This document shows positions 1 through 64,000 of a stretch of DNA of 64,000 nt, one piece after another. Numbering within the stretch: the stretch's first letter is position 1; the number at the start of each line of letters is the position of its first letter. The notes beneath the pieces are model-generated. The model had not been told where the DNA came from, searched no databases, and saw nothing but the letters and a program-made list of their open reading frames with translations. A program made the position numbers and the translations under genes. The DNA comes from an uncultured Clostridia bacterium (GTDB taxonomy: Bacteria > Bacillota > Clostridia > Christensenellales > Aristaeellaceae), in assembly GCA_947631405.1 (NCBI GenBank), contig CANRLC010000003.1:1-64000 (forward strand). The letters run 5' to 3'.

Positions 1-90
1 GGGTTTGCTCTTATTATACCTTTTCCCGTCCCTAATTTCTACCCCCTCTGTGTCCAGTTTTAGTTTACCACTTCAAACAAGCAGAAAGCG

Positions 91-121
91 GCCCTTCTCC
101 ACGATCGGAGAGGGGCCGCCC
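91..121 (-). terminator. Rho-independent terminator of the TSCPD gene
   Basis: GC-rich hairpin gcggcccttctcc-acgat-cggagaggggccgc downstream of the minus-strand stop, T-rich on the minus strand. Confidence 0.6.
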
Positions 122-137
122 CTTTGACTGCGCCCTG

Positions 138-389
138 TCAGTCGGCCTGCATCGCCTGATACTCGGCCAGCGCGCTGGCGAGCTGATCCGGGCAGGACGT
201 GCCGTTGCGGCACTGGATGCCGCGCAGGCGGCGGATGGCCTCCTCCACGGGCATGCCCACGACCAGCGCGGCGACGCCCTGCGTGTTGCCCGCGCAGCCG
301 CCCACGAAGTGGCAGCTCTTGACGATCCCGTTCTCGACCTCGTACTCGATGGCGCGGGAGCAGGTGCCGTGCGTCTTGTAGGTGTTCAT
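138..389 (-). CDS. TSCPD domain-containing small protein (TIGR03905-like)
   Basis: 83 aa; GGCAGNTQGV...GIQCRNGTSCPDQLA carries the TSCPD signature. Confidence 0.85.
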   Translation of the reverse strand: MNTYKTHGTCSRAIEYEVENGIVKSCHFVGGCAGNTQGVAALVVGMPVEEAIRRLRGIQCRNGTSCPDQLASALAEYQAMQAD

Positions 390-557
390 CGGTCTTCCTC
401 CTGATGCGTTCGCCCGCGGGAGCGCGGGCGCTTTGGAATGCTCACGCCCTTATCATTCGACGCCGCTCGCGCGTTTCCTGCCGGCGGCCGCGATTTGGGA
501 CCGTCCCCCGGCCCGGCGCATACGATGCAGCAGCCGGGAAAGGGTGTGTCTTTGGTG

Positions 558-1409
558 ATGGAGCGATTGATCGTCTCCGGCGGGGACGAACTGCGCGAGT
601 ACGCGCTGCCGGGCGCGTCGCCGCTGCGGCGCATCCGGCTGGAGGGTTCCGGTGCGCTGTGCGCGCAGGGGGAGGAGCTGTTCTGCGCCTGCGACTGGGG
701 CGACATGATCTGGCGCATGGACGCGCGGCTGCTCGTGCCCACGGCGCTGTTCGCGGGCGGGCCGGGCATGTGCGATATGGCGATCTCGCCCGACGGCGCG
801 CGCCTCTACGCGCTCTGCGCGGATGCCGACAGCCTGCTCGCCGTCAGCGCGCGATCGGGCGCGCCGCTCATGGTCAACCGCGTGGGCGTCAACCCGCGCG
901 CGCTCGCGCTGGACGAGGACGGCGAGGTGCTGGCCGTCGCGGGCGGGGAATGCGCCAGCGCCGTGCTGCTGTGCGCGCGCACGCTGCGGGTGCTGCGGGA
1001 GATGCCGATGCCGGGGATCGTGTACAGCGTGGCGCTGCGCGGCGGCTGCGTGTACGCGCTCTGCCTCAACGAGGCGCTCGGCTCCACGCTCACCACCGTG
1101 CTCCCCGGCGGCGCGCGCCAGACGCTCCGCCTGCCGGGGATGCCCGGCCTCGTGCAGGGCGGCGCGGGCGGATTGATCGCCGCCACGCACGAGCACCTCT
1201 TTTGCGTGTCGCCGGACGGCACGCGCGTGCTGCGCGAGCGGGACGCCGCCGGGCGCGCGGGGCGCTACATCGAGCGGGAGGACGGCGCGCTGCTTCAGGA
1301 CAGCCTCGGCGAGGCGCTCTTTCTGCGCACGCGCGGCGGGCGCTGGCGGCGCGTCGCCGAGCGCGCGCGCGACGCCGCCGTGCTGGCCGTGCGCGATGGG
1401 GAAGGATAA
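558..1409 (+). CDS. beta-propeller/YncE-like hypothetical protein
   Basis: ORF with repeated 'SPDGARLYAL', 'ALDEDGEVLAV' blade-like motifs; internal ATG at 558 preferred over 438. Confidence 0.55.
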   Translation: MERLIVSGGDELREYALPGASPLRRIRLEGSGALCAQGEELFCACDWGDMIWRMDARLLVPTALFAGGPGMCDMAISPDGARLYALCADADSLLAVSARSGAPLMVNRVGVNPRALALDEDGEVLAVAGGECASAVLLCARTLRVLREMPMPGIVYSVALRGGCVYALCLNEALGSTLTTVLPGGARQTLRLPGMPGLVQGGAGGLIAATHEHLFCVSPDGTRVLRERDAAGRAGRYIEREDGALLQDSLGEALFLRTRGGRWRRVAERARDAAVLAVRDGEG

Positions 1410-1473
1410 ACGGCCAAAACAGGTATGCGCCCCGCTTATCCGCGAAAGACTAGCCCCGAAAGGGGGAGCGCGC

Positions 1474-2097
1474 ATGGATAGACGAGACGAAGGGCGCGCG
1501 CGGCGCATGCCGCTGCTCACCGCGGCGCTGGCCGCGTCGCTGGCGACGACCGAGGCGCTGCTAGCCGTGGAGGGCGAGTGGAAAAACGCGCTGCCGCTCC
1601 ACCTGTGCGGCCTGTCCGCGCTGGCGGCGCTGGCGGTGGCGCTGGGCGCGCGGGGGTGGGCGCTCGACTTTCTGTGGTATCCCGGCATGCCGGGCGCGCT
1701 GCTGGCGCTGCTCTTTCCCGCGCCCGCGGCGAGCCGGTATCAGGCGCTGCTGGACGCCTCGTATGTCGCCACGCACGCGCTCATCCTCGCCGTGCCGCTG
1801 CGCGCGCTGCGTCTGGGCGCAAGGCCGCGTCCGGGCCGCGCGGCGGACATGCTGCTTCTCATGCAGGGCATGGCGCTCGCGGCGTTTTTCGTCAACCGCG
1901 CGCTGGGTACGGATTACCTCTTTCTCATGGGGCCGCCGCCGGGCACGCCGCTCACGCGCGCCTACGCGCTGGGCTACCCCGCGTATCTGCTCTGCCTGCA
2001 GGCGCTGCTGCTGGCGGCGTGCCTGCTCATGCAGGCCGTCGTGCGGCGACTGAACGCGAAAACTTTGGTTTGTGCAAGCGCGGGGGATGTGCTATAA
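1474..2097 (+). CDS. YwaF/TIGR02206-like integral membrane protein
   Basis: multi-TM with PLHLCGLSALAAL and DFLWYPGMPGALLALLFP; RBS-like gggggagcg before ATG 1474. Confidence 0.6.
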   Translation: MDRRDEGRARRMPLLTAALAASLATTEALLAVEGEWKNALPLHLCGLSALAALAVALGARGWALDFLWYPGMPGALLALLFPAPAASRYQALLDASYVATHALILAVPLRALRLGARPRPGRAADMLLLMQGMALAAFFVNRALGTDYLFLMGPPPGTPLTRAYALGYPAYLLCLQALLLAACLLMQAVVRRLNAKTLVCASAGDVL

Positions 2098-2250
2098 TAC
2101 AATCGCGCGAAAATGCGGAATGTTCCAGATGCGATGTACAAATCGAGAAAAACGCGTTATAATAAGCTGAGCGCCCCTTTCCGGGCGCGCGCCGTCATTT
2201 CCTTCGCGCGGCCCTTCCGCGCGCATGTTTGCATCTTCAAGGAGAATATC

Positions 2251-3327
2251 GTGGAAAAGATGACCCTTTCGCCGTTGCGCCTCAAAAACCGCTGGGGGCT
2301 GACCGCGCTGAGCGTGGCGCTTTGCCTGCTGCTCGCGCCGCCGGCCGCCATGTGCATGATGCTGCCGCAGGTTGGCGCGCTCATCCCGGCGATCGCGCTC
2401 ATGTTGCTGGGCTACGTCGGCCCGGTCAGCGCGTGCGCGTGCAGCGCGATCCTCATGGGCGTGTGCGGCGCGGTCTACGGCGGATACGGCGCGATCTTCG
2501 CCGCGCTGCTGATGCTGCCCGTGCTCGCCGCCGCCGTGTTCACCCTGCGGCGCGAGATCGCGTTTTTCCCGAGCGCCGGGCTGTGCGCCGGGGTGCTGTT
2601 CGCCTCGATGGGGGCGATGATGCTCGGCGTGTCGCTGGCGACGGGCAGCGACGTCGTGACCGCGCTGACCGAGGCGCTGCGCGGCGTGTACGAGGGGCTG
2701 GGCGATCTGCTCGACCCGCTGCTCGTGCTCATCGCGCAGGCGGGCGCGCTCGCCCTGCCGGAGGGCGTGAGCCTCGACGCCGTGGCGCAGGGCGCACACC
2801 TGCCGCCGCAGGCGCGGGAGGAGATGCTCTCCTCGATGCTCTATGTGCTCAACGTCGGCCTGCGCTACGAGATGCCGATGCAGATGACCACGGGCGCGAT
2901 GCTCTCGGGCCTGCTGGGGCAGGCGATGCTGCGCCGCGGCTTGCGCAGGCGCGGGGAGCCGGTCGCCTATCCGCCGCTGCGCACATGGATGCTGCCCAAG
3001 GGCTGGGGCCGCGTGCTGGGGATCACCTACGCGGCGCTGTACCTGCTCTCGATGCTGCTGCCCGAGCGCATGGGCGTGATGGCCTACGTCTTCGGCGGGG
3101 TGTTCACCGTCATCTTCGCCGTGCAGGGCGTCGCCGCCGTCTGCTATCTGCTGCACAGCCGCGGGCGCGGCAGGGGATGGCAGGCCGCCGTGTTCGTGCT
3201 CGGCGCGCTGCTGCTGCGCTCCGTCGCCATGTTTGTCGGAATCGCCGATCAGGCGTTCGATTTTACCCATCGCCGCGAGGCGCTCGCCGAGGGGAGCAAT
3301 CCCTACGACCCGCGCGCGCGGATGTGA
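2251..3327 (+). CDS. DUF2232 (YybS-like) membrane protein
   Basis: GTG at 2251 after AAGGAG; multi-TM; conserved position upstream of rplI-dnaB. Confidence 0.7.
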
Positions 3328-3352
3328 ACGCAATCCAAGGAGGGACACACGC

Positions 3353-3802
3353 ATGAAAGTGATTCTGCTCAAGGACATCAAGGGCACCGGCAAGAAGGAC
3401 CAGATCATCGAGGCGTCCGACGGCTTCGCCCGCAATTTCCTCTTCCCGAAGGGCCTCGCGCGCGAGGCGACCAACACCAACCTGAACGCCATCCGCAACG
3501 CGCAGTCCGCTCAGAAGCATCGCGAGGACGTCGAGCGGCAGAAGGCGCAGGAGACCGCCGCCAAGCTGGCGGGCAAGGTCGTGCGCGTGGAGGCGCGCGG
3601 CGCAGAGGGCGGCAGGCTCTACGGCTCCGTGACCGCGCAGGAGATCGCCGACGCGCTCAAGGCGCAGTACGGCGTCAGCGTGGAGAAGCGGCGCGTGGAC
3701 AGCCCGAACATCCGCAACGCCGGGGAGTACACGGTGACCGTGTGGCTGCACCCCGGCATCACGGCGGAGATGACCGCGCGCGTCGAGGTCGCCAAGGCGT
3801 AA
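3353..3802 (+). CDS. rplI: 50S ribosomal protein L9
   Basis: [36 protein letters not shown]. Confidence 0.97.
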
Positions 3803-3836
3803 GCCGCCAAACGACGCCCCATTCAGGAGGAACGCT

Positions 3837-5174
3837 ATGGACGAGGCCGTTGTGCGCGTGCCGCCCAACAACGCGGACGCCGAAAAGAGCGTGCTCGGCT
3901 GCATGATGCAGGACAGGGACGCGCTCTCCACCGCGCTGGAGCTGCTCGTCGCGGACGATTTTTACATGCCCGCCAACCGGGAGATCTTCGACGCGATGCA
4001 TGTGCTGAGCAATCAGGGCATGCCCGTGGATCTGGTGACGGTGGAGGAGGAGCTTTCCCGCCGGGGCACGCTCGCGGGCGTGGGCGGATTGTCCTATCTG
4101 GTGGAGCTTTCCCAGAGCATGCCCTCGACGGTCAACGCCGGGGCCTATTTGCAGATCGTCGATGAAAAATCCACGCTGCGCCGCCTGATCTCCGCCACGG
4201 GCGACATCGCCGCCGCCTGCTACGCGCAGACGACCCCCGTGCAGGACGTGCTCGCCGCGGCGGAAAAGGCGATCTTCGACATCGTCATGCGCCGGGGCGA
4301 GGGCGCGACGCTGCAGCACATCTCGGACGTTCTGCCCGGCACCTACATGCGCATCGAGAAGCTCACGGAGCTGAAGGGCGCGATCGACGGCGTGCCCACG
4401 GGCTTTGTGGATCTGGACAACCTGCTCACCGGCATGCACGGCGGCGAGCTGATCATCGTAGGCGCGCGCCCGTCGATGGGCAAATCGAGCTTCGGCATGA
4501 ACATCGTGGACTACGCCGCCGCGACCGCCGGGCGCACCGCCGCCGTCTTTTCGCTGGAGATGCCGCGCGATCAGCTCGCGATGCGCCTGCTCTGCGGCGA
4601 CGCGCGCGTGGACATGCAGAGCGTGCGGCGCGGCTCCCTGCGCGACGACGACTGGGTCAAGCTCTCCGCCGCGCTCGGCCCGCTGGCCGCCGCCAACATC
4701 TACATCGACGACACCTCCGGCCTGACGCCCTCGCAGCTGCGCTCGCGCTGCCGCAGGCTCAAGCTGGAGCGTGGCCTCGACCTGATCGTGGTCGATTACT
4801 TGCAGCTGATGAGCGCCGACAGCCACCCCGAAAACCGCCAGCAGGAGGTCAGCGAGATCTCCCGCAGCCTCAAGAGCATCGCCAAGGAGCTGAACGTTCC
4901 GCTGGTCGCGCTGGCGCAGCTCTCGCGCGCGGGCGCGCAGCGCAGCGACAAGCGGCCCATCCTCTCCGACCTGCGCGACTCCGGCGCCATCGAGCAGGAC
5001 GCCGACGTCATCCTGTTCCTGCACCGCGAGGAATACTACGACCCCAACACCGAGGATCGCAACGTCGCCGAGGTGATCGTCGCCAAGCAGCGCAACGGCC
5101 CGCTGGGCACGGTCAAGCTGGCGTGGCTGGGGCAGTATACGCGCTTCGCCAGCCTGCAGCAGGGCGGGGTGTAA
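3837..5174 (+). CDS. dnaB: replicative DNA helicase DnaB
   Basis: PPNNADAEKSVLGCMM..., Walker A GARPSMGKSSF, DYLQLM. Confidence 0.97.
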   Translation: MDEAVVRVPPNNADAEKSVLGCMMQDRDALSTALELLVADDFYMPANREIFDAMHVLSNQGMPVDLVTVEEELSRRGTLAGVGGLSYLVELSQSMPSTVNAGAYLQIVDEKSTLRRLISATGDIAAACYAQTTPVQDVLAAAEKAIFDIVMRRGEGATLQHISDVLPGTYMRIEKLTELKGAIDGVPTGFVDLDNLLTGMHGGELIIVGARPSMGKSSFGMNIVDYAAATAGRTAAVFSLEMPRDQLAMRLLCGDARVDMQSVRRGSLRDDDWVKLSAALGPLAAANIYIDDTSGLTPSQLRSRCRRLKLERGLDLIVVDYLQLMSADSHPENRQQEVSEISRSLKSIAKELNVPLVALAQLSRAGAQRSDKRPILSDLRDSGAIEQDADVILFLHREEYYDPNTEDRNVAEVIVAKQRNGPLGTVKLAWLGQYTRFASLQQGGV

Positions 5175-5177
5175 CGC

Positions 5178-7286
5178 ATGCACACGCTGATCGTCGCGGA
5201 AAAGCCGTCCGTCGCGCGGGACATCGCCCGGGTGGTCGGCGCGAAGGAGCGGGGCGACGGGTGCCTGCTGGGCGGCGGCTACGTCGTCAGCTGGGCGCTC
5301 GGGCATCTGGTGACGCTCAAGGAGCCGCAGGAGCTGGACGAGCGCTACGCCCGCTGGCGCGCCGAGGATCTGCCCATCCTGCCCGCGCAGATGCAGACCA
5401 AGGTCATCCCCAAGACGCGCAAGCAGTTCACCGTTTTGAAGCGCCTGATGAACGACAAGGAGACGGAGAGCATCGTCTGCGCGACCGACTCCGGCCGCGA
5501 GGGCGAACTGATCTTCCGCTATATCTACGAGCAGGCGGGCTGCCGCAAGCAGGTGCGCCGCCTGTGGATCTCGTCCATGACGGACGAGGCCATCCGCGCG
5601 GGGTTCGAGAGCCTCGCGCCGTCCTCGCGCTACGACGCGCTCTACCGCAGCGCGCGCTGCCGCGCCGACGCCGATTGGCTGATCGGCATGAACGCGACGC
5701 GCGCGTTCACGCTGCGCTACGGCGTGCTGCTGAGCGTCGGCCGCGTGCAGACGCCGACGCTCTCCATGCTGGTGAAGCGGCGGCGCGAGATCGACGCCTT
5801 CACGCCGCAGACGTACTACACCGTGCGCGCGGACTTTGGAGACTACAAGGGCGTCTACATCGACGCAAAGGGCGAGCGGCGCGTACAGGACGAGGCCGCG
5901 GCCCGCGCCATCGCCGCGCGCGTCAGGGGACAAGAGGGCCGCGTCGTCGAGGCGACGCGCGAGCGCAAGAGCGAGCGAGCGCCCCAGCTGTACGACCTGA
6001 CCACCCTCCAGCGCGAGGCGAACGCCCAGCTCGGCTTCACGGCCAAGCGCACGCTCGCGCTGGCGCAGAAGCTCTACGAGGAGCGCAAGCTGCTCACCTA
6101 CCCGCGCACGGACAGCCGCTATCTCTCCCACGACATGGTGGGCAAGGTGAAGCAGGCGCTCGCCGCCTACGAGGGCGAATTGGCCGAGGTGGGGCGGCAG
6201 GCGCTCGCCTTCGGCGTCAAGCCGACGCGGCGCGTGTTCGACGACGCCAAGCTGACCGACCACCACGCGATCATCCCCACGGGCAGGCGCGCGGCGGGCA
6301 TGGCGCTCGCGGCGGACGAGCGCGCCCTCTACGAGATGGTCGCGCGCAGGCTGGCGGCGGCGTTTTATCCCGACTTTGAATACGACGCGCTGCGCGTGGT
6401 GACCGCCGTGGGCGAGGATCGCTTCGCGAGCGCCGGGCGCAGCGTCGCGCAGGAGGGCTGGAGGGCCGCCGAGCGGCGCGCGCAGGCCGAGCGTAAAAAG
6501 GCTGAGGACGACGAGACGCAGCCGCTGCCGCCGCTCGCGCCGGGCGACGCGCGCGCCTGCGCCCGGGCCGAGGTAAAGCGCGAGCAAACCAAGCCGCCGC
6601 GCGAGCACAACGACGCGTCGCTCTTGCGGGAGATGGAGCGCGCCGGGCGGCAGATCGAGGACGAGGCGCTGCGCGACTGCGCGCTGGGCACGCCCGCGAC
6701 GCGCGCGGCGATCATCGAGCGGCTGATCGAGGTCGGCTACGCGAAGCGCTCGGGCAAGAGCCTGATCGCCACGCCCAAGGGCGTACATTTGATCGACGCC
6801 GTGCCGCCGGAGATCGCCTCCCCGGAGATCACGGGCCGCTGGGAGCGCGCCTTGGAGGAGATCGCGCGCGGCGGCGAGGGCGAGGCGCGCTTTCGCGAGG
6901 GCATCGCGCGGATGGCCGCGTTCCTCGTCGAGCGCGCGCACACCGCGCCGGACGTCCCCTTCGAGCCGGAGGCGCGCAAGGGCCGCGCGGGCAAGCCGCG
7001 CGTCAAGCCGCTCGATCTCCCGTGCCCGCTGTGCGGACAGGGCCGGGTGGCGGAAAACAGCAAGTCGTTTTACTGCACGCGCTTTCGCGAGGGGTGCGCG
7101 TTCACCCTGTGGAAGGACGCGCTCGTGCGCGGGGGCGGGCCGCCGCTCACCGCGAAGCTGGTGACGCTCTGCCTGCAAAAGGGCGACGTGCGCGGCTCCA
7201 CGGGCGTGGTGCGCTACGCGCAGGGGCGCGTGTCGTTTGAAAAGAATCCCGCCGCGGCGGATCGCCGGGCGGATGAAAGGTCGTGA
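5178..7286 (+). CDS. topB: DNA topoisomerase III (type IA)
   Basis: MHTLIVAEKPSVARDIARVVGA, CATDSGREGELIFRYIY, SVGRVQTPTLSMLV, C-terminal Cys motif CPLCGQGRV. Confidence 0.95.
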   Translation: MHTLIVAEKPSVARDIARVVGAKERGDGCLLGGGYVVSWALGHLVTLKEPQELDERYARWRAEDLPILPAQMQTKVIPKTRKQFTVLKRLMNDKETESIVCATDSGREGELIFRYIYEQAGCRKQVRRLWISSMTDEAIRAGFESLAPSSRYDALYRSARCRADADWLIGMNATRAFTLRYGVLLSVGRVQTPTLSMLVKRRREIDAFTPQTYYTVRADFGDYKGVYIDAKGERRVQDEAAARAIAARVRGQEGRVVEATRERKSERAPQLYDLTTLQREANAQLGFTAKRTLALAQKLYEERKLLTYPRTDSRYLSHDMVGKVKQALAAYEGELAEVGRQALAFGVKPTRRVFDDAKLTDHHAIIPTGRRAAGMALAADERALYEMVARRLAAAFYPDFEYDALRVVTAVGEDRFASAGRSVAQEGWRAAERRAQAERKKAEDDETQPLPPLAPGDARACARAEVKREQTKPPREHNDASLLREMERAGRQIEDEALRDCALGTPATRAAIIERLIEVGYAKRSGKSLIATPKGVHLIDAVPPEIASPEITGRWERALEEIARGGEGEARFREGIARMAAFLVERAHTAPDVPFEPEARKGRAGKPRVKPLDLPCPLCGQGRVAENSKSFYCTRFREGCAFTLWKDALVRGGGPPLTAKLVTLCLQKGDVRGSTGVVRYAQGRVSFEKNPAAADRRADERS

Positions 7287-7290
7287 CCGG

Positions 7291-7770
7291 ATGCTTTACG
7301 CCGAAACGGACATCCTGCAAAACAAGGCGCGCATGAAGCGCGAGGCGCGCCGCGCGGCGCTGCTGGCGCTGCCCATGCTGGCGCTGGCCATAGCGGGCTT
7401 TCTCATCCGCTCGCAGCCGCTGTGTCTGGCGGGTGCGCTGCTGTGCGGCGGCGTCCTCATCTTCTTAGGCGATCTGCGCGTCGCGCCGCTGTGGCGCTAC
7501 GGCAAGTTCCTGCGGGAGATCACGGGCGGGCTTTCCCACAAGACCGCCGGGACGCTCGTGCGGCTGGGCGAGGAGCCGGTCTTCGAGGACGGCGTGTGGA
7601 TGCGCGAGTGCATCCTCAACATCTACGAGGATCAATCCGAGGAGGGCGAACGCCGCTTTCTGCTCGACTGCGCGAAGACCCTGCCGGACGGCCTGCTCGG
7701 GCGCGACGTGGCGCTGACCAGCCACGGCAACGCCGTGCTGGGCGTCGAGCCGCTGGGGAGCGCGTCGTGA
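7291..7770 (+). CDS. hypothetical membrane protein
   Basis: ORF with two TM segments, overlapping the next gene start. Confidence 0.55.
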   Translation: MLYAETDILQNKARMKREARRAALLALPMLALAIAGFLIRSQPLCLAGALLCGGVLIFLGDLRVAPLWRYGKFLREITGGLSHKTAGTLVRLGEEPVFEDGVWMRECILNIYEDQSEEGERRFLLDCAKTLPDGLLGRDVALTSHGNAVLGVEPLGSAS

Positions 7771-9107
7771 GCGTCTGGGAGCGCGCGTGGGGCGCGCTGG
7801 CGCGGCTCTACGACAAGGGGCGCGTGCGCGCGCTGCTGTTTGCCGGGCTGCTCCTGCTCATCGGCGCGACGATGCTTTTGCTCAACCTGCACACGCCTCT
7901 GCAGATGGACGACTACGATTACCGCATCAGCTGGGCGACGGGGGAAAGCGTACACGGACTGGCGGATGTGATCGCCTCGCAGGCGGCGCATTACCGGCTC
8001 TGGGGCGGGCGCAGCGTCGTCCACGCGATCGCGCAGCTCTTTTTGCAGGCGGACAAGCGCGTCTTCGACGTCTTCAACACGCTGGCGTACTTGGCGCTGC
8101 TGCTGGAGATCTACGCGCTTTGCAAGCGGCCCGGCAGGCGCTTTTGCTTTTCGCTGCTGCTGGCGGCGCACGCGGCGCTGTTCTTCCTCGTGCCGTTCTT
8201 CGGGACGGCGTTTTTGTGGCTGACGGGCGCGTGCAACTACCTCTGGGGCACGGCGCTGGCGCTGCTGCCGCTGCTGCTGCTCCGGCGCGGGCGCGCATGG
8301 CCGCCGCTGGCGTTTCTGTGCGGCCTGATCGCGGGCTGGACGAACGAAAACACCGCGCCGGCCGTGCTGGCGCTGGTCGCGCTGCGCGTCTTTGCGGACG
8401 CGCGCAAGGGCGAAAAACCGCGCGCGTGGCGTCTTGCGCTGCTCGCCGGGCAGGCGACCGGCATCGCGCTGATGCTGCTGGCCCCGGGCAACTTTGCGCG
8501 GGCCTCCGGCTACGCGGCGGAGGGATCGCCGGCGGCGGAGCTTCTTGCGCGCCTGCTGCGCGCCGCCGCCTACGGCGTCGTCTATCTGGGGCTGCTCGCC
8601 GTCGCCGCGCTGCTGCTCTCGGGCCTGCTGCGCGAGGCGGACTTTGACGCCCGGCGCGCCCGGGCGCTCTGGCTGTTTGCCGGGGCGGCGATCGCCTCCG
8701 CGGCGATGATCGCCTCGCCCGTGTTGTCCGACCGCTCCTACACCGGGGCGTTCGCCCTCGCGCTGGCCGGGGCGCTCACGCTGCTTTCCGACTTCGAGGC
8801 CTCCGCGACGTCGATGGCCCCGGCGCGGATGGCGGCGCTGCCGCTGGCCGTCTGCCTGATGCTCTACGGCGGCTACGGCGCGCTGCGCGACGTGACCGCG
8901 CACGAGGATGCGTGGAACGCGCAGCTCGCGCGCGCCGAGGCGGCGATCATCAGCGGGGAGGACGAGGCGACGCTTTCCAGCGTCCCGTCCCATTCGCGCT
9001 TTACGATGGACATCGCGCTGAGCGATGACCCGGCGCTCTGGCCCAACGCCGCGCTCTCCCGCGCGCTGGGGATCGCCGTGCGCGGGGAAGGCGCGATCGC
9101 GCCGTAA
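7767..9107 (+). CDS. DUF6056-like multi-TM membrane protein
   Basis: GTG at 7767 with ATG/TGA-type overlap; MDDYDYRISWATGE...YRLWGGRSVVHAIAQ...WLTGACNYLWGTAL...GWTNENTAPA. Confidence 0.65.
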   Translation: MSVWERAWGALARLYDKGRVRALLFAGLLLLIGATMLLLNLHTPLQMDDYDYRISWATGESVHGLADVIASQAAHYRLWGGRSVVHAIAQLFLQADKRVFDVFNTLAYLALLLEIYALCKRPGRRFCFSLLLAAHAALFFLVPFFGTAFLWLTGACNYLWGTALALLPLLLLRRGRAWPPLAFLCGLIAGWTNENTAPAVLALVALRVFADARKGEKPRAWRLALLAGQATGIALMLLAPGNFARASGYAAEGSPAAELLARLLRAAAYGVVYLGLLAVAALLLSGLLREADFDARRARALWLFAGAAIASAAMIASPVLSDRSYTGAFALALAGALTLLSDFEASATSMAPARMAALPLAVCLMLYGGYGALRDVTAHEDAWNAQLARAEAAIISGEDEATLSSVPSHSRFTMDIALSDDPALWPNAALSRALGIAVRGEGAIAP

Positions 9108-9143
9108 AATTCGCGCGCGGCCGCCGATCGGCGCGATTTTGCC

Positions 9144-9172
9144 TTGACAATTTGCGCAAGGTTCACTATAAT
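9144..9172 (+). promoter_or_regulatory. sigmaA-type promoter
   Basis: TTGACA-17 nt-TATAAT, perfect consensus, upstream of the 9217 lipoprotein gene. Confidence 0.85.
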
Positions 9173-9216
9173 GAAGCGGTATGTTGCCATCTTTGGCCGA
9201 AAGGATGTAAAGAACG

Positions 9217-10764
9217 ATGAAAAAGGGCTTCGCGCTGCTCGTCATGCTGCTGGCGCTGCTGCTGCTCGCCAGCGGCTGCAATCTGGTCGGTTATGACGAG
9301 GCGCTCGATAACGCGCAGGTGGTCGCCACCGTCAACGGCACGGACGTGACCAAGGCGGAATGGCTCGTCTACCGCGACTATATGGCCAACTATTACCAGC
9401 AGTATTATCAGCAGACCTACGGCGTGAACCTGCCGCTGGACGACGAGACCCTCGCCAACTACGGCGACTCCGCGCTGGAGGAGATGATCGAGTCCATCGT
9501 GCTGGAGGACAAGGCCGAGGAGCTGGGCTTCCTGCCGCTGAGCGACGAGGAGGCCGCCGACGCCGAGGCCCATGCCGACTCGATGGTCGATCTCTACAAG
9601 CAGCTCGTGCGCTATCAGGACTTCCCCGGCATCGAGACGGTGGAGGAGGAGTACGCCCGCCTGACCGCGACGCCGGACGAGGCGAGCGAGGCGACGCCGG
9701 ACGAGGCGTCCGAAGCCACGCCGGACGAAGCGACGCCGGATGAGGCGACGCCCGCCGAGCCGCAGCCCACGCCGACCATCGCGCCGGAGGATCTGACCGC
9801 CACCATCACCGACGCCGAGCTGGACGCGATGATCACCGAGCGCATGGAGGCCTACGGCTACACGCGCGACTACTTCATCCAGTCCGAGACGATGGACGTG
9901 CAGAACGACAAGCTGCGCGAGTACGCCATCGCCGACGTGTCGGTGAGCGACGACGAGGTGCGCGCCAAGTTCGACAGCCTCGTGGAGTCCCAGAAGACCA
10001 GCTACGACGCGACCCCGACGCTCTACGCCACGGCCGTGAACAACGGAAGCGACGTGTACTACGCGCCGGAGGGCTATCGCGGCGTGAAGAACCTGCTCAT
10101 CGGCCTCGAGGACGACGATCAGGATGCGCTCAATGAGCTAAACAGCACGCTTACCACCGCGCAGAGCATGCTCACCAGCGTGCAGGGCCAGCTCGACGAC
10201 CTCGACGCGGAGGACACCTCCGAGTACGACGAGGAAGCGCTCGCCGCCTATCAGGAGCAGAAGGACGCGCTGACCGAGCAGAAGGCCGAAGCCGAGGCGA
10301 CGATCGCCGACACGCAGAAGCAGATCGATGAGACGACCGAGGCGGCGTTCGCCAAGGTGCTGCCGCAGGCCGAGGAGGCGCTCGCCAAGGCGCAGGCCGG
10401 GGAAGACTTTGACGCGCTGATCGAAACCTACGGCGACGACTCCGGCATGAGAAGCGAGCCGGCCAAGACGCAGGGCTACCTGATCTGCGACGGCCTGTCG
10501 CTCTATGTGCCCGAGTTCCAAGACGCCGCGATGGCGCTTGAAAACGTGGGAGACATCTCCGATCTGGTGAAGACCGACTACGGCTACCACATCCTCAAGT
10601 ATGAGATGGACATCCCGTCCGGCGCGGTCGAGTACACCGACGAGATCGCCGAGGATCTGAAGGGCGACATGCTCACCGAGGCGCAGGACGCTGCCTATGA
10701 GGCCGCCGTCACCCAGTGGGTCTCCGAGGCGGATGTGAAGACCTATCCCAAGCGGATGAAGTAA
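9217..10764 (+). CDS. PrsA/SurA-like peptidylprolyl isomerase lipoprotein
   Basis: lipobox LLASGC; N-terminal SurA-like NGTDVTKAEW; parvulin-like C-terminus DLVKTDYGYHILKYE. Confidence 0.75.
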   Translation: MKKGFALLVMLLALLLLASGCNLVGYDEALDNAQVVATVNGTDVTKAEWLVYRDYMANYYQQYYQQTYGVNLPLDDETLANYGDSALEEMIESIVLEDKAEELGFLPLSDEEAADAEAHADSMVDLYKQLVRYQDFPGIETVEEEYARLTATPDEASEATPDEASEATPDEATPDEATPAEPQPTPTIAPEDLTATITDAELDAMITERMEAYGYTRDYFIQSETMDVQNDKLREYAIADVSVSDDEVRAKFDSLVESQKTSYDATPTLYATAVNNGSDVYYAPEGYRGVKNLLIGLEDDDQDALNELNSTLTTAQSMLTSVQGQLDDLDAEDTSEYDEEALAAYQEQKDALTEQKAEAEATIADTQKQIDETTEAAFAKVLPQAEEALAKAQAGEDFDALIETYGDDSGMRSEPAKTQGYLICDGLSLYVPEFQDAAMALENVGDISDLVKTDYGYHILKYEMDIPSGAVEYTDEIAEDLKGDMLTEAQDAAYEAAVTQWVSEADVKTYPKRMK

Positions 10765-10781
10765 AAACCAAAACACGCGAC

Positions 10782-10816
10782 GCGGGCCGCTCTCCAGACG
10801 GAGGGCGGCCCGCTTT
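10782..10816 (+). terminator. Rho-independent terminator
   Basis: GCGGGCCGCtCTCC-agac-GGAGgGCGGCCCGC-TTTT. Confidence 0.85.
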
Positions 10817-10872
10817 TGACTGCCGCGGCTTGCGCCTTGCAAAAATTTTTTCACAAATTTCCAAAAAGCGTA

Positions 10873-10898
10873 GAAAACCCCGCCCTTTCTCTCGTCTA
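10873..10898 (+). promoter_or_regulatory. candidate ECF-type (autoregulatory) promoter, copy 1
   Basis: gaaaac...CGTCTA, conserved with copy 2; spacing slightly shorter than the classic ECF spacing. Confidence 0.45.
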
Positions 10899-10903
10899 AA
10901 TCT

Positions 10904-11458
10904 ATGGAGGGCCAAATTTGGAAAGAAGGTGAGCCGCACTTGGACGCGAACAAAGGGCAAGACGGCGAGCGCGAGCGGGCGGTTACCGCGCTCGTCGAGC
11001 GATACCAGACGGGGCTGCGGCGCGTGTGCTACGCCATCCTGAAGGATGAAGAGGCCGCAAACGACGCCGTGCAGGAGACGTTTCTCAAGGCGTACCGGGC
11101 GATGGATTCCCTCCGCGGGGAGGGCAGCGAGAAAGCGTGGCTGACGCGCATCGCCGTCAACACCTGCCGCGACATGCGCCGCACGGCGTGGTTTCGCCGC
11201 GTCGACCGCCGCGTGGAGATCGAGGACTTGCCGCTGGCGAGCGAAGCGCCCAGCGAGGAAAACGCCGAACTGGCGCTCGCCATCCTGCGCTTGCCGCGAA
11301 AGCTGCGGGAGGCGGTGCTCCTTTATTACTACCAAGATTTGACCCTGCGGGAGACGGCGCAGGCGCTGGGCGTCTCGACGGCCACCGCGTCAAAGCGGAT
11401 TCGCAGCGCGCACGCGCGGCTTCGCGACCTGCTGGAAGGGAGGGATTCTCGTGAATAA
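10904..11458 (+). CDS. ECF RNA polymerase sigma factor, copy 1 (true start may be TTG 10940)
   Basis: ALVERYQTGLRRVCYAILKDEEAANDAVQETFLKAY (region 2), LREAVLLYYYQDLTLRETAQALGVSTATASKRI (region 4). Confidence 0.92.
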   Translation: MEGQIWKEGEPHLDANKGQDGERERAVTALVERYQTGLRRVCYAILKDEEAANDAVQETFLKAYRAMDSLRGEGSEKAWLTRIAVNTCRDMRRTAWFRRVDRRVEIEDLPLASEAPSEENAELALAILRLPRKLREAVLLYYYQDLTLRETAQALGVSTATASKRIRSAHARLRDLLEGRDSRE

Positions 11459-13055
11459 GCGCCAAGACGCAGAAAAGATCCGGCGCGCACTCGACGCGTC
11501 CCTCTCCGGCCTGCAGGACGATCCGTGGCTCGCGCAGCGCGTCGTTGCCGCGGCGAAAGGAGAAAAGAAAGTGAAAAAGAAGATTTCTGTCGGTTTGGCC
11601 GTCGCGCTCGTCCTCGCGATGCTCGCGGCGACGGCGCTCGCCGTGGGGATGATGAACTACTTCTCCGGCTTTGCAAAGCTGGAGAACGAGTATGGCGAGT
11701 ACGAGCAGTGGCCGGGCAGCGCGAAGGTACAGCTTGTCGAGCTGATGCTGGAATGTGGCATGCTGAATGACGAAGATACGCCGCAGTGGACGGACGATCT
11801 GACGGGCGAGGCAAAGGAGGCCGCCGCCGAAGAGATTCTCGGCGCTTATTTCGATGGCATGATTTATGTGGACACTTATAACGCGATGGTTCGCGTCCTC
11901 GGCCCCATTGAGCAGTGGACGGATGAACAGCGCGTGATGTACACGGAATTGCTGGAGAAGTATGGCAAATTAACCGATAGCTGGCCTGTGTTCCAGCTTC
12001 CGGGCAAGGACGATTTGACCCGTGAACAGGCCGTGGAGCGGGCAAAGGAAGCGCTGCTGAACGTTTTCTCTTTGGACGCGGAGTATCTCGACAGCCTGCC
12101 TGTAGATGCGCTTTTCCGTGCTGAAATAAATGAGTTTGGCCTGCCCGAAGACGAGCCTTTCTGGACTGTCGAGATTGGCTACGGCGATACTGGACACTGG
12201 GTACACATGAAGCGCAATGGCGAAATCGTCGCTTTGTCTGTGCCGGGCAGCTCCTATGTCTACTGGGGAGAAGACATTCTTGATCGCGCCAAGATTGTGG
12301 AACCGGACGAACATGATGCGACCCGTGAGGAAGCGATTGCGAACGCTCGTCATTCTCTGACGGAGGTCATGAACCTGTCCTCCGATGATGTGGACGCGAT
12401 GACTGCCACAGCGCAATTCTTCTATCACGAGCGCTATGCGCACGGAAATGAACCCATATGGCTTGTAAACTGGAGCCGTGACGGTGAAATCCTTTATCGC
12501 GTACTGCTTGGCTATGACGGCAGTCCCATCGATGTGGAGCCGTCCGGCAAGCAATTCGACGTGACGAACCGCACGGAACTCACCCTCGGCGATCTGTGGC
12601 GCGAACAGTGCGAAGGCTTCGGTTTCAACGCTGCTCTGGACGACCGCGCGGGCGGATTCTATTATTGGTGGTCGCTAGAGGATAAGGCGCGCTTGTACGA
12701 AGTGATGGCGCCGATCGTTGCGGAATATGCAGCGACGCACCCTTACCTGAGCGAGAATGAACCCTACTGGCAGTGGACAAGAAACGTCAGCAGCATTCCC
12801 GCAAACAATGCAATCTCTCAGGAAGCTGCATTTTCAACCGCTATGGAAGCCATGACGGAGATCGTGGGGGAACGCCCCGATATTTCTCAGGTGGGCGTGT
12901 TCTATTACACGACGAAGTCGGAAAGGCCCGAATGGCGTTTCGCATACCGTTTAGCGGGCGTTGCCATCGACGCAAACAGCGGCGATATTCTCTTTCAGAA
13001 GGAATTCTCGCAGTCGTATGACATTGGTGATTTCTTGGCTGAAATCATTCCATAA
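11451..13055 (+). CDS. membrane-anchored anti-sigma-like protein with PepSY-like ectodomain, copy 1
   Basis: overlaps sigma gene; single TM KKKISVGLAVALVLAMLAATALAVG then ~460 aa ectodomain with PepSY-like repeats. Confidence 0.7.
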   Translation: MNKRQDAEKIRRALDASLSGLQDDPWLAQRVVAAAKGEKKVKKKISVGLAVALVLAMLAATALAVGMMNYFSGFAKLENEYGEYEQWPGSAKVQLVELMLECGMLNDEDTPQWTDDLTGEAKEAAAEEILGAYFDGMIYVDTYNAMVRVLGPIEQWTDEQRVMYTELLEKYGKLTDSWPVFQLPGKDDLTREQAVERAKEALLNVFSLDAEYLDSLPVDALFRAEINEFGLPEDEPFWTVEIGYGDTGHWVHMKRNGEIVALSVPGSSYVYWGEDILDRAKIVEPDEHDATREEAIANARHSLTEVMNLSSDDVDAMTATAQFFYHERYAHGNEPIWLVNWSRDGEILYRVLLGYDGSPIDVEPSGKQFDVTNRTELTLGDLWREQCEGFGFNAALDDRAGGFYYWWSLEDKARLYEVMAPIVAEYAATHPYLSENEPYWQWTRNVSSIPANNAISQEAAFSTAMEAMTEIVGERPDISQVGVFYYTTKSERPEWRFAYRLAGVAIDANSGDILFQKEFSQSYDIGDFLAEIIP

Positions 13056-13106
13056 AAGAGGCGAGGGCGCTGTGTGCTATCACAGTCTGTCAAAGACCTG
13101 ACGCCG

Positions 13107-13200
13107 TCCATCGGCCTCGTTCGCCCAAGCATGACCTGCGCCAGCCTCATTCGGAGATGGAAGCGGCCACCGGCTGCCCGCCAGCCCAAAATGAACCGCA
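13107..13200 (+). repeat. dispersed copy of the 94-bp repeat
   Basis: tcggcctcgttcgcccaagcatgacctgcgccagcctcattcggagatggaagcggccaccgg matches units at 15469-15828. Confidence 0.85.
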
Positions 13201-13265
13201 GTTTTTTCCCCGAAAGTTTTCCCCCCAAAACCGTAAAAACCCCGCCCTTTCTCTCGTCTAAATCT

Positions 13266-13820
13266 ATGGAGGGCCAAATTTGGAAAGAAGGTGAGCCGCA
13301 CTTGGACGCGAACAAAGGGCAAGACGGCGGGCGCGAGCGGGCGTTTACCGCGCTCGTCGAGCGATACCAGACGGGGCTGCGGCGCGTGTGCTACGCCATC
13401 CTGAAAGATGAAGAAGCTGCAAACGACGCCGTGCAGGAGACGTTTCTCAAGGCGTACCGCGCGATGGATTCCCTCCGCGAGGAGGACAGCGAGAAAGCGT
13501 GGCTGACGCGCATCGCCGTCAACACCTGCCGCGACATGCGCCGCTCGGCGTGGTTCCGCCGCGTCGACCGCCGCGTGACGATCGAGGACTTGCCGCTGGC
13601 GAGCGACGCGCCCAGCGAGGAAAACGCCGAACTGGCGCTCGCCATCCTGCGCTTGCCGCGAAAGCTGCGGGAGGCGGTGCTCCTTTACTACTACCAAGAT
13701 TTGACCCTGCGGGAGACGGCGCAGGCGCTAGGCGTCTCGACGGGCACCGCGTCGAAGCGGATTCGCAGCGCGCACGCGCGGCTGCGCGACCTGCTGGAAG
13801 GGAGGGGTTTCTGTGAATAA
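13266..13820 (+). CDS. ECF RNA polymerase sigma factor, copy 2 (TTG start possible at 13302)
   Basis: same length as copy 1 and nearly identical protein; constant 2362-bp offset. Confidence 0.92.
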   Translation: MEGQIWKEGEPHLDANKGQDGGRERAFTALVERYQTGLRRVCYAILKDEEAANDAVQETFLKAYRAMDSLREEDSEKAWLTRIAVNTCRDMRRSAWFRRVDRRVTIEDLPLASDAPSEENAELALAILRLPRKLREAVLLYYYQDLTLRETAQALGVSTGTASKRIRSAHARLRDLLEGRGFCE

Positions 13821-15423
13821 GCGCCAAGACGTCGAAAGAATCCGGCGCGCGCTCGACGCGTCCCTCTCCGGCCTGCAGGACGATCCGTGGCTCGCGCAGC
13901 GCGTCGTCGCCGCGGCGAAAGGAGAAAAGAAAGTGAAAAAGAAGATTTCTGTCGGTTTGGCCGTCGCGCTCGTCCTCGCGATACTCGCGGCGACGGCGCT
14001 CGCCGTGGGGATGACCCGATACTTTTCCAGCTTTGCGGCTTTGGAAAACACCTACGGCGAGTACGAACAGTGGCCGGGGAGCGCGAAGGTCGAATTGGTT
14101 CAGACCATGCGCGAGAGCGAGCTGCTTTCGCAAGCGCAGGCTAAAGGATGGGACAAGGCGCAATCTGAGCGCGAAAAGGAAAAACTTGCCGAGCAGATTC
14201 TTGGAGATTACTTTGAGCGCTTAGTGAATGTGGACACCTATAACGTGATGCTTCAGCAGTTGGGGCAATTCGAGGATTGGCCGCAGGAAGAAAAGGCGCT
14301 GTACAGCTCCCTGCTGATCGAGTACGGCGTACAGAAGGACGATTGGCCGGTCTACCTGATGCCGGAGCAGGGCGATATGCAGCAGGACGAGGCGATACAG
14401 GCGGCGAGGGAAATCCTGTGCGAAAAGTTTATGGCGAATGAGCGGATTAAGGCCGCAAACGCGCGCGCGACGTTTCTTCAAAACGCCATGGAATACGGGG
14501 AGGCCCCGGTCTGGATTGTGGAATTGACCGAACCGAATCTGTTCTCCGGCGCGTACCGGGTCATTCTGGAGAGAAGCGGCGAGGTGCGGAGCTACGACGC
14601 GCCGGGCACGCTGCCCTATACCGCGGGCAAGGAGGAGGATATTCCGGCGGATGCGGAGATCGTGCAGCCCGGCGAATACGACCTGTCCTACGAGGAGATC
14701 GAGCGGATCGCGTGGGACAGCATACGGGAGATTGGGGACTTTGAAACGCGGATGCAGCGGATGACGCTCGACGCGGTATTCCTCTATGACGAGCGCTATA
14801 ACGATGGATGCGAACCGGTTTGGCTGGTCAGCTTCAAGGAAAACGGGGCGCAGGTGTACCGGATGCTCTTTGGTTACGACGGCGCGTATATCGACGGCGC
14901 ATTTGAAGGGTGCGAGTTTGAAAGGACGGCGCGGGATGACTGGGAGATCGACGCCAAATTTGATTTGGATTTTGCCTACTACACCGTGGAAGAGAAGGCC
15001 GCGTTCACGCAAAAGTGGAAGCCGTTGGTGGACGCCTATTGCCAGAGCCATCCCTACTATCCGAATTATAACAGCTTCTGGTATAAGGCTACGCGGCAGG
15101 TTTACGGGGTGCCGGGCGACGGGGACATCTCGCAGGAGGAGGCGACGCGCATCGCGAAGGAGGCCCTTATGGAGGAGGGACTGAGAGAGGAGACCATGGA
15201 TGACCGAAGGATTGCGTATACCTTTGACGTGACCGATCCCGAACAGCCCATCTGGAAACTCATGCTGTATCCGGTTCCGTTCGAGGCGCGGGACGACGCA
15301 TCGCCCGTTTCAGACCATTACAGCTATCAGGTCATCATCGACGGCGAGACCGGGAGCGTGCTGCACATCTACTGCAATTCGGATATGAGTCCGGACAGAA
15401 AGATCACAATATTCAACATGTGA
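13813..15423 (+). CDS. membrane-anchored anti-sigma-like protein, copy 2
   Basis: first ~65 aa near-identical to copy 1; ectodomain diverged. Confidence 0.7.
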   Translation: MNKRQDVERIRRALDASLSGLQDDPWLAQRVVAAAKGEKKVKKKISVGLAVALVLAILAATALAVGMTRYFSSFAALENTYGEYEQWPGSAKVELVQTMRESELLSQAQAKGWDKAQSEREKEKLAEQILGDYFERLVNVDTYNVMLQQLGQFEDWPQEEKALYSSLLIEYGVQKDDWPVYLMPEQGDMQQDEAIQAAREILCEKFMANERIKAANARATFLQNAMEYGEAPVWIVELTEPNLFSGAYRVILERSGEVRSYDAPGTLPYTAGKEEDIPADAEIVQPGEYDLSYEEIERIAWDSIREIGDFETRMQRMTLDAVFLYDERYNDGCEPVWLVSFKENGAQVYRMLFGYDGAYIDGAFEGCEFERTARDDWEIDAKFDLDFAYYTVEEKAAFTQKWKPLVDAYCQSHPYYPNYNSFWYKATRQVYGVPGDGDISQEEATRIAKEALMEEGLREETMDDRRIAYTFDVTDPEQPIWKLMLYPVPFEARDDASPVSDHYSYQVIIDGETGSVLHIYCNSDMSPDRKITIFNM

Positions 15424-15436
15424 TGACGAAGGCGTC

Positions 15437-15462
15437 CCCCAAAAAAGGCGGGGACGCTTTCG
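15437..15462 (+). terminator. terminator-like hairpin
   Basis: GCGTCCCC...GGGGACGC followed by tttc. Confidence 0.5.
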
Positions 15463-15468
15463 CCGCCC

Positions 15469-15828
15469 GTCGGCCTCATTCGCCTAAGTATGACCCGCTC
15501 CAACCTCATTCGGAGTTGGCGGCGGCCACCGGCCGCCTAGCGCAAAGGTTTAACCTCAGACCGTCGGCCTCGTTCGCCCAAGCATGACCCGCTCCAACCT
15601 CATTCGGAGTTGGCGGCGGCCACCGGCCGCCTGGCGCAAAAGATTAACCGCAGACCGTCGGCCTCGTTCGCCCAAGCATGACCTGCGCCAGCCTCATTCG
15701 GAGATGGAAGCGGCCACCGGCCACCCGGCGCAAAGGTTTAACCTCAAACCGTCGGCCTCGTCCGCTCGAGCTGGCATAGCAAACGACTTGTTCGGAGATG
15801 GAAGCGGCCACTGGCCGCGCCGCCCGCC
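15469..15828 (+). repeat. tandem array of imperfect 94-bp repeats (3 full units + 1 degenerate)
   Basis: units start at 15469, 15563, 15657, 15751 with GTCGGCCTC[AG]T[TC]CGC; period exactly 94. Confidence 0.93.
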
Positions 15829-15877
15829 AGCACGTTTGGAGGGAGTGGCGCATAGGATAGCGCGAGGAGGGATGCGC

Positions 15878-16024
15878 ATGGGATGGTGCGGCGGCAAGCG
15901 GCTCGCAGGCGCGCTGCTGGCGCTGGCGGGGATATTGCTGGTGTTCCTTTGCCTGCCCATGCAGTTCTTTTTGATCGTGCTGGGCATCGCGCTCGCCGCG
16001 GCGGGACTGCTGCTGCTCAGGTGA
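15878..16024 (+). CDS. 48-aa two-TM small protein
   Basis: ggagg SD 8 nt before ATG 15878; MGWCGGKRLAGALLALAGILLVFLCLPMQFFLIVLGIALAAAGLLLLR. Confidence 0.5.
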   Translation: MGWCGGKRLAGALLALAGILLVFLCLPMQFFLIVLGIALAAAGLLLLR

Positions 16025-16041
16025 CGGAAGGGGGCGAAAGG

Positions 16042-16125
16042 GTGAGCGTGCGAATGATCTGCATCCGCGCGCCGCGCTTTGTGCGCGCGCTGCTGCGGCT
16101 TTTCAGCGGAGGAAAGGCGGAATAG
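16042..16125 (+). CDS. spoVM: SpoVM-like 27-aa amphipathic sporulation peptide (candidate)
   Basis: MSVRMICIRAPRFVRALLRLFSGGKAE resembles SpoVM (IKLPKFLGGIVRAML pattern, conserved Pro); adjacent to rpmB-asp23-fakA-recG as in Bacillus. Confidence 0.65.
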   Translation: MSVRMICIRAPRFVRALLRLFSGGKAE

Positions 16126-16130
16126 GCAAA

Positions 16131-16161
16131 AAAGAAGGGGGGAGATAAACCCCTTCTTTCT
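16131..16161 (+). terminator. terminator hairpin
   Basis: AAGAAGGGG...CCCCTTCTTT. Confidence 0.65.
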
Positions 16162-16166
16162 GCTTC

Positions 16167-16256
16167 ACACCTTTGGGGATGCGGGGCGCTGCCCCGCCGC
16201 CCCGCTTAGGGGCTTTCCGATCGCCCCTAAGAACCCTTCGGTGCCACAACCTTTTA
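16167..16256 (-). repeat. family-1 hairpin element, copy A (core)
   Basis: reverse complement of ccgaagggttcttaggggcgatcggaaagcccctaagcggggcggcggggcagcgccccg. Confidence 0.85.
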
Positions 16257-16349
16257 AGGTTAAATCGCTTTAGAGAATTATGCAAGATTGCGAGAAGGTT
16301 TTTGACAAACCGCAAAATCCCTCCATTATTATGTCCGACAAGATAAAGC

Positions 16350-16376
16350 AAAAGCGGCGGAAATCCCGCCGCTTTG
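16350..16376 (-). terminator. terminator of rpmB
   Basis: AGCGGCGGaaatCCGCCGCT hairpin with minus-strand T-rich tail. Confidence 0.65.
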
Positions 16377-16395
16377 AGCTTTTCTTGACCGGGTC

Positions 16396-16587
16396 TTACA
16401 GCGCGCGCTCCACCTTGCCGCTGCGCAGGCAGCGGGTGCAGACGTTCATATGGCGAACGGAGCCGCCGACGTTGACGCGAACGCGCTGGGTGTTCGGCAG
16501 CCAAACGCGATTGGTCTTGCGGTTGGAGTGGCTGACGTTGTGGCCGCTCATGGCGCCCTTTCCGCAGACCTCACAGATCTTTCCCAT
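16396..16587 (-). CDS. rpmB: 50S ribosomal protein L28
   Basis: [38 protein letters not shown]. Confidence 0.96.
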
Positions 16588-16813
16588 CATCACACCTCCT
16601 TTTGGTGCGCAAACAGTCATAACACGATGATTGTAGCACTTTTAAGCCCGAAAGGCAAGCGTTTTTGAAATTTTATCCCGAAATTCTTTGGAAGGAAAAC
16701 CCGCCGCGGGCTTTTTTTCCGGAATCCTTGTAAAAAACGCCGATTTCCTGTATACTGTATGTCGATCCATCGAGTTTTCGGGCCGCGAGGCCCTGCGCAA
16801 GGAGGATTTGTTC

Positions 16814-17164
16814 ATGGAATGCAAAATCAAGAACGATCTGGGTCAGATCACCATCAGCGAGGACGTCCTGCTCAAGGTTGCGGGCTACGCGGCGCTGGAG
16901 TGCTACGGCATCGTGGCGATGTCCAGCAAGCGCGCGAAGGACGGCTTTGTCGAGTGGCTGGGCCGCGAGAATCTCACCAAGGGCGTGCAGATCAACGTCA
17001 CGAACGACGGCATCGACATCGACCTGTTCATCATCGTCGAGTACGGCATCTCCATCGTTGAGGTCTGCAACATCATCAAGTCGCAGGTCTGCTACAAGAT
17101 CGAAAACATGGCCGGCGCCAAGGTGCGCAAGGTGAATATCTCGGTCGAAGGCATCCGCGTGTGA
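16814..17164 (+). CDS. Asp23/Gls24 family envelope stress response protein (YloU-like)
   Basis: GQITISEDVLLKVAGYAALECYGIVAMSSK...GIDIDLFIIVEYG. Confidence 0.9.
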   Translation: MECKIKNDLGQITISEDVLLKVAGYAALECYGIVAMSSKRAKDGFVEWLGRENLTKGVQINVTNDGIDIDLFIIVEYGISIVEVCNIIKSQVCYKIENMAGAKVRKVNISVEGIRV

Positions 17165-17186
17165 TGCCGTCTGGGAGGCGAATGAT

Positions 17187-18878
17187 TTGTCACAGAAAAC
17201 GATAGACGGGCTGCTTTTGAAGGAAATGCTCATCGCGGGCGCGGGCCTGCTGGAAAACAACCGCGAGGCCATCGACGCGCTCAACGTGTTCCCCGTGCCC
17301 GACGGCGATACGGGCACCAATATGTCCCTGACCATGAAGTCCACCGTCCGCGAGATCGCCGCGCAGGATCTGCCCGACGCGTCCCGGCTGGCCGACCTCG
17401 CCGCGCGCGGGGCGCTCAAGGGCGCGCGCGGAAACTCCGGCGTCATCCTCTCGCAGATTCTGCGCGGCTTCGCGCGCGGCATCGAGGGCAGCGCCGAGAT
17501 CGACGCGGCGCTCTTTGCGAAGGGCCTGCGCTCCGGCGCGGAGACCGCCTACAAGGCCGTGATGAAGCCCAAGGAGGGCACCATCCTCACCGTCATCCGC
17601 GTGATCGCCGAGGACTCCGCGCGCTATGTCCAGAAGAACCCCGACAACCTGCCGGGGCTGCTGGATAAGGTCATCCGCAGCGGCGAAAAGATCCTCGAAA
17701 AGACGCCGGATATGCTGCCCGCGCTCAAGCAGGCGGGTGTGGTCGATTCGGGCGGGCAGGGTCTGCTCACCGTGCTCAAGGGCTGGCGCGCCGCGTTCAA
17801 CGGCGAAAAGATCGAGGAGACCGCCGTCGCCGTCGGGGACGCCGCGTCCTTCGAGTTCGAGGACGACCACGACGCGCTAGAGGAGATCAGGTTCAAGTAT
17901 TGCACCGAGTTCATCATCCAAGAGATGAACCCGGGCGTCACGCAGGACGACGTGAACCGCTTCCGCACGCGGCTGACCCGCATCGGCGACTGCGTGGTCG
18001 TCGTCGGCGACTTCTCTCTGGTCAAGGTGCATGTACACACCAACGACCCCGGCAAGGCGCTGCAATACGCCTGCGAGCTGGGCGAGCTGGTCAACCTCAA
18101 GATCGACAACATGGCCGAGGAGCGCCGCGAGCGCCAGCGCATGGCGGAGGCCGCCAAGCGCGACGCAGAGCAGGCCGAGGCCGCGCCGCAGGACGGCGGC
18201 GACGCCCCGCAGGCGGAGGAGAAGCGCTACGGCATGGTCGCCGTGTCGCTGGGCGAGGGATTCTCCGGCATCTTCAGCGACCTCGGCGTCGATCACATCG
18301 TCGAGGGCGGGCAGACGATGAACCCCAGCATCGAGGACATTCTGGGCGCGGTGGACGCCGTGGGCGCGAAGACCGTCTTCGTGCTGCCCAACAACTCCAA
18401 CGTCATCCTCGCCGCGTCGCAGGCGGCGGAGCTGTCCGACCGCGAGGTGATCGTGCTGCCGACCAAGAACGTGGCGATGGGCATCGGCGCGGTGATCGCC
18501 TTCAACCCCGAGGCCGACGCGCAGGAGAACCGCGAGGCGATGACGCAGGCGGCCGAGCAGGTCAAGACCGGACAGATCACCTTCGCCGTGCGCGACACCG
18601 TCTTCGAGGACAAGGAGATCAAGGAAGGCGACATCATCGGCATCCACAACGGCCGCATCGAGGAGATCGGGCAGGACATCCACGACATCGCGCTGGAGCT
18701 GGCCCGCCACGTCGTGGAGGACGGCGATTCGCTGATTACCGTCTACTACGGCGAGGAGACGAAGGAGGAGGACGCAAGGCGTCTGGGCGACGAGCTGGCC
18801 GAGATGTTCTCCGACCTCGACGTCGAGGTGCAGTACGGCGGCCAGCCGCTCTACTACTACCTGATCGCCACCGAGTGA
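17187..18878 (+). CDS. fakA: DAK2 domain fatty acid kinase catalytic-like protein (FakA/YloV)
   Basis: LNVFPVPDGDTGTNMSLTM, RGARGNSGVILSQILRGFA; TTG start. Confidence 0.9.
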   Translation: MSQKTIDGLLLKEMLIAGAGLLENNREAIDALNVFPVPDGDTGTNMSLTMKSTVREIAAQDLPDASRLADLAARGALKGARGNSGVILSQILRGFARGIEGSAEIDAALFAKGLRSGAETAYKAVMKPKEGTILTVIRVIAEDSARYVQKNPDNLPGLLDKVIRSGEKILEKTPDMLPALKQAGVVDSGGQGLLTVLKGWRAAFNGEKIEETAVAVGDAASFEFEDDHDALEEIRFKYCTEFIIQEMNPGVTQDDVNRFRTRLTRIGDCVVVVGDFSLVKVHVHTNDPGKALQYACELGELVNLKIDNMAEERRERQRMAEAAKRDAEQAEAAPQDGGDAPQAEEKRYGMVAVSLGEGFSGIFSDLGVDHIVEGGQTMNPSIEDILGAVDAVGAKTVFVLPNNSNVILAASQAAELSDREVIVLPTKNVAMGIGAVIAFNPEADAQENREAMTQAAEQVKTGQITFAVRDTVFEDKEIKEGDIIGIHNGRIEEIGQDIHDIALELARHVVEDGDSLITVYYGEETKEEDARRLGDELAEMFSDLDVEVQYGGQPLYYYLIATE

Positions 18879-18949
18879 CGCGCTGCGCCGCGCCGCGGGA
18901 CGCGCTCCCGCCGCGCGGCGTTTTAGCGCGTATTTGAATGGAAAAGGCA

Positions 18950-18978
18950 ACCCCAAAACTGAGCGGCCGTGGGCCGCG
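18950..18978 (+). repeat. 29-bp direct repeat, left copy (flanks family-1 copy B)
   Basis: accccaaaactgagcggccgtgggccgcg; 28/29 identical to 19218-19246. Confidence 0.9.
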
Positions 18979-19000
18979 CGGGCAGACAAAGAAGAAGCCT

Positions 19001-19184
19001 TCAGCTTGTCAAAAAAGTCATTGTACTATCTAGCGTAATCCTTAAAAGCTTTTACAACCATCAAAGTTTGGGGGCCGAAGGGTTCCTAGGGGCGACCGGA
19101 AAGCCCCTAGGTGGGGCGGCGGGGCAAAGCCCCGCACTCCTCGGAAGCTTGAAGGCAGTGAAATGGGGTTTTTCGACAGACTGA
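19001..19184 (+). mobile_element. family-1 MITE-like hairpin element, copy B
   Basis: TIR TCAGCTTGTCAAAAAA / TTTTTCGACAGACTGA around a conserved two-hairpin core. Confidence 0.65.
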
Positions 19185-19186
19185 GC

Positions 19187-19214
19187 CTTTTCTCCCCCGG
19201 AGGGGGGAGAAAAG
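19187..19214. other. perfect 12-bp stem hairpin just upstream of recG
   Basis: CTTTTCTCCCCC-GGAG-GGGGGAGAAAAG. Confidence 0.75.
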
Positions 19215-19217
19215 ACG

Positions 19218-19246
19218 ACCCCAAAACTGAGCGGCCATGGGCCGCG
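19218..19246 (+). repeat. 29-bp direct repeat, right copy
   Basis: accccaaaactgagcggccatgggccgcg. Confidence 0.9.
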
Positions 19247-19255
19247 GGAGGACGC

Positions 19256-21253
19256 ATGCGCAGCTTAAGCGAGATCAAGGGCTTCGGCCCGGCGCGCCTC
19301 GCCGCACTGGCGAAGCGGGGCGTGGAGACGTCGCTCGATCTCGTCGAGCGCCTGCCCACGGGCTACCGCGACACGACGCGCCCGCTCTCGCCCGCGCAGA
19401 TGACCGAGGGCGTGACCGCCTGCTTCGAGGGCTACGTCGTGGGCAAGCCCGTGCTGCACCGCGCGCGCGGCATGCAGTGGGTCAGCGCGACGGTCGGCGA
19501 CGAGTGCGGCCGGGTGCGCTGCATGTGGTTCAACCAGCCGTGGATGAAGGATCGCCTCTTCGATACGCAGCACGTCACGCTCTACGGCACGGCGGTGCGC
19601 AAGAAGACGGGCGTGTTCGTCGTCAATCCCGCGCAGGAGGAGCCGGGGCACATCGCGCCGATCTACGCGAGCGTGCCGGGCGTGGGGCAAAAGCCGCTGC
19701 GCGACGCGGTCGAATTACTGCTCTCTGAATACGACGAGCCGGATCCGCTGCCCGGGGCGCTGCGCGCGCGCTGGGGCCTCATGGATCGCCGCGAGGCGCT
19801 TTATCAGGCGCATTTCCCGCAGGACATGGACAGGCTCGCGCGCGCCAAGGACGCGCTGGCCTTTGAGGAGCTGCTGCTGTTTCAGGCGGCGGTCGCGGGC
19901 GCGGCGGGGGAGCGGCGCGAAGCGAAGCCGCTCGCCATCGAGGACGCGTGGATCGACGACTTCCTGCGCGCGCTGCCCTACGAGCCGACGCGTGCGCAGC
20001 GCCGCGCCATCGACGAGGTGGCGACGGACATGCGCCGCCCGCGCGCGATGGCGCGCATGGTGCAGGGCGACGTCGGCTGCGGCAAGACGGCGATCGCGCT
20101 GTGCGCGCTCTACCTCTGCGCGCGCGCGGGCGGTCAGGGCGCGCTGATGGCCCCGACGGAGATTCTGGCCACGCAGCATCTGCAGAGCGCCGTGGAGCTG
20201 CTCGCGCCGCTGGGCGTCACCTGCGGCCTCGTCACCGGGCGCATGAGCGCGGCGGAGCGCAGGCGCGCCCGCGAGGCCATCGCAAGCGGCGAGTGGCAGG
20301 TGGTGATCGGCACGCACGCGCTGATCTCCGAGGGCGTCGAGTTCGCCGATCTGCGGCTGGCGATCACGGACGAGCAGCACCGCTTTGGCGTGCGCCAGCG
20401 CACCCGCTTGGAGGACATGGGCGCCGCGCCGCATGTGCTGGTGATGAGCGCCACGCCCATCCCGCGCACGCTCTCGCTGGTGCTCTACGGCGATCTGGAC
20501 ATCTCCGCCGTGGACGAGATGCCGCCGGGCCGCACGCCCGTCGCCACGCGCATCGTGCCGGAGGAAAAGCGCGAGGGGCTTTACGGCTTCCTGCGCGCAC
20601 AGGCCGCGCAGGGCGCGCAGGCCTACGTCGTCTGCCCGCTGGTCGGCGGCGAGGACGATTTGGGCGGCGAGACGCGCAGCGCCACCGAGGTCTGCCGCGA
20701 GCTGACGCGCGCGCTCGCGCCGCTTCGCGTCGCGCTGGCGCACGGGCGCATGGGAAAGGCCGAGAAGGAGGAGACGCTCGGCAAATTCTACGCCGGGGAG
20801 ATCGACGTGCTGGTCGCCACGACGGTGATCGAGGTGGGCGTCAACGTGCCCAACGCCTCGGTGATGGTGATCGAGGGCGCGGAGCGCTTCGGGCTGGCGC
20901 AGCTGCACCAGCTGCGCGGGCGCGTGGGGCGCGGCAAGCGCGAGAGCTGGTGCTTCCTCATGGCCGAGCCGAACGAGCGCCTGCGCACGCTCGCGGCGAC
21001 CTCGGACGGCTTCGCCATCGCGCAGAAGGATCTCGAATTGCGCGGCGCGGGCGAGTTCTTTGGCACGCGCCAGCACGGCGAGCCGCAGCTGCCCGCCGTG
21101 ATGCTCTCCGGCGACGGGCGTCTGCTCGCACGCGCGCGCGACGCGTTCCTCGAATTGGAGCGCGAGCCGGAGCTGGCGGGGGAGCGGCTGGCCGTACACC
21201 GCGCCGCCGCCGCGCGCTTTGACCGCAGCAGAGCACTCTTTGGCAGAAACTGA
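19256..21253 (+). CDS. recG: ATP-dependent DNA helicase RecG
   Basis: MVQGDVGCGKTAIAL, TDEQHRFGVRQR, MSATPIPRTL, QLHQLRGRVGRG. Confidence 0.96.
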   Translation: MRSLSEIKGFGPARLAALAKRGVETSLDLVERLPTGYRDTTRPLSPAQMTEGVTACFEGYVVGKPVLHRARGMQWVSATVGDECGRVRCMWFNQPWMKDRLFDTQHVTLYGTAVRKKTGVFVVNPAQEEPGHIAPIYASVPGVGQKPLRDAVELLLSEYDEPDPLPGALRARWGLMDRREALYQAHFPQDMDRLARAKDALAFEELLLFQAAVAGAAGERREAKPLAIEDAWIDDFLRALPYEPTRAQRRAIDEVATDMRRPRAMARMVQGDVGCGKTAIALCALYLCARAGGQGALMAPTEILATQHLQSAVELLAPLGVTCGLVTGRMSAAERRRAREAIASGEWQVVIGTHALISEGVEFADLRLAITDEQHRFGVRQRTRLEDMGAAPHVLVMSATPIPRTLSLVLYGDLDISAVDEMPPGRTPVATRIVPEEKREGLYGFLRAQAAQGAQAYVVCPLVGGEDDLGGETRSATEVCRELTRALAPLRVALAHGRMGKAEKEETLGKFYAGEIDVLVATTVIEVGVNVPNASVMVIEGAERFGLAQLHQLRGRVGRGKRESWCFLMAEPNERLRTLAATSDGFAIAQKDLELRGAGEFFGTRQHGEPQLPAVMLSGDGRLLARARDAFLELEREPELAGERLAVHRAAAARFDRSRALFGRN

Positions 21254-21392
21254 CGCAAGCGGCGGCAGGTCTCCCGCGCGACCGGCATAAACCGCCGCGC
21301 ATGCGGGCAGATTGTGACGGACGCTTCGTCCCAAATCGCGCGCGTTTGCGCGCCCGAAGGCGAAAAAAAGTGCGTCCGTGCGCAGAAAACGA

Positions 21393-21421
21393 TTGCCAAA
21401 TGAAGGAAAGTGAAGTATAAT
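21393..21421 (+). promoter_or_regulatory. sigmaA-type promoter of ppdK
   Basis: TTGCCA-17 nt-TATAAT. Confidence 0.7.
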
Positions 21422-21519
21422 AAGGTCTGTGCGGCCTTCGGGCCGTTCGCTGTCGCCATTCTCCCGGCCGCGCTCGCGCGGGCGGGGATCAAATCAAGAC
21501 TCAAGGAGGAACCAGCAGC

Positions 21520-24159
<2,640 letters not shown>

Positions 24160-24183
24160 GCCACAACTGCACAGTCTCTATAC

Positions 24184-24209
24184 GAGGGCGCGGCGCGAGC
24201 CGCGCCCTC
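24184..24209 (+). terminator. ppdK terminator stem (apparently separated from its T-tract)
   Basis: GAGGGCGCGGC-gcga-GCCGCGCCCTC. Confidence 0.6.
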
Positions 24210-24411
24210 AGTCTGTCAAAAAACCTCATTTCTGTCAAATTTAGAGTTTTTGTATTCTCGAAACAAGCAACAAACCTACATAGTTTGGGGGCCGAAGGGT
24301 TCCTAGGGGCGACCGGAAAGCCCCTAGGCGGGGCGGTGGGGCAGCGCCCCACATCTCCGAAAGTGGGAGTTAATGCAGAACTGGGCTTTTTTGACAAGCT
24401 GAGGGCGCGGC
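24199..24411 (+). mobile_element. family-1 MITE-like hairpin element, copy C
   Basis: 25-nt TIR with 23 matches: GCCGCGCCCTCAGTCTGTCAAAAAA / TTTTTTGACAAGCTGAGGGCGCGGC, same core as copy B. Confidence 0.7.
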
Positions 24412-24601
24412 GTTTTTTGAGTCCAGTTCTGCATTTTTCAATGACCCCGCGAAATAGCGCTTTGTAATCGCGCCGATCTGTGCTATAATAAAAGGCGGCG
24501 GCTCCCCGCAAGGAAGCGAAGGGGCCGCGTTACGACCGCTCATCTGGCGCGCTCGCGCCTCATGCCGCGCTTGCGGCCCATGTCATTCAGGAGGCGATCC
24601 C

Positions 24602-25747
24602 GTGAGATCCAACAGGCCCAGCTATGCCTCGACGCCCGCCGGGTCGGCCAAGGCGCTCTCGCAGAAGCCGAGACCACGTCGTTCCCGCAGGGAATGGAAC
24701 CAGATCCTTTTGATGGTCTTTTTCCTCGCGCTGCCCGTGCTGGGGCTGCTGGCGATCTTCTTTCAGCCAATGCGTTGGCTGTTCTTGCTCTGCGCCGTCG
24801 CGGCGATCGCCGCGATGTGGACGAAGAGCGCGTTTTTGCTGCCCGGACGGCTCATCCTGTCCGCCGCCTACGGGCTGATGCTGATCTTCACGCTGGTGAC
24901 GGCGCTGGGCAACAGATCGCACAAGCCCTCGACGCCGCGGCAGCCCGTCTTTTCGCCCGCCGCGCAGACGACGCCGCTGGCGACCCCGATGTTTTCCGCC
25001 AGCACCATGGGCACCAACGTGCCGGAGGGGTATTACGACACGCCCGACCCGGCCGCGGGCCTGAATATCACGCTCCTCATCGACGACGAGACGCCCGCGC
25101 CGGAGCAGGACGCGGACACGCCGTATGTGCCGGGGGAAAAGAGCGGCTCGGAGATCGCGCTGGAAAACTTCATGGAGCGCTGGCGCCGCGGCATCATCGC
25201 GGACATGGTGGAATACACCGCGCCGAGCTGGCGCGCCGCGCAGCAGGACAGCGCCCAGCGCGACGCCGCGCAGCAGCAGCTCTTCTGGAAATTCGCCAAC
25301 AAGCCGCTCTCCGACTGGCGGCAGATGTCCGCGCCGACGGGCACGGAATCCAGCAACGCGCGCACGATCACCGTGCAGGCGGACATCAGCTACTACGACG
25401 GCGAGATTCGCACCTACGAATACGAGGCGATCACGCTGTGCGAGAACAGCCAGTGGTATGTGGATCCCGACTCGCTCTCCAGCGGCATCCTCAAGGAGGC
25501 CGCCACGCCGACGCCCGATCCCAACATGACGCCGACGCCCACCCCGGAGCCGACGCCCACGCCGACGCCCGGCCCGAAGACCAAGCTCTACTACAACAAG
25601 GACGGCGGCAAGCGCTACCACATCGACCCCAACTGCTACACGGTGGACAAGAGCTATCTGCCGCTGGCCAGCTTCACCTACGGCGATCTGGACAAGCATC
25701 CCAAGCTCGTGCCGTGCGAGGCGTGCGGCGCGCCCGCAAGGCCGTAG
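24602..25747 (+). CDS. membrane protein with TP-rich linker and Cys-containing C-terminal domain
   Basis: two TM; (TP)n linker; C-terminal YYNKDGGKRYHIDPNCYTVDKSYLPL...VPCEACGAP; GTG start. Confidence 0.6.
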   Translation: MRSNRPSYASTPAGSAKALSQKPRPRRSRREWNQILLMVFFLALPVLGLLAIFFQPMRWLFLLCAVAAIAAMWTKSAFLLPGRLILSAAYGLMLIFTLVTALGNRSHKPSTPRQPVFSPAAQTTPLATPMFSASTMGTNVPEGYYDTPDPAAGLNITLLIDDETPAPEQDADTPYVPGEKSGSEIALENFMERWRRGIIADMVEYTAPSWRAAQQDSAQRDAAQQQLFWKFANKPLSDWRQMSAPTGTESSNARTITVQADISYYDGEIRTYEYEAITLCENSQWYVDPDSLSSGILKEAATPTPDPNMTPTPTPEPTPTPTPGPKTKLYYNKDGGKRYHIDPNCYTVDKSYLPLASFTYGDLDKHPKLVPCEACGAPARP

Positions 25748-25777
25748 CGGGAAGGGTAAAAGAATGCCATAAGCAAA

Positions 25778-25814
25778 ACCGCCGGGACGCGATGAAAGCG
25801 ACCCGGCGGCTTTG
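25778..25814. terminator. terminator hairpin
   Basis: AACCGCCGGGacgcgatgaaagcgaCCCGGCGGCTTT. Confidence 0.6.
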
Positions 25815-25852
25815 CGTGTATCAAAGTTTTTCCCCAAATGGGCAGCATCGCT

Positions 25853-26125
25853 TCACCGCCGGATGGAAAAGAGGAACATCTCGTAGGCGTCGTCGAAGCA
25901 CTCGTAGGGCAGGGGATTGCCGCCGTTGGTGGACTTCATCTGCTGGCAGGCGAGCGCGTCGCCCTCGCCGAGCACGTCCGCCTCGGTGAGCGCAAAGCCG
26001 TTTTCCCGCGCCAGCGCACAGAAGGCGGAAAGCGGCTCGCTTGCGCGCTGCGTGGCGAGAAGCGCCTCGCGAAACGCCTCGTCTTGAAGGGCGCGCGCCC
26101 GCATCGCGCGCATCGCGTCGTTCAT
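25853..26125 (-). CDS. Nif11-like small protein (putative)
   Basis: ARALQDEAFREALLATQRASEPLSAFCALARENGFALTEADV...STNGGNPLPYECFDDAYEMF; ATGA overlap with upstream gene. Confidence 0.5.
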   Translation of the reverse strand: MNDAMRAMRARALQDEAFREALLATQRASEPLSAFCALARENGFALTEADVLGEGDALACQQMKSTNGGNPLPYECFDDAYEMFLFSIRR

Positions 26126-26889
26126 GCCTCCGCCTCCGCACGCAGCGCGCCGCCCGCGACGAAGTGCTTTTCCCCCTCGGCGGAAAGCACGCGGAAGGTG
26201 AAGGCGTCGCCCTCCCGCGCGAGCGCAAGCGTCAAGGGAACCTCGCCGCGAATCTCCCGCTCGTATCCGGCGGTCAGCTCGCACAGCGACCGCTCGCGCA
26301 GCGCCGCCGCGCCTAGCGCGTCGCACAGCCACGCGATATAGCGCGTGTTGTTGACGTGCCCGTTCACGTCGAAATCGCTGTACGCGCTCGTGCGGGCGAA
26401 GCGCTCCTCGTTCGCGCCCGGCGCGGGCAGCCGCAGCGGCAGATCGATGGGTTCAGCCAGGTCGCTGTTGTCCGGGAAGGAGAGCGCCGCCTTCGCCGGG
26501 GGCACCACGCGGCGATCCGCCTCGCTCAGCAGCACCCAAAGCCCGCCCGCCTGCGCCAGCGGCGTGCCGTCCTCCAGGGTAAAGGTGTGAAAGCGCGGGA
26601 AGAAAAAGCGGTTCACCGTGCCCGGCCACGTCGTGTGGACGACCCGATCGTCCTTGCCCGGCGCACGCTCGATGCGCACATGAATGCGCGAGAGCACGAA
26701 GAACAGCCCGCGCGCGCGCAGCGCCTCGTAGCCGAAGCCCAGCGCCTGCGCGTGGTGCTCGCCGCCCTCCTGCATGGCGGCGAAGAGCGCGTCCGGGCGC
26801 ATGCGGCCCGTCAGGTCGCAGTCGGTCGGGCGCACGCAAAAGGTCTCCTTGTGGATCCGCTCTACGGATCCCGTCTCATGTCGTTCCAT
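26122..26889 (-). CDS. acyl-ACP thioesterase family protein
   Basis: hotdog motifs YSDFDVNGHVNNTRYIAWLCDAL; RPTDCDLTGRMRPDALFAAMQEGGEHHA. Confidence 0.88.
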   Translation of the reverse strand: MERHETGSVERIHKETFCVRPTDCDLTGRMRPDALFAAMQEGGEHHAQALGFGYEALRARGLFFVLSRIHVRIERAPGKDDRVVHTTWPGTVNRFFFPRFHTFTLEDGTPLAQAGGLWVLLSEADRRVVPPAKAALSFPDNSDLAEPIDLPLRLPAPGANEERFARTSAYSDFDVNGHVNNTRYIAWLCDALGAAALRERSLCELTAGYEREIRGEVPLTLALAREGDAFTFRVLSAEGEKHFVAGGALRAEAEA

Positions 26890-26936
26890 CAAAACGCCTC
26901 CTGTATTCGGACAAAGCATAGCACAATTCGCCTTCC

Positions 26937-26965
26937 TTGACAAGCGGGGCGGGATGGATTACAAT
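26937..26965 (+). promoter_or_regulatory. sigmaA-type promoter of the giant surface protein gene
   Basis: TTGACA-17 nt-TACAAT. Confidence 0.75.
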
Positions 26966-27044
26966 GGGGAAGGCCCGCTCAGGCGGGACGGTTTTGTATG
27001 GCGTCCGGCCTTTGGGGCCGTTTTGCGTGTGTCGGAGGAAAAAC

Positions 27045-30000
27045 GTGAAAAAGACTGCGATCAAGATAGCGGCGCTGCTCTGCGCGTGCGCCGCGCTGCT
27101 GGCGAACGCGGGCGCGCTGGCGCAGGAATGGCGTCTGGGCGACCTCATCTACGTCCCCGCGATCTCCTCGCCGGGGAGCGCCGGGGCCGTCTCACTGACC
27201 GTGGAGGGGCTGTCCCTCGGCGCGGACGAGGACGAGCCGCAATCCGTCTCGCCTTTGGCGGGCGCGGAGTTCGGCGTGTACGTCTATGCCAGCGACGGCC
27301 GGCTGGTGCGCTGGGCCAACCCGCTCTTCCCGAGCGAGCCGATGCGCATCCGCACGGGCGAGGGCGAGACGCTCTTCACGCTGCCCAAGGACACGGAGTT
27401 CTATCTGAAACAGGAGAGCGCGCCGCAGGGTTATCTCTTTGACCCGGACGCGCTCATTCCCGTGCAGGGCGACGCGATCGCCGTGCGCAACGCGACGCCG
27501 GGCGAGCTGCTCGTGCTGGCGCAGGACGAGCTGGGCATGCCGCTGCCCGGCGTGACGCTTTCCATCACCTGCCCGGACGGCGAGGAGATTTCCGCCGTTA
27601 CCGACGAGCGCGGAGAGGCCGCGATCGCCTGCGACGCGGGCGGCGCGTATGCCGTGCGGGAGGAAAGCTGCCCGCAGGGCGTGTTTGCCGCGCTCTCGGC
27701 GGGCGTCAAGGACGCGCGGGGCGTGGCCTCGCAGGCGCTTTCGGGCGGCGACGCTCTGGCGCAGGCCGAGGTGGCCCTCGCCACGCGCGCGCGCGTGACG
27801 TTCACGCATCCCGCCGCGGGCACCGTGTCGCTGCACGCGACGCTCGCGCACATCGGCGACGACGCCGAGATCGCGCAGGAGCCGCTGCCGGGCGTGACGC
27901 TGCGCCTCGCCGATGAGGCCGGGACGGCCGTCGTATCCGGCGAGGACGGGCGCGCGACGCTGACGCTGCTCTCCGGCACATATGACTTTACCGCCGAATA
28001 CGCGGGCGATGAGGACGCGCTGCTCCCGGTGACGGCGGGGCAGATCGTCGTATACGCGGGCGAGGATACGCCCGTGGAGCTGACGGCGGCGCAGCACACA
28101 GGCCGCGTCGCCGTGCAGGCGCAGACCGCGCGCGCCGTCGTGGGCGGCGGCGTGACGCTGAAAGGCGAGGACGGCGCAACCTACGGCCCCTACGCGTTCG
28201 ACGCGGACGGGCTGGCGGTTTCGCAGCCGCTCGCGCCGGGCAACTACCGCATCGCGCGCATCGACGCGCCGCAGGAGATGGAGGCCGGCGAAGCCTCGGC
28301 GCAGGGCCAGAGCGCGCAGGACGCGACGGCGCTCACGCTCGCCGTGAGCGCGGGCGAGGTCGCGCGCGTTTCGGTGAACATGCTCACATGGGAAACGCAG
28401 GCGCTTTCGCTGTTTGCGCTGCGCTTAGGCGACGAGGCGCAGGCGGTCTACGAGCCGATCGCGCGCGCGATGACGCTGGAGATCGTGAACGCGCAGGGCG
28501 AGACCGTGGGCGAAGTGACCGCTGAGGACGGCGTCGCGACGATCGGCGTGGTCAGCGGCGAGTACGCGCTGCGCATGCCGCAGCGCGAGGCGCAGGCGCT
28601 GGGTGTGTGCGAGACCTCGCGTTCGTTCGCCGTGCCCGGTGGCGATGAGAGCGCCGTCTTCCCCGAGAACGCGGCGCGCCTGACGCTGTGCGGCGTGGAC
28701 GACCTCGGCGCGGCGGTCGGCGGGGCCGTCTACCGCGTCACGGACGGCGCGGGCCGCACGCTCACCGTGTACGCCGACGAGGACGGCGTGGCGGTGACGC
28801 CGCCGCTGGCCCCCGGCGAGATCGACGTGACCTGCGAGCAAAGCCCCGAGGGGCATGACGTCTGCGAGCCGGAGGCGCTGTGGCTCGACGCGGGCGTGGC
28901 GTCCGGCGTGGAGCTTTCCCACCCGCGTTACGGCGAGGCGGAGCTGTTCGTGCTGCGCCGCGGGCTTGACGAGCGCGGCGAGGAGACGCGCGCGCCGATC
29001 GCGGGCGTTCCCGTGCGCGTCTACCGCGTGCTGGACGGCGGCGAGGGCATGGAGGACACGGGAGTTCAGCTCACGACCGACGAGAACGGCCGCGCCGTCG
29101 CGCGCCTGCCGCAGGGCGAGTACGTCGCGCAGGCGGACGTATCGGCGGCGACGCCCGGCGCGCTCGCGCCGCAGGCGCTGCGCTTTACCACGGAAAACAT
29201 GACGCGCGTGTCCGGCGAGATGCTCTGCCCGGACGCGCTGGGCGGCGTGCGCGCGCGGCTGATCGGCGGCGAACTGACCGACGAGCAGACGGCGCAGGTG
29301 CGCTTTGAGCTGTCCGGCCCGGACGGCTCGGCCGCAGAGCTGACCCCGCAGGACGGCGCGTTCTACGCGGGCGGCCTCGCGGCGGGGACGTATGTGCTGC
29401 GCCAGACGCAGATTCCGCAGGGATACACGCTCGCCGCCGAGCGGACCGTCGCCGTCTCCGGCGGCGCGGTCACCGAGGTCGAGGTGCCGCTGGAGGAGTA
29501 TGCGATCCTCACGGTGGGCAAGACGGGCCTGACCTTTAACGACGATCTTCAGGCGTTCGCCGTGCCGCTCTCCGGCGAGTACGGCGTCTACACGCTGCAG
29601 GGCGGCGAACTGCGCCCGTATCCCAGCGAGGGCGCGCAGGCGACCGTCTGGGCGAACGTGACGCTGGAGACGGGCAAGAGTGCGAGCGTCAAGCTGCCCG
29701 CGTCCGTCGAGGGCACGACCTACTATCTGCGGGAGATCGGCGGGGCGGAGGGCTTCACCGTGGACGCCGAGGCGCACGAGGTGACGCTCCGCGCCGGGGA
29801 TAGCGTACACATCGACTGCGCCGTCTCCAGCGACCGCGGCTTCTTCAGCCTCACGCAGGCGGACGCGCTGGGCGAGGCCGTCGCGGGCGGCCGCTTTGAG
29901 CTGATCGACGCGCAGGGCGATACGGCGCTGTCCTTCACGCTGACGGGCGAGGCCTACCGCAACGAGATGGCGCTGCCCGTGGGGACGTACACGCTGCGCC

Positions 30001-33000
30001 AGACGGGCGCGGCCGAGGGCTGTGCGCTGAGCGCGCAGCCGGAGCTTGAGATCGAGATTTTGCCGTACCTGTCGCAGGGCGGCACCGTGACCGAGGTCGC
30101 GATGCCCTGCGCGCGCATCCCGCAGGACGCCGCGCTCTCGCTGATGGGCGAGATGTACGCGGCGCGCGAGACGGGCCTGACGATGGTGACCGTGGACGGC
30201 GGCGCGCTCGCGCGCGGCGAGACGCTCCGCGTGCCGCAGATGACCGTCGAGGTCGAGGCCGAGGGCGGCGTGCGCACGGACATCGGCAGCGTCGTGCTCT
30301 CCGGCGCGACGGACGCCGAGGGGCGCGCCTACGCGGCCCGCATCGAATACTGCCTGCGCGCGGGCGGCTGGCAGCCGTCGGACGCGCGGATGACCGGCGC
30401 GCTGACCGCTCCGACCGCCGTCAGCCTTGCCGACGTCGCCGAGGACATCTCCGCCGTGCGCGTCACCTATGTGGACGCGCAGACGGGACTTGAGCAGGCC
30501 GGGGACGGCTTCATGCCGGGCCAGACGTCGCTCAACGTGCGCGTGGGCGCGCAGGAAGGCGCGCGCGTCGAGGCGCGCGCCCGCATCGCGGGCGAGTTCG
30601 CCTACAAGACGGAGCTATCGGGCGAGACGCAGCGCATGGCGCGCGCACAGGAGACGGCGCTCGCCTTCGACGCCGAGGGCGACGGCGCGTTTGAGACCCT
30701 GCTGCCCGGGCGCGACGGGCGCATCGGCGGCGTGGCGTGGCTCGACGAGGACGCCGACGGCCTGATGGACGCGGACGAAAGCGCGCGCTACGCGGGTCTG
30801 ACCGTGTTGCTGCTTGGCGAGGACGGTGCGGCGGTGGAGACCGTGCGCACCGACGCGCAGGGACGCTATGCCTTTGACGCGCTGCCGGGCGGCGCGTACA
30901 CGGTCGCCTTCGATCAGGGCGACAGGGTCGTCTTCACGCAGGGCGAGGGATACACCGAGCACATCGTCAGCGGCGTGCGCAGCGCGCGCGACGGCGCGAG
31001 CGCGCCCATCCGCATCGACGCGGATCATACCGACGCGCTGGTGAACGCGGGCTGCATCGAGGCGGCGAGCGTCTCCGGGCGCGTGATCGAGCGAACCGCC
31101 GAGGGCGAGCATGGCTACGCGGCGCTCAACGCCGAGCTGCTCCCGCTCACGGGCGGCGCGGACGCCGAACCCGCCGTGGCCCGCACGGACGCCGACGGCG
31201 CCTTCCGCTTTGCGCGCCTGCTGCCGGGACGCTACCGCCTCACGCTCGCGCTGCCGGAGGACACGCTCTGCGGCGAGGCGGAGGACGGGCGCATCGTGCG
31301 CGAGATCGAGGTCGCGCAGGGCGACGAGGCGACTTTAAGCGACGTGACGGTGCAGCGCGCCGCCGGCGTTCGCGGCTTCGTGTACATCGACGACGACGGC
31401 GACGGCGCGATCGCCGAACCGGCCGCGCCGCTGGCGAACGCCGAGGTGACGCTATTGCGCGCCGAGGACGGCCACACCGATCCCGTCGCAAAAACGCGCA
31501 CCGGGGCGGACGGCGCATACGCCTTCGGCGGACTGACCGAGGGAACCTACAGCGTGCTCTTCGCGCTGCCGGAGGGCTGGGCGTTCACGCGCTTCGGCGC
31601 GGATTCGCTGGTCGCCGCGGCGGCGGGAACGACGGGGAGCACGGACAACTTCGATCTGGCCATCGGACAGGCGGCGGAAGACGTGAATGCGGGCGCGGCC
31701 ATCCCGGCCCAGCTCGCGGTGGGCGTGTTCATGGATACGCAGCGCGACGGCACATACAACGGAAACGAATCCATGCTGCCCGGCGTGGGCATCGACCTGA
31801 TCGCGCTGCAGGGCGGCGGGGAAACCGTGGTCGCCAGCGCCGAGACGGACGAGAGCGGCGCGGTGATCTTCGCACTGGTCAGCCCGGGCGAGTACCGCAT
31901 CGGCTACCGCATGCCCGGCGCGTGGCGCTCCACCGTACAGGCGGAGCCGGGCGAGGATCCCGTCAGCTTCGTGCCGCAGAGCGCCGAAAGCGCGGGCGAG
32001 AGCGCGGCTTTCACGCTCTCGATGGGCCAAAACGGCGTGCGCTACATGATCGGCGCGATGCTGACCGGGTCGGTCTCCGGCGCGGTGTATGATGACGACA
32101 ACGGCGACGCCCGCTGGGACGAGACCGAGGACGCCTGCGCGGGCGTCAATATCGAGCTGATCGACGCGGAGGGGACGACCGTCGCCTCCCGCACGTCCGA
32201 CGACGACGGCCGCTACGAGTTTGACGGCGTCGCGCCGGGCCGCTACCGCGTGCGCTTCACCGGGCCGGACGGCAGCGCGTTTGCCGCCACCGAGCGCAGC
32301 TTGGCGCGCGGCGCGGTGCAGCAGAGCGACATCCACGTCTCCGAGACGCGGACGTTCTCCGTCTCCGGCGGGGAGAGTCTCGACACCGTAGACGCGGGCG
32401 TGGTGCGCCTGTGCAGCGTCATGGGCGCGGTGTTTGAGGATCTCGACGCCGACGGCCAGTGGGACGACAACGAGAGCGGCCTGTCCGGCGCGAGCGTCCA
32501 CCTGATGAACGGCGCGGGGCGCACGCTGCTCGCCAGCGCCGAGACCAACGAGCTGGGCGAGTTTGCCTTCGTGGGGCAGCTCCCCGGCGACTATGTGCTG
32601 CGCGTGGACGCGCCGGAGGGCTATGTGCTCTCCGCGGCCTCGCAGGACAGCGCGATCCCCTTGGATACCGTGTATGAGCGGCGTGCCTATACCGCCGCGT
32701 TTACGCTCGCGGGCGGCGCGCGCGTGGAGGGCGTCGCCTGCGGCGCGTTCCGGCAGGGCCTCATCGCCGGGCGCGTGTGGCAGGACGTCGATTACGACGG
32801 CTGGATGGAGGACGGCGAGGACGGCCTGCGCGAGGCCGAGGTCGCGCTGCTGGACGCGCGCGGGCAGGAGATCGCCGCGCAGCGCACGGGCCGCAGCGGA
32901 TCGTTCTCCTTTGAGGCGCTCTCGCCGGGCGAATACGGCCTGCGCGTGGAGCTGCCCGAGGGCTACGTCTACACCGCGGGCGGCGCAGGTTCGCGCGCGC

Positions 33001-34820
33001 CGCGGCAGGACGAGCCGACAGCGACGCTGCGCCTCGGATTGCTCGAGATGGGCGGGCGGATGGACGACGTGAACGTCGGCGCGCTGACGCCCGCGAAGAT
33101 CTCCGGCGTGGCGTGGCTCGACGAGGACGACGACGGCCGCAGGCAGTCGGGCGACGAGGCCGTCGCCGGGGTGCGCGTGACGCTGACGCAGCACACCGGA
33201 AGCGACGCCGGGCGTGTGATGGAGACGGTGACCGACGCGGAGGGCATCTACCGCTTCGAGGGCGTCATGCCGGGCGACGCGCAGCTCACCTTTGAGCTTA
33301 CGGACGGACAGGCGTTTGCAAAGCGCGTCGAGGGGACGCGGCGCGTGAGCGTCGCGCCGCAGGCGGACGCGATCATCGCGCAGAGCGACGCGTTTGCCGT
33401 GACCGCCGGGGCGGACATCGGCCCCTTGGACGTCGGCGTGGTCGGCGTGGGCACGGTTTCCGGCGCGATCTTTGCCGACGCGAAGTACGACGGCGAGTGG
33501 GGGAGCGGGGAAGCCGGCGTCGTCGGGGCGACGGTGTCGCTGCTGCGGCAGGATGGAAGCGTCGCCGCGCAGGCGGATACCGACGAGACGGGCGCGTTTG
33601 CCATCGGCTTCGTGCGCGTGGGGACGTACACCGTGCAGGTGGAATTGCCGGACGGCATGATCTTCACCCGCGCGGGCGACAGCCTGCTCTCCGATCTGGA
33701 CGTCTCTTCGGCGCAGACGGAGGAGTTCCGTCTGGCGATGGGCGAGGGGCGCGAGGGCATGATCTTCGGCGCGATCGCGCCCGCGAGCGCCGTGGGCCGC
33801 GTGACGCTGGATGCGAACGAGGACGGCGTGCCGGACGCGGCGGAGGCCGGACTGCCCGGCGCGGTCGTGACTGCGCTGCAAGGCGGCACCGTCGTCGCCA
33901 CCGCGCGCACGGACGAACAGGGCGCGTATGCGCTGACCACGCTGCGCCCGGGCGTCACCCGTGTGCGCGTGACGCTGCCGGAGGACGCGCTGTTCTCCCC
34001 GGGCGTGCCGCTGACGCTGGCGCACGCCGACGCGCAGGAGGGCGAGACCGCCGCCTTCACGCTGGAGATGGGCGAGACGGCGCAGCAGCCGCCCGTCGCC
34101 GCCGTGCGGGCCGCCCAAATCGCGGGCCGCGTGTGGCGTGACGAGGACGCCGACGGCGCGATGGGCGCGCAGGAGGGCGCGCTTGCGGGCGCGAGCGTAT
34201 CGCTGCTGCGCCTGACGGACGGCGGGGAACCGGAGACGGTCGCCGACGCGCAGCCGGATGCGGACGGCTACTACGTTTTCCCGCTGCTGCGAAGCGGCGT
34301 CTACGCGGTGCGCGCGACGCTGCCGGAGGGCTGGCTCTTCGCCGACTGTCTGGACGCGGAGGGCGGCTCCCGCATCCCGGTCGTGCCGGGCAGCGTGGGC
34401 GACACGGAGCCGATCGCGCTGGCGATGGGCCAGACGGTGGAAAACGTACATGTCGGCGGCATCCTGCCGGGGCGGCTGGGCGACACCGTGTGGCTCGACG
34501 ACGACGGCGACGGCTTGCAGGATTACAAGGAGCCGCTTGTTCCGGGCGTCTCCCTGACGCTGCTGCGCGTGCTCCCCGACGGCTCGACCGAGGCGGCGGA
34601 GACGGCCGTCAGCGACGAATACGGCTACTATCACTTTGACGCGCTGCGCCCGGGCCGCTACATCCTGCGGCTGGACGACGACAGGCCGCTCGCGCGCCGC
34701 GTGGGCGACCCGCTGGGCGAGATCGACAGCGACCTCGACCCTGAGAGCGCGCGCAGCGACGTGATCGCGCTGCGCTCCGGGCAGACGCGCCTCGACGTGG
34801 ACGTTGGGTTGCTCGAGTGA
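27045..34820 (+). CDS. giant SpaA-like/SdrD_B-repeat surface protein
   Basis: GTG after ggagg, signal peptide KKTAIKIAALLCACAALLANAGALA; N-terminal SpaA/prealbumin-like modules; ~11 SdrD_B-like repeats (G-x-V-W-x-D-x-D-x-D-G...). Confidence 0.85.
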   Translation: MKKTAIKIAALLCACAALLANAGALAQEWRLGDLIYVPAISSPGSAGAVSLTVEGLSLGADEDEPQSVSPLAGAEFGVYVYASDGRLVRWANPLFPSEPMRIRTGEGETLFTLPKDTEFYLKQESAPQGYLFDPDALIPVQGDAIAVRNATPGELLVLAQDELGMPLPGVTLSITCPDGEEISAVTDERGEAAIACDAGGAYAVREESCPQGVFAALSAGVKDARGVASQALSGGDALAQAEVALATRARVTFTHPAAGTVSLHATLAHIGDDAEIAQEPLPGVTLRLADEAGTAVVSGEDGRATLTLLSGTYDFTAEYAGDEDALLPVTAGQIVVYAGEDTPVELTAAQHTGRVAVQAQTARAVVGGGVTLKGEDGATYGPYAFDADGLAVSQPLAPGNYRIARIDAPQEMEAGEASAQGQSAQDATALTLAVSAGEVARVSVNMLTWETQALSLFALRLGDEAQAVYEPIARAMTLEIVNAQGETVGEVTAEDGVATIGVVSGEYALRMPQREAQALGVCETSRSFAVPGGDESAVFPENAARLTLCGVDDLGAAVGGAVYRVTDGAGRTLTVYADEDGVAVTPPLAPGEIDVTCEQSPEGHDVCEPEALWLDAGVASGVELSHPRYGEAELFVLRRGLDERGEETRAPIAGVPVRVYRVLDGGEGMEDTGVQLTTDENGRAVARLPQGEYVAQADVSAATPGALAPQALRFTTENMTRVSGEMLCPDALGGVRARLIGGELTDEQTAQVRFELSGPDGSAAELTPQDGAFYAGGLAAGTYVLRQTQIPQGYTLAAERTVAVSGGAVTEVEVPLEEYAILTVGKTGLTFNDDLQAFAVPLSGEYGVYTLQGGELRPYPSEGAQATVWANVTLETGKSASVKLPASVEGTTYYLREIGGAEGFTVDAEAHEVTLRAGDSVHIDCAVSSDRGFFSLTQADALGEAVAGGRFELIDAQGDTALSFTLTGEAYRNEMALPVGTYTLRQTGAAEGCALSAQPELEIEILPYLSQGGTVTEVAMPCARIPQDAALSLMGEMYAARETGLTMVTVDGGALARGETLRVPQMTVEVEAEGGVRTDIGSVVLSGATDAEGRAYAARIEYCLRAGGWQPSDARMTGALTAPTAVSLADVAEDISAVRVTYVDAQTGLEQAGDGFMPGQTSLNVRVGAQEGARVEARARIAGEFAYKTELSGETQRMARAQETALAFDAEGDGAFETLLPGRDGRIGGVAWLDEDADGLMDADESARYAGLTVLLLGEDGAAVETVRTDAQGRYAFDALPGGAYTVAFDQGDRVVFTQGEGYTEHIVSGVRSARDGASAPIRIDADHTDALVNAGCIEAASVSGRVIERTAEGEHGYAALNAELLPLTGGADAEPAVARTDADGAFRFARLLPGRYRLTLALPEDTLCGEAEDGRIVREIEVAQGDEATLSDVTVQRAAGVRGFVYIDDDGDGAIAEPAAPLANAEVTLLRAEDGHTDPVAKTRTGADGAYAFGGLTEGTYSVLFALPEGWAFTRFGADSLVAAAAGTTGSTDNFDLAIGQAAEDVNAGAAIPAQLAVGVFMDTQRDGTYNGNESMLPGVGIDLIALQGGGETVVASAETDESGAVIFALVSPGEYRIGYRMPGAWRSTVQAEPGEDPVSFVPQSAESAGESAAFTLSMGQNGVRYMIGAMLTGSVSGAVYDDDNGDARWDETEDACAGVNIELIDAEGTTVASRTSDDDGRYEFDGVAPGRYRVRFTGPDGSAFAATERSLARGAVQQSDIHVSETRTFSVSGGESLDTVDAGVVRLCSVMGAVFEDLDADGQWDDNESGLSGASVHLMNGAGRTLLASAETNELGEFAFVGQLPGDYVLRVDAPEGYVLSAASQDSAIPLDTVYERRAYTAAFTLAGGARVEGVACGAFRQGLIAGRVWQDVDYDGWMEDGEDGLREAEVALLDARGQEIAAQRTGRSGSFSFEALSPGEYGLRVELPEGYVYTAGGAGSRAPRQDEPTATLRLGLLEMGGRMDDVNVGALTPAKISGVAWLDEDDDGRRQSGDEAVAGVRVTLTQHTGSDAGRVMETVTDAEGIYRFEGVMPGDAQLTFELTDGQAFAKRVEGTRRVSVAPQADAIIAQSDAFAVTAGADIGPLDVGVVGVGTVSGAIFADAKYDGEWGSGEAGVVGATVSLLRQDGSVAAQADTDETGAFAIGFVRVGTYTVQVELPDGMIFTRAGDSLLSDLDVSSAQTEEFRLAMGEGREGMIFGAIAPASAVGRVTLDANEDGVPDAAEAGLPGAVVTALQGGTVVATARTDEQGAYALTTLRPGVTRVRVTLPEDALFSPGVPLTLAHADAQEGETAAFTLEMGETAQQPPVAAVRAAQIAGRVWRDEDADGAMGAQEGALAGASVSLLRLTDGGEPETVADAQPDADGYYVFPLLRSGVYAVRATLPEGWLFADCLDAEGGSRIPVVPGSVGDTEPIALAMGQTVENVHVGGILPGRLGDTVWLDDDGDGLQDYKEPLVPGVSLTLLRVLPDGSTEAAETAVSDEYGYYHFDALRPGRYILRLDDDRPLARRVGDPLGEIDSDLDPESARSDVIALRSGQTRLDVDVGLLE

Positions 34821-34831
34821 TCTGGGACATA

Positions 34832-34876
34832 GAAAAGCGCCGCCCCTTCTCCCGCGAGGAAGAAGGGGCGGCGTTT
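34832..34876. terminator. bidirectional-type terminator hairpin
   Basis: GCGCCGCCCCTTCT...AGAAGGGGCGGCG then ttt. Confidence 0.7.
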
Positions 34877-34939
34877 CGCATATGCTGTCATCGGGTTACG
34901 CTGCGCGAGCATAAGCGGAATAACGCGACTTCTCAAGAT

Positions 34940-35070
34940 GAACCCGCCCGGGATCGCTTCGCTTCCGGGCTACCTTTTGCAATCGCTTCGCGATTGAGGT
35001 GACGTTGGGGCTACCGCCCCAAACCCTGTCTGGGGACATTGTCCCCAGACCCCTACATGTGCTTCGCACC
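34940..35070 (-). mobile_element. family-2 hairpin element, copy D
   Basis: reverse complement of the core at 48337 and 51003. Confidence 0.75.
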
Positions 35071-35083
35071 GCATGAAAGCGCC

Positions 35084-35968
35084 TTATTTCAGCCCAACCT
35101 GCCCGGCGACGGCTGCGGCGGCGTCCATGAGCGCCTCGCTTTGCAGGCGCTCGATCTGTCCCGCGTCGCAGAGCGCGGCGGCGGACGGGTCGAGCGGCAG
35201 CTGCGCCAGCACGGGCAGGCTCAGCCTTTGCGCCTCCTGCGCGACGTGCGACGCGCCGAAAAGCTCGACGCGTTTTCCGCAGTCGGGGCACAGCGCGTAG
35301 GCCATGTTCTCCACCAGCCCCAGCACGGGGATGTTCATCATCGAGGCCATGTTCACGGCCTTGCGCACGATCATCCCGACGAGGTCCTGCGGCGTCGAGA
35401 CGACGACCACGCCGCTCACGGGCAGGCTCTGGAATACGGTCAGCGGCACGTCGCCCGTTCCCGGCGGCATGTCGATGAGCATCACGTCCAGTTCGCTCCA
35501 CGCGACGTCCTCCCAGAATTGCTTGACCGCGCCCGCGATCACCGGCCCGCGCCAGACCACCGGCGCGTCGTCGCTCTCCAGAAGCAGGTTGATGGACATC
35601 AGCTCGATGCCGCTCTCGGTCTGGGCGGGGAAGATGGATTCGCCGTCGCCCATCGCCTTCTCGCGCACGCCGAACATCCGGGGCACGGACGGCCCGGTGA
35701 TGTCCGCGTCCAGCACGCCCACGCGCAGGCCCATGCGCCGCAGCATCACCGCCAGCGCGCCGCAGACGAAGGACTTGCCCACGCCGCCCTTGCCGCTGAC
35801 CACGCCGATCACCTTGCCCACCTTCGGCGCGGGCTTTTGCGGCTGCTGGGCCGCATTCGGGTTCTTCGCGCAGCCCGCGCAGGCGCTCTTGGTGCCGCAC
35901 TCGCTGGGCGCGCAGCCCTCCGGCGCGGCGTCGCGCTTATCAAATGCATTCGTGTTTTCCGCTGCCAT
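35084..35968 (-). CDS. mrp: Mrp/NBP35 family Fe-S cluster carrier ATPase
   Basis: KVIGVVSGKGGVGKSFVCGALAVML, VLDADITGPSVPRMFG, LIDMPPGTGDVPLTV. Confidence 0.93.
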   Translation of the reverse strand: MAAENTNAFDKRDAAPEGCAPSECGTKSACAGCAKNPNAAQQPQKPAPKVGKVIGVVSGKGGVGKSFVCGALAVMLRRMGLRVGVLDADITGPSVPRMFGVREKAMGDGESIFPAQTESGIELMSINLLLESDDAPVVWRGPVIAGAVKQFWEDVAWSELDVMLIDMPPGTGDVPLTVFQSLPVSGVVVVSTPQDLVGMIVRKAVNMASMMNIPVLGLVENMAYALCPDCGKRVELFGASHVAQEAQRLSLPVLAQLPLDPSAAALCDAGQIERLQSEALMDAAAAVAGQVGLK

Positions 35969-36096
35969 GAAAATTTCTCCTTTCGGGCGGGCGCGAACTC
36001 TGCTATAATGGAGTGGGCGCGCTCGCGTCGATTCTTCCTTATGATACCATGGATCGGCCAAAATGCAAGCCCCATCGCCCTCAAAGGAGGCCGCCT

Positions 36097-37239
36097 ATGA
36101 AGAAGTTTGCCGCGCTGGCGCTGTGCCTGTCGCTCCTGCCCGCCGCCGCGCTCGCCTACGACGCCGAGACCGCCGCGGCGTGGCTGGACGCGTTCGCCGG
36201 GCAGCTCGCCTCGCTCCCCGCGCTCAACGATCCGCTGGAGACCGCCGACCCCGCGCGGCCCGGAGAGTACCTGATCGAGTACGCGTTCGGCACGGTGCAA
36301 TCGGCGTCCCCGTCCGCGCCGAAGGCGGAGGAGATCGCGCAGATCGACATCTCGACCGCGCAGGTGACGGACTGCCGGGGCGTGCGCGTGGGCATGGGGC
36401 TGGAGAGCGCCTTGGACGGCGCGGCGCTGCCCGAGACCGCGCAGAGCACGCTGATCGTGCTGGACACGCAGGACGCGGGCCTCGGCTGGAGCTGGGCTTA
36501 TGTGAACGACGCGGGCGTGTACGGCGTCGAATACGTCGCCTACGGCGGCGAGGGCGCCGACCTGCGCGAATACACGCTCACCTACCTGATCGGCGAGGCG
36601 GGCGGCATCGAGGGCATCCGCGTGCGCATGACGCAGGCCACGCAGGCGCAGGCGGAGGAGGGCATGCGCACCGCCGAGGAGATCGCCCGGCGGCAGACCG
36701 GAGAGGCGCTCGCGCTCGCCAACGACGAGGCCCCCTTGCAAGAGGATGATCTGCGCGTGCTCGGCGCGGCGCTGGGCGACCCGGTCGCCGGGTTCGTCGC
36801 GGCGCTGGGCGAGCCGGTCGAGGTGCAGGTGCTGCCGGGGGCGGCGGGGCGCATCCTGCTCTACGAGGGCGCGGCGCTGACGTTGCGCTTCGACGAGCAG
36901 ACGGGCGAGGAGCGCGTGATGAGCGTGAGCGTCAGCGGCACGGGCCTGAGCGGCCCGCGCGGCGTGACCGTCGGCGAGGGCGTGCGCGAGGCCGCTGCGC
37001 GCTTCCGCTGCGACGCGGACGTGGGCGCGCTGGGCGGCGCGCTCTACCTGCTGGGCGAGGCCGGGGACGAGCCGCCCTACGGCGAGGCGGTCGCGCAGGG
37101 CGACGGCACGCTGGCGCTGCGCTACGCCTGCCTGACCGGGCGGGGCGAGACGGCGCTGCTGGAGATCGGCGCGAAGGACGGCGAGGTCGCCTACTGGCAG
37201 ATGCACTTTGCGCCGGAGGAGGCGCAGGACGATGGCTGA
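36097..37239 (+). CDS. exported hypothetical protein
   Basis: signal peptide MKKFAALALCLSLLPAAALA; RBS aaaggagg. Confidence 0.6.
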   Translation: MKKFAALALCLSLLPAAALAYDAETAAAWLDAFAGQLASLPALNDPLETADPARPGEYLIEYAFGTVQSASPSAPKAEEIAQIDISTAQVTDCRGVRVGMGLESALDGAALPETAQSTLIVLDTQDAGLGWSWAYVNDAGVYGVEYVAYGGEGADLREYTLTYLIGEAGGIEGIRVRMTQATQAQAEEGMRTAEEIARRQTGEALALANDEAPLQEDDLRVLGAALGDPVAGFVAALGEPVEVQVLPGAAGRILLYEGAALTLRFDEQTGEERVMSVSVSGTGLSGPRGVTVGEGVREAAARFRCDADVGALGGALYLLGEAGDEPPYGEAVAQGDGTLALRYACLTGRGETALLEIGAKDGEVAYWQMHFAPEEAQDDG

Positions 37240-37813
37240 GGAGCGCCTGACGCTTCGAAGCGCGCGCTTTCTGGCCGCCGACCTGCTTTCCCGCGCGCTC
37301 CGGCCCGGAGATGTCGCCGTGGACGCGACGATGGGCAACGGGCACGACACGCTGGCGCTGGCGCGGCTGGTGGGCGAGGCGGGGCATGTGTACGCCTTCG
37401 ACGTGCAGCGGGCGGCGCTCGACGCCACGCGCGCGCGGCTTGAAGAGGCCAACCTGCTCTCCCGCGCGACGCTGATCCTCGCGGGGCACGAGACGATGGG
37501 GGAGCGCGTCCCGGCGCAGCCGCAGGCGGTCTGCTTCAATCTCGGCTGGCTGCCGGGCGCGCCGCACGGCGTCACCACGCGCTGCGAGACGACGCTTGCC
37601 GCCGTGCGCGCGGCGTGCGAGCTGCTCGCGCCCGGCGGGCTGCTCACCGTGTGCGTCTATCCCGGACACGAGGAGGGGCGGCGCGAACTGGAAGCGCTGG
37701 AGGCGTTCGCCCGCGCGCTGCCGCCGCAGCGCTTCAACGCCCTGTGGCATCGCTTTATCAACGCCGCGCCCGGCGCGCCGCAGCTGCTGGCGGCGCAGAA
37801 GAGCGCATCGTAG
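37232..37813 (+). CDS. mnmM: class I SAM methyltransferase, MnmM/YtqB-like
   Basis: AVDATMGNGHDTLALARLVGEAGHVYAFDVQ; NLGWLPG; overlaps upstream stop. Confidence 0.8.
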   Translation: MAEERLTLRSARFLAADLLSRALRPGDVAVDATMGNGHDTLALARLVGEAGHVYAFDVQRAALDATRARLEEANLLSRATLILAGHETMGERVPAQPQAVCFNLGWLPGAPHGVTTRCETTLAAVRAACELLAPGGLLTVCVYPGHEEGRRELEALEAFARALPPQRFNALWHRFINAAPGAPQLLAAQKSAS

Positions 37814-37820
37814 CGCAAAG

Positions 37821-37858
37821 GTCTTCCCGCCCTCGATAGGCTGGAAGACCTTTTTGAC
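37821..37858 (+). terminator. Rho-independent terminator
   Basis: GGTCTTCC...GGAAGACC-TTTTT. Confidence 0.8.
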
Positions 37859-37874
37859 AGTCGGCGGCGGCTTA

Positions 37875-37888
37875 AAACTGTACAGTTT
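37875..37888. promoter_or_regulatory. perfect 14-bp palindrome upstream of decarboxylase operon (candidate operator)
   Basis: AAACTGTACAGTTT. Confidence 0.4.
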
Positions 37889-38035
37889 GCCGTTTTTTCG
37901 CTTTTTGCGCCCGGCGGGAAGGAAAAGCTAGGGTGTGCGTGGAATTTACGAAAACGGGTAACTTTGTCTCTGACGCGCGCGAGGGCCGGCCCCTTGGCGC
38001 GCGCGGAACCATACGACTACGGAGGCGATAGAGGA

Positions 38036-39499
38036 ATGAGCACCCTTCAGGATCTCGATCAGGTCCTCTCGCGCAAGCAGGACATCTTGAATAAGAGTCA
38101 GGCGGGCGGCGGGAAAAGCAAGCAGGGCAGCAAGCTCTCCGCGCGCGACCGCGTGACGCGGCTGCTGGACGAGGGCAGCTTCGTGGAGCAGGGCATGCTC
38201 GCCTGCGACGCGGGCGTCGTGACCGGCTGCGGCACGGTGGACGGCAGGCCCGTGATCGTGTTCGCGCAGGACTTTTCCGTCATGCACGGCGCGATCGGCG
38301 CGGCGCAGGGCAAGAAGATCGTGCGCGCGCTGGAGCAGGCCCGCAAGACCGGCATGCCCGTGGTGGCGATGTGCGACAGCAACGGCGCGCGCGTGGGCGA
38401 GGGCGCCGCGGCGCTGGAGGCCTACTCGGATGTGTTGACGCATCTGGCGCGCCTGAGCGGCGTCGTGCCGACGATCGCGCTGGTGCTCGGGCCGTGCGTG
38501 GGCACGGCGGCGATGCTTTCCCAGCTGTGCGACCTGACGCTTCTCGCCGCGCCGGAGGGCGCGCTCTTGGAGGCGGGGCCGCAGGTTCTCTCCTCGGCGA
38601 TGGGCAAGAGCCTGACCGCGCAGGAGCTGGGCGGCGGCAAGGCCGCCGTGGAGAGCGGCGCGGCGCACTTTGCCTGCGCGAGCGAGGAGGAAGCGCTGGC
38701 GCTGAGCCGCACGCTGCTGGGCATGCTGCCCGCCAACAATCTGGAGGACGCGCCCTTCGGGGTCGAGGCGGACGCGGATCGCCTGTGCCCCGGCCTTAGC
38801 GCCGGGATGGACGGCCGCGCGGCCATCGAGGCGATGGCCGACCCGGGCAGCGTCGTGGAGCTGGGCAAGGGCTACACCGGGGCCGTCACCGCGCTGGGGC
38901 GCATGGCCGGGCGCACCGTCGCCTTCGCCTACACCGGCACGGGCGACACCTGCGACAAGCGCATGAACAAGATCGCGCGCTTCGTCCGCTTCGCCGATTG
39001 CTATAACATCCCGGTGATCTCGCTCGTGGACTCCACGGGTCTGGAGATTTTTGACACCGTAAAGCGCCAGATGAGCGTCGTCAAGGCCGCCTCCGCGCTG
39101 GTCTACGCCTACAGCGAGGCCACGACCGTGAAGGTGACGCTGGTCATCGGCCACGCCGTGGGCGCGGCGTATGTGGCGATGGGCGGCAGCGCCAACGCCG
39201 ACGCCGTCCTCGCGTGGCCCGGCGCGGTCATCAGCCCCTTGACGGGCGAGGCCGCCATTCAGGTGCTCTGCCCGGAGAAGATTCGCGAGAGCACGGGCGA
39301 CGCCGTCGCTGCGCGCGCCGAGCTGGCCGCCCAGTACGAGGCGGAGGTTGCCGACGGCGTGAACGCTGCGGCGCAGGGCCTCGTGGACGACGTGATCGAT
39401 CCCGCCGAGACCCGCAAGCGGGTCGTTGCCGCGCTGGAGATGCTCTCCGGCAAGCGCGATTCCAACCCGCCCAAGAAGCACGGCAATCTGCCGCTGTAA
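38036..39499 (+). CDS. acyl-CoA carboxyltransferase subunit (MmdA/12S-like)
   Basis: carboxyltransferase domain: CDSNGARVGEGAAALEAYSDVL, SLVDSTGLEI, GHAVGAAYVAMGG. Confidence 0.85.
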   Translation: MSTLQDLDQVLSRKQDILNKSQAGGGKSKQGSKLSARDRVTRLLDEGSFVEQGMLACDAGVVTGCGTVDGRPVIVFAQDFSVMHGAIGAAQGKKIVRALEQARKTGMPVVAMCDSNGARVGEGAAALEAYSDVLTHLARLSGVVPTIALVLGPCVGTAAMLSQLCDLTLLAAPEGALLEAGPQVLSSAMGKSLTAQELGGGKAAVESGAAHFACASEEEALALSRTLLGMLPANNLEDAPFGVEADADRLCPGLSAGMDGRAAIEAMADPGSVVELGKGYTGAVTALGRMAGRTVAFAYTGTGDTCDKRMNKIARFVRFADCYNIPVISLVDSTGLEIFDTVKRQMSVVKAASALVYAYSEATTVKVTLVIGHAVGAAYVAMGGSANADAVLAWPGAVISPLTGEAAIQVLCPEKIRESTGDAVAARAELAAQYEAEVADGVNAAAQGLVDDVIDPAETRKRVVAALEMLSGKRDSNPPKKHGNLPL

Positions 39500-39514
39500 G
39501 CAGGAGGCAAGCCG

Positions 39515-39901
39515 ATGTTAGCGATTTTTCAGTACGGCCTTTCCGTGGCCGTCGTCGGCATCGCGACGGTGTTCGTGGGCCTCGTCATCCTGATCGGGCT
39601 GATCAAGCTGCTCGAGCTGGCGATGGGCGCGCTCACGAAGAAGCCCGCGCCGAAGCCCGCCGCGCCCGCGCCCGCGCCCAAACCCGCGAGCGCCCCGGCC
39701 CCGGCCGCGCCGGCGCCCGCGCCCGAACCCGAAGAGGAGGAGGACGACGCGGTGATCGCCGCGATCGCCGCCGCCGTGGCCTGCGCACTGCAGGCCGCGG
39801 GGCAGGATCCCGCCGCCTACGCGATCAGCTCCGTGCGCCGCAGAGGCACCAGCGCATGGGGCCGCGCGGGCCGCGAGGAGCAGGTATACAGCAGAATGTG
39901 A
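39515..39901 (+). CDS. OadG-like decarboxylase gamma/delta subunit
   Basis: N-terminal TM GIATVFVGLVILIGLIKLLE, AP-rich linker, EEEEDDAVIAAIAAAV. Confidence 0.82.
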   Translation: MLAIFQYGLSVAVVGIATVFVGLVILIGLIKLLELAMGALTKKPAPKPAAPAPAPKPASAPAPAAPAPAPEPEEEEDDAVIAAIAAAVACALQAAGQDPAAYAISSVRRRGTSAWGRAGREEQVYSRM

Positions 39902-39957
39902 CGGGGCGCACGCGTCCCCAAAGAACAGATCGAGAAAAAAGCTAGGAGGTCGTTTCC

Positions 39958-40323
39958 ATGCGTCAGTTTGTCATCACCGTGAACGGCGTCGCCTATGACG
40001 TCGCCGTGGAGGAAGTCGCCGCGGGCGCCGCGCCCGCCGCTCCCGTCGCCCCCGCCCCCAAGGCCGCGCCGAAGCCCGCGCCCAAGCCCGCCGCCGCCAA
40101 GCCCGTCGCGGGCGAGCAGATCTCCGCGCCGATGCCCGGCAACATCGTGGACGTCAAGGTCAAGGCCGGGGACGCCGTCAAGAAGGGCGACGTGCTGGTC
40201 GTGCTCGAGGCGATGAAGATGGAGAACGAGATCATGGCCCCGCGCGACGCCAAGGTCGCGCAGGTGCTCGCCGCGAAGGGTTCCGCCGTCAACACGGGCG
40301 ACGCGCTGGTCGTACTCGAGTGA
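39958..40323 (+). CDS. biotin carrier (biotin/lipoyl attachment) protein
   Basis: AP-rich linker and VLEAMKMENEI biotinylation motif. Confidence 0.95.
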   Translation: MRQFVITVNGVAYDVAVEEVAAGAAPAAPVAPAPKAAPKPAPKPAAAKPVAGEQISAPMPGNIVDVKVKAGDAVKKGDVLVVLEAMKMENEIMAPRDAKVAQVLAAKGSAVNTGDALVVLE

Positions 40324-40342
40324 CAAAGAGGGGTAAAGCGCT

Positions 40343-41794
40343 GTGAAAAAGATTCTTGGTGTGGCCCTCGGTCTGGCGCTCTGCCTGTCGCTGGCGTGCG
40401 CCTGCGCCGAGGAGATCGCCTCGCCGTCCACGGAGGTTGGCCCCGTCGTCATCGCCGGGGAGGACGTCCGGCAGGCCATGGAACCGGCGGATATGGTTCC
40501 CGGCTATGTGGACGAGGAGGCCGAGGCCGTCGCGGGCACCGTGGAGCAGGCGATGGCCGACTTCAGCATCGGCGGCACCGTGATGGGTCTGGTGCGCGAC
40601 TCCGGCGTCTACGCGCTCTTTACCGGGCACTGGAAAAACGGCGTCATGATCCTGATCTCGTTTGTGCTGTTGTATCTGGCGATCGTCAAGCAGTTTGAGC
40701 CGCTGCTGCTCATGCCCATCGCCTTTGGCATGCTGCTGACCAACCTGCCTCTGGCGGGCATCATGGACGAGCCGATCTACGAGATCATCTCCAACCCGAT
40801 GTACCACGGCAAGGCCGGCATTCCGATTTTGACCTCGGACGGCGTGCTGATCGGCTATCAGTACGTCAAGCAGAACGGCGGCCTGCTCTACTACCTGTAT
40901 CAGGGCGTCAAGCTCGGCATCTTCCCGCCGCTGATCTTCATGGGCGTCGGCGCGATGACCGATTTCGCCCCGCTGATCGCCAACCCGAAGAGCCTGCTGC
41001 TCGGCGCAGCCGCGCAGCTGGGCATCTTCCTTGCGTTCATTCTGGCGCTGGCCCTCGGCTTTACGCCCGCGGAGGCCGGCTCCATCGGCATCATCGGCGG
41101 CGCGGACGGCCCGACCGCCATCTACGTCACCACGAAGCTCGCGCCCGGCCTGCTCGGCCCGATCGCCATCGCCGCGTACTCGTACATGGCGCTGGTGCCG
41201 GTCATTCAGCCGCCGATCATGAAGGCGCTCACCAGCAAGAAGGATCGCCAGATCGTGATGGGTCAGCTTCGCCCGGTCTCCAAGACCGAGAAGATCATCT
41301 TCCCGATCGTCGTCACCGTGCTCGTCTCCCTGATGCTCCCCAGCGCCGCGCCGCTGATCGGCTCGCTGATGCTGGGCAACCTGTTCAAGGAGTCCATGGT
41401 CGCCGACCGCCTGTCGAAGACCGCGCAGAACGAGCTGATGAACATCGTCACCATCTTCCTCGGCGTCACCGTCGGCGCGACCGCCAAGGCCGAGACCTTC
41501 CTGCAGGCGCGCACGATCGCGATCATCGCCATGGGCATCATCGCCTTTGGCGGCGGCACCGCGGGCGGCGTGCTGCTGGGCAACCTGATGTGCAAGTTCT
41601 CCGGCGGCAAGATCAATCCGCTGATCGGCTCCGCGGGCGTCTCCGCCGTGCCGATGGCCGCGCGCGTCTCCCAGAAGGTCGGACAGGCCGAGAACCCCAG
41701 CAACTTCCTGCTCATGCACGCCATGGGTCCGAATGTCGCGGGCGTGATCGGCTCCGCCGTGGCCGCGGGCGTGTTCATCTCCATGTTCGGTTGA
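40343..41794 (+). CDS. Na+-translocating decarboxylase beta subunit (OadB/GcdB-like)
   Basis: GIIGGADGPTAIYVTTKLAP, LLIANPKSLLLGAAAQLGIF, NFLLMHAMGPNVAGVIGSAVAAG. Confidence 0.93.
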   Translation: MKKILGVALGLALCLSLACACAEEIASPSTEVGPVVIAGEDVRQAMEPADMVPGYVDEEAEAVAGTVEQAMADFSIGGTVMGLVRDSGVYALFTGHWKNGVMILISFVLLYLAIVKQFEPLLLMPIAFGMLLTNLPLAGIMDEPIYEIISNPMYHGKAGIPILTSDGVLIGYQYVKQNGGLLYYLYQGVKLGIFPPLIFMGVGAMTDFAPLIANPKSLLLGAAAQLGIFLAFILALALGFTPAEAGSIGIIGGADGPTAIYVTTKLAPGLLGPIAIAAYSYMALVPVIQPPIMKALTSKKDRQIVMGQLRPVSKTEKIIFPIVVTVLVSLMLPSAAPLIGSLMLGNLFKESMVADRLSKTAQNELMNIVTIFLGVTVGATAKAETFLQARTIAIIAMGIIAFGGGTAGGVLLGNLMCKFSGGKINPLIGSAGVSAVPMAARVSQKVGQAENPSNFLLMHAMGPNVAGVIGSAVAAGVFISMFG

Positions 41795-41834
41795 GCCGGA
41801 CACGCGTTCCCATTTTGACAAGGAGGAAACCAGC

Positions 41835-43232
41835 ATGGGCAAGGTTCTCATCACCGATACCATCCTGCGCGACGCGCACCAGTCGCAGGCCGCGACCCGC
41901 ATGCGGCTGGACGAGATGCTCCCCGTCGCCGACAAGCTCGACAAGATCGGCTATTACTCTCTGGAGTGCTGGGGCGGCGCGACGTTCGACGCCTGCATGC
42001 GCTTCCTGAACGAAGACCCGTGGGAGCGCCTGCGCGCGCTGCGCAAGGCGATGCCCAACACCAAGCTGCAAATGCTGCTGCGCGGGCAGAATCTGCTCGG
42101 CTACAAGCACTACGCCGACGACGTGGTCGACGCCTTCGTGAAGAAGGCGATCGAGAACGGCATCGACATCATCCGCATCTTCGACGCGCTCAACGACCTG
42201 CGCAACATGGAGCAGGCCGTCAAGAGCTGCAAGAAGTACGGCGGCACGGCCGAGATCGCCATCAGCTACACGATCAGCCCCGTCCACACGGAGGAGTACT
42301 TCGTGCAGCTCGCCAAGGACATCGAGCAGATGGGCGCGGACACGCTGTGCATCAAAGACATGGCCAACCTGCTGCTGCCCTACGACGCCTACAGCCTCGT
42401 CAAGAAGCTGAAGGAGAGCGTCAAGATCCCGATCCACCTGCACACGCACAACACGGCGGGCACCGGCATGATGACCATCCTCAAGGCCATCGAGGCGGGC
42501 TGCGACATCGTCGATACCGCGCTCTCCCCGCTGGCCAGCGGCACGTCTCAGCCTGCGACGGAGTCCCTGTGCGCCGCGCTGCGCGGCACCGAGTACGACC
42601 CGGAGCTGGACATGGATCTGATGAACGAGTGCGCCGTCCACTTCCGCAAGGTCGCCGACAGGCTCACCGCCGACGGCTGGCGCGACACGAGCAAGGTGCT
42701 CAGCGTGGACGCGAACACGCTCAAGTATCAGGTGCCGGGCGGCATGCTCTCCAACATGATCGGCCAGCTCAAGCAGTTCAACGCGATGGACAAATACTAC
42801 GACGTGCTCAGCGAGATCCCGCGCGTGCGCGAGGACTTCGGCTATCCGCCGCTGGTCACGCCGACCAGCCAGATCGTCGGCACGCAGGCTGTGATGAACG
42901 TGCTCTTCGGCCGCTACAAGACCTGCCCGAACGAATCGAAGGGCCTCATGCGCGGCGAGTACGGCAAGCTGCCCGCGCCGGTGAACGAGGAGGTTCGCAA
43001 GATCGTCATCGGCGACGACGAGGTCATCACCTGCCGTCCCGCCGACCGCATCCCGCCGGAGATGGACAAATACCGCGAGGAGATTCGCGAGTATTACGAG
43101 CAGGAGGAGGATGTGCTCTCCTACGCGCTGTTCCCGAAGGTCGCGCCGAAGTTCTTCGAGTACCGCCGGGCGCAGAAGCTCAAGCTCGACAGCACGATGC
43201 TCGACCGCGAGGAGAAGACCGTTCCGGTCTGA
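41835..43232 (+). CDS. oxaloacetate decarboxylase alpha/5S carboxyltransferase (no biotin domain)
   Basis: ITDTILRDAHQSQAATRMR, CWGGATFDACMRFLNEDPWERLR; 465 aa, no AMKM at C-terminus. Confidence 0.92.
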   Translation: MGKVLITDTILRDAHQSQAATRMRLDEMLPVADKLDKIGYYSLECWGGATFDACMRFLNEDPWERLRALRKAMPNTKLQMLLRGQNLLGYKHYADDVVDAFVKKAIENGIDIIRIFDALNDLRNMEQAVKSCKKYGGTAEIAISYTISPVHTEEYFVQLAKDIEQMGADTLCIKDMANLLLPYDAYSLVKKLKESVKIPIHLHTHNTAGTGMMTILKAIEAGCDIVDTALSPLASGTSQPATESLCAALRGTEYDPELDMDLMNECAVHFRKVADRLTADGWRDTSKVLSVDANTLKYQVPGGMLSNMIGQLKQFNAMDKYYDVLSEIPRVREDFGYPPLVTPTSQIVGTQAVMNVLFGRYKTCPNESKGLMRGEYGKLPAPVNEEVRKIVIGDDEVITCRPADRIPPEMDKYREEIREYYEQEEDVLSYALFPKVAPKFFEYRRAQKLKLDSTMLDREEKTVPV

Positions 43233-43250
43233 TCGGGCGAACGGAATACC

Positions 43251-43283
43251 AAAGGGGCGCTCCCGCGCGGGGAGCGCCCCTTT
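43251..43283. terminator. bidirectional terminator
   Basis: AAAGGGGCGCTCCCgcgcGGGGAGCGCCCCTTT between convergent genes. Confidence 0.85.
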
Positions 43284-43299
43284 CTCATATCCTCTGCGC

Positions 43300-43947
<648 letters not shown>

Positions 43948-43948
43948 G

Positions 43949-45181
43949 CTATTTGAGCAGCACGCGGTGGAACTTCTTCTTGCCGCTGCGCAGCATCAAT
44001 CCCTCCGCGCCGAACTGGTCTTCGGTGATGGTCGCGTTCACGTTCGCGATCTTGGTTTCGTTCACGCTCACGCCGCCGCCCTCGATCAGCCGCCGCGCGG
44101 CCGAGTTGGACGGCGCGAGGCCCGTCAAGGAGAGCAGCGTGGTCACGCGCGCGTCGCGGGCGAGATCCTCGCGCGTGATCTCGGTGGTGGGGATGGAGCC
44201 GCCGAGCGCCGCGCCGCCGAAGAGGGACGCGGCGGCCTCCTGCGCCTTTTGCGCCTCCTCCTCGCCGTGGACGAGCTTGGTGACCTCGAAGGCGAGCGTC
44301 TTCTTGGCCTCGTTGATCTCGCTGCCCTCCAGCGCGCCCAGACGGTTCACCTCGTCCATCGGCAGGAAGGTGAGCAGTGCGAGGCACTTGCGCACGTCCT
44401 TGTCGTCCACGTTGCGCCAGTACTGGTAGAAGTCGTAGGGCGAGGTCTTCGCCGCGTCCAGCCAGAGCGCCCCGGCCTCGGTCTTGCCCATCTTGCGGCC
44501 GTCGTGCGTGAGCAGCAGCTGGAAGGTGCAGGCGAAGGCGCTCTCGCGCTCCTTGCGGCGGATGAGATCCGCGCCGCCGAGCATGTTGCTCCACTGGTCG
44601 TTGCCGCCCATCTGCAGGCGGCAGCCCTCGCGACGGAACAATTCAAGGAAGTCGTAGGATTGCATGAGCATGTAGGTGAACTCGAGGAAGGACAGGCCGT
44701 TCTCCGTCGCCATGCGGGCCTTATAGCACTCCGCCGTGAGCATCTTGTTGACGGAGAACATGGAGCCGATGTCCCGCATGAAGTCGATGAAGTTCAGCGA
44801 GCGCAGCCAGTCGGCGTTGTTGGCGATGATCGCCTTGCCCTCCGAGAAGTCGAGGAAGCGCTCCATCTGCTTCTTGATGTGCGCCACGTTGCTGTCGATG
44901 GTCTCCACGCTCATCATCCGGCGCATGTCCGTCTTGCCGGAGGGATCGCCGATCATCGCGGTGCCGCCGCCCATCAGCGCGATGGGGCGGTGCCCGGCGC
45001 GCTGCATGTGCGCCATCGCCATGATCGGGATGTAGTGCCCGATGTGCAGCGAATCCGCCGTCGGGTCGAAGCCGACGTAGAACGTCGTCGGCTGCTTGAG
45101 CTGCTCGTAAAGCTCGTCCTCGAAGGTCGTCTGCGCGATGAAGCCGCGCTCCTTGAGCAGGTCGAGGATGTGCTGTGCCAT
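43949..45181 (-). CDS. tyrS: tyrosyl-tRNA synthetase
   Basis: [16 protein letters not shown] (HIGH), [13 protein letters not shown] (KMSKS-like), GGNDQWSN, C-terminal S4. Confidence 0.96.
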
Positions 45182-45244
45182 AGGTGTTTCCTCCCATCGG
45201 GTCGCGTCCGCTCCCGTGCGGCGCGGGGGAAGCGGGAGCGAACA

Positions 45245-45510
45245 AAAACGCCTTCCCTCGCGGGGAAGGCGTGCGTCACGCGGTACCACTTCCGTTTAGG
45301 ACGCCATTGCTGACGCCCCCTTGCCGCCCGACGCGCGAAGATCGCGATACGGGCCTGCGCTGTATCCGGCGCACCGGCGGCCGCCTACTGGCTTACGCGT
45401 TCGGAGCCGCGCTCGGGGAGGTATTCGGCGCGTCCCTCGCCGCCGCCTCGCACCGACCGGCGGCTCTCTGGGGCGAAAAAACGCGCGTACTTGTTCCCTT
45501 CATCGCTTCA
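45245..45510 (-). ncRNA. T-box leader (Tyr) with terminator, upstream of tyrS
   Basis: minus strand GAAGTGGTACCGCG T-box followed by ACGCCTTCCCCGCGAGGGAAGGCGTTTTTG; candidate TAC specifier in GAATACC. Confidence 0.88.
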
Positions 45511-45516
45511 CGCGCT

Positions 45517-45545
45517 ATTATAGGGCTTCTGCGCGCGTTTGTCAA
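45517..45545 (-). promoter_or_regulatory. sigmaA promoter of T-box-tyrS
   Basis: minus strand TTGACA-17 nt-TATAAT. Confidence 0.9.
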
Positions 45546-45639
45546 GGGGCGCGGCGGGGCTTGCGAAAAGGCGATAAAAGCGTTACAATAGAGGCGATAG
45601 GGGCGCGGTGAAGCGATGCGCCCCACTGGGAGGGGCCGC

Positions 45640-46158
45640 ATGCTGCACGTCGTATTGGTCGAGCCGGAGATCCCGCAGAACACGGGCAACATCGCCCGCA
45701 CCTGCGCGGCGACGGGGAGCGCGCTGCATCTGGTGAAGCCGCTGGGCTTCAGCCTCGAGAGCAAGTATTTGAAGCGCGCGGGCCTCGATTACTGGCCGAT
45801 GGTTCGGCTGACGCTGCACGAGGATCTTTCGCAGCTGCTTCGGGAATACCCCGACGCGCCGTTTTTCTACGCCAGCACCAAGGCCCCGCGCGGCTACGCC
45901 GAGGTCGCCTATCCGCAGGACGCCTTTCTGGTCTTTGGCAAGGAATCGCGCGGGCTGCCGGAAAACCTGCTTAAGCGGGTGTACGACCGCTGCGTGCGCA
46001 TCCCGATGAGGGAAGAGGCGCGCAGCCTGAACCTGTCCAACTCCGTGGCGATCGTCGTCTACGAGGCGCTGCGCCAGCGCGGCTTTGAGGGATTGCTTTC
46101 TCAGGGCGCGCTCACGGGCCGGGACGAGGAACCCGGCGCGTGGATGGATTACCTGTAA
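45640..46158 (+). CDS. trmL: tRNA (cytidine/uridine-34 2'-O)-methyltransferase TrmL
   Basis: LHVVLVEPEIPQNTGNIARTCAATGSALHLVKPLGF; FGKESRGLPENLL. Confidence 0.94.
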   Translation: MLHVVLVEPEIPQNTGNIARTCAATGSALHLVKPLGFSLESKYLKRAGLDYWPMVRLTLHEDLSQLLREYPDAPFFYASTKAPRGYAEVAYPQDAFLVFGKESRGLPENLLKRVYDRCVRIPMREEARSLNLSNSVAIVVYEALRQRGFEGLLSQGALTGRDEEPGAWMDYL

Positions 46159-46257
46159 TACGCGGCGCGCCGCACCGCGTCTTTACCGACCGAAACGAAG
46201 CCTTTGCGTGGCTGGAGGGCCTGACGCCCGCCGCGCTGTGAGGAGGAGGAGACCCGC

Positions 46258-46473
46258 ATGAAGAAGAAGCAAAAGAGCCGCATCGGCTACCGCGTGGCCG
46301 CGGGCGTCATGGACGTATTCGGCGCGGCGGCGGCGGCGCTGGCGATCGTCGTGCTGATGCTGATGCTGGGCAGCCTCGTCTCGTGGCTGCGGCAGGACTT
46401 GGCGGTGACGTTCGCCGACCTGAGCGACAACATCACGGGCGCGGTGCTCGTCACCGAGCCGCAGGGCCGGTAA
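46258..46473 (+). CDS. 71-aa single-TM hypothetical protein
   Basis: strong gaggagg [27 protein letters not shown]. Confidence 0.55.
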
Positions 46474-46487
46474 AGGGGGACGGGCGC

Positions 46488-47108
46488 ATGAGGGCGTCGT
46501 GGCCGGAGCTGGAGGCGCAGATCGCCGCGTGCTCGCGGTGCAGGCTGTCGCAGACGCGCACGCACACGGTGCTGGGCGAGGGCGACCCGCACGCCGCGCT
46601 GATGTTCGTGGGCGAAGGCCCCGGCCAGCAGGAGGATCGCACGGGCCGTCCGTTCGTCGGCCCCGCGGGGCAGCTGCTGGACAGGATGCTCGCGGCGATT
46701 GCGCTCACGCGCGAGCAAGTGTACATCTGCAACGTGGTCAAGTGCCGCCCGCCGAACAACCGCGTGCCGGAGGCGGACGAGCGCGAGGCCTGCATGGGCT
46801 ACCTGCGAGCGCAGACAGCGCTGGTGCAGCCGAAGGTGATCGTCTGCCTCGGCTCGACCCCGGCGCGGGCGCTGCTGGGCGACGATGTGCGCATCACGCG
46901 CGACCGTGGCTTGTGGCATCTGCGGCGCGGCGTGTGGTTTTTGGCCACGTTCCACCCGGCGGCGCTGCTGCGCGACGAGGCCAAAAAGCGCCCCGCGTGG
47001 GAGGATTTTCAGGCGATACGGGACAAACTACTGGAGCTTCGCGCGCATCCCGCGCTCGCGCAGGACGCGCCGCAGGCGGATCAGACGGGCTTCATCCCGA
47101 TCTCGTAG
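46488..47108 (+). CDS. family 4 uracil-DNA glycosylase (Fe-S)
   Basis: [51 protein letters not shown]. Confidence 0.92.
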
Positions 47109-47126
47109 CGGTCTGGAGGGCGGAAG

Positions 47127-47711
47127 ATGGAAAGGTATCGGAGAGAGCTGCGCGCGTTTGTGGCGAGCGTGCTGCCGGGGCGGGAGAGCGCGCTGGTCTT
47201 CGGCGAGGGGCCGAAGGGCGCGCGGCTGATGCTCGTGGGCGAGGCGCCCGGCGAGCAGGAGACGCTGCTCGGCCGCCCGTTCGTCGGCCCGGCGGGGAAA
47301 AACCTCGATCGCTTTTTGGAGATCGCGGGCCTGCGCCGCGAGGAGATCTACATCACCAACGCGGTCAAGCTGCGCCCGACCAAGGTGGGCAAAAGCGGCC
47401 GCGTGAGCAACCGCCCGCCCACGCGCGAGGAGATCGAGCTGTTCAGGCCGTGGCTGCTGCGCGAGATCGAATGGATCGCGCCGGGGATGATCGCCACGCT
47501 GGGCAACGTGCCGCTGCGCGCGCTGCTGGGCGCGGGCAAGACCATCGGCCAGACGCACGGGCAGCTGCTGCATCCCGAGGGCATCCCCGCGCCGCTCACG
47601 CCGCTCTACCACCCGGCGAGCCTCATCTACAACCGCGCGCTGGAGGGCGTCTACGAGCAGGACGTCCTCGCGCTGGCGCGGCGGCTGGGCAAGGGACAGG
47701 CCGCGCGTTGA
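47127..47711 (+). CDS. uracil-DNA glycosylase superfamily paralog lacking Fe-S cysteines
   Basis: [39 protein letters not shown]; no CxxC. Confidence 0.85.
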   Translation: MERYRRELRAFVASVLPGRESALVFGEGPKGARLMLVGEAPGEQETLLGRPFVGPAGKNLDRFLEIAGLRREEIYITNAVKLRPTKVGKSGRVSNRPPTREEIELFRPWLLREIEWIAPGMIATLGNVPLRALLGAGKTIGQTHGQLLHPEGIPAPLTPLYHPASLIYNRALEGVYEQDVLALARRLGKGQAAR

Positions 47712-47817
47712 TCGCCCGCCGCTGCGGTTTGGTGCGCGCAAATGTATCTTTGAAGCAAAAGCGCTTTCCCGAAGCGAACGCCTGTGATAGACTGAGCCGG
47801 AAGGGAAGGGGTAAACC

Positions 47818-48309
47818 ATGCTAGAATTTCTGATCGCCAACCTGCCGATGCTGCTCTGCCTGCTGCTGGGCACGGGGCTGATCGTCGCCGAGGTGTTCCT
47901 GCCCGGCTTCGGCCTGCCCGGCATCACGGGCATCGCGCTGATCGGCGTGGGCATCGTCCTCGCAGGGGTACACTTCGGCGCTCTGGTCGCCGTGGGCATC
48001 CTGCTCGTGCTCATCGCGCTTCTGACCGTGCTGATCTCGTGGGTGCTGCGCTCCGCCGCCAAGGGCAGCGTGGGCCGCTCCGAGCTGTTCCTGCGCGAGA
48101 AGGACGCGCTGGGCGACGCGGAGGACATGCGCGCGCTGGTGGGCCGCAGGGGCCGCACGCTCAGCGTGCTGCGCCCGTCCGGCATCGGCGATTTCGACGG
48201 GGTGCGCCTCAACGTCGTGACGCAGGGCGACTTCATCGAGAAGGATCGCGACGTCGAGATCGTGGACGCGCAGGGCGCGCGCATCGTCGTGCGCGAAATC
48301 ATCGACTGA
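47818..48309 (+). CDS. NfeD family membrane protein
   Basis: GLIVAEVFLPGFGLPGITGIALIGVGIVLA; C-terminal OB-like GRRGRTLSVLRPSG. Confidence 0.88.
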   Translation: MLEFLIANLPMLLCLLLGTGLIVAEVFLPGFGLPGITGIALIGVGIVLAGVHFGALVAVGILLVLIALLTVLISWVLRSAAKGSVGRSELFLREKDALGDAEDMRALVGRRGRTLSVLRPSGIGDFDGVRLNVVTQGDFIEKDRDVEIVDAQGARIVVREIID

Positions 48310-48497
48310 TACTTTTCTCAGATAAAACCATCATATGGTGCGAAACACAGGATGGGGTCTGGGGACAATGTCCCCAGACAGGGTTTGGGGCGGTAGCCCC
48401 AACGTACCCCAATCGCGAAGCGATTGCCAAAGGTAGCCCGGAAGCGAAGCGATCCCGGGCGGGTTCACTACGAAAATCTTTTGATTTGTGAATAGTA
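48310..48497 (+). mobile_element. family-2 MITE-like hairpin element, copy E, with imperfect TIR
   Basis: 22-nt ends TACTTTTCTCAGATAAAACCAT / ATCTTTTGATTTGTGAATAGTA (17/22 as inverted repeat); core with four hairpins. Confidence 0.65.
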
Positions 48498-48542
48498 TGA
48501 ATCATCCGGGCGTCTAGCCCGTAATTACAGGAGGGAAACAAA

Positions 48543-49520
48543 ATGGTTGAAGGCATCGTGCTCGTCGTCGTCATCCTCATCGCCGTCATCGTGTTTTTGA
48601 GCTTTGTGCCGCTGGGGCTGTGGGTGTCCGCGCTCGCCTCCGGCGTACACGTCCCCATGTTCACGCTGCTGGGCATGCGCATCCGCCGCGTCGCCCCGGC
48701 GAAGATCGTCATCCCGCTCATCAAGGCCGAGAAGGCCGGGCTGCGCATGGAGATCAGCAAGATGGAGGCGCACTATCTGGCGGGCGGCAATCTCGACCGC
48801 GTCGTCACCGCGCTCATCACCGCGCGCGGCGCGAACATCCAGCTCGGCTTCGCCGAGGCCTGCGCGATTGACCTCGCCGGGCGCGACGTATTGCAGGCCG
48901 TGCAGATGAGCGTCAACCCCAAGGTCATCGAGACGCCCGTCGTCGCCGCCATCGCCAAGGACGGCATCGAGCTGCGCGCCAAGGCGCGCGTCACCGTCCG
49001 CGCGAACATCGAGCGCCTCGTCGGCGGCGCGGGTGAGGAGACCATCGTCGCCCGCGTGGGCGAGGGCATCGTCACCACCGTCGGCTCCGCCGAGACGCAC
49101 AAGGCCGTGCTCGAGAACCCCGACCTCATCAGCCGCACGGTGCTCAACAAGGGCCTCGACGCCGGCACGGCGTTTGAGATCCTCTCCATCGACATCGCGG
49201 ATGTGGACGTCGGCCGCAACGTCGGCGCGCAGCTGCAGATGGATCAGGCCGAGGCCGACCGCCGCATTGCGCAGGCCAAGGCGGAGGAGCGCCGCGCGAT
49301 GGCCGTCGCCCGCGAGCAGGAGATGAAGGCCGCCGCGCAGGAGCAGCGCGCCAAGGTCATCGAGGCCGAGGCCGAGGTGCCCAAGGCGATGGCGTCCGCG
49401 CTGCGCGAGGGCAAGCTCGGCGTGATGGACTACTACCAGATGAAGAACACCATTGCCGATACGTCGATGCGCGAGTCCATCGCCTCCATCGGCGGGGATA
49501 CGCAGATCAAGAAGAAGTAA
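48543..49520 (+). CDS. floA: flotillin-like protein FloA
   Basis: [73 protein letters not shown]. Confidence 0.96.
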
Positions 49521-49551
49521 GATCGCGAAGGATCAAGGGAGGTGAAGCCGC

Positions 49552-50133
49552 GTGGATTTCGTCATCATCCTCGTCCTGTTCTACCTCTACGCGGTCGTCT
49601 TTTCCGCCGCGAGCCGCAAGAAGCGCGAGAAGCGCAAGGCGCGCCGCGAGGAGAGACGCTCTGCCCGGCGGACGGCCGTGAACATGCCGCCGCAGGCCTT
49701 CGCCGCCAAGGAACCCGCGCAGGGCGAAGCGACGCCCGCCCCGGCACACGCGCATGAGGCGGGCGAGGGCGAGGATCCCTGCCACGAGGGCATGCTGCGT
49801 CCCGCGCGGCCCAGCGTGTTCGCGCGAGAGGCGACGCCCTCCCAGCTCGCCGCGGCGGGCGAAGGGGAGGATCCCTGCCACGAGGGCGGGATGCGCCCTG
49901 CCCGACCCGGCGTGTACGCGCGGGAGGCGACGCCCTCCCAATTCGCCGCGGCGGGCGAGGGGGAAGATCCCTGCCACGCGTTCGCCCCGCCGCCGGACGA
50001 ACTGGACATCGGCGCCCCGCAGGACGAGCCGCTGAGCGATGAGGCGCGCGCGCTGCTCTCGGGCGTCATCCTCTCCGAGGTGCTCACAAGCCCGCGCGAG
50101 CGCATCCTGCGCCGCAGGCTGGGGATGAGGTGA
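49552..50133 (+). CDS. hypothetical protein with DPCH-containing 32-aa tandem repeats
   Basis: N-terminal TM; 2.4 x [AGEGEDPCHEG..RPARP..YAREATPSQ.AA]. Confidence 0.65.
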   Translation: MDFVIILVLFYLYAVVFSAASRKKREKRKARREERRSARRTAVNMPPQAFAAKEPAQGEATPAPAHAHEAGEGEDPCHEGMLRPARPSVFAREATPSQLAAAGEGEDPCHEGGMRPARPGVYAREATPSQFAAAGEGEDPCHAFAPPPDELDIGAPQDEPLSDEARALLSGVILSEVLTSPRERILRRRLGMR

Positions 50134-50137
50134 TCGC

Positions 50138-50902
50138 ATGGCGGAGCAGGCGGACATCCGCGTGGCGATCGCGGACGACGAGGAGGGCATGCGCCTCATC
50201 CTGCGCAAGCTGATCGAGGGTGAGGAAGGGTTCACGCTCTGCGGCGAGGCGAAGGACGGGCGGGAGCTGCTCGCCCTCGCGGCGGAAAAGCGGCCGCAGG
50301 TCTGCATATTGGATGTGGAGATGCCGGGCCTGTCGGGCCTTGAGTGCGCCCGGCTGCTGCAAGATACCGACCCGCAGACCGTGCTCGTCTTCGCCACCGC
50401 GCACGAGGGCTATATGGCCGAGGCGTTCGAGGTGTACGCGTTCGACTACTGGGTCAAGCCCTTCAAGATCGACCGCGCGAAGCAGACGCTGGGGCGCATC
50501 CGTCAGGCGCTGCGCCGCGAGCTGCCCGCGCAGCCGCGCAGGGCCGCGGAGAACCGCGCCGCGCGCGGCGCTTCGGGCCGCATCATGCTGCGCCACCGCG
50601 AGGGCGTTCACTTCGTCAGCCAGCAGGACATCCTGCTGGTGCAGCGGGAAAACCGCGCGACCGTGCTCTACGCCAAGGGCGGCAGGCGCTTTGAGACGAG
50701 CGAGCCGCTGGGCGAGGTGGAGGCGCGGCTCGACAAGCGGCTGTTCTTCCGCTGCCACAAGTCCTACATCGTGAACCTGAACGCGGTGGACAGCATCACG
50801 CCCTACGGCCGCTGGACCTACGTCGTCCACCTGACCGGCACCGATCAGGACGCGCTCATCACGCACGATAAGTACGAGGAGCTGGAGCGGATGTTCTCCT
50901 GA
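50138..50902 (+). CDS. LytTR family response regulator
   Basis: receiver domain IADDEEGMRLIL...CILDVEMPGLSGLE; LytTR RFFRCHKSYIVNLNAVDSI. Confidence 0.94.
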   Translation: MAEQADIRVAIADDEEGMRLILRKLIEGEEGFTLCGEAKDGRELLALAAEKRPQVCILDVEMPGLSGLECARLLQDTDPQTVLVFATAHEGYMAEAFEVYAFDYWVKPFKIDRAKQTLGRIRQALRRELPAQPRRAAENRAARGASGRIMLRHREGVHFVSQQDILLVQRENRATVLYAKGGRRFETSEPLGEVEARLDKRLFFRCHKSYIVNLNAVDSITPYGRWTYVVHLTGTDQDALITHDKYEELERMFS

Positions 50903-50953
50903 TGGCGCAGCTCCAAAAGCGCGAGACAAAGCGAAACGGCGTTTTGCCAGAGC

Positions 50954-50994
50954 GAAGCGGCGACCGCATCCCCACCGGGAGCGGCCGCCGCCTT
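50954..50994. repeat. 41-bp terminator-like direct repeat, left copy
   Basis: gaagcggcgaccgcatccccaccgggagcggccgccgcctt; 40/41 identical to 51166-51206. Confidence 0.92.
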
Positions 50995-51002
50995 ATATCT
51001 TT

Positions 51003-51134
51003 GGTGCGAAGTACGGGGTGGGGTCTGGGGACAATGTCCCCAGACAGGGTTTGGGGCGGTAGCCCCAACGTAACCTCAATCGCGAAGCGATTGCCAAAAG
51101 TAGCCCGGAAGCGAAGCGATCCCGGGCAGGTTCA
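51003..51134 (+). mobile_element. family-2 hairpin element, copy F
   Basis: same four-hairpin core as D and E. Confidence 0.75.
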
Positions 51135-51165
51135 CCATGAATATGATTTGATTTGAGAAAAGCAT

Positions 51166-51206
51166 GAAGCGGCGACCGCATCCCCGCCGGGAGCGGCCGC
51201 CGCCTT
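51166..51206. repeat. 41-bp terminator-like direct repeat, right copy
   Basis: gaagcggcgaccgcatccccgccgggagcggccgccgcctt. Confidence 0.92.
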
Positions 51207-51288
51207 TGCGCTGCGCCGAAAAAATGGAAAAATTTTCAAAAATGCGGATGATTTTCCCGCCTTTGCGCGTCTATGGAAGTAGGCGCGC

Positions 51289-51936
51289 TCAGCGGATGAA
51301 GTTGGTCGTCTTGCGCTCGGCCTCCGGCTCGGGCGGGAGCAGGCCGTGCTCGCGGGCGAGGGCGAAGCTCTTGACCATGTAGGCCATGTAGCGGCCCAAG
51401 GTGCGCATGATCTGCAATCCCTCTTCGTCCTGCAACACCTGCTCGGGCGTGTTGCCATGCACCATCGGCCAATACTGGCTGGGCGCGATGGGCATGCCGC
51501 TGATGGCGAAATACTTCTGCAGCTGGTCGAGCGCCGCCGTCGTGCCCGCGCGCCGCGCGCTGACCACCGCCGCGCCGACCTTGTTGGCGAACACGGCGCG
51601 GCCGCCCGCGTAGAACATCCTGTCCATGAAGGAGGTGACGCTTCCGGAGGCGGACGCGTAATGCACCGGGGAGCCGATCACCAGCCCCTGACAGCCCTCG
51701 GCGAGATCGAGCGCCTCGTCCACGCGGTCGTCGCGGAAGACGCAGCGGTGCTTGCCCTGCCGCGCGCAGCCGCCGCAGCCGATGCAGCCGCGCACAGGGC
51801 CGTTGCCCACATGCAGGATGTGCGTGCCGACGCCCTCGGCCTCCAAAGCGCCCGCGACCTCGCGCAGGGCGGTGTAGGTGCAGCCGTGCTCGTGCGGGCT
51901 GCCGTTGATGAGAAGAATCTTCAGGTTGTCTGCCAT
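51289..51936 (-). CDS. flavodoxin/NADPH-dependent FMN reductase family iron-sulfur flavoprotein
   Basis: ILLINGSPHEHGCTYTAL; CIGCGGCARQGKHRCVFRDD; GSPVHYASASGSVTSFMDR. Confidence 0.88.
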   Translation of the reverse strand: MADNLKILLINGSPHEHGCTYTALREVAGALEAEGVGTHILHVGNGPVRGCIGCGGCARQGKHRCVFRDDRVDEALDLAEGCQGLVIGSPVHYASASGSVTSFMDRMFYAGGRAVFANKVGAAVVSARRAGTTAALDQLQKYFAISGMPIAPSQYWPMVHGNTPEQVLQDEEGLQIMRTLGRYMAYMVKSFALAREHGLLPPEPEAERKTTNFIR

Positions 51937-52058
51937 GGTCATGCCTCCTGTGCCGCGACGGGCGCGGCGAGATCGTGCGTTTATTCCTATGCGGCGGGCG
52001 ACGCGGGGAAGCACGCCGCGGGTGGATCGGCCTTAAGCCTTATGGGAAAGGCGCGGTT

Positions 52059-52310
52059 TTATTGTTCCCCGACGGGCACGCTGTCCTCGTAGAGACAGTC
52101 CGGGCAGATGTCCTGTCCCTCCGGCCATTCGATCGACAATCCCGCGATGCGCACGCTGCGAAAGAGCTTCGGATCGCGCAGACGCCCATACCAGCTGCCG
52201 CATAGATACGGCTTTACATCGAACATTCTGCACTCTCCCGTATCAAACGTGACGCGGAGCATGTAGTTTTCTTCCGGCGTCACGGCTACGGCGCGCGGTC
52301 TGATCCCCAT
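52059..52310 (-). CDS. DUF2442 domain-containing protein
   Basis: AVAVTPEENYMLRVTFDTGECRMFDVKPYL...FRSVRIAGLSIEWPEGQDICPD. Confidence 0.82.
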   Translation of the reverse strand: MGIRPRAVAVTPEENYMLRVTFDTGECRMFDVKPYLCGSWYGRLRDPKLFRSVRIAGLSIEWPEGQDICPDCLYEDSVPVGEQ

Positions 52311-52323
52311 GCAAACGCCTCCT

Positions 52324-52588
52324 TTACCTGAGCGGGTCGATGCGAAAATGCGCTTCGCCATTTTCGAGAAGACGCCAGTCTGCTTCCAGATCTTCCCGAT
52401 GGATGCGCATCCACACCTTCACCATCTCCAATCGGTCGGGCTTGATCTTCCCGGTGATCACCTCGCCGTCGCGCGATGACGACCTCTTCTCCCTGATACT
52501 CCGCATGAATGTGCGGCTTGTGATGCCGTGCGTCCTTTTCAGGATACATGCGAATGATGACCCCGAAAAACAGGCTCAATACTGGCAT
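52324..52588 (-). pseudogene. DUF4160 domain gene, frameshifted
   Basis: MPVLSLFFGVIIRMYPEKDARHHKPHIHAEYQGEEVVIA in one frame and RDGEVITGKIKPDRLEMVKVWMRIHREDLEADWRLLENGEAHFRIDPLR in another. Confidence 0.72.
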
Positions 52589-52793
52589 CCGTTCATTCCT
52601 CCCATCCCGTCCCTTGGCTCGCCGAACCCCGGCGGCCCCGCTTCTCCTCCCATTATACCCCCAAACGACGCCCGCGCGCAAGGCGCGAGGGTGAACGCCG
52701 CGTCAACTTTTTGTGAAAAATGGGGAAACGGCTTGAAGGGCGGCGGCAAATCCTGTATAATATCGGCAAGAAAGATTGGGGAGGAGATCGACT

Positions 52794-53699
52794 ATGGGCG
52801 CAACGCTTCTGATTATGGCCGCGGGCATGGGTTCGCGCTACGGTGGGGATAAGCAGGTGGACGGGCTTGGCCCGAACGGCGAGATTCTGATGGAGTACTC
52901 CATCCACGACGCCGTGCGCGCGGGGTTCGACCAGATCGTCTTCGTCATCAAGCCCGGCATGCGGGAGGCTGTCGCCTCGATCTGCGGCGACCGCATCGCT
53001 CAGCACACGCGCGTGGACTACGCCTATCAGGACTTTTCCAGCGTGCCTTCCTTTTACAGCATCCCGAAGGAGCGCACCAAGCCCTTCGGCACCGTTCACG
53101 CCGTGCTGGTCGCAAAGGACGCGATTGCGCAGCCCTTCGCCGTCATCAACGCGGACGATTACTACGGCGTCTCCGCGTTTAAGACGATCTACGACAAGCT
53201 GCAGACGCTGGCCCCCGAGGGCGAGGCGACCATGGTTGGCTACCAGCTGCGCAACACCGTCTCCAAGAACGGCACCGTCTCGCGCGGCGTGTGCAAGGCC
53301 GAGGACGGCATGCTGCAAAAGGTCGTGGAGACGCTCAAGATCAAGCTTTTCCCGGACGGCGCGATCCGCGACGTCGCCGAGGGCGAGCCGGGCGTGACGC
53401 TCGACCCGCTGGCCCCCGTGAGCATGAACTTCTGGGGCTTCACCCCGTGGATCTTCGGGGAACTGGAGCGCTACTTTGACGCTTTCCTGCGCGGCCTCGC
53501 GCCCGACGCGATCAAGGCGGAATGCCTTCTGCCCGTGTTCGTGGACGAGATGATGCGCGCGGGCAAGCTGCGCGTGCCGATGCTGACCACGGACGCGACG
53601 TGGTTCGGCGTCACCTACAAGGAGGACAAGCCCGGCGTGCAGGCCGCCCTGCGCGCGCTGCACGAGAGCGGCGTCTATCCGCCCTCTCTGCACGCCTGA
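52794..53699 (+). CDS. NDP-sugar nucleotidyltransferase family protein
   Basis: LLIMAAGMGSRYGGDKQVDGLGPNGEILMEYSIHDA; INADDYYG. Confidence 0.88.
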   Translation: MGATLLIMAAGMGSRYGGDKQVDGLGPNGEILMEYSIHDAVRAGFDQIVFVIKPGMREAVASICGDRIAQHTRVDYAYQDFSSVPSFYSIPKERTKPFGTVHAVLVAKDAIAQPFAVINADDYYGVSAFKTIYDKLQTLAPEGEATMVGYQLRNTVSKNGTVSRGVCKAEDGMLQKVVETLKIKLFPDGAIRDVAEGEPGVTLDPLAPVSMNFWGFTPWIFGELERYFDAFLRGLAPDAIKAECLLPVFVDEMMRAGKLRVPMLTTDATWFGVTYKEDKPGVQAALRALHESGVYPPSLHA

Positions 53700-53765
53700 C
53701 GCCGGCAACCCTTGGCCCGCGCGGCGAAAGAGCGTCCGCGCGGGTTTGCCTTATTCGGAGGAACG

Positions 53766-54740
53766 ATGAAGACCGAACGCATCGGCAGGATGCTTTCTGA
53801 CAAGGTGCGCGGCGGCGTCAAACTGGCGAAGGCGGCGCACATCGCCATCGCCGTAAACCTCTTGGAGATCGCTGCGGGCGTGGCGATGGTGATCCTCGTC
53901 AACCGCCTGCTCGGCGCTGGGGTGGAGGAGACCATCGCCCGGATGACGTCGCTGCTGTGCCTGACCATCGTGGGCTGGGGCGCGGCGACCGACATCGGCG
54001 CGGCGCTCACCAGCCTGCGCATGGTGCGCCGCACCGAGGAGCTGGAGGAGGCCTATCGCCAGCTGGAGAGCTTAAACCGCGAGATGCGCGCCCAGCGGCA
54101 CGACTTTCTCAACCACCTGCAGGTCGTCTACAGCCTGATCGAGATGCAGGAGCCGGGCGAGGCCCTCGGTTACATCGACAAGCTTTACGGCGACATGCAG
54201 CGCGTGAGCGGCATGCTGCGCACCGCCTGCCCCGCCGTGAACGCGCTGCTGCAAGCCAAGCTGGCCGAGGCCGAGCAGCGCGGGGCCGAGATGCGGCTCT
54301 CCATCGGCGCCAAGTGGGACGACGAAAGCCTGCCCGCGTGGGAGCTTTGCCGCGTGCTCGCCAACCTGATCGACAACGCGTTGGACGCCGCGACCGCCGC
54401 GCCGCCGCAGGGCGGCAAGCCGACCGTGGAGGTCGTGCTGGGGGAGGATCTGCGCAGCTGGTTCTTCTCCGTGCGCAACAACGGCCCCGCCATCCCCAAG
54501 GACGTGGAGCGGCGCGTCTTTGAGCCGGGCTTCACCACCAAGAAGAACGGGCAGGGCATGGGGCTGTTCATCGTCGGGCGGACGGTGAGCGAGATGGGCG
54601 GCAAAATCTCGCTGGAAAGCCGCGACGGCGACACCGTGTTTTCCGGGTTTATTCCCAGAAAGCGCCTGCAGCTGGGCGAGCAGACGCCCGAAAAGGGCGA
54701 GGAGTTACAAAAAATCGACAAATCGGGCGAAGAAATGTGA
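53766..54740 (+). CDS. sensor histidine kinase (Spo0B-like H-box, GHKL ATPase)
   Basis: RAQRHDFLNHLQVVYSLIEM; VLANLIDNALDAA; KKNGQGMGLFIV. Confidence 0.9.
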   Translation: MKTERIGRMLSDKVRGGVKLAKAAHIAIAVNLLEIAAGVAMVILVNRLLGAGVEETIARMTSLLCLTIVGWGAATDIGAALTSLRMVRRTEELEEAYRQLESLNREMRAQRHDFLNHLQVVYSLIEMQEPGEALGYIDKLYGDMQRVSGMLRTACPAVNALLQAKLAEAEQRGAEMRLSIGAKWDDESLPAWELCRVLANLIDNALDAATAAPPQGGKPTVEVVLGEDLRSWFFSVRNNGPAIPKDVERRVFEPGFTTKKNGQGMGLFIVGRTVSEMGGKISLESRDGDTVFSGFIPRKRLQLGEQTPEKGEELQKIDKSGEEM

Positions 54741-54749
54741 ATTATGCTG

Positions 54750-54778
54750 TTGACAAATTAACAGTTTTGTAATAGAAT
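54750..54778 (+). promoter_or_regulatory. sigmaA-type promoter
   Basis: TTGACA-17 nt-TAGAAT. Confidence 0.75.
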
Positions 54779-54893
54779 TGTCGCAAGGTACGGTGAAGAA
54801 GGCCCTAGTCCGCGCATTTTTGGCGCGGCGAGGCCGGTATTCCAGTCGTCCCGCGCAGCCGCGCCGGGACACCGAAAGAGGGGAACAAGAGGT

Positions 54894-57788
54894 ATGAAGA
54901 AGATCATGACAAGGCTGGCCGCGCTGACGCTGCTCTGCGTGCTGGCGATGATCGTCGTCGCGCCGTCCGCGAGCGCCGCCAGCTACAGCAAGGTGTACGG
55001 CGCCACGCTCGATCGCGTGCGCGTGCGCGCGTCCGCATCGACGAGCGCGACCATCATCGACAACATCATCAAGGGTGGCTGCGTGTACATCACCTCGTCC
55101 AAGACGAGCGGCAGCACCGTGTTCGTGGAGGTCAAGTATCGCAACAGCGACGGCGACACCTCCACCGGCTGGGTCTGCCAGAGCAGCGGAAGCTCGAAGT
55201 ATGTCGAGATTCTCAGCGCCAAGCAGGCCGAGAGCAAGTTCGGCGTGAAGGACGGCGCGCTGCCCAGCAAGCGCGTGGGCACGTTCAGCGCCAGCCAGCG
55301 CAAGAGCGGCTCCGGCTCCGGCTCCGGCAGCGGCGGCGCGTCCTCCGATACGGTCAAGGACGTGCAGACCAAGCTCAAGGCGCTGGGCTACTACTCCGCC
55401 GAGATCACGGGCAACGTGGGCGCGAAGACCGAGACCGCGATCAAGAAATTCCAGAAGGATAACGGCCTGACCGCCGACGGCGTGATCGGCCCCAAGACGC
55501 TGGGCAAGCTCGACGCCGTCTACGCGTCGAAGGGCGGCTCCTCGTCCTCCGGCGGCTCCTCCGGCGGCACGATCAAGCTGGGCAGCTCCGGCAGCAACGT
55601 GACCAAGCTCCAGCAGGATCTGAAGGAGCTGGGCTTCTATGCCGCCGAGATCACCGGCAACGTGGGCGCCAAGACCGAGGCGGCCATCAAGGCCTTCCAG
55701 AAGAAGCATAACCTCTCTGCCGATGGCGTCGCCGGGCCGGACACGCTTGCGGCGATCTCCGCCGCGCTGCGCGGCACCACCACCTCCACCGGCAGCACCA
55801 CCATCCTGCGCAAGGGCAGCCAGGGGAGCCGCGTCTCCCAGCTGCAGCAGGATCTGAAGACGCTGGGCTTCTATTCCGCCGAGATCACCGGCAACATCGG
55901 CAGCAAGACCGAGGCCGCGATCATGGCGTTCCAGCGCAAGAACGGGCTGACCGCCGACGGCATCGCCGGGCCGGACACGCTCGACGCCATCGCCGCGAAG
56001 GTGGGCAAGTCCTCCGGCGGCTCCGGCAGCTCCTCCAGCAGCGGGCTTCGCCTTGAATCGACGGGCAGCGCCGTCAGCGCGCTGCAGCAGAACCTGACCA
56101 CGCTGGGCTACTACTACGGCGACATCACGGGCCACTACGGCAGCATGACCGAGGCGGCCGTGCGCAAGTTCCAAAAGGCACGCGGGCTGACCGCCGACGG
56201 CATCGCCGGAAGCACGACCCTCGACGCGATCACCAGCGCGCTGCGCGCGAGCGGCGCGACCGTCGCGGGCGGCAGCTCCTCCTCCGGCGTGGGCACCTCG
56301 CTGCGCGAGGGCGACAGCGGCGCCGCCGTCACCGAGCTGCAGAACATGCTCAAGAAGGTGCTCAACGCCAACGGCAAGCCCTACTATTACGGCGAGGTGA
56401 CGGGCCACTTTGGTTCGCTGACCCGGCAGGCCGTCCGCAAGTTCCAGGACGATCACAACCTCACCGTGGACGGCATCGCGGGCACCCGGACACTGAACCT
56501 GCTGCGCCAGCTTTCGGGCAGCAGCGCCAGCGCGGGCGACAGCTCCAGCTCCGGCACGGTCACCACGACCGATCAATCCTACGGGCGCATCATCAAGGAC
56601 AACGTGTACCTGCGCTCCTCCTACTCCACGACCTCTGCGCCGAAGGCGAGCCTGAGCAAGGGCACGCTGGTGCGCATCTCGCGCACGGTGGCCTCCGGCG
56701 ATTCCCGCTGGTACTACATCAGCGTGACGGTCGGCGACTACGTCTACAAGGGCTACGTCCGCAGCGATATGATGGAGACCCTGACCGCCGAGCAGTACGC
56801 GCAGGCGGGCGGCGACGGCAGCGCGGGCGCGGGCGATCAGGAGACGCTGGGCATCATCCGCGTCACGGGCAGCAGCGTGAAGCTGCGCTACGCGCCGAAC
56901 ACCGACGCCACCGTCGTGGGCTACGCGAACAAGGGCGATACGTTCTACTATGTGGACGTCTCAGGCGGCTGGTATCAGACGCGCAACGGCTACTGGATCA
57001 GCGGCAGCTACGTCGAGGTTCTCAGCGGCAGCGAGGCGGATCAGTACATCGACTCCGACAGCAAGACCTCATATCGCCTCAACGACACCGGCTCGATGGT
57101 CACCTACATCCAGCAGGCGCTGCAATACCTCGGCTACTACACGCGCGAGATCACCGGTCACTTCGGCAGCGGCACGCAGGAGGCCGTCCGGCGCTTCCAG
57201 CGCGACGAGGGCCTCTCCGCCGACGGCGTCGTCGGCCCGGATACGCTGGCCCGCCTGCGCGCGCAGTACTCCGGCGGGAGCACCGCGCAGACCGATTACA
57301 AGGACGTCGCCTACAACATCAACTGGTTCACCTATAAGGAGAGCGTCTTCAACAAGCTGGGCCTCAAGCGGGGCAACGGCAAGAACGGCGAGGTCAAGCT
57401 GACAGACCTGAAGACCGGGCGTTCCTTCAACATCTACGTCCAGTCCACCGGCAACCACGCCGACGTGGAGCCTTCCACGGCGAAGGACACCACGACGATG
57501 TGCGAGATCTTCGGCGTCTCCGACCCGAGCAAGATCAGCTACGTCCGCCGTCCGGCGGTGCTGACCGTGGGCGGTTACCAGTTCGCCTGCGCGATCTACG
57601 GGCAGCCGCACGGCTCGCAGGACATCACGAACAACAACTTCCCGGGCCAGTTCTGCCTGCACTTCCTGCATTCCAAGACGCACGGCACCAATCAGGAGTA
57701 CTCCCTGAACGTCAACGCCGTGAACGACGCGGTGTCGCTCCTCAAGGACAAAAAGGTCAACGTGCTTGAGACCCCGCCCGCGCTCTGA
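54894..57788 (+). CDS. secreted protein with SH3b and six PG_binding_1 repeats plus C-terminal uncharacterised domain
   Basis: signal peptide; repeats LQQDLKTLGFYSAEITGNIGSKTEAAIMAFQRKNGLTADGIAGPDTL; SH3b-like segments; distinct C-terminal ~160 aa. Confidence 0.85.
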   Translation: MKKIMTRLAALTLLCVLAMIVVAPSASAASYSKVYGATLDRVRVRASASTSATIIDNIIKGGCVYITSSKTSGSTVFVEVKYRNSDGDTSTGWVCQSSGSSKYVEILSAKQAESKFGVKDGALPSKRVGTFSASQRKSGSGSGSGSGGASSDTVKDVQTKLKALGYYSAEITGNVGAKTETAIKKFQKDNGLTADGVIGPKTLGKLDAVYASKGGSSSSGGSSGGTIKLGSSGSNVTKLQQDLKELGFYAAEITGNVGAKTEAAIKAFQKKHNLSADGVAGPDTLAAISAALRGTTTSTGSTTILRKGSQGSRVSQLQQDLKTLGFYSAEITGNIGSKTEAAIMAFQRKNGLTADGIAGPDTLDAIAAKVGKSSGGSGSSSSSGLRLESTGSAVSALQQNLTTLGYYYGDITGHYGSMTEAAVRKFQKARGLTADGIAGSTTLDAITSALRASGATVAGGSSSSGVGTSLREGDSGAAVTELQNMLKKVLNANGKPYYYGEVTGHFGSLTRQAVRKFQDDHNLTVDGIAGTRTLNLLRQLSGSSASAGDSSSSGTVTTTDQSYGRIIKDNVYLRSSYSTTSAPKASLSKGTLVRISRTVASGDSRWYYISVTVGDYVYKGYVRSDMMETLTAEQYAQAGGDGSAGAGDQETLGIIRVTGSSVKLRYAPNTDATVVGYANKGDTFYYVDVSGGWYQTRNGYWISGSYVEVLSGSEADQYIDSDSKTSYRLNDTGSMVTYIQQALQYLGYYTREITGHFGSGTQEAVRRFQRDEGLSADGVVGPDTLARLRAQYSGGSTAQTDYKDVAYNINWFTYKESVFNKLGLKRGNGKNGEVKLTDLKTGRSFNIYVQSTGNHADVEPSTAKDTTTMCEIFGVSDPSKISYVRRPAVLTVGGYQFACAIYGQPHGSQDITNNNFPGQFCLHFLHSKTHGTNQEYSLNVNAVNDAVSLLKDKKVNVLETPPAL

Positions 57789-57830
57789 TCCCTACGACCT
57801 TCTCCGAATCCCCCTCTTATAGCGAAAGCG

Positions 57831-57856
57831 GCGCGCGCAAGCGCGCCGCTTTCCGC
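57831..57856 (+). terminator. terminator hairpin
   Basis: GCGGCGCGC-gcaa-GCGCGCCGC-TTT. Confidence 0.75.
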
Positions 57857-57868
57857 ATGCCGCGCGGA

Positions 57869-57897
57869 TTGACAAGCCCGGCGCGGCATGGTAAAAT
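57869..57897 (+). promoter_or_regulatory. sigmaA-type promoter
   Basis: TTGACA-17 nt-TAAAAT. Confidence 0.75.
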
Positions 57898-57950
57898 CGA
57901 CCGTGAACCGGGCGGCCCAAGGGCCGCCATGAAATACGGAGGGCAAGAGA

Positions 57951-59510
57951 ATGTCCCTGTTCGCGCTCACCGGGTACGGCCTTTGCTGCGCGGCCGTCTA
58001 CCACCTGTTCCCCAAAAAACTGCGCTATCTGGTGCTGCTGGCGGCCAGCTACGGCTTCTACGCCGCAAACGGCCTTGCGGGATTGCCGTTCATCCTCGCG
58101 ACGACGGCTGCGACGTATCTGGCCGCGTTGCGCATCGGCGCGATCGCCGCGAGCCTCAAGGGCCGCTTGCAGGGGGAGGGCGCGCAGCTTACGCGCGAGG
58201 AGAAGCGCCGCCTGCGCGCGCAGGCGAAGAGCCGGCAGCGCGCGTGGCTGATCGCGGCGCTGGCGCTGTGCTTCGGCCTGCTCGCCGTGCTCAAATACGC
58301 GGACGACGTGCTGGGGTGGTTCGGCGGCTCCCCGCTAGGGCTGGTGCTGCCGCTGGGCATCTCGTTTTACACGTTCCAGTCCACCGGCTATCTGATCGAC
58401 GTCTACAACGGCAAGTACCCGCCGGAGCGCCATCCGCTGCGCTACGCGCTGTTCGTGTCGTTCTTCCCCCAGCTGATTCAGGGGCCGATCGGCCGGTACG
58501 ACCAGCTTTCGGAGCAGCTTTCCCAGCCGCACGACTTCGACTGGGACGGCTCCGAGCGCGGCGTGCTGCTGATCCTCTGGGGATTGTTCAAGAAGATGGT
58601 CATCGCCGACCGCGCGCTGCCGCTCGTGGAACAGGTGTTTTCCGCGCCCATGGGCGCCTACGGCGGCGCGGCGGCGCTGGTGGCCGTGCTGTTTTACGCG
58701 GTGCAGCAGTATACGGACTTTTCCGGCGGCATCGATCTGGTCGCGGGCATCGCCGAGCTGTTCGGCATCCGCCTCGCGCCGAACTTCAAGCGGCCGTATT
58801 TCTCGGTCTCGCTGGGCGACTTCTGGCGGCGCTGGCACATCAGCCTCGGCAGCTGGATGCGCGACTATGTGTTCTATCCCTTCGCGCTGACGCGGCCGGT
58901 GACCGCGCTCTCGAAGGCGGTAAAGCGCGTGAGCGCGCCGCTCGCCCGCGCGCTGCCCGCGGTGCTGGGCAACCTGCTCGTGTTCCTGCTGGTCGGCGTG
59001 TGGCACGGGGCCACGGCCAACTACATCGCGTGGGGGCTGTATAACGGCGTGCTGCTGGCGATCTCCGCCGCGCTGGAACCCGCATACAAGGCGTGGAACG
59101 CGAAGCACGCGCGGCTGTCCGCCTCCAAGGGCTTTTATGTGGCGCGTGTGCTGCGCACGTTCGTGATCGTCAACATCGGCTGGTTCTTCGACCGTTGCGC
59201 GCGCGCGGGCGACGCGCTGCGCATGATGGCGAGCGTCGTGACGGATTTCCGCCCGGCGCAGCTTGCGGGCGGCGCGCTTCTCGAGATGGGCGTGTCGGCG
59301 GTGGATCTGCGCGTGCTGGCGGTGGCGGTGGCGGCGCTGTTTGCCGTCTCCGTGCTGCAGGAGCGCGGCGTCGTGCTGAGGGACTGGGTCGTCCGCCGCC
59401 CGATGCTCGTGCGCTGGTTCGTGCTGATCGGCGGTGTGGTATGCGTGCTGCTGCTGGGCGTGTGGGGTTCGGGCTTCAACGAGGCCGCGTTCCTGTATTA
59501 TCAGTTCTGA
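57951..59510 (+). CDS. MBOAT family O-acyltransferase
   Basis: LPLGISFYTFQSTGYLIDVYNGKYPPE; SLGDFWRRWHISLGSWMRDYVFYP; GVWHGATANYIAWGLYNG. Confidence 0.93.
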   Translation: MSLFALTGYGLCCAAVYHLFPKKLRYLVLLAASYGFYAANGLAGLPFILATTAATYLAALRIGAIAASLKGRLQGEGAQLTREEKRRLRAQAKSRQRAWLIAALALCFGLLAVLKYADDVLGWFGGSPLGLVLPLGISFYTFQSTGYLIDVYNGKYPPERHPLRYALFVSFFPQLIQGPIGRYDQLSEQLSQPHDFDWDGSERGVLLILWGLFKKMVIADRALPLVEQVFSAPMGAYGGAAALVAVLFYAVQQYTDFSGGIDLVAGIAELFGIRLAPNFKRPYFSVSLGDFWRRWHISLGSWMRDYVFYPFALTRPVTALSKAVKRVSAPLARALPAVLGNLLVFLLVGVWHGATANYIAWGLYNGVLLAISAALEPAYKAWNAKHARLSASKGFYVARVLRTFVIVNIGWFFDRCARAGDALRMMASVVTDFRPAQLAGGALLEMGVSAVDLRVLAVAVAALFAVSVLQERGVVLRDWVVRRPMLVRWFVLIGGVVCVLLLGVWGSGFNEAAFLYYQF

Positions 59511-59529
59511 CGCGGCGAGGAGACGAAGG

Positions 59530-61026
59530 ATGAAGAGAAAGCTACGGCGCGTTTTGCGCGGCGCGGCGTTCACGGCGCTGCTGCTGTGCGTGCTCGCGGG
59601 GGTCACGCGTCTGGTGGAGCGCAAGGCGAGCCGCACGCGGATGACGCCCTTTCTGCGCGATGCGGCGCAGTTTGACGTGCTGTTTATCGGCGATAGCCAC
59701 GTCGTCAACGACGTGCTCCCGATGGAGCTTTGGCGCGATTACGGCATCGCCTCCTACAACATCGCCTCCTACGGGAACACGATGGCGGTCTCCTACTGGG
59801 CGATGATGAACGCGCTCGACTACGCGACGCCCAAGCTGATGGTCATCGGCACGATGGACGTGGAACAAAACTACAAGCTCTCCGGCAGCAGCAGCGACGT
59901 ACACACCGCGCTGGACGCGTTCCCGCTGACGCTCACCAAGGCCCGCGCGATCGAGGATCTGATGAACGGCTACGCCGTGGACGACGACGGCAGATACTAC
60001 GCCGACATGAAGGGCGAATACTATTTCACGCTGGGCAAGTATCACAGCCGCTGGAGCGAGTTGACGCCCAACGATTTTCACCCGGCGTTTACGTCGGCCA
60101 AGGGCGGCGAGCTGGCCGTGGGCGTAGCGACGCCGCGCGACTACGAGCTGATCGACGAGGGGCTGCTCATGGGGGAGGACACCGTGGGCTTTGACTACCT
60201 GCGCCGGATGATCGAGGAGTGTCAGCGCCGGGGGATCGACGTGCTGCTGACGAACCTGCCGTACCCGGCGACCGAGACGCAGCAGATGGCCTCCAACGCC
60301 GTGTACTATGTGGCGCAGGATTACGGCGTGGACTACCTCGACTTCGTGTACCTCGATCAGGTGGTCGATTACCGCTGCGACATGTACGATTCGTACTCCC
60401 ATTTGAACGCCTCCGGCGCGCAGAAGGTGACGGATTATCTGGGCCGCTATCTGCGCGACCACTACGACCTGCCCGACCGCCACGAGGACGCGGCCTATCT
60501 CGAGCAATGGAACGCGGACTACGCCGAATATCTGCAGATGAAGCACGACGTGCTGCTGCGCGCGTGGCGCAACCTGAACTCGACGCTGATGCTGCTGCAC
60601 GACGCGGATTACAGCGCGTGCGTGGTGCTGGCGGGGGACTCGCCGCTCTACGCGGACGAGCGGGCGATGCGGCTCCTGCAAAACATCGGCCGATCGCACA
60701 TCTTCGAGGAGGACGGCGCGTCGGCCTGGTCGGACGCGCTGGAGCCGCTCGGCGCGCTTTTTGACGCGGCGGCGGACGGCCTGCCGTACATCGCGCTGAT
60801 CGACCGGGGCGGCGAGCGCATGCGCATCGCCGACCGCGCGGGCGCGGGCGAGGCGTCCATCGAGGCGTCCTTCGGCCGCCTCGCGTTCACGGCGCAGGGC
60901 GGCGCGCTGCGCATCGCCGTGGACGGCGAGGAGATGCTCACCGAGATGCAGCTGGGCGATCAGCGCGCACTGGTGCTCGCCCTTGACAGCGCCACGGGCG
61001 AGGTCGTGGAGGCGCTGGGGTTCTGA
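59530..61026 (+). CDS. SGNH/AlgX-DltD-like protein partner of MBOAT
   Basis: FIGDSHVVNDV; YDSYSHLNASGAQKVTDYLGRYL; N-terminal TM. Confidence 0.7.
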   Translation: MKRKLRRVLRGAAFTALLLCVLAGVTRLVERKASRTRMTPFLRDAAQFDVLFIGDSHVVNDVLPMELWRDYGIASYNIASYGNTMAVSYWAMMNALDYATPKLMVIGTMDVEQNYKLSGSSSDVHTALDAFPLTLTKARAIEDLMNGYAVDDDGRYYADMKGEYYFTLGKYHSRWSELTPNDFHPAFTSAKGGELAVGVATPRDYELIDEGLLMGEDTVGFDYLRRMIEECQRRGIDVLLTNLPYPATETQQMASNAVYYVAQDYGVDYLDFVYLDQVVDYRCDMYDSYSHLNASGAQKVTDYLGRYLRDHYDLPDRHEDAAYLEQWNADYAEYLQMKHDVLLRAWRNLNSTLMLLHDADYSACVVLAGDSPLYADERAMRLLQNIGRSHIFEEDGASAWSDALEPLGALFDAAADGLPYIALIDRGGERMRIADRAGAGEASIEASFGRLAFTAQGGALRIAVDGEEMLTEMQLGDQRALVLALDSATGEVVEALGF

Positions 61027-61065
61027 GGGCCGAACGGGAAGACGGCGCATCTGACGAACGCATAG

Positions 61066-61100
61066 AAAGACGTCCCGCCGCGAGTTGCGGCGGGACGTCT
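61066..61100. terminator. bidirectional terminator
   Basis: AAAGACGTCCCGCCGC-gagtt-GCGGCGGGACGTCTT. Confidence 0.8.
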
Positions 61101-61114
61101 TAACATCTGCTATT

Positions 61115-63001
61115 TTAGCCTTGCTCTCCTCGCACAGCGCCTTCCCGCCTTCTCTTCTCCAGCCAGACCATCAGCACCGCCACGTCGCCCGGCGACACGC
61201 CGGAGATGCGGCTGGCCTCGCCGAGGGAGCGCGGCTGCTGCGCGGTCAGCTTTTGCCGGGCTTCGATGCGCAGCCCGTCCAGCGTGCCGTAGTCGAAGCC
61301 CTGCGGCAGCAGCGCGTCCTCCGTCCGGCGGAACGCCTCCACATGGCGGCGCTCCTTGTCGATGTAGCCCTCGTAGCGCAGGGAGATCTCCACCTGCTCG
61401 CGCACGTCAGCCGGGAGCGGGGGCATGGACGGGGCTAGGACGCGCAGGTCGTCGTAGCCGACGCCGGGGCGGCGCAGCAGATCGCAAGCGAGCAGCGAGG
61501 CGTCGCTGTCGCCCTGCCCCAGCGAGGAGAGCCACGCGTCGCGCTCGGGCGTCTTCGCAAGCCGCGTGCGCCGCAGGAGCGAGACCGCCTCCTCGATGCG
61601 CGCGCGCTTTTCTCGCAGGCGGCGCAGCCGCTCCGGCGAGGCGAGGCCGATCTCGCAGCCCAGCTCGGTGAGGCGCTGGTCGGCGTTGTCCTGCCGCAGC
61701 AGCAGGCGATACTCACAGCGGCTGGTCATCATGCGGTACGGCTCGTTGGTGCCCTTGGTCGTCAGGTCGTCCACCAGCACGCCGATGTATGCCTGATCGC
61801 GCCCCAGCGTCACGGGCGGCTTGCCCTGTACATGGCGCGCCGCATTGACGCCCGCGATCAGCCCCTGCGCCGCCGCCTCCTCGTAGCCGCTGGTGCCGTT
61901 GATCTGCCCCGCGAAATAGAGGCCCTGCGCGGCGCGGCAGGAGAGGTCGGCGCGCAGCTGCAGCGGGTCGATGCACTCGTATTCGATGGCGTAGGCCAGA
62001 CGCAGCACGCGCGCGCGGCGCAGCCCCGGGATGGTGTGCAGCGCGGCGAGCTGCACGTCCTCCGGCATGGAGGTGGAAAACCCCTGCACATACCACTCCG
62101 GCGTGTCCAGCCCCTCCGGCTCGAGGAAGAGCTGGTGGCGCTCCTTGTCCGCGAAGCGCATGATCTTGTCCTCGATGGAGGGGCAGTAGCGCGCGCCCGT
62201 GCCGTGGATGGCCCCGGTGTACATCGGCGCGCGGTGGATGTTCTCGCGCAGGATGCGGTGCGTCTCCTCGTTCGTGTAGGTGAGGTAGCACTGGGCGCGA
62301 TTGCAAAGCGGCGCGTCCGTGAGGAAGGAAAACGGGGTGACCGGCTCGTCGCCCGGCTGCGGCTCGGTCTCGTCGAAGTCGATGGAGGCGACGTCCACGC
62401 GCGGCGGCGTGCCCGTCTTGAAGCGACGCAGCCGCACGCCCAGCGCGCGCAGCGCGTCCGCCAGATGCGTGGAGGAGAGCAGGCCCTGCGGCCCGCCCGC
62501 CCACGAGCACTCGCCAATGATGATGCGGCTGTCCGCGTACACGCCCGCGCAGATGACCAAAGCCCGGCAAGCGACGCGCGCGCCGGTGGTCGTCTCCACG
62601 CCCGTCACGCGGCCGCCCTCGCAGAGGATGCGCCCGCACTCGCCCTGACGCAGCTGCAGATTCGGCTCCGCGAGCAGCGCGCGCAGCATCCGCCGCTGAT
62701 AGGCGCGCTTGTCCGCCTGCGCCCGCAGCGAATGGACGGCGGGGCCTTTGCCCGTGTTGAGCATGCGCGACTGGATGAACGTGTCGTCGATGGCGCGGCC
62801 CATCTCGCCGCCCAGCGCGTCCACCTCGCGCACGAGCTGCCCCTTGCCCGTGCCGCCGATGGCCGGGTTGCAGGGCATGAGCGCGACCGCGTCAAGGTTG
62901 AGGGTGAGCGCGAGCGTTGTGCAGCCCAAGCGCGCGGCGGCAAGCGCCGCCTCGCAGCCCGCGTGGCCCGCGCCGACCACCACGACGTCAAAGCTTTCCA
63001 T
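61115..63001 (-). CDS. mnmG: tRNA uridine-5-carboxymethylaminomethyl modification enzyme MnmG
   Basis: FDVVVVGAGHAGCEAALAAARLG; MPCNPAIGGTGKGQLVREVDALGG; AGQINGTSGYEEAAAQGLIAG. Confidence 0.97.
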   Translation of the reverse strand: MESFDVVVVGAGHAGCEAALAAARLGCTTLALTLNLDAVALMPCNPAIGGTGKGQLVREVDALGGEMGRAIDDTFIQSRMLNTGKGPAVHSLRAQADKRAYQRRMLRALLAEPNLQLRQGECGRILCEGGRVTGVETTTGARVACRALVICAGVYADSRIIIGECSWAGGPQGLLSSTHLADALRALGVRLRRFKTGTPPRVDVASIDFDETEPQPGDEPVTPFSFLTDAPLCNRAQCYLTYTNEETHRILRENIHRAPMYTGAIHGTGARYCPSIEDKIMRFADKERHQLFLEPEGLDTPEWYVQGFSTSMPEDVQLAALHTIPGLRRARVLRLAYAIEYECIDPLQLRADLSCRAAQGLYFAGQINGTSGYEEAAAQGLIAGVNAARHVQGKPPVTLGRDQAYIGVLVDDLTTKGTNEPYRMMTSRCEYRLLLRQDNADQRLTELGCEIGLASPERLRRLREKRARIEEAVSLLRRTRLAKTPERDAWLSSLGQGDSDASLLACDLLRRPGVGYDDLRVLAPSMPPLPADVREQVEISLRYEGYIDKERRHVEAFRRTEDALLPQGFDYGTLDGLRIEARQKLTAQQPRSLGEASRISGVSPGDVAVLMVWLEKRRREGAVRGEQG

Positions 63002-63024
63002 CGGTCATCGTCTCCAACCGTTCG

Positions 63025-64000
63025 TCAATGCGCCCAGAGTTCCACGCCGCGCAGCAGCTCCAGCTCGCGGATGTCGCGCGCGTCGGTAAACGCCGAGCGC
63101 GAGAGCAGCGCGCCCGTGCGCCAGTACAGCGGCAGATAGGGCAGATCCTGCGAAAACATCGTCTGGATGTCGCGCATCGTCTCGCCGTAGGCCTCCTGCG
63201 AGAGGCAGTCGCTGCTGCGCAGCTTCACGAGCAGGTCGTTCATCGCGTTGGAGCGGTAGCGCGTGTAGTTGCAGCTCGCCGTCGAGGTGAGGGTAAAGCC
63301 GGGGTCGGGGCAGACGTCGAAATTAAACGCCGCCAAGACGAGATAGTAGTCGCCGCTGCGCAGCTTTTCCAGCACGTTCTCGCGCGACCACGTCTGCACG
63401 GAGACGGGGATGCCGACCGCCTCCAGCTGCTCCCTGATGCGGTTGGCGGCGTTCGTGCGCACGGTGGAGCCGGGTTCGTCGTAGACCAGCAGGCGCATCG
63501 TCTTCATCGCCTCGCCGCCCTTGTAGCGCTTGCCGTCGTCCGCCAGCTGCCAGCCCGCCTGCTCGAGGAGCGCCTCGGCCATCAGCGGGTCGTAAGGATC
63601 CTCGATCGTCGATTCGTTGGAGAGCCATGTGCCCGCGGGCACCGGCGTGTAGGCCACCGTCGCCATCCCCTGATAGATCGAGGAGATCAGGTCGGATCGG
63701 TTGATCGCGTAGGAGATCGCCGAGCGCACGAGGTTCTGCCCGTTGTCGTCGCTCTTGAAGATCGTCTGCGCGCGGTTGACGAGCAGCACCTCGAGCTGGC
63801 GCGTGCGCGCGGTGAGCGAGTAGGAATTGAGCGAGCCGGAGTAGCGCGAGGCGTTGATCGAGCGGGACATCGCGACGTCCACGTTTTGCAGATCGAACGC
63901 GGTGAGCGCCTGCTCGGCGTTTTCAAACAGGCTCGCGCGGATGTTGCGCACCTGCGGCGTGCGCTGCCACCACGACGTATTCGCCGTCAGCCAGATCGCG
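63025..64000 (-). CDS. ABC transporter substrate-binding protein (family 5, oligopeptide-like), partial at window edge
   Basis: VNRAQTIFKSDDNGQNLVRSAISYAINRSDLISSIYQGMATVAYTPVPAGTW; frame open to the end of the window. Confidence 0.82.
   Translation of the reverse strand, partial: AIWLTANTSWWQRTPQVRNIRASLFENAEQALTAFDLQNVDVAMSRSINASRYSGSLNSYSLTARTRQLEVLLVNRAQTIFKSDDNGQNLVRSAISYAINRSDLISSIYQGMATVAYTPVPAGTWLSNESTIEDPYDPLMAEALLEQAGWQLADDGKRYKGGEAMKTMRLLVYDEPGSTVRTNAANRIREQLEAVGIPVSVQTWSRENVLEKLRSGDYYLVLAAFNFDVCPDPGFTLTSTASCNYTRYRSNAMNDLLVKLRSSDCLSQEAYGETMRDIQTMFSQDLPYLPLYWRTGALLSRSAFTDARDIRELELLRGVELWAH

Follow-up and report, generated by a model that had tools for sequence, protein, structure and literature searches.

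Two consecutive operons raise the question of how two nearly identical ECF sigma genes came to be joined to strongly diverged ectodomains, and what such a pair may do for the cell. They lie on the + strand of the 64,000-nucleotide stretch of DNA from an uncultured, gut-type Clostridia bacterium that we analysed (the window). The original prediction took them for a tandem duplication of an ECF sigma/anti-sigma module, and proposed gene conversion, recent duplication with ectodomain replacement, or diversifying selection as the cause of the difference. The features of the two modules, A and B, are as follows.

10874 to 11652, + strand: putative recombined head of module A, running from the promoter through the sigma gene and the anti-sigma domain to the TM, from the maximum-likelihood tract
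10875 to 10898, + strand: promoter-like element of module A (AAACC-N13-CGTCTA), shared without change by module B and a truncated third head
10940 to 11458, + strand: sigma factor A of the ECF type, probably starting at TTG 10940 within an ORF that opens at 10904, from Pfam, homology, and a ribosome-binding site
11451 to 13055, + strand: partner A, a putative anti-sigma membrane protein whose gene overlaps the stop codon of sigma (cytosolic codons 1–46, TM 47–65, A62-x-A64 site)
11649 to 13052, + strand: ectodomain A, with a juxtamembrane part that is helical and with PepSY-like repeats at roughly residues 191–263, 292–364, and 457–518
13102 to 13180, + strand: intergenic repeat copy between the modules, from repeat comparison
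13236 to 14014, + strand: putative recombined head B, from the maximum-likelihood tract
13237 to 13260, + strand: promoter-like element of module B, identical to that of A, from a motif search of the genome
13302 to 13820, + strand: sigma factor B of the ECF type, probably starting at TTG 13302 within an ORF that opens at 13266, from Pfam and identity to A
13813 to 15423, + strand: putative membrane anti-sigma partner B, from likeness to A and topology
14011 to 15420, + strand: ectodomain B, with its nearest relatives in other genera
15461 to 15821, + strand: four tandem copies of a 94-nt intergenic repeat after module B, from repeat comparison

The two sigmas are ECF sigma factors: both possess Sigma70 regions 2 and 4 and no region 3, and the matches to Pfam Sigma70_r2 (5e-18 for sigma A), r4_2, and TIGR02937 are above cut-off. 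The sigma homologue of another genome of the same genus (G008) starts with MDVVKDPDG at the position where the window has TTG 10940 and 13302, behind GAAGGTGAG, and the sigmas therefore probably start at these TTG codons. The ATG codons at 10904 and 13266 are thus likely to be near the transcription start. The AAACC-N13-CGTCTA element has three matches in the 2.28-Mb genome, found only at head A, head B, and the truncated third head. Its AAC/CGTC resemblance suggests a promoter of the ECF type, with a spacing shorter than that of Bacillus ECF promoters.

The sigma and partner genes of the two modules indeed share the predicted constant offset of 2362 bp. At this offset, a two-change-point maximum-likelihood fit delimited a head tract (10874–11652 versus 13236–14014) in which 750 of 779 bases match, leaving 29 mismatches. 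The support intervals of its edges are 10873–10876 on the left and 11648–11653 on the right, i.e., within 4 and 6 bases. The mismatch rate is 76% just left of the tract, where the sequences are unrelated at this offset, and 50% just right of it. The left edge lies about 30 bp 5′ of the sigma ORF, at the promoter-like element, and the right edge lies just past the TM helix of the partner, at partner codon 67. Within the tract, the mismatches are patchy; nine of them are bunched within 46 nt at the sigma–partner junction (p 0.002), and the longest perfect run is 94 bp. Most of the prediction agreed with these results: the sigma proteins, expected to differ at about ten residues, differ at 11 of 184 (94% identity), partner codons 1–66 are 95.5% identical, and the ectodomains are strongly diverged (37% identity). 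The near-identity extends from sigma through the TM as proposed, but it starts earlier, 30 bp upstream of the sigma ORF, and the promoter-like element falls within it. The ectodomain similarity was described as decaying; it instead drops in an abrupt step, which is followed by a weakly conserved juxtamembrane motif. The fit returned a sharp-edged tract and not the uniform divergence gradient that would have spoken against the prediction.

Each partner is a single-pass membrane protein, with a 46-residue cytosolic part, a TM helix at residues 47–65, and then the ectodomain, and its gene overlaps the sigma gene in the operon. The operon, the topology, and DUF4179-like relatives suggest an anti-sigma role. 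Searches of Pfam and NCBIfam gave no match to an anti-sigma domain in either partner. The cytosolic part, in which A and B differ at two residues, seems too short for the full four-helix class I anti-sigma domain (ASDI) fold, and the model confidence there is below 50. DUF4179 had weak sub-threshold matches in four relatives of the partners and no Pfam match in A or B; for this reason, we describe the partners as probably working like RsiV and do not count them as members of that group. The modules also fall outside the RsgI family, as their partners have no match to it in Pfam or NCBIfam and the sigma is ECF. In an alignment of 23 partners, Ala reaches 70% or more of the sequences in just two columns, those of an A-x-A at the TM end, and the recombined tract in the window ends three codons after them. 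TM ends are Ala-rich by nature, which weakens the argument from this site.

The AlphaFold model of ectodomain A (pLDDT 77) displays three repeats, each of a helix plus four strands. The best PDB match in Foldseek was the C-terminal domain of YpeB, a PepSY repeat protein of like fold (5boi, E 6.5e-4), with a low TM-score over the whole model, and the Pfam match to PepSY was weak and below cut-off. We know of no anti-sigma role for YpeB. Relatives of ectodomain B also occur as stand-alone, secreted-type proteins in two genomes (G065 and G125). Two such B-like ectodomains (L131:5854-7011 and L132:5221-6354) have a signal-peptide-like start, and no sigma match was found in the stretches around their genes.

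Synonymous divergence, which the original prediction had proposed to compare by domain, separates the two halves of the module. Between A and B, sigma has a dS of 0.077 and partner codons 1–66 one of 0.081, with a dN/dS of about 0.37 in the head, whereas the ectodomain is saturated (NG86 dS 2.8; pS 0.73). Synonymous differences amount to 14/189 in the head and 203/278 in the ectodomain (Fisher p 2e-49). Constraint or diversifying selection alone cannot make such a step in dS, and diversifying selection or domain-specific constraint as the sole cause is therefore rejected. In addition, the trees of the two halves conflict. The ectodomain tree pairs A with G216a, a protein from a different genus, as sisters (support 100/99), and a constraint uniting A with B is rejected (AU p 4.7e-5). 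In the sigma tree, A and B are sisters (100/100), and a constraint uniting sigma A with the G216a sigma is rejected (p 8e-7). The G216 module itself is about evenly diverged from A, with identities of 52% in sigma, 53% in the N-terminal part, and 49% (48–50%) in the ectodomain. The conflict argues that the head was copied between loci whose ectodomains were already distinct. The idea of a tandem duplication thus fails for the ectodomain, since A and B split before A parted from its relative in the other genus, while the alternative of gene conversion or head replacement is backed by the mutually conflicting trees. A sharp tract, a step in dS, and conflicting trees, the marks of gene conversion or head exchange, are all present at this locus. 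They give good support to the conclusion that an older ectodomain received its head (promoter, ECF sigma, anti-sigma domain, and TM) by copying or gene conversion. Two routes would fit: a head already in place may have been converted, or a head may have been transplanted to a different ectodomain.

A third copy of the head is present in the same genome as a 267-bp fragment (inside contig C24, 12913–13180; L077:4914-5180) with 95–96% identity to the head. It comprises the promoter-like element together with about 68 codons from the start of the ORF and is then cut off by other sequence. The fragment is a mosaic: its leader is A-like beyond the point where B stops matching, and it is B-like at all six of its coding sites that differ between A and B. 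It lies about 170 bp 5′ of another ECF operon on the same strand, and no terminator-like site was found between the two. As a speculation from this arrangement, sigma A or B might control that operon. Other elements flank the modules. The 94-nt intergenic repeat, with one copy between the modules and four in tandem after module B, has about 23 matches genome-wide and folds no better than shuffles, and Rfam gave no match in 9000–17500. Upstream of module A, 9217–10764 encodes a PrsA/SurA-like peptidyl-prolyl isomerase with ATPDEA-type repeats mid-protein.

The combination of alike heads and unlike ectodomains recurs in at least two other genomes (G008 and G082). The genomes compared are drafts, most of them apparently metagenome-assembled. 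In G008, a tandem pair has sigmas of 98% identity and ectodomains of 26% at best, one with a weak solute-binding match and the other PepSY-like. Its perfect DNA identity exceeds 500 bp and ends inside the cytosolic part. Both G008 sigma genes (L078:4189-4731 and 6942-7484) have the same in-frame TGA near region 2.4; this nonsense allele appears to have been duplicated or spread by conversion, and the pair may be inactive. Recoding of TGA was set aside, as most other sigma matches in G008 have no internal stop. In G082, a rabbit-gut MAG, six or more places carry a head with 90–100% identity to the query, and some contigs end inside heads. Between its contigs C76 and C91, identity per 50 bp falls from about 75–100% to about 30–50% at the TM end, giving 88% for sigma and 23% for the ectodomain. 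A truncated head on contig C57, resembling the third head described above, was dropped because it sits at the contig end. In a rabbit MAG, the sigma of a B-like module has an internal stop (L161:5321-5908), where the paralogue on L162 has Gln (DSAQDAM). The converse combination was found across genera: G088 and G082-C91 have ectodomains of 55% identity and sigmas of 39%, with no detectable match between their N-terminal parts. Taken as a pattern, the comparisons show that heads and ectodomains of this family have probably been exchanged in other genomes as well, at the membrane boundary or close to it.

Most of the tandem arrays examined lack homogenised heads: self-BLAST of the arrays in ten genomes (G019, G002, G216, G065, G120, G148, G160, G161, G183, and G209) found heads only about 62–80% alike. 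One 10.3-kb contig (L080; G002:C354) consists almost entirely of ECF sigma/partner modules in an array. A single-sequence search of the genome contigs with partner A gave no match; an alignment-based query gave 11 named loci, all in Clostridia/Bacillota MAGs.

The best reading of the locus is that two sensors feed a nearly interchangeable sigma. We consider it rather probable that the two adjacent ECF sigma/membrane anti-sigma operons, with a common head and different sensors, form a pooled two-input circuit that controls one regulon. The head exchange is well supported, and the shared output and the proteolysis are what we infer. The head was copied recently between the two loci by recombination, and the ectodomains are much older homologues from separate lineages. 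Each partner would hold sigma at the membrane, and each ectodomain, with its PepSY-like repeats, would sense its own cue. Signal peptidase would then make the site-1 cleavage at the conserved A-x-A, as for RsiV, and site-2 cleavage would follow, freeing sigma to fire the identical promoters of both operons (autoregulation). Since A and B hardly differ in sigma or in the anti-sigma domain, either partner could hold or recapture either sigma, resulting in the pooling of both inputs. The eleven sigma differences and the mismatch cluster at the junction could begin to insulate the two pairs.

The main competitor is that gene conversion keeps two old modules concerted without functional pooling, the head being homogenised as a by-product of repeat recombination and orthogonality being maintained through the small number of differences or through co-translation within each pair. 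The sharp tract with patchy mismatches and the mosaic third copy would be expected from such a process, and the overlapping genes favour pairing in cis. However, two differences in the first 46 residues and an identical promoter make insulation hard, and in three genomes the membrane boundary, or a point close to it, is where the tracts end; we regard this explanation as unlikely, though it deserves serious attention. The second copy could also be a decaying remnant under no selection, as the truncated third copy and the nonsense codon in both sigmas of the congener might indicate, but both operons in the window are fully open and the head dN/dS is about 0.37, making this quite improbable.

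Two further explanations have very little probability. A recent duplication of the entire module, with fast diversifying selection then acting on the ectodomain alone, would account for the homology of the ectodomains and the adjacent modules at a constant offset; it conflicts with ectodomain synonymous sites that are saturated, against a head dS of 0.08, and with an ectodomain A that is sister to another genus, A+B being rejected. An assembly artefact, in which reads from one head were placed at two loci, is conceivable in a draft assembly, given the identical run of more than 500 bp in G008 and the G082 contigs that end inside heads. In the window, 29 differences separate the copies, no perfect run exceeds 94 bp, and a single 109-kb contig contains both copies with distinct ectodomains, so that misassembly is hardly credible.

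The pooled circuit has counterparts among known systems. The closest in logic are the SigI/RsgI paralogues of Clostridium thermocellum (PMC12203970, PMC6056542). There, too, several operons each pair a sigma with a partner that has a cytosolic part, a TM helix, and a divergent sensor; the partner is an anti-sigma and sigma is released by proteolysis, as we propose for A and B. SigI is not ECF, however, and the RsgI sensors are mostly carbohydrate-binding, in contrast to the PepSY-like repeats of A and B. Furthermore, paralogous SigI factors recognise different, specialised promoters, avoiding overlap (PMC6056542), whereas the sigma and the promoter are nearly identical between A and B. SigV/RsiV of Bacillus subtilis (ECF30, DUF4179; PMC6066255) shares with A and B an ECF sigma, a single-pass partner (a putative anti-sigma in A and B), and a membrane-adjacent site of signal-peptidase type, predicted in A and B, that is followed by helices. 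In RsiV, amphipathic helices shield the site-1 signal-peptidase site, which lies in DUF4179 beside the TM (PMC6066255); RsiP is likewise cut by signal peptidase (PMC8844934). Modules A and B differ in the PepSY-like ectodomain without a DUF4179 match and in the head common to two sensors. The general mode of control would also be that of ECF factors with class I anti-sigma domains, in a survey of which extra domains were usually conserved within an ECF group (PMC7406223), unlike the same head on unrelated ectodomains in G008. A search of the open-access literature for gene conversion or domain shuffling in sigma/anti-sigma pairs turned up no account of near-identical ECF heads joined to different sensors.

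Paralogous sigma/anti-sigma pairs are normally thought to diverge until insulated, as argued for SigI (PMC6056542), and designers of ECF switches take freedom from crosstalk as a rule (PMC3817407). In modules A and B, the output half has been kept or made identical and only the sensor differs, with the exchange point at the membrane boundary. As a tentative and broader possibility, which we hold to be less likely than not to apply in full, ECF heads in this Clostridia family may be a recurrent exchangeable cassette with its boundary at a signal-peptidase-like site. Lineages would repeatedly re-wire new sensors, even secreted PepSY or solute-binding-like domains, onto one sigma output, forming pooled multi-input circuits and not insulated paralogues, and the truncated head would be a mobile promoter placing another ECF operon under the same sigma. 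If the pooled signalling proposed for A and B is true, it would be a natural route for bacteria to add inputs to an existing regulon, would be a warning for short-read assemblies, which such repeats break or confuse, and would provide a natural set of compatible sensor parts.
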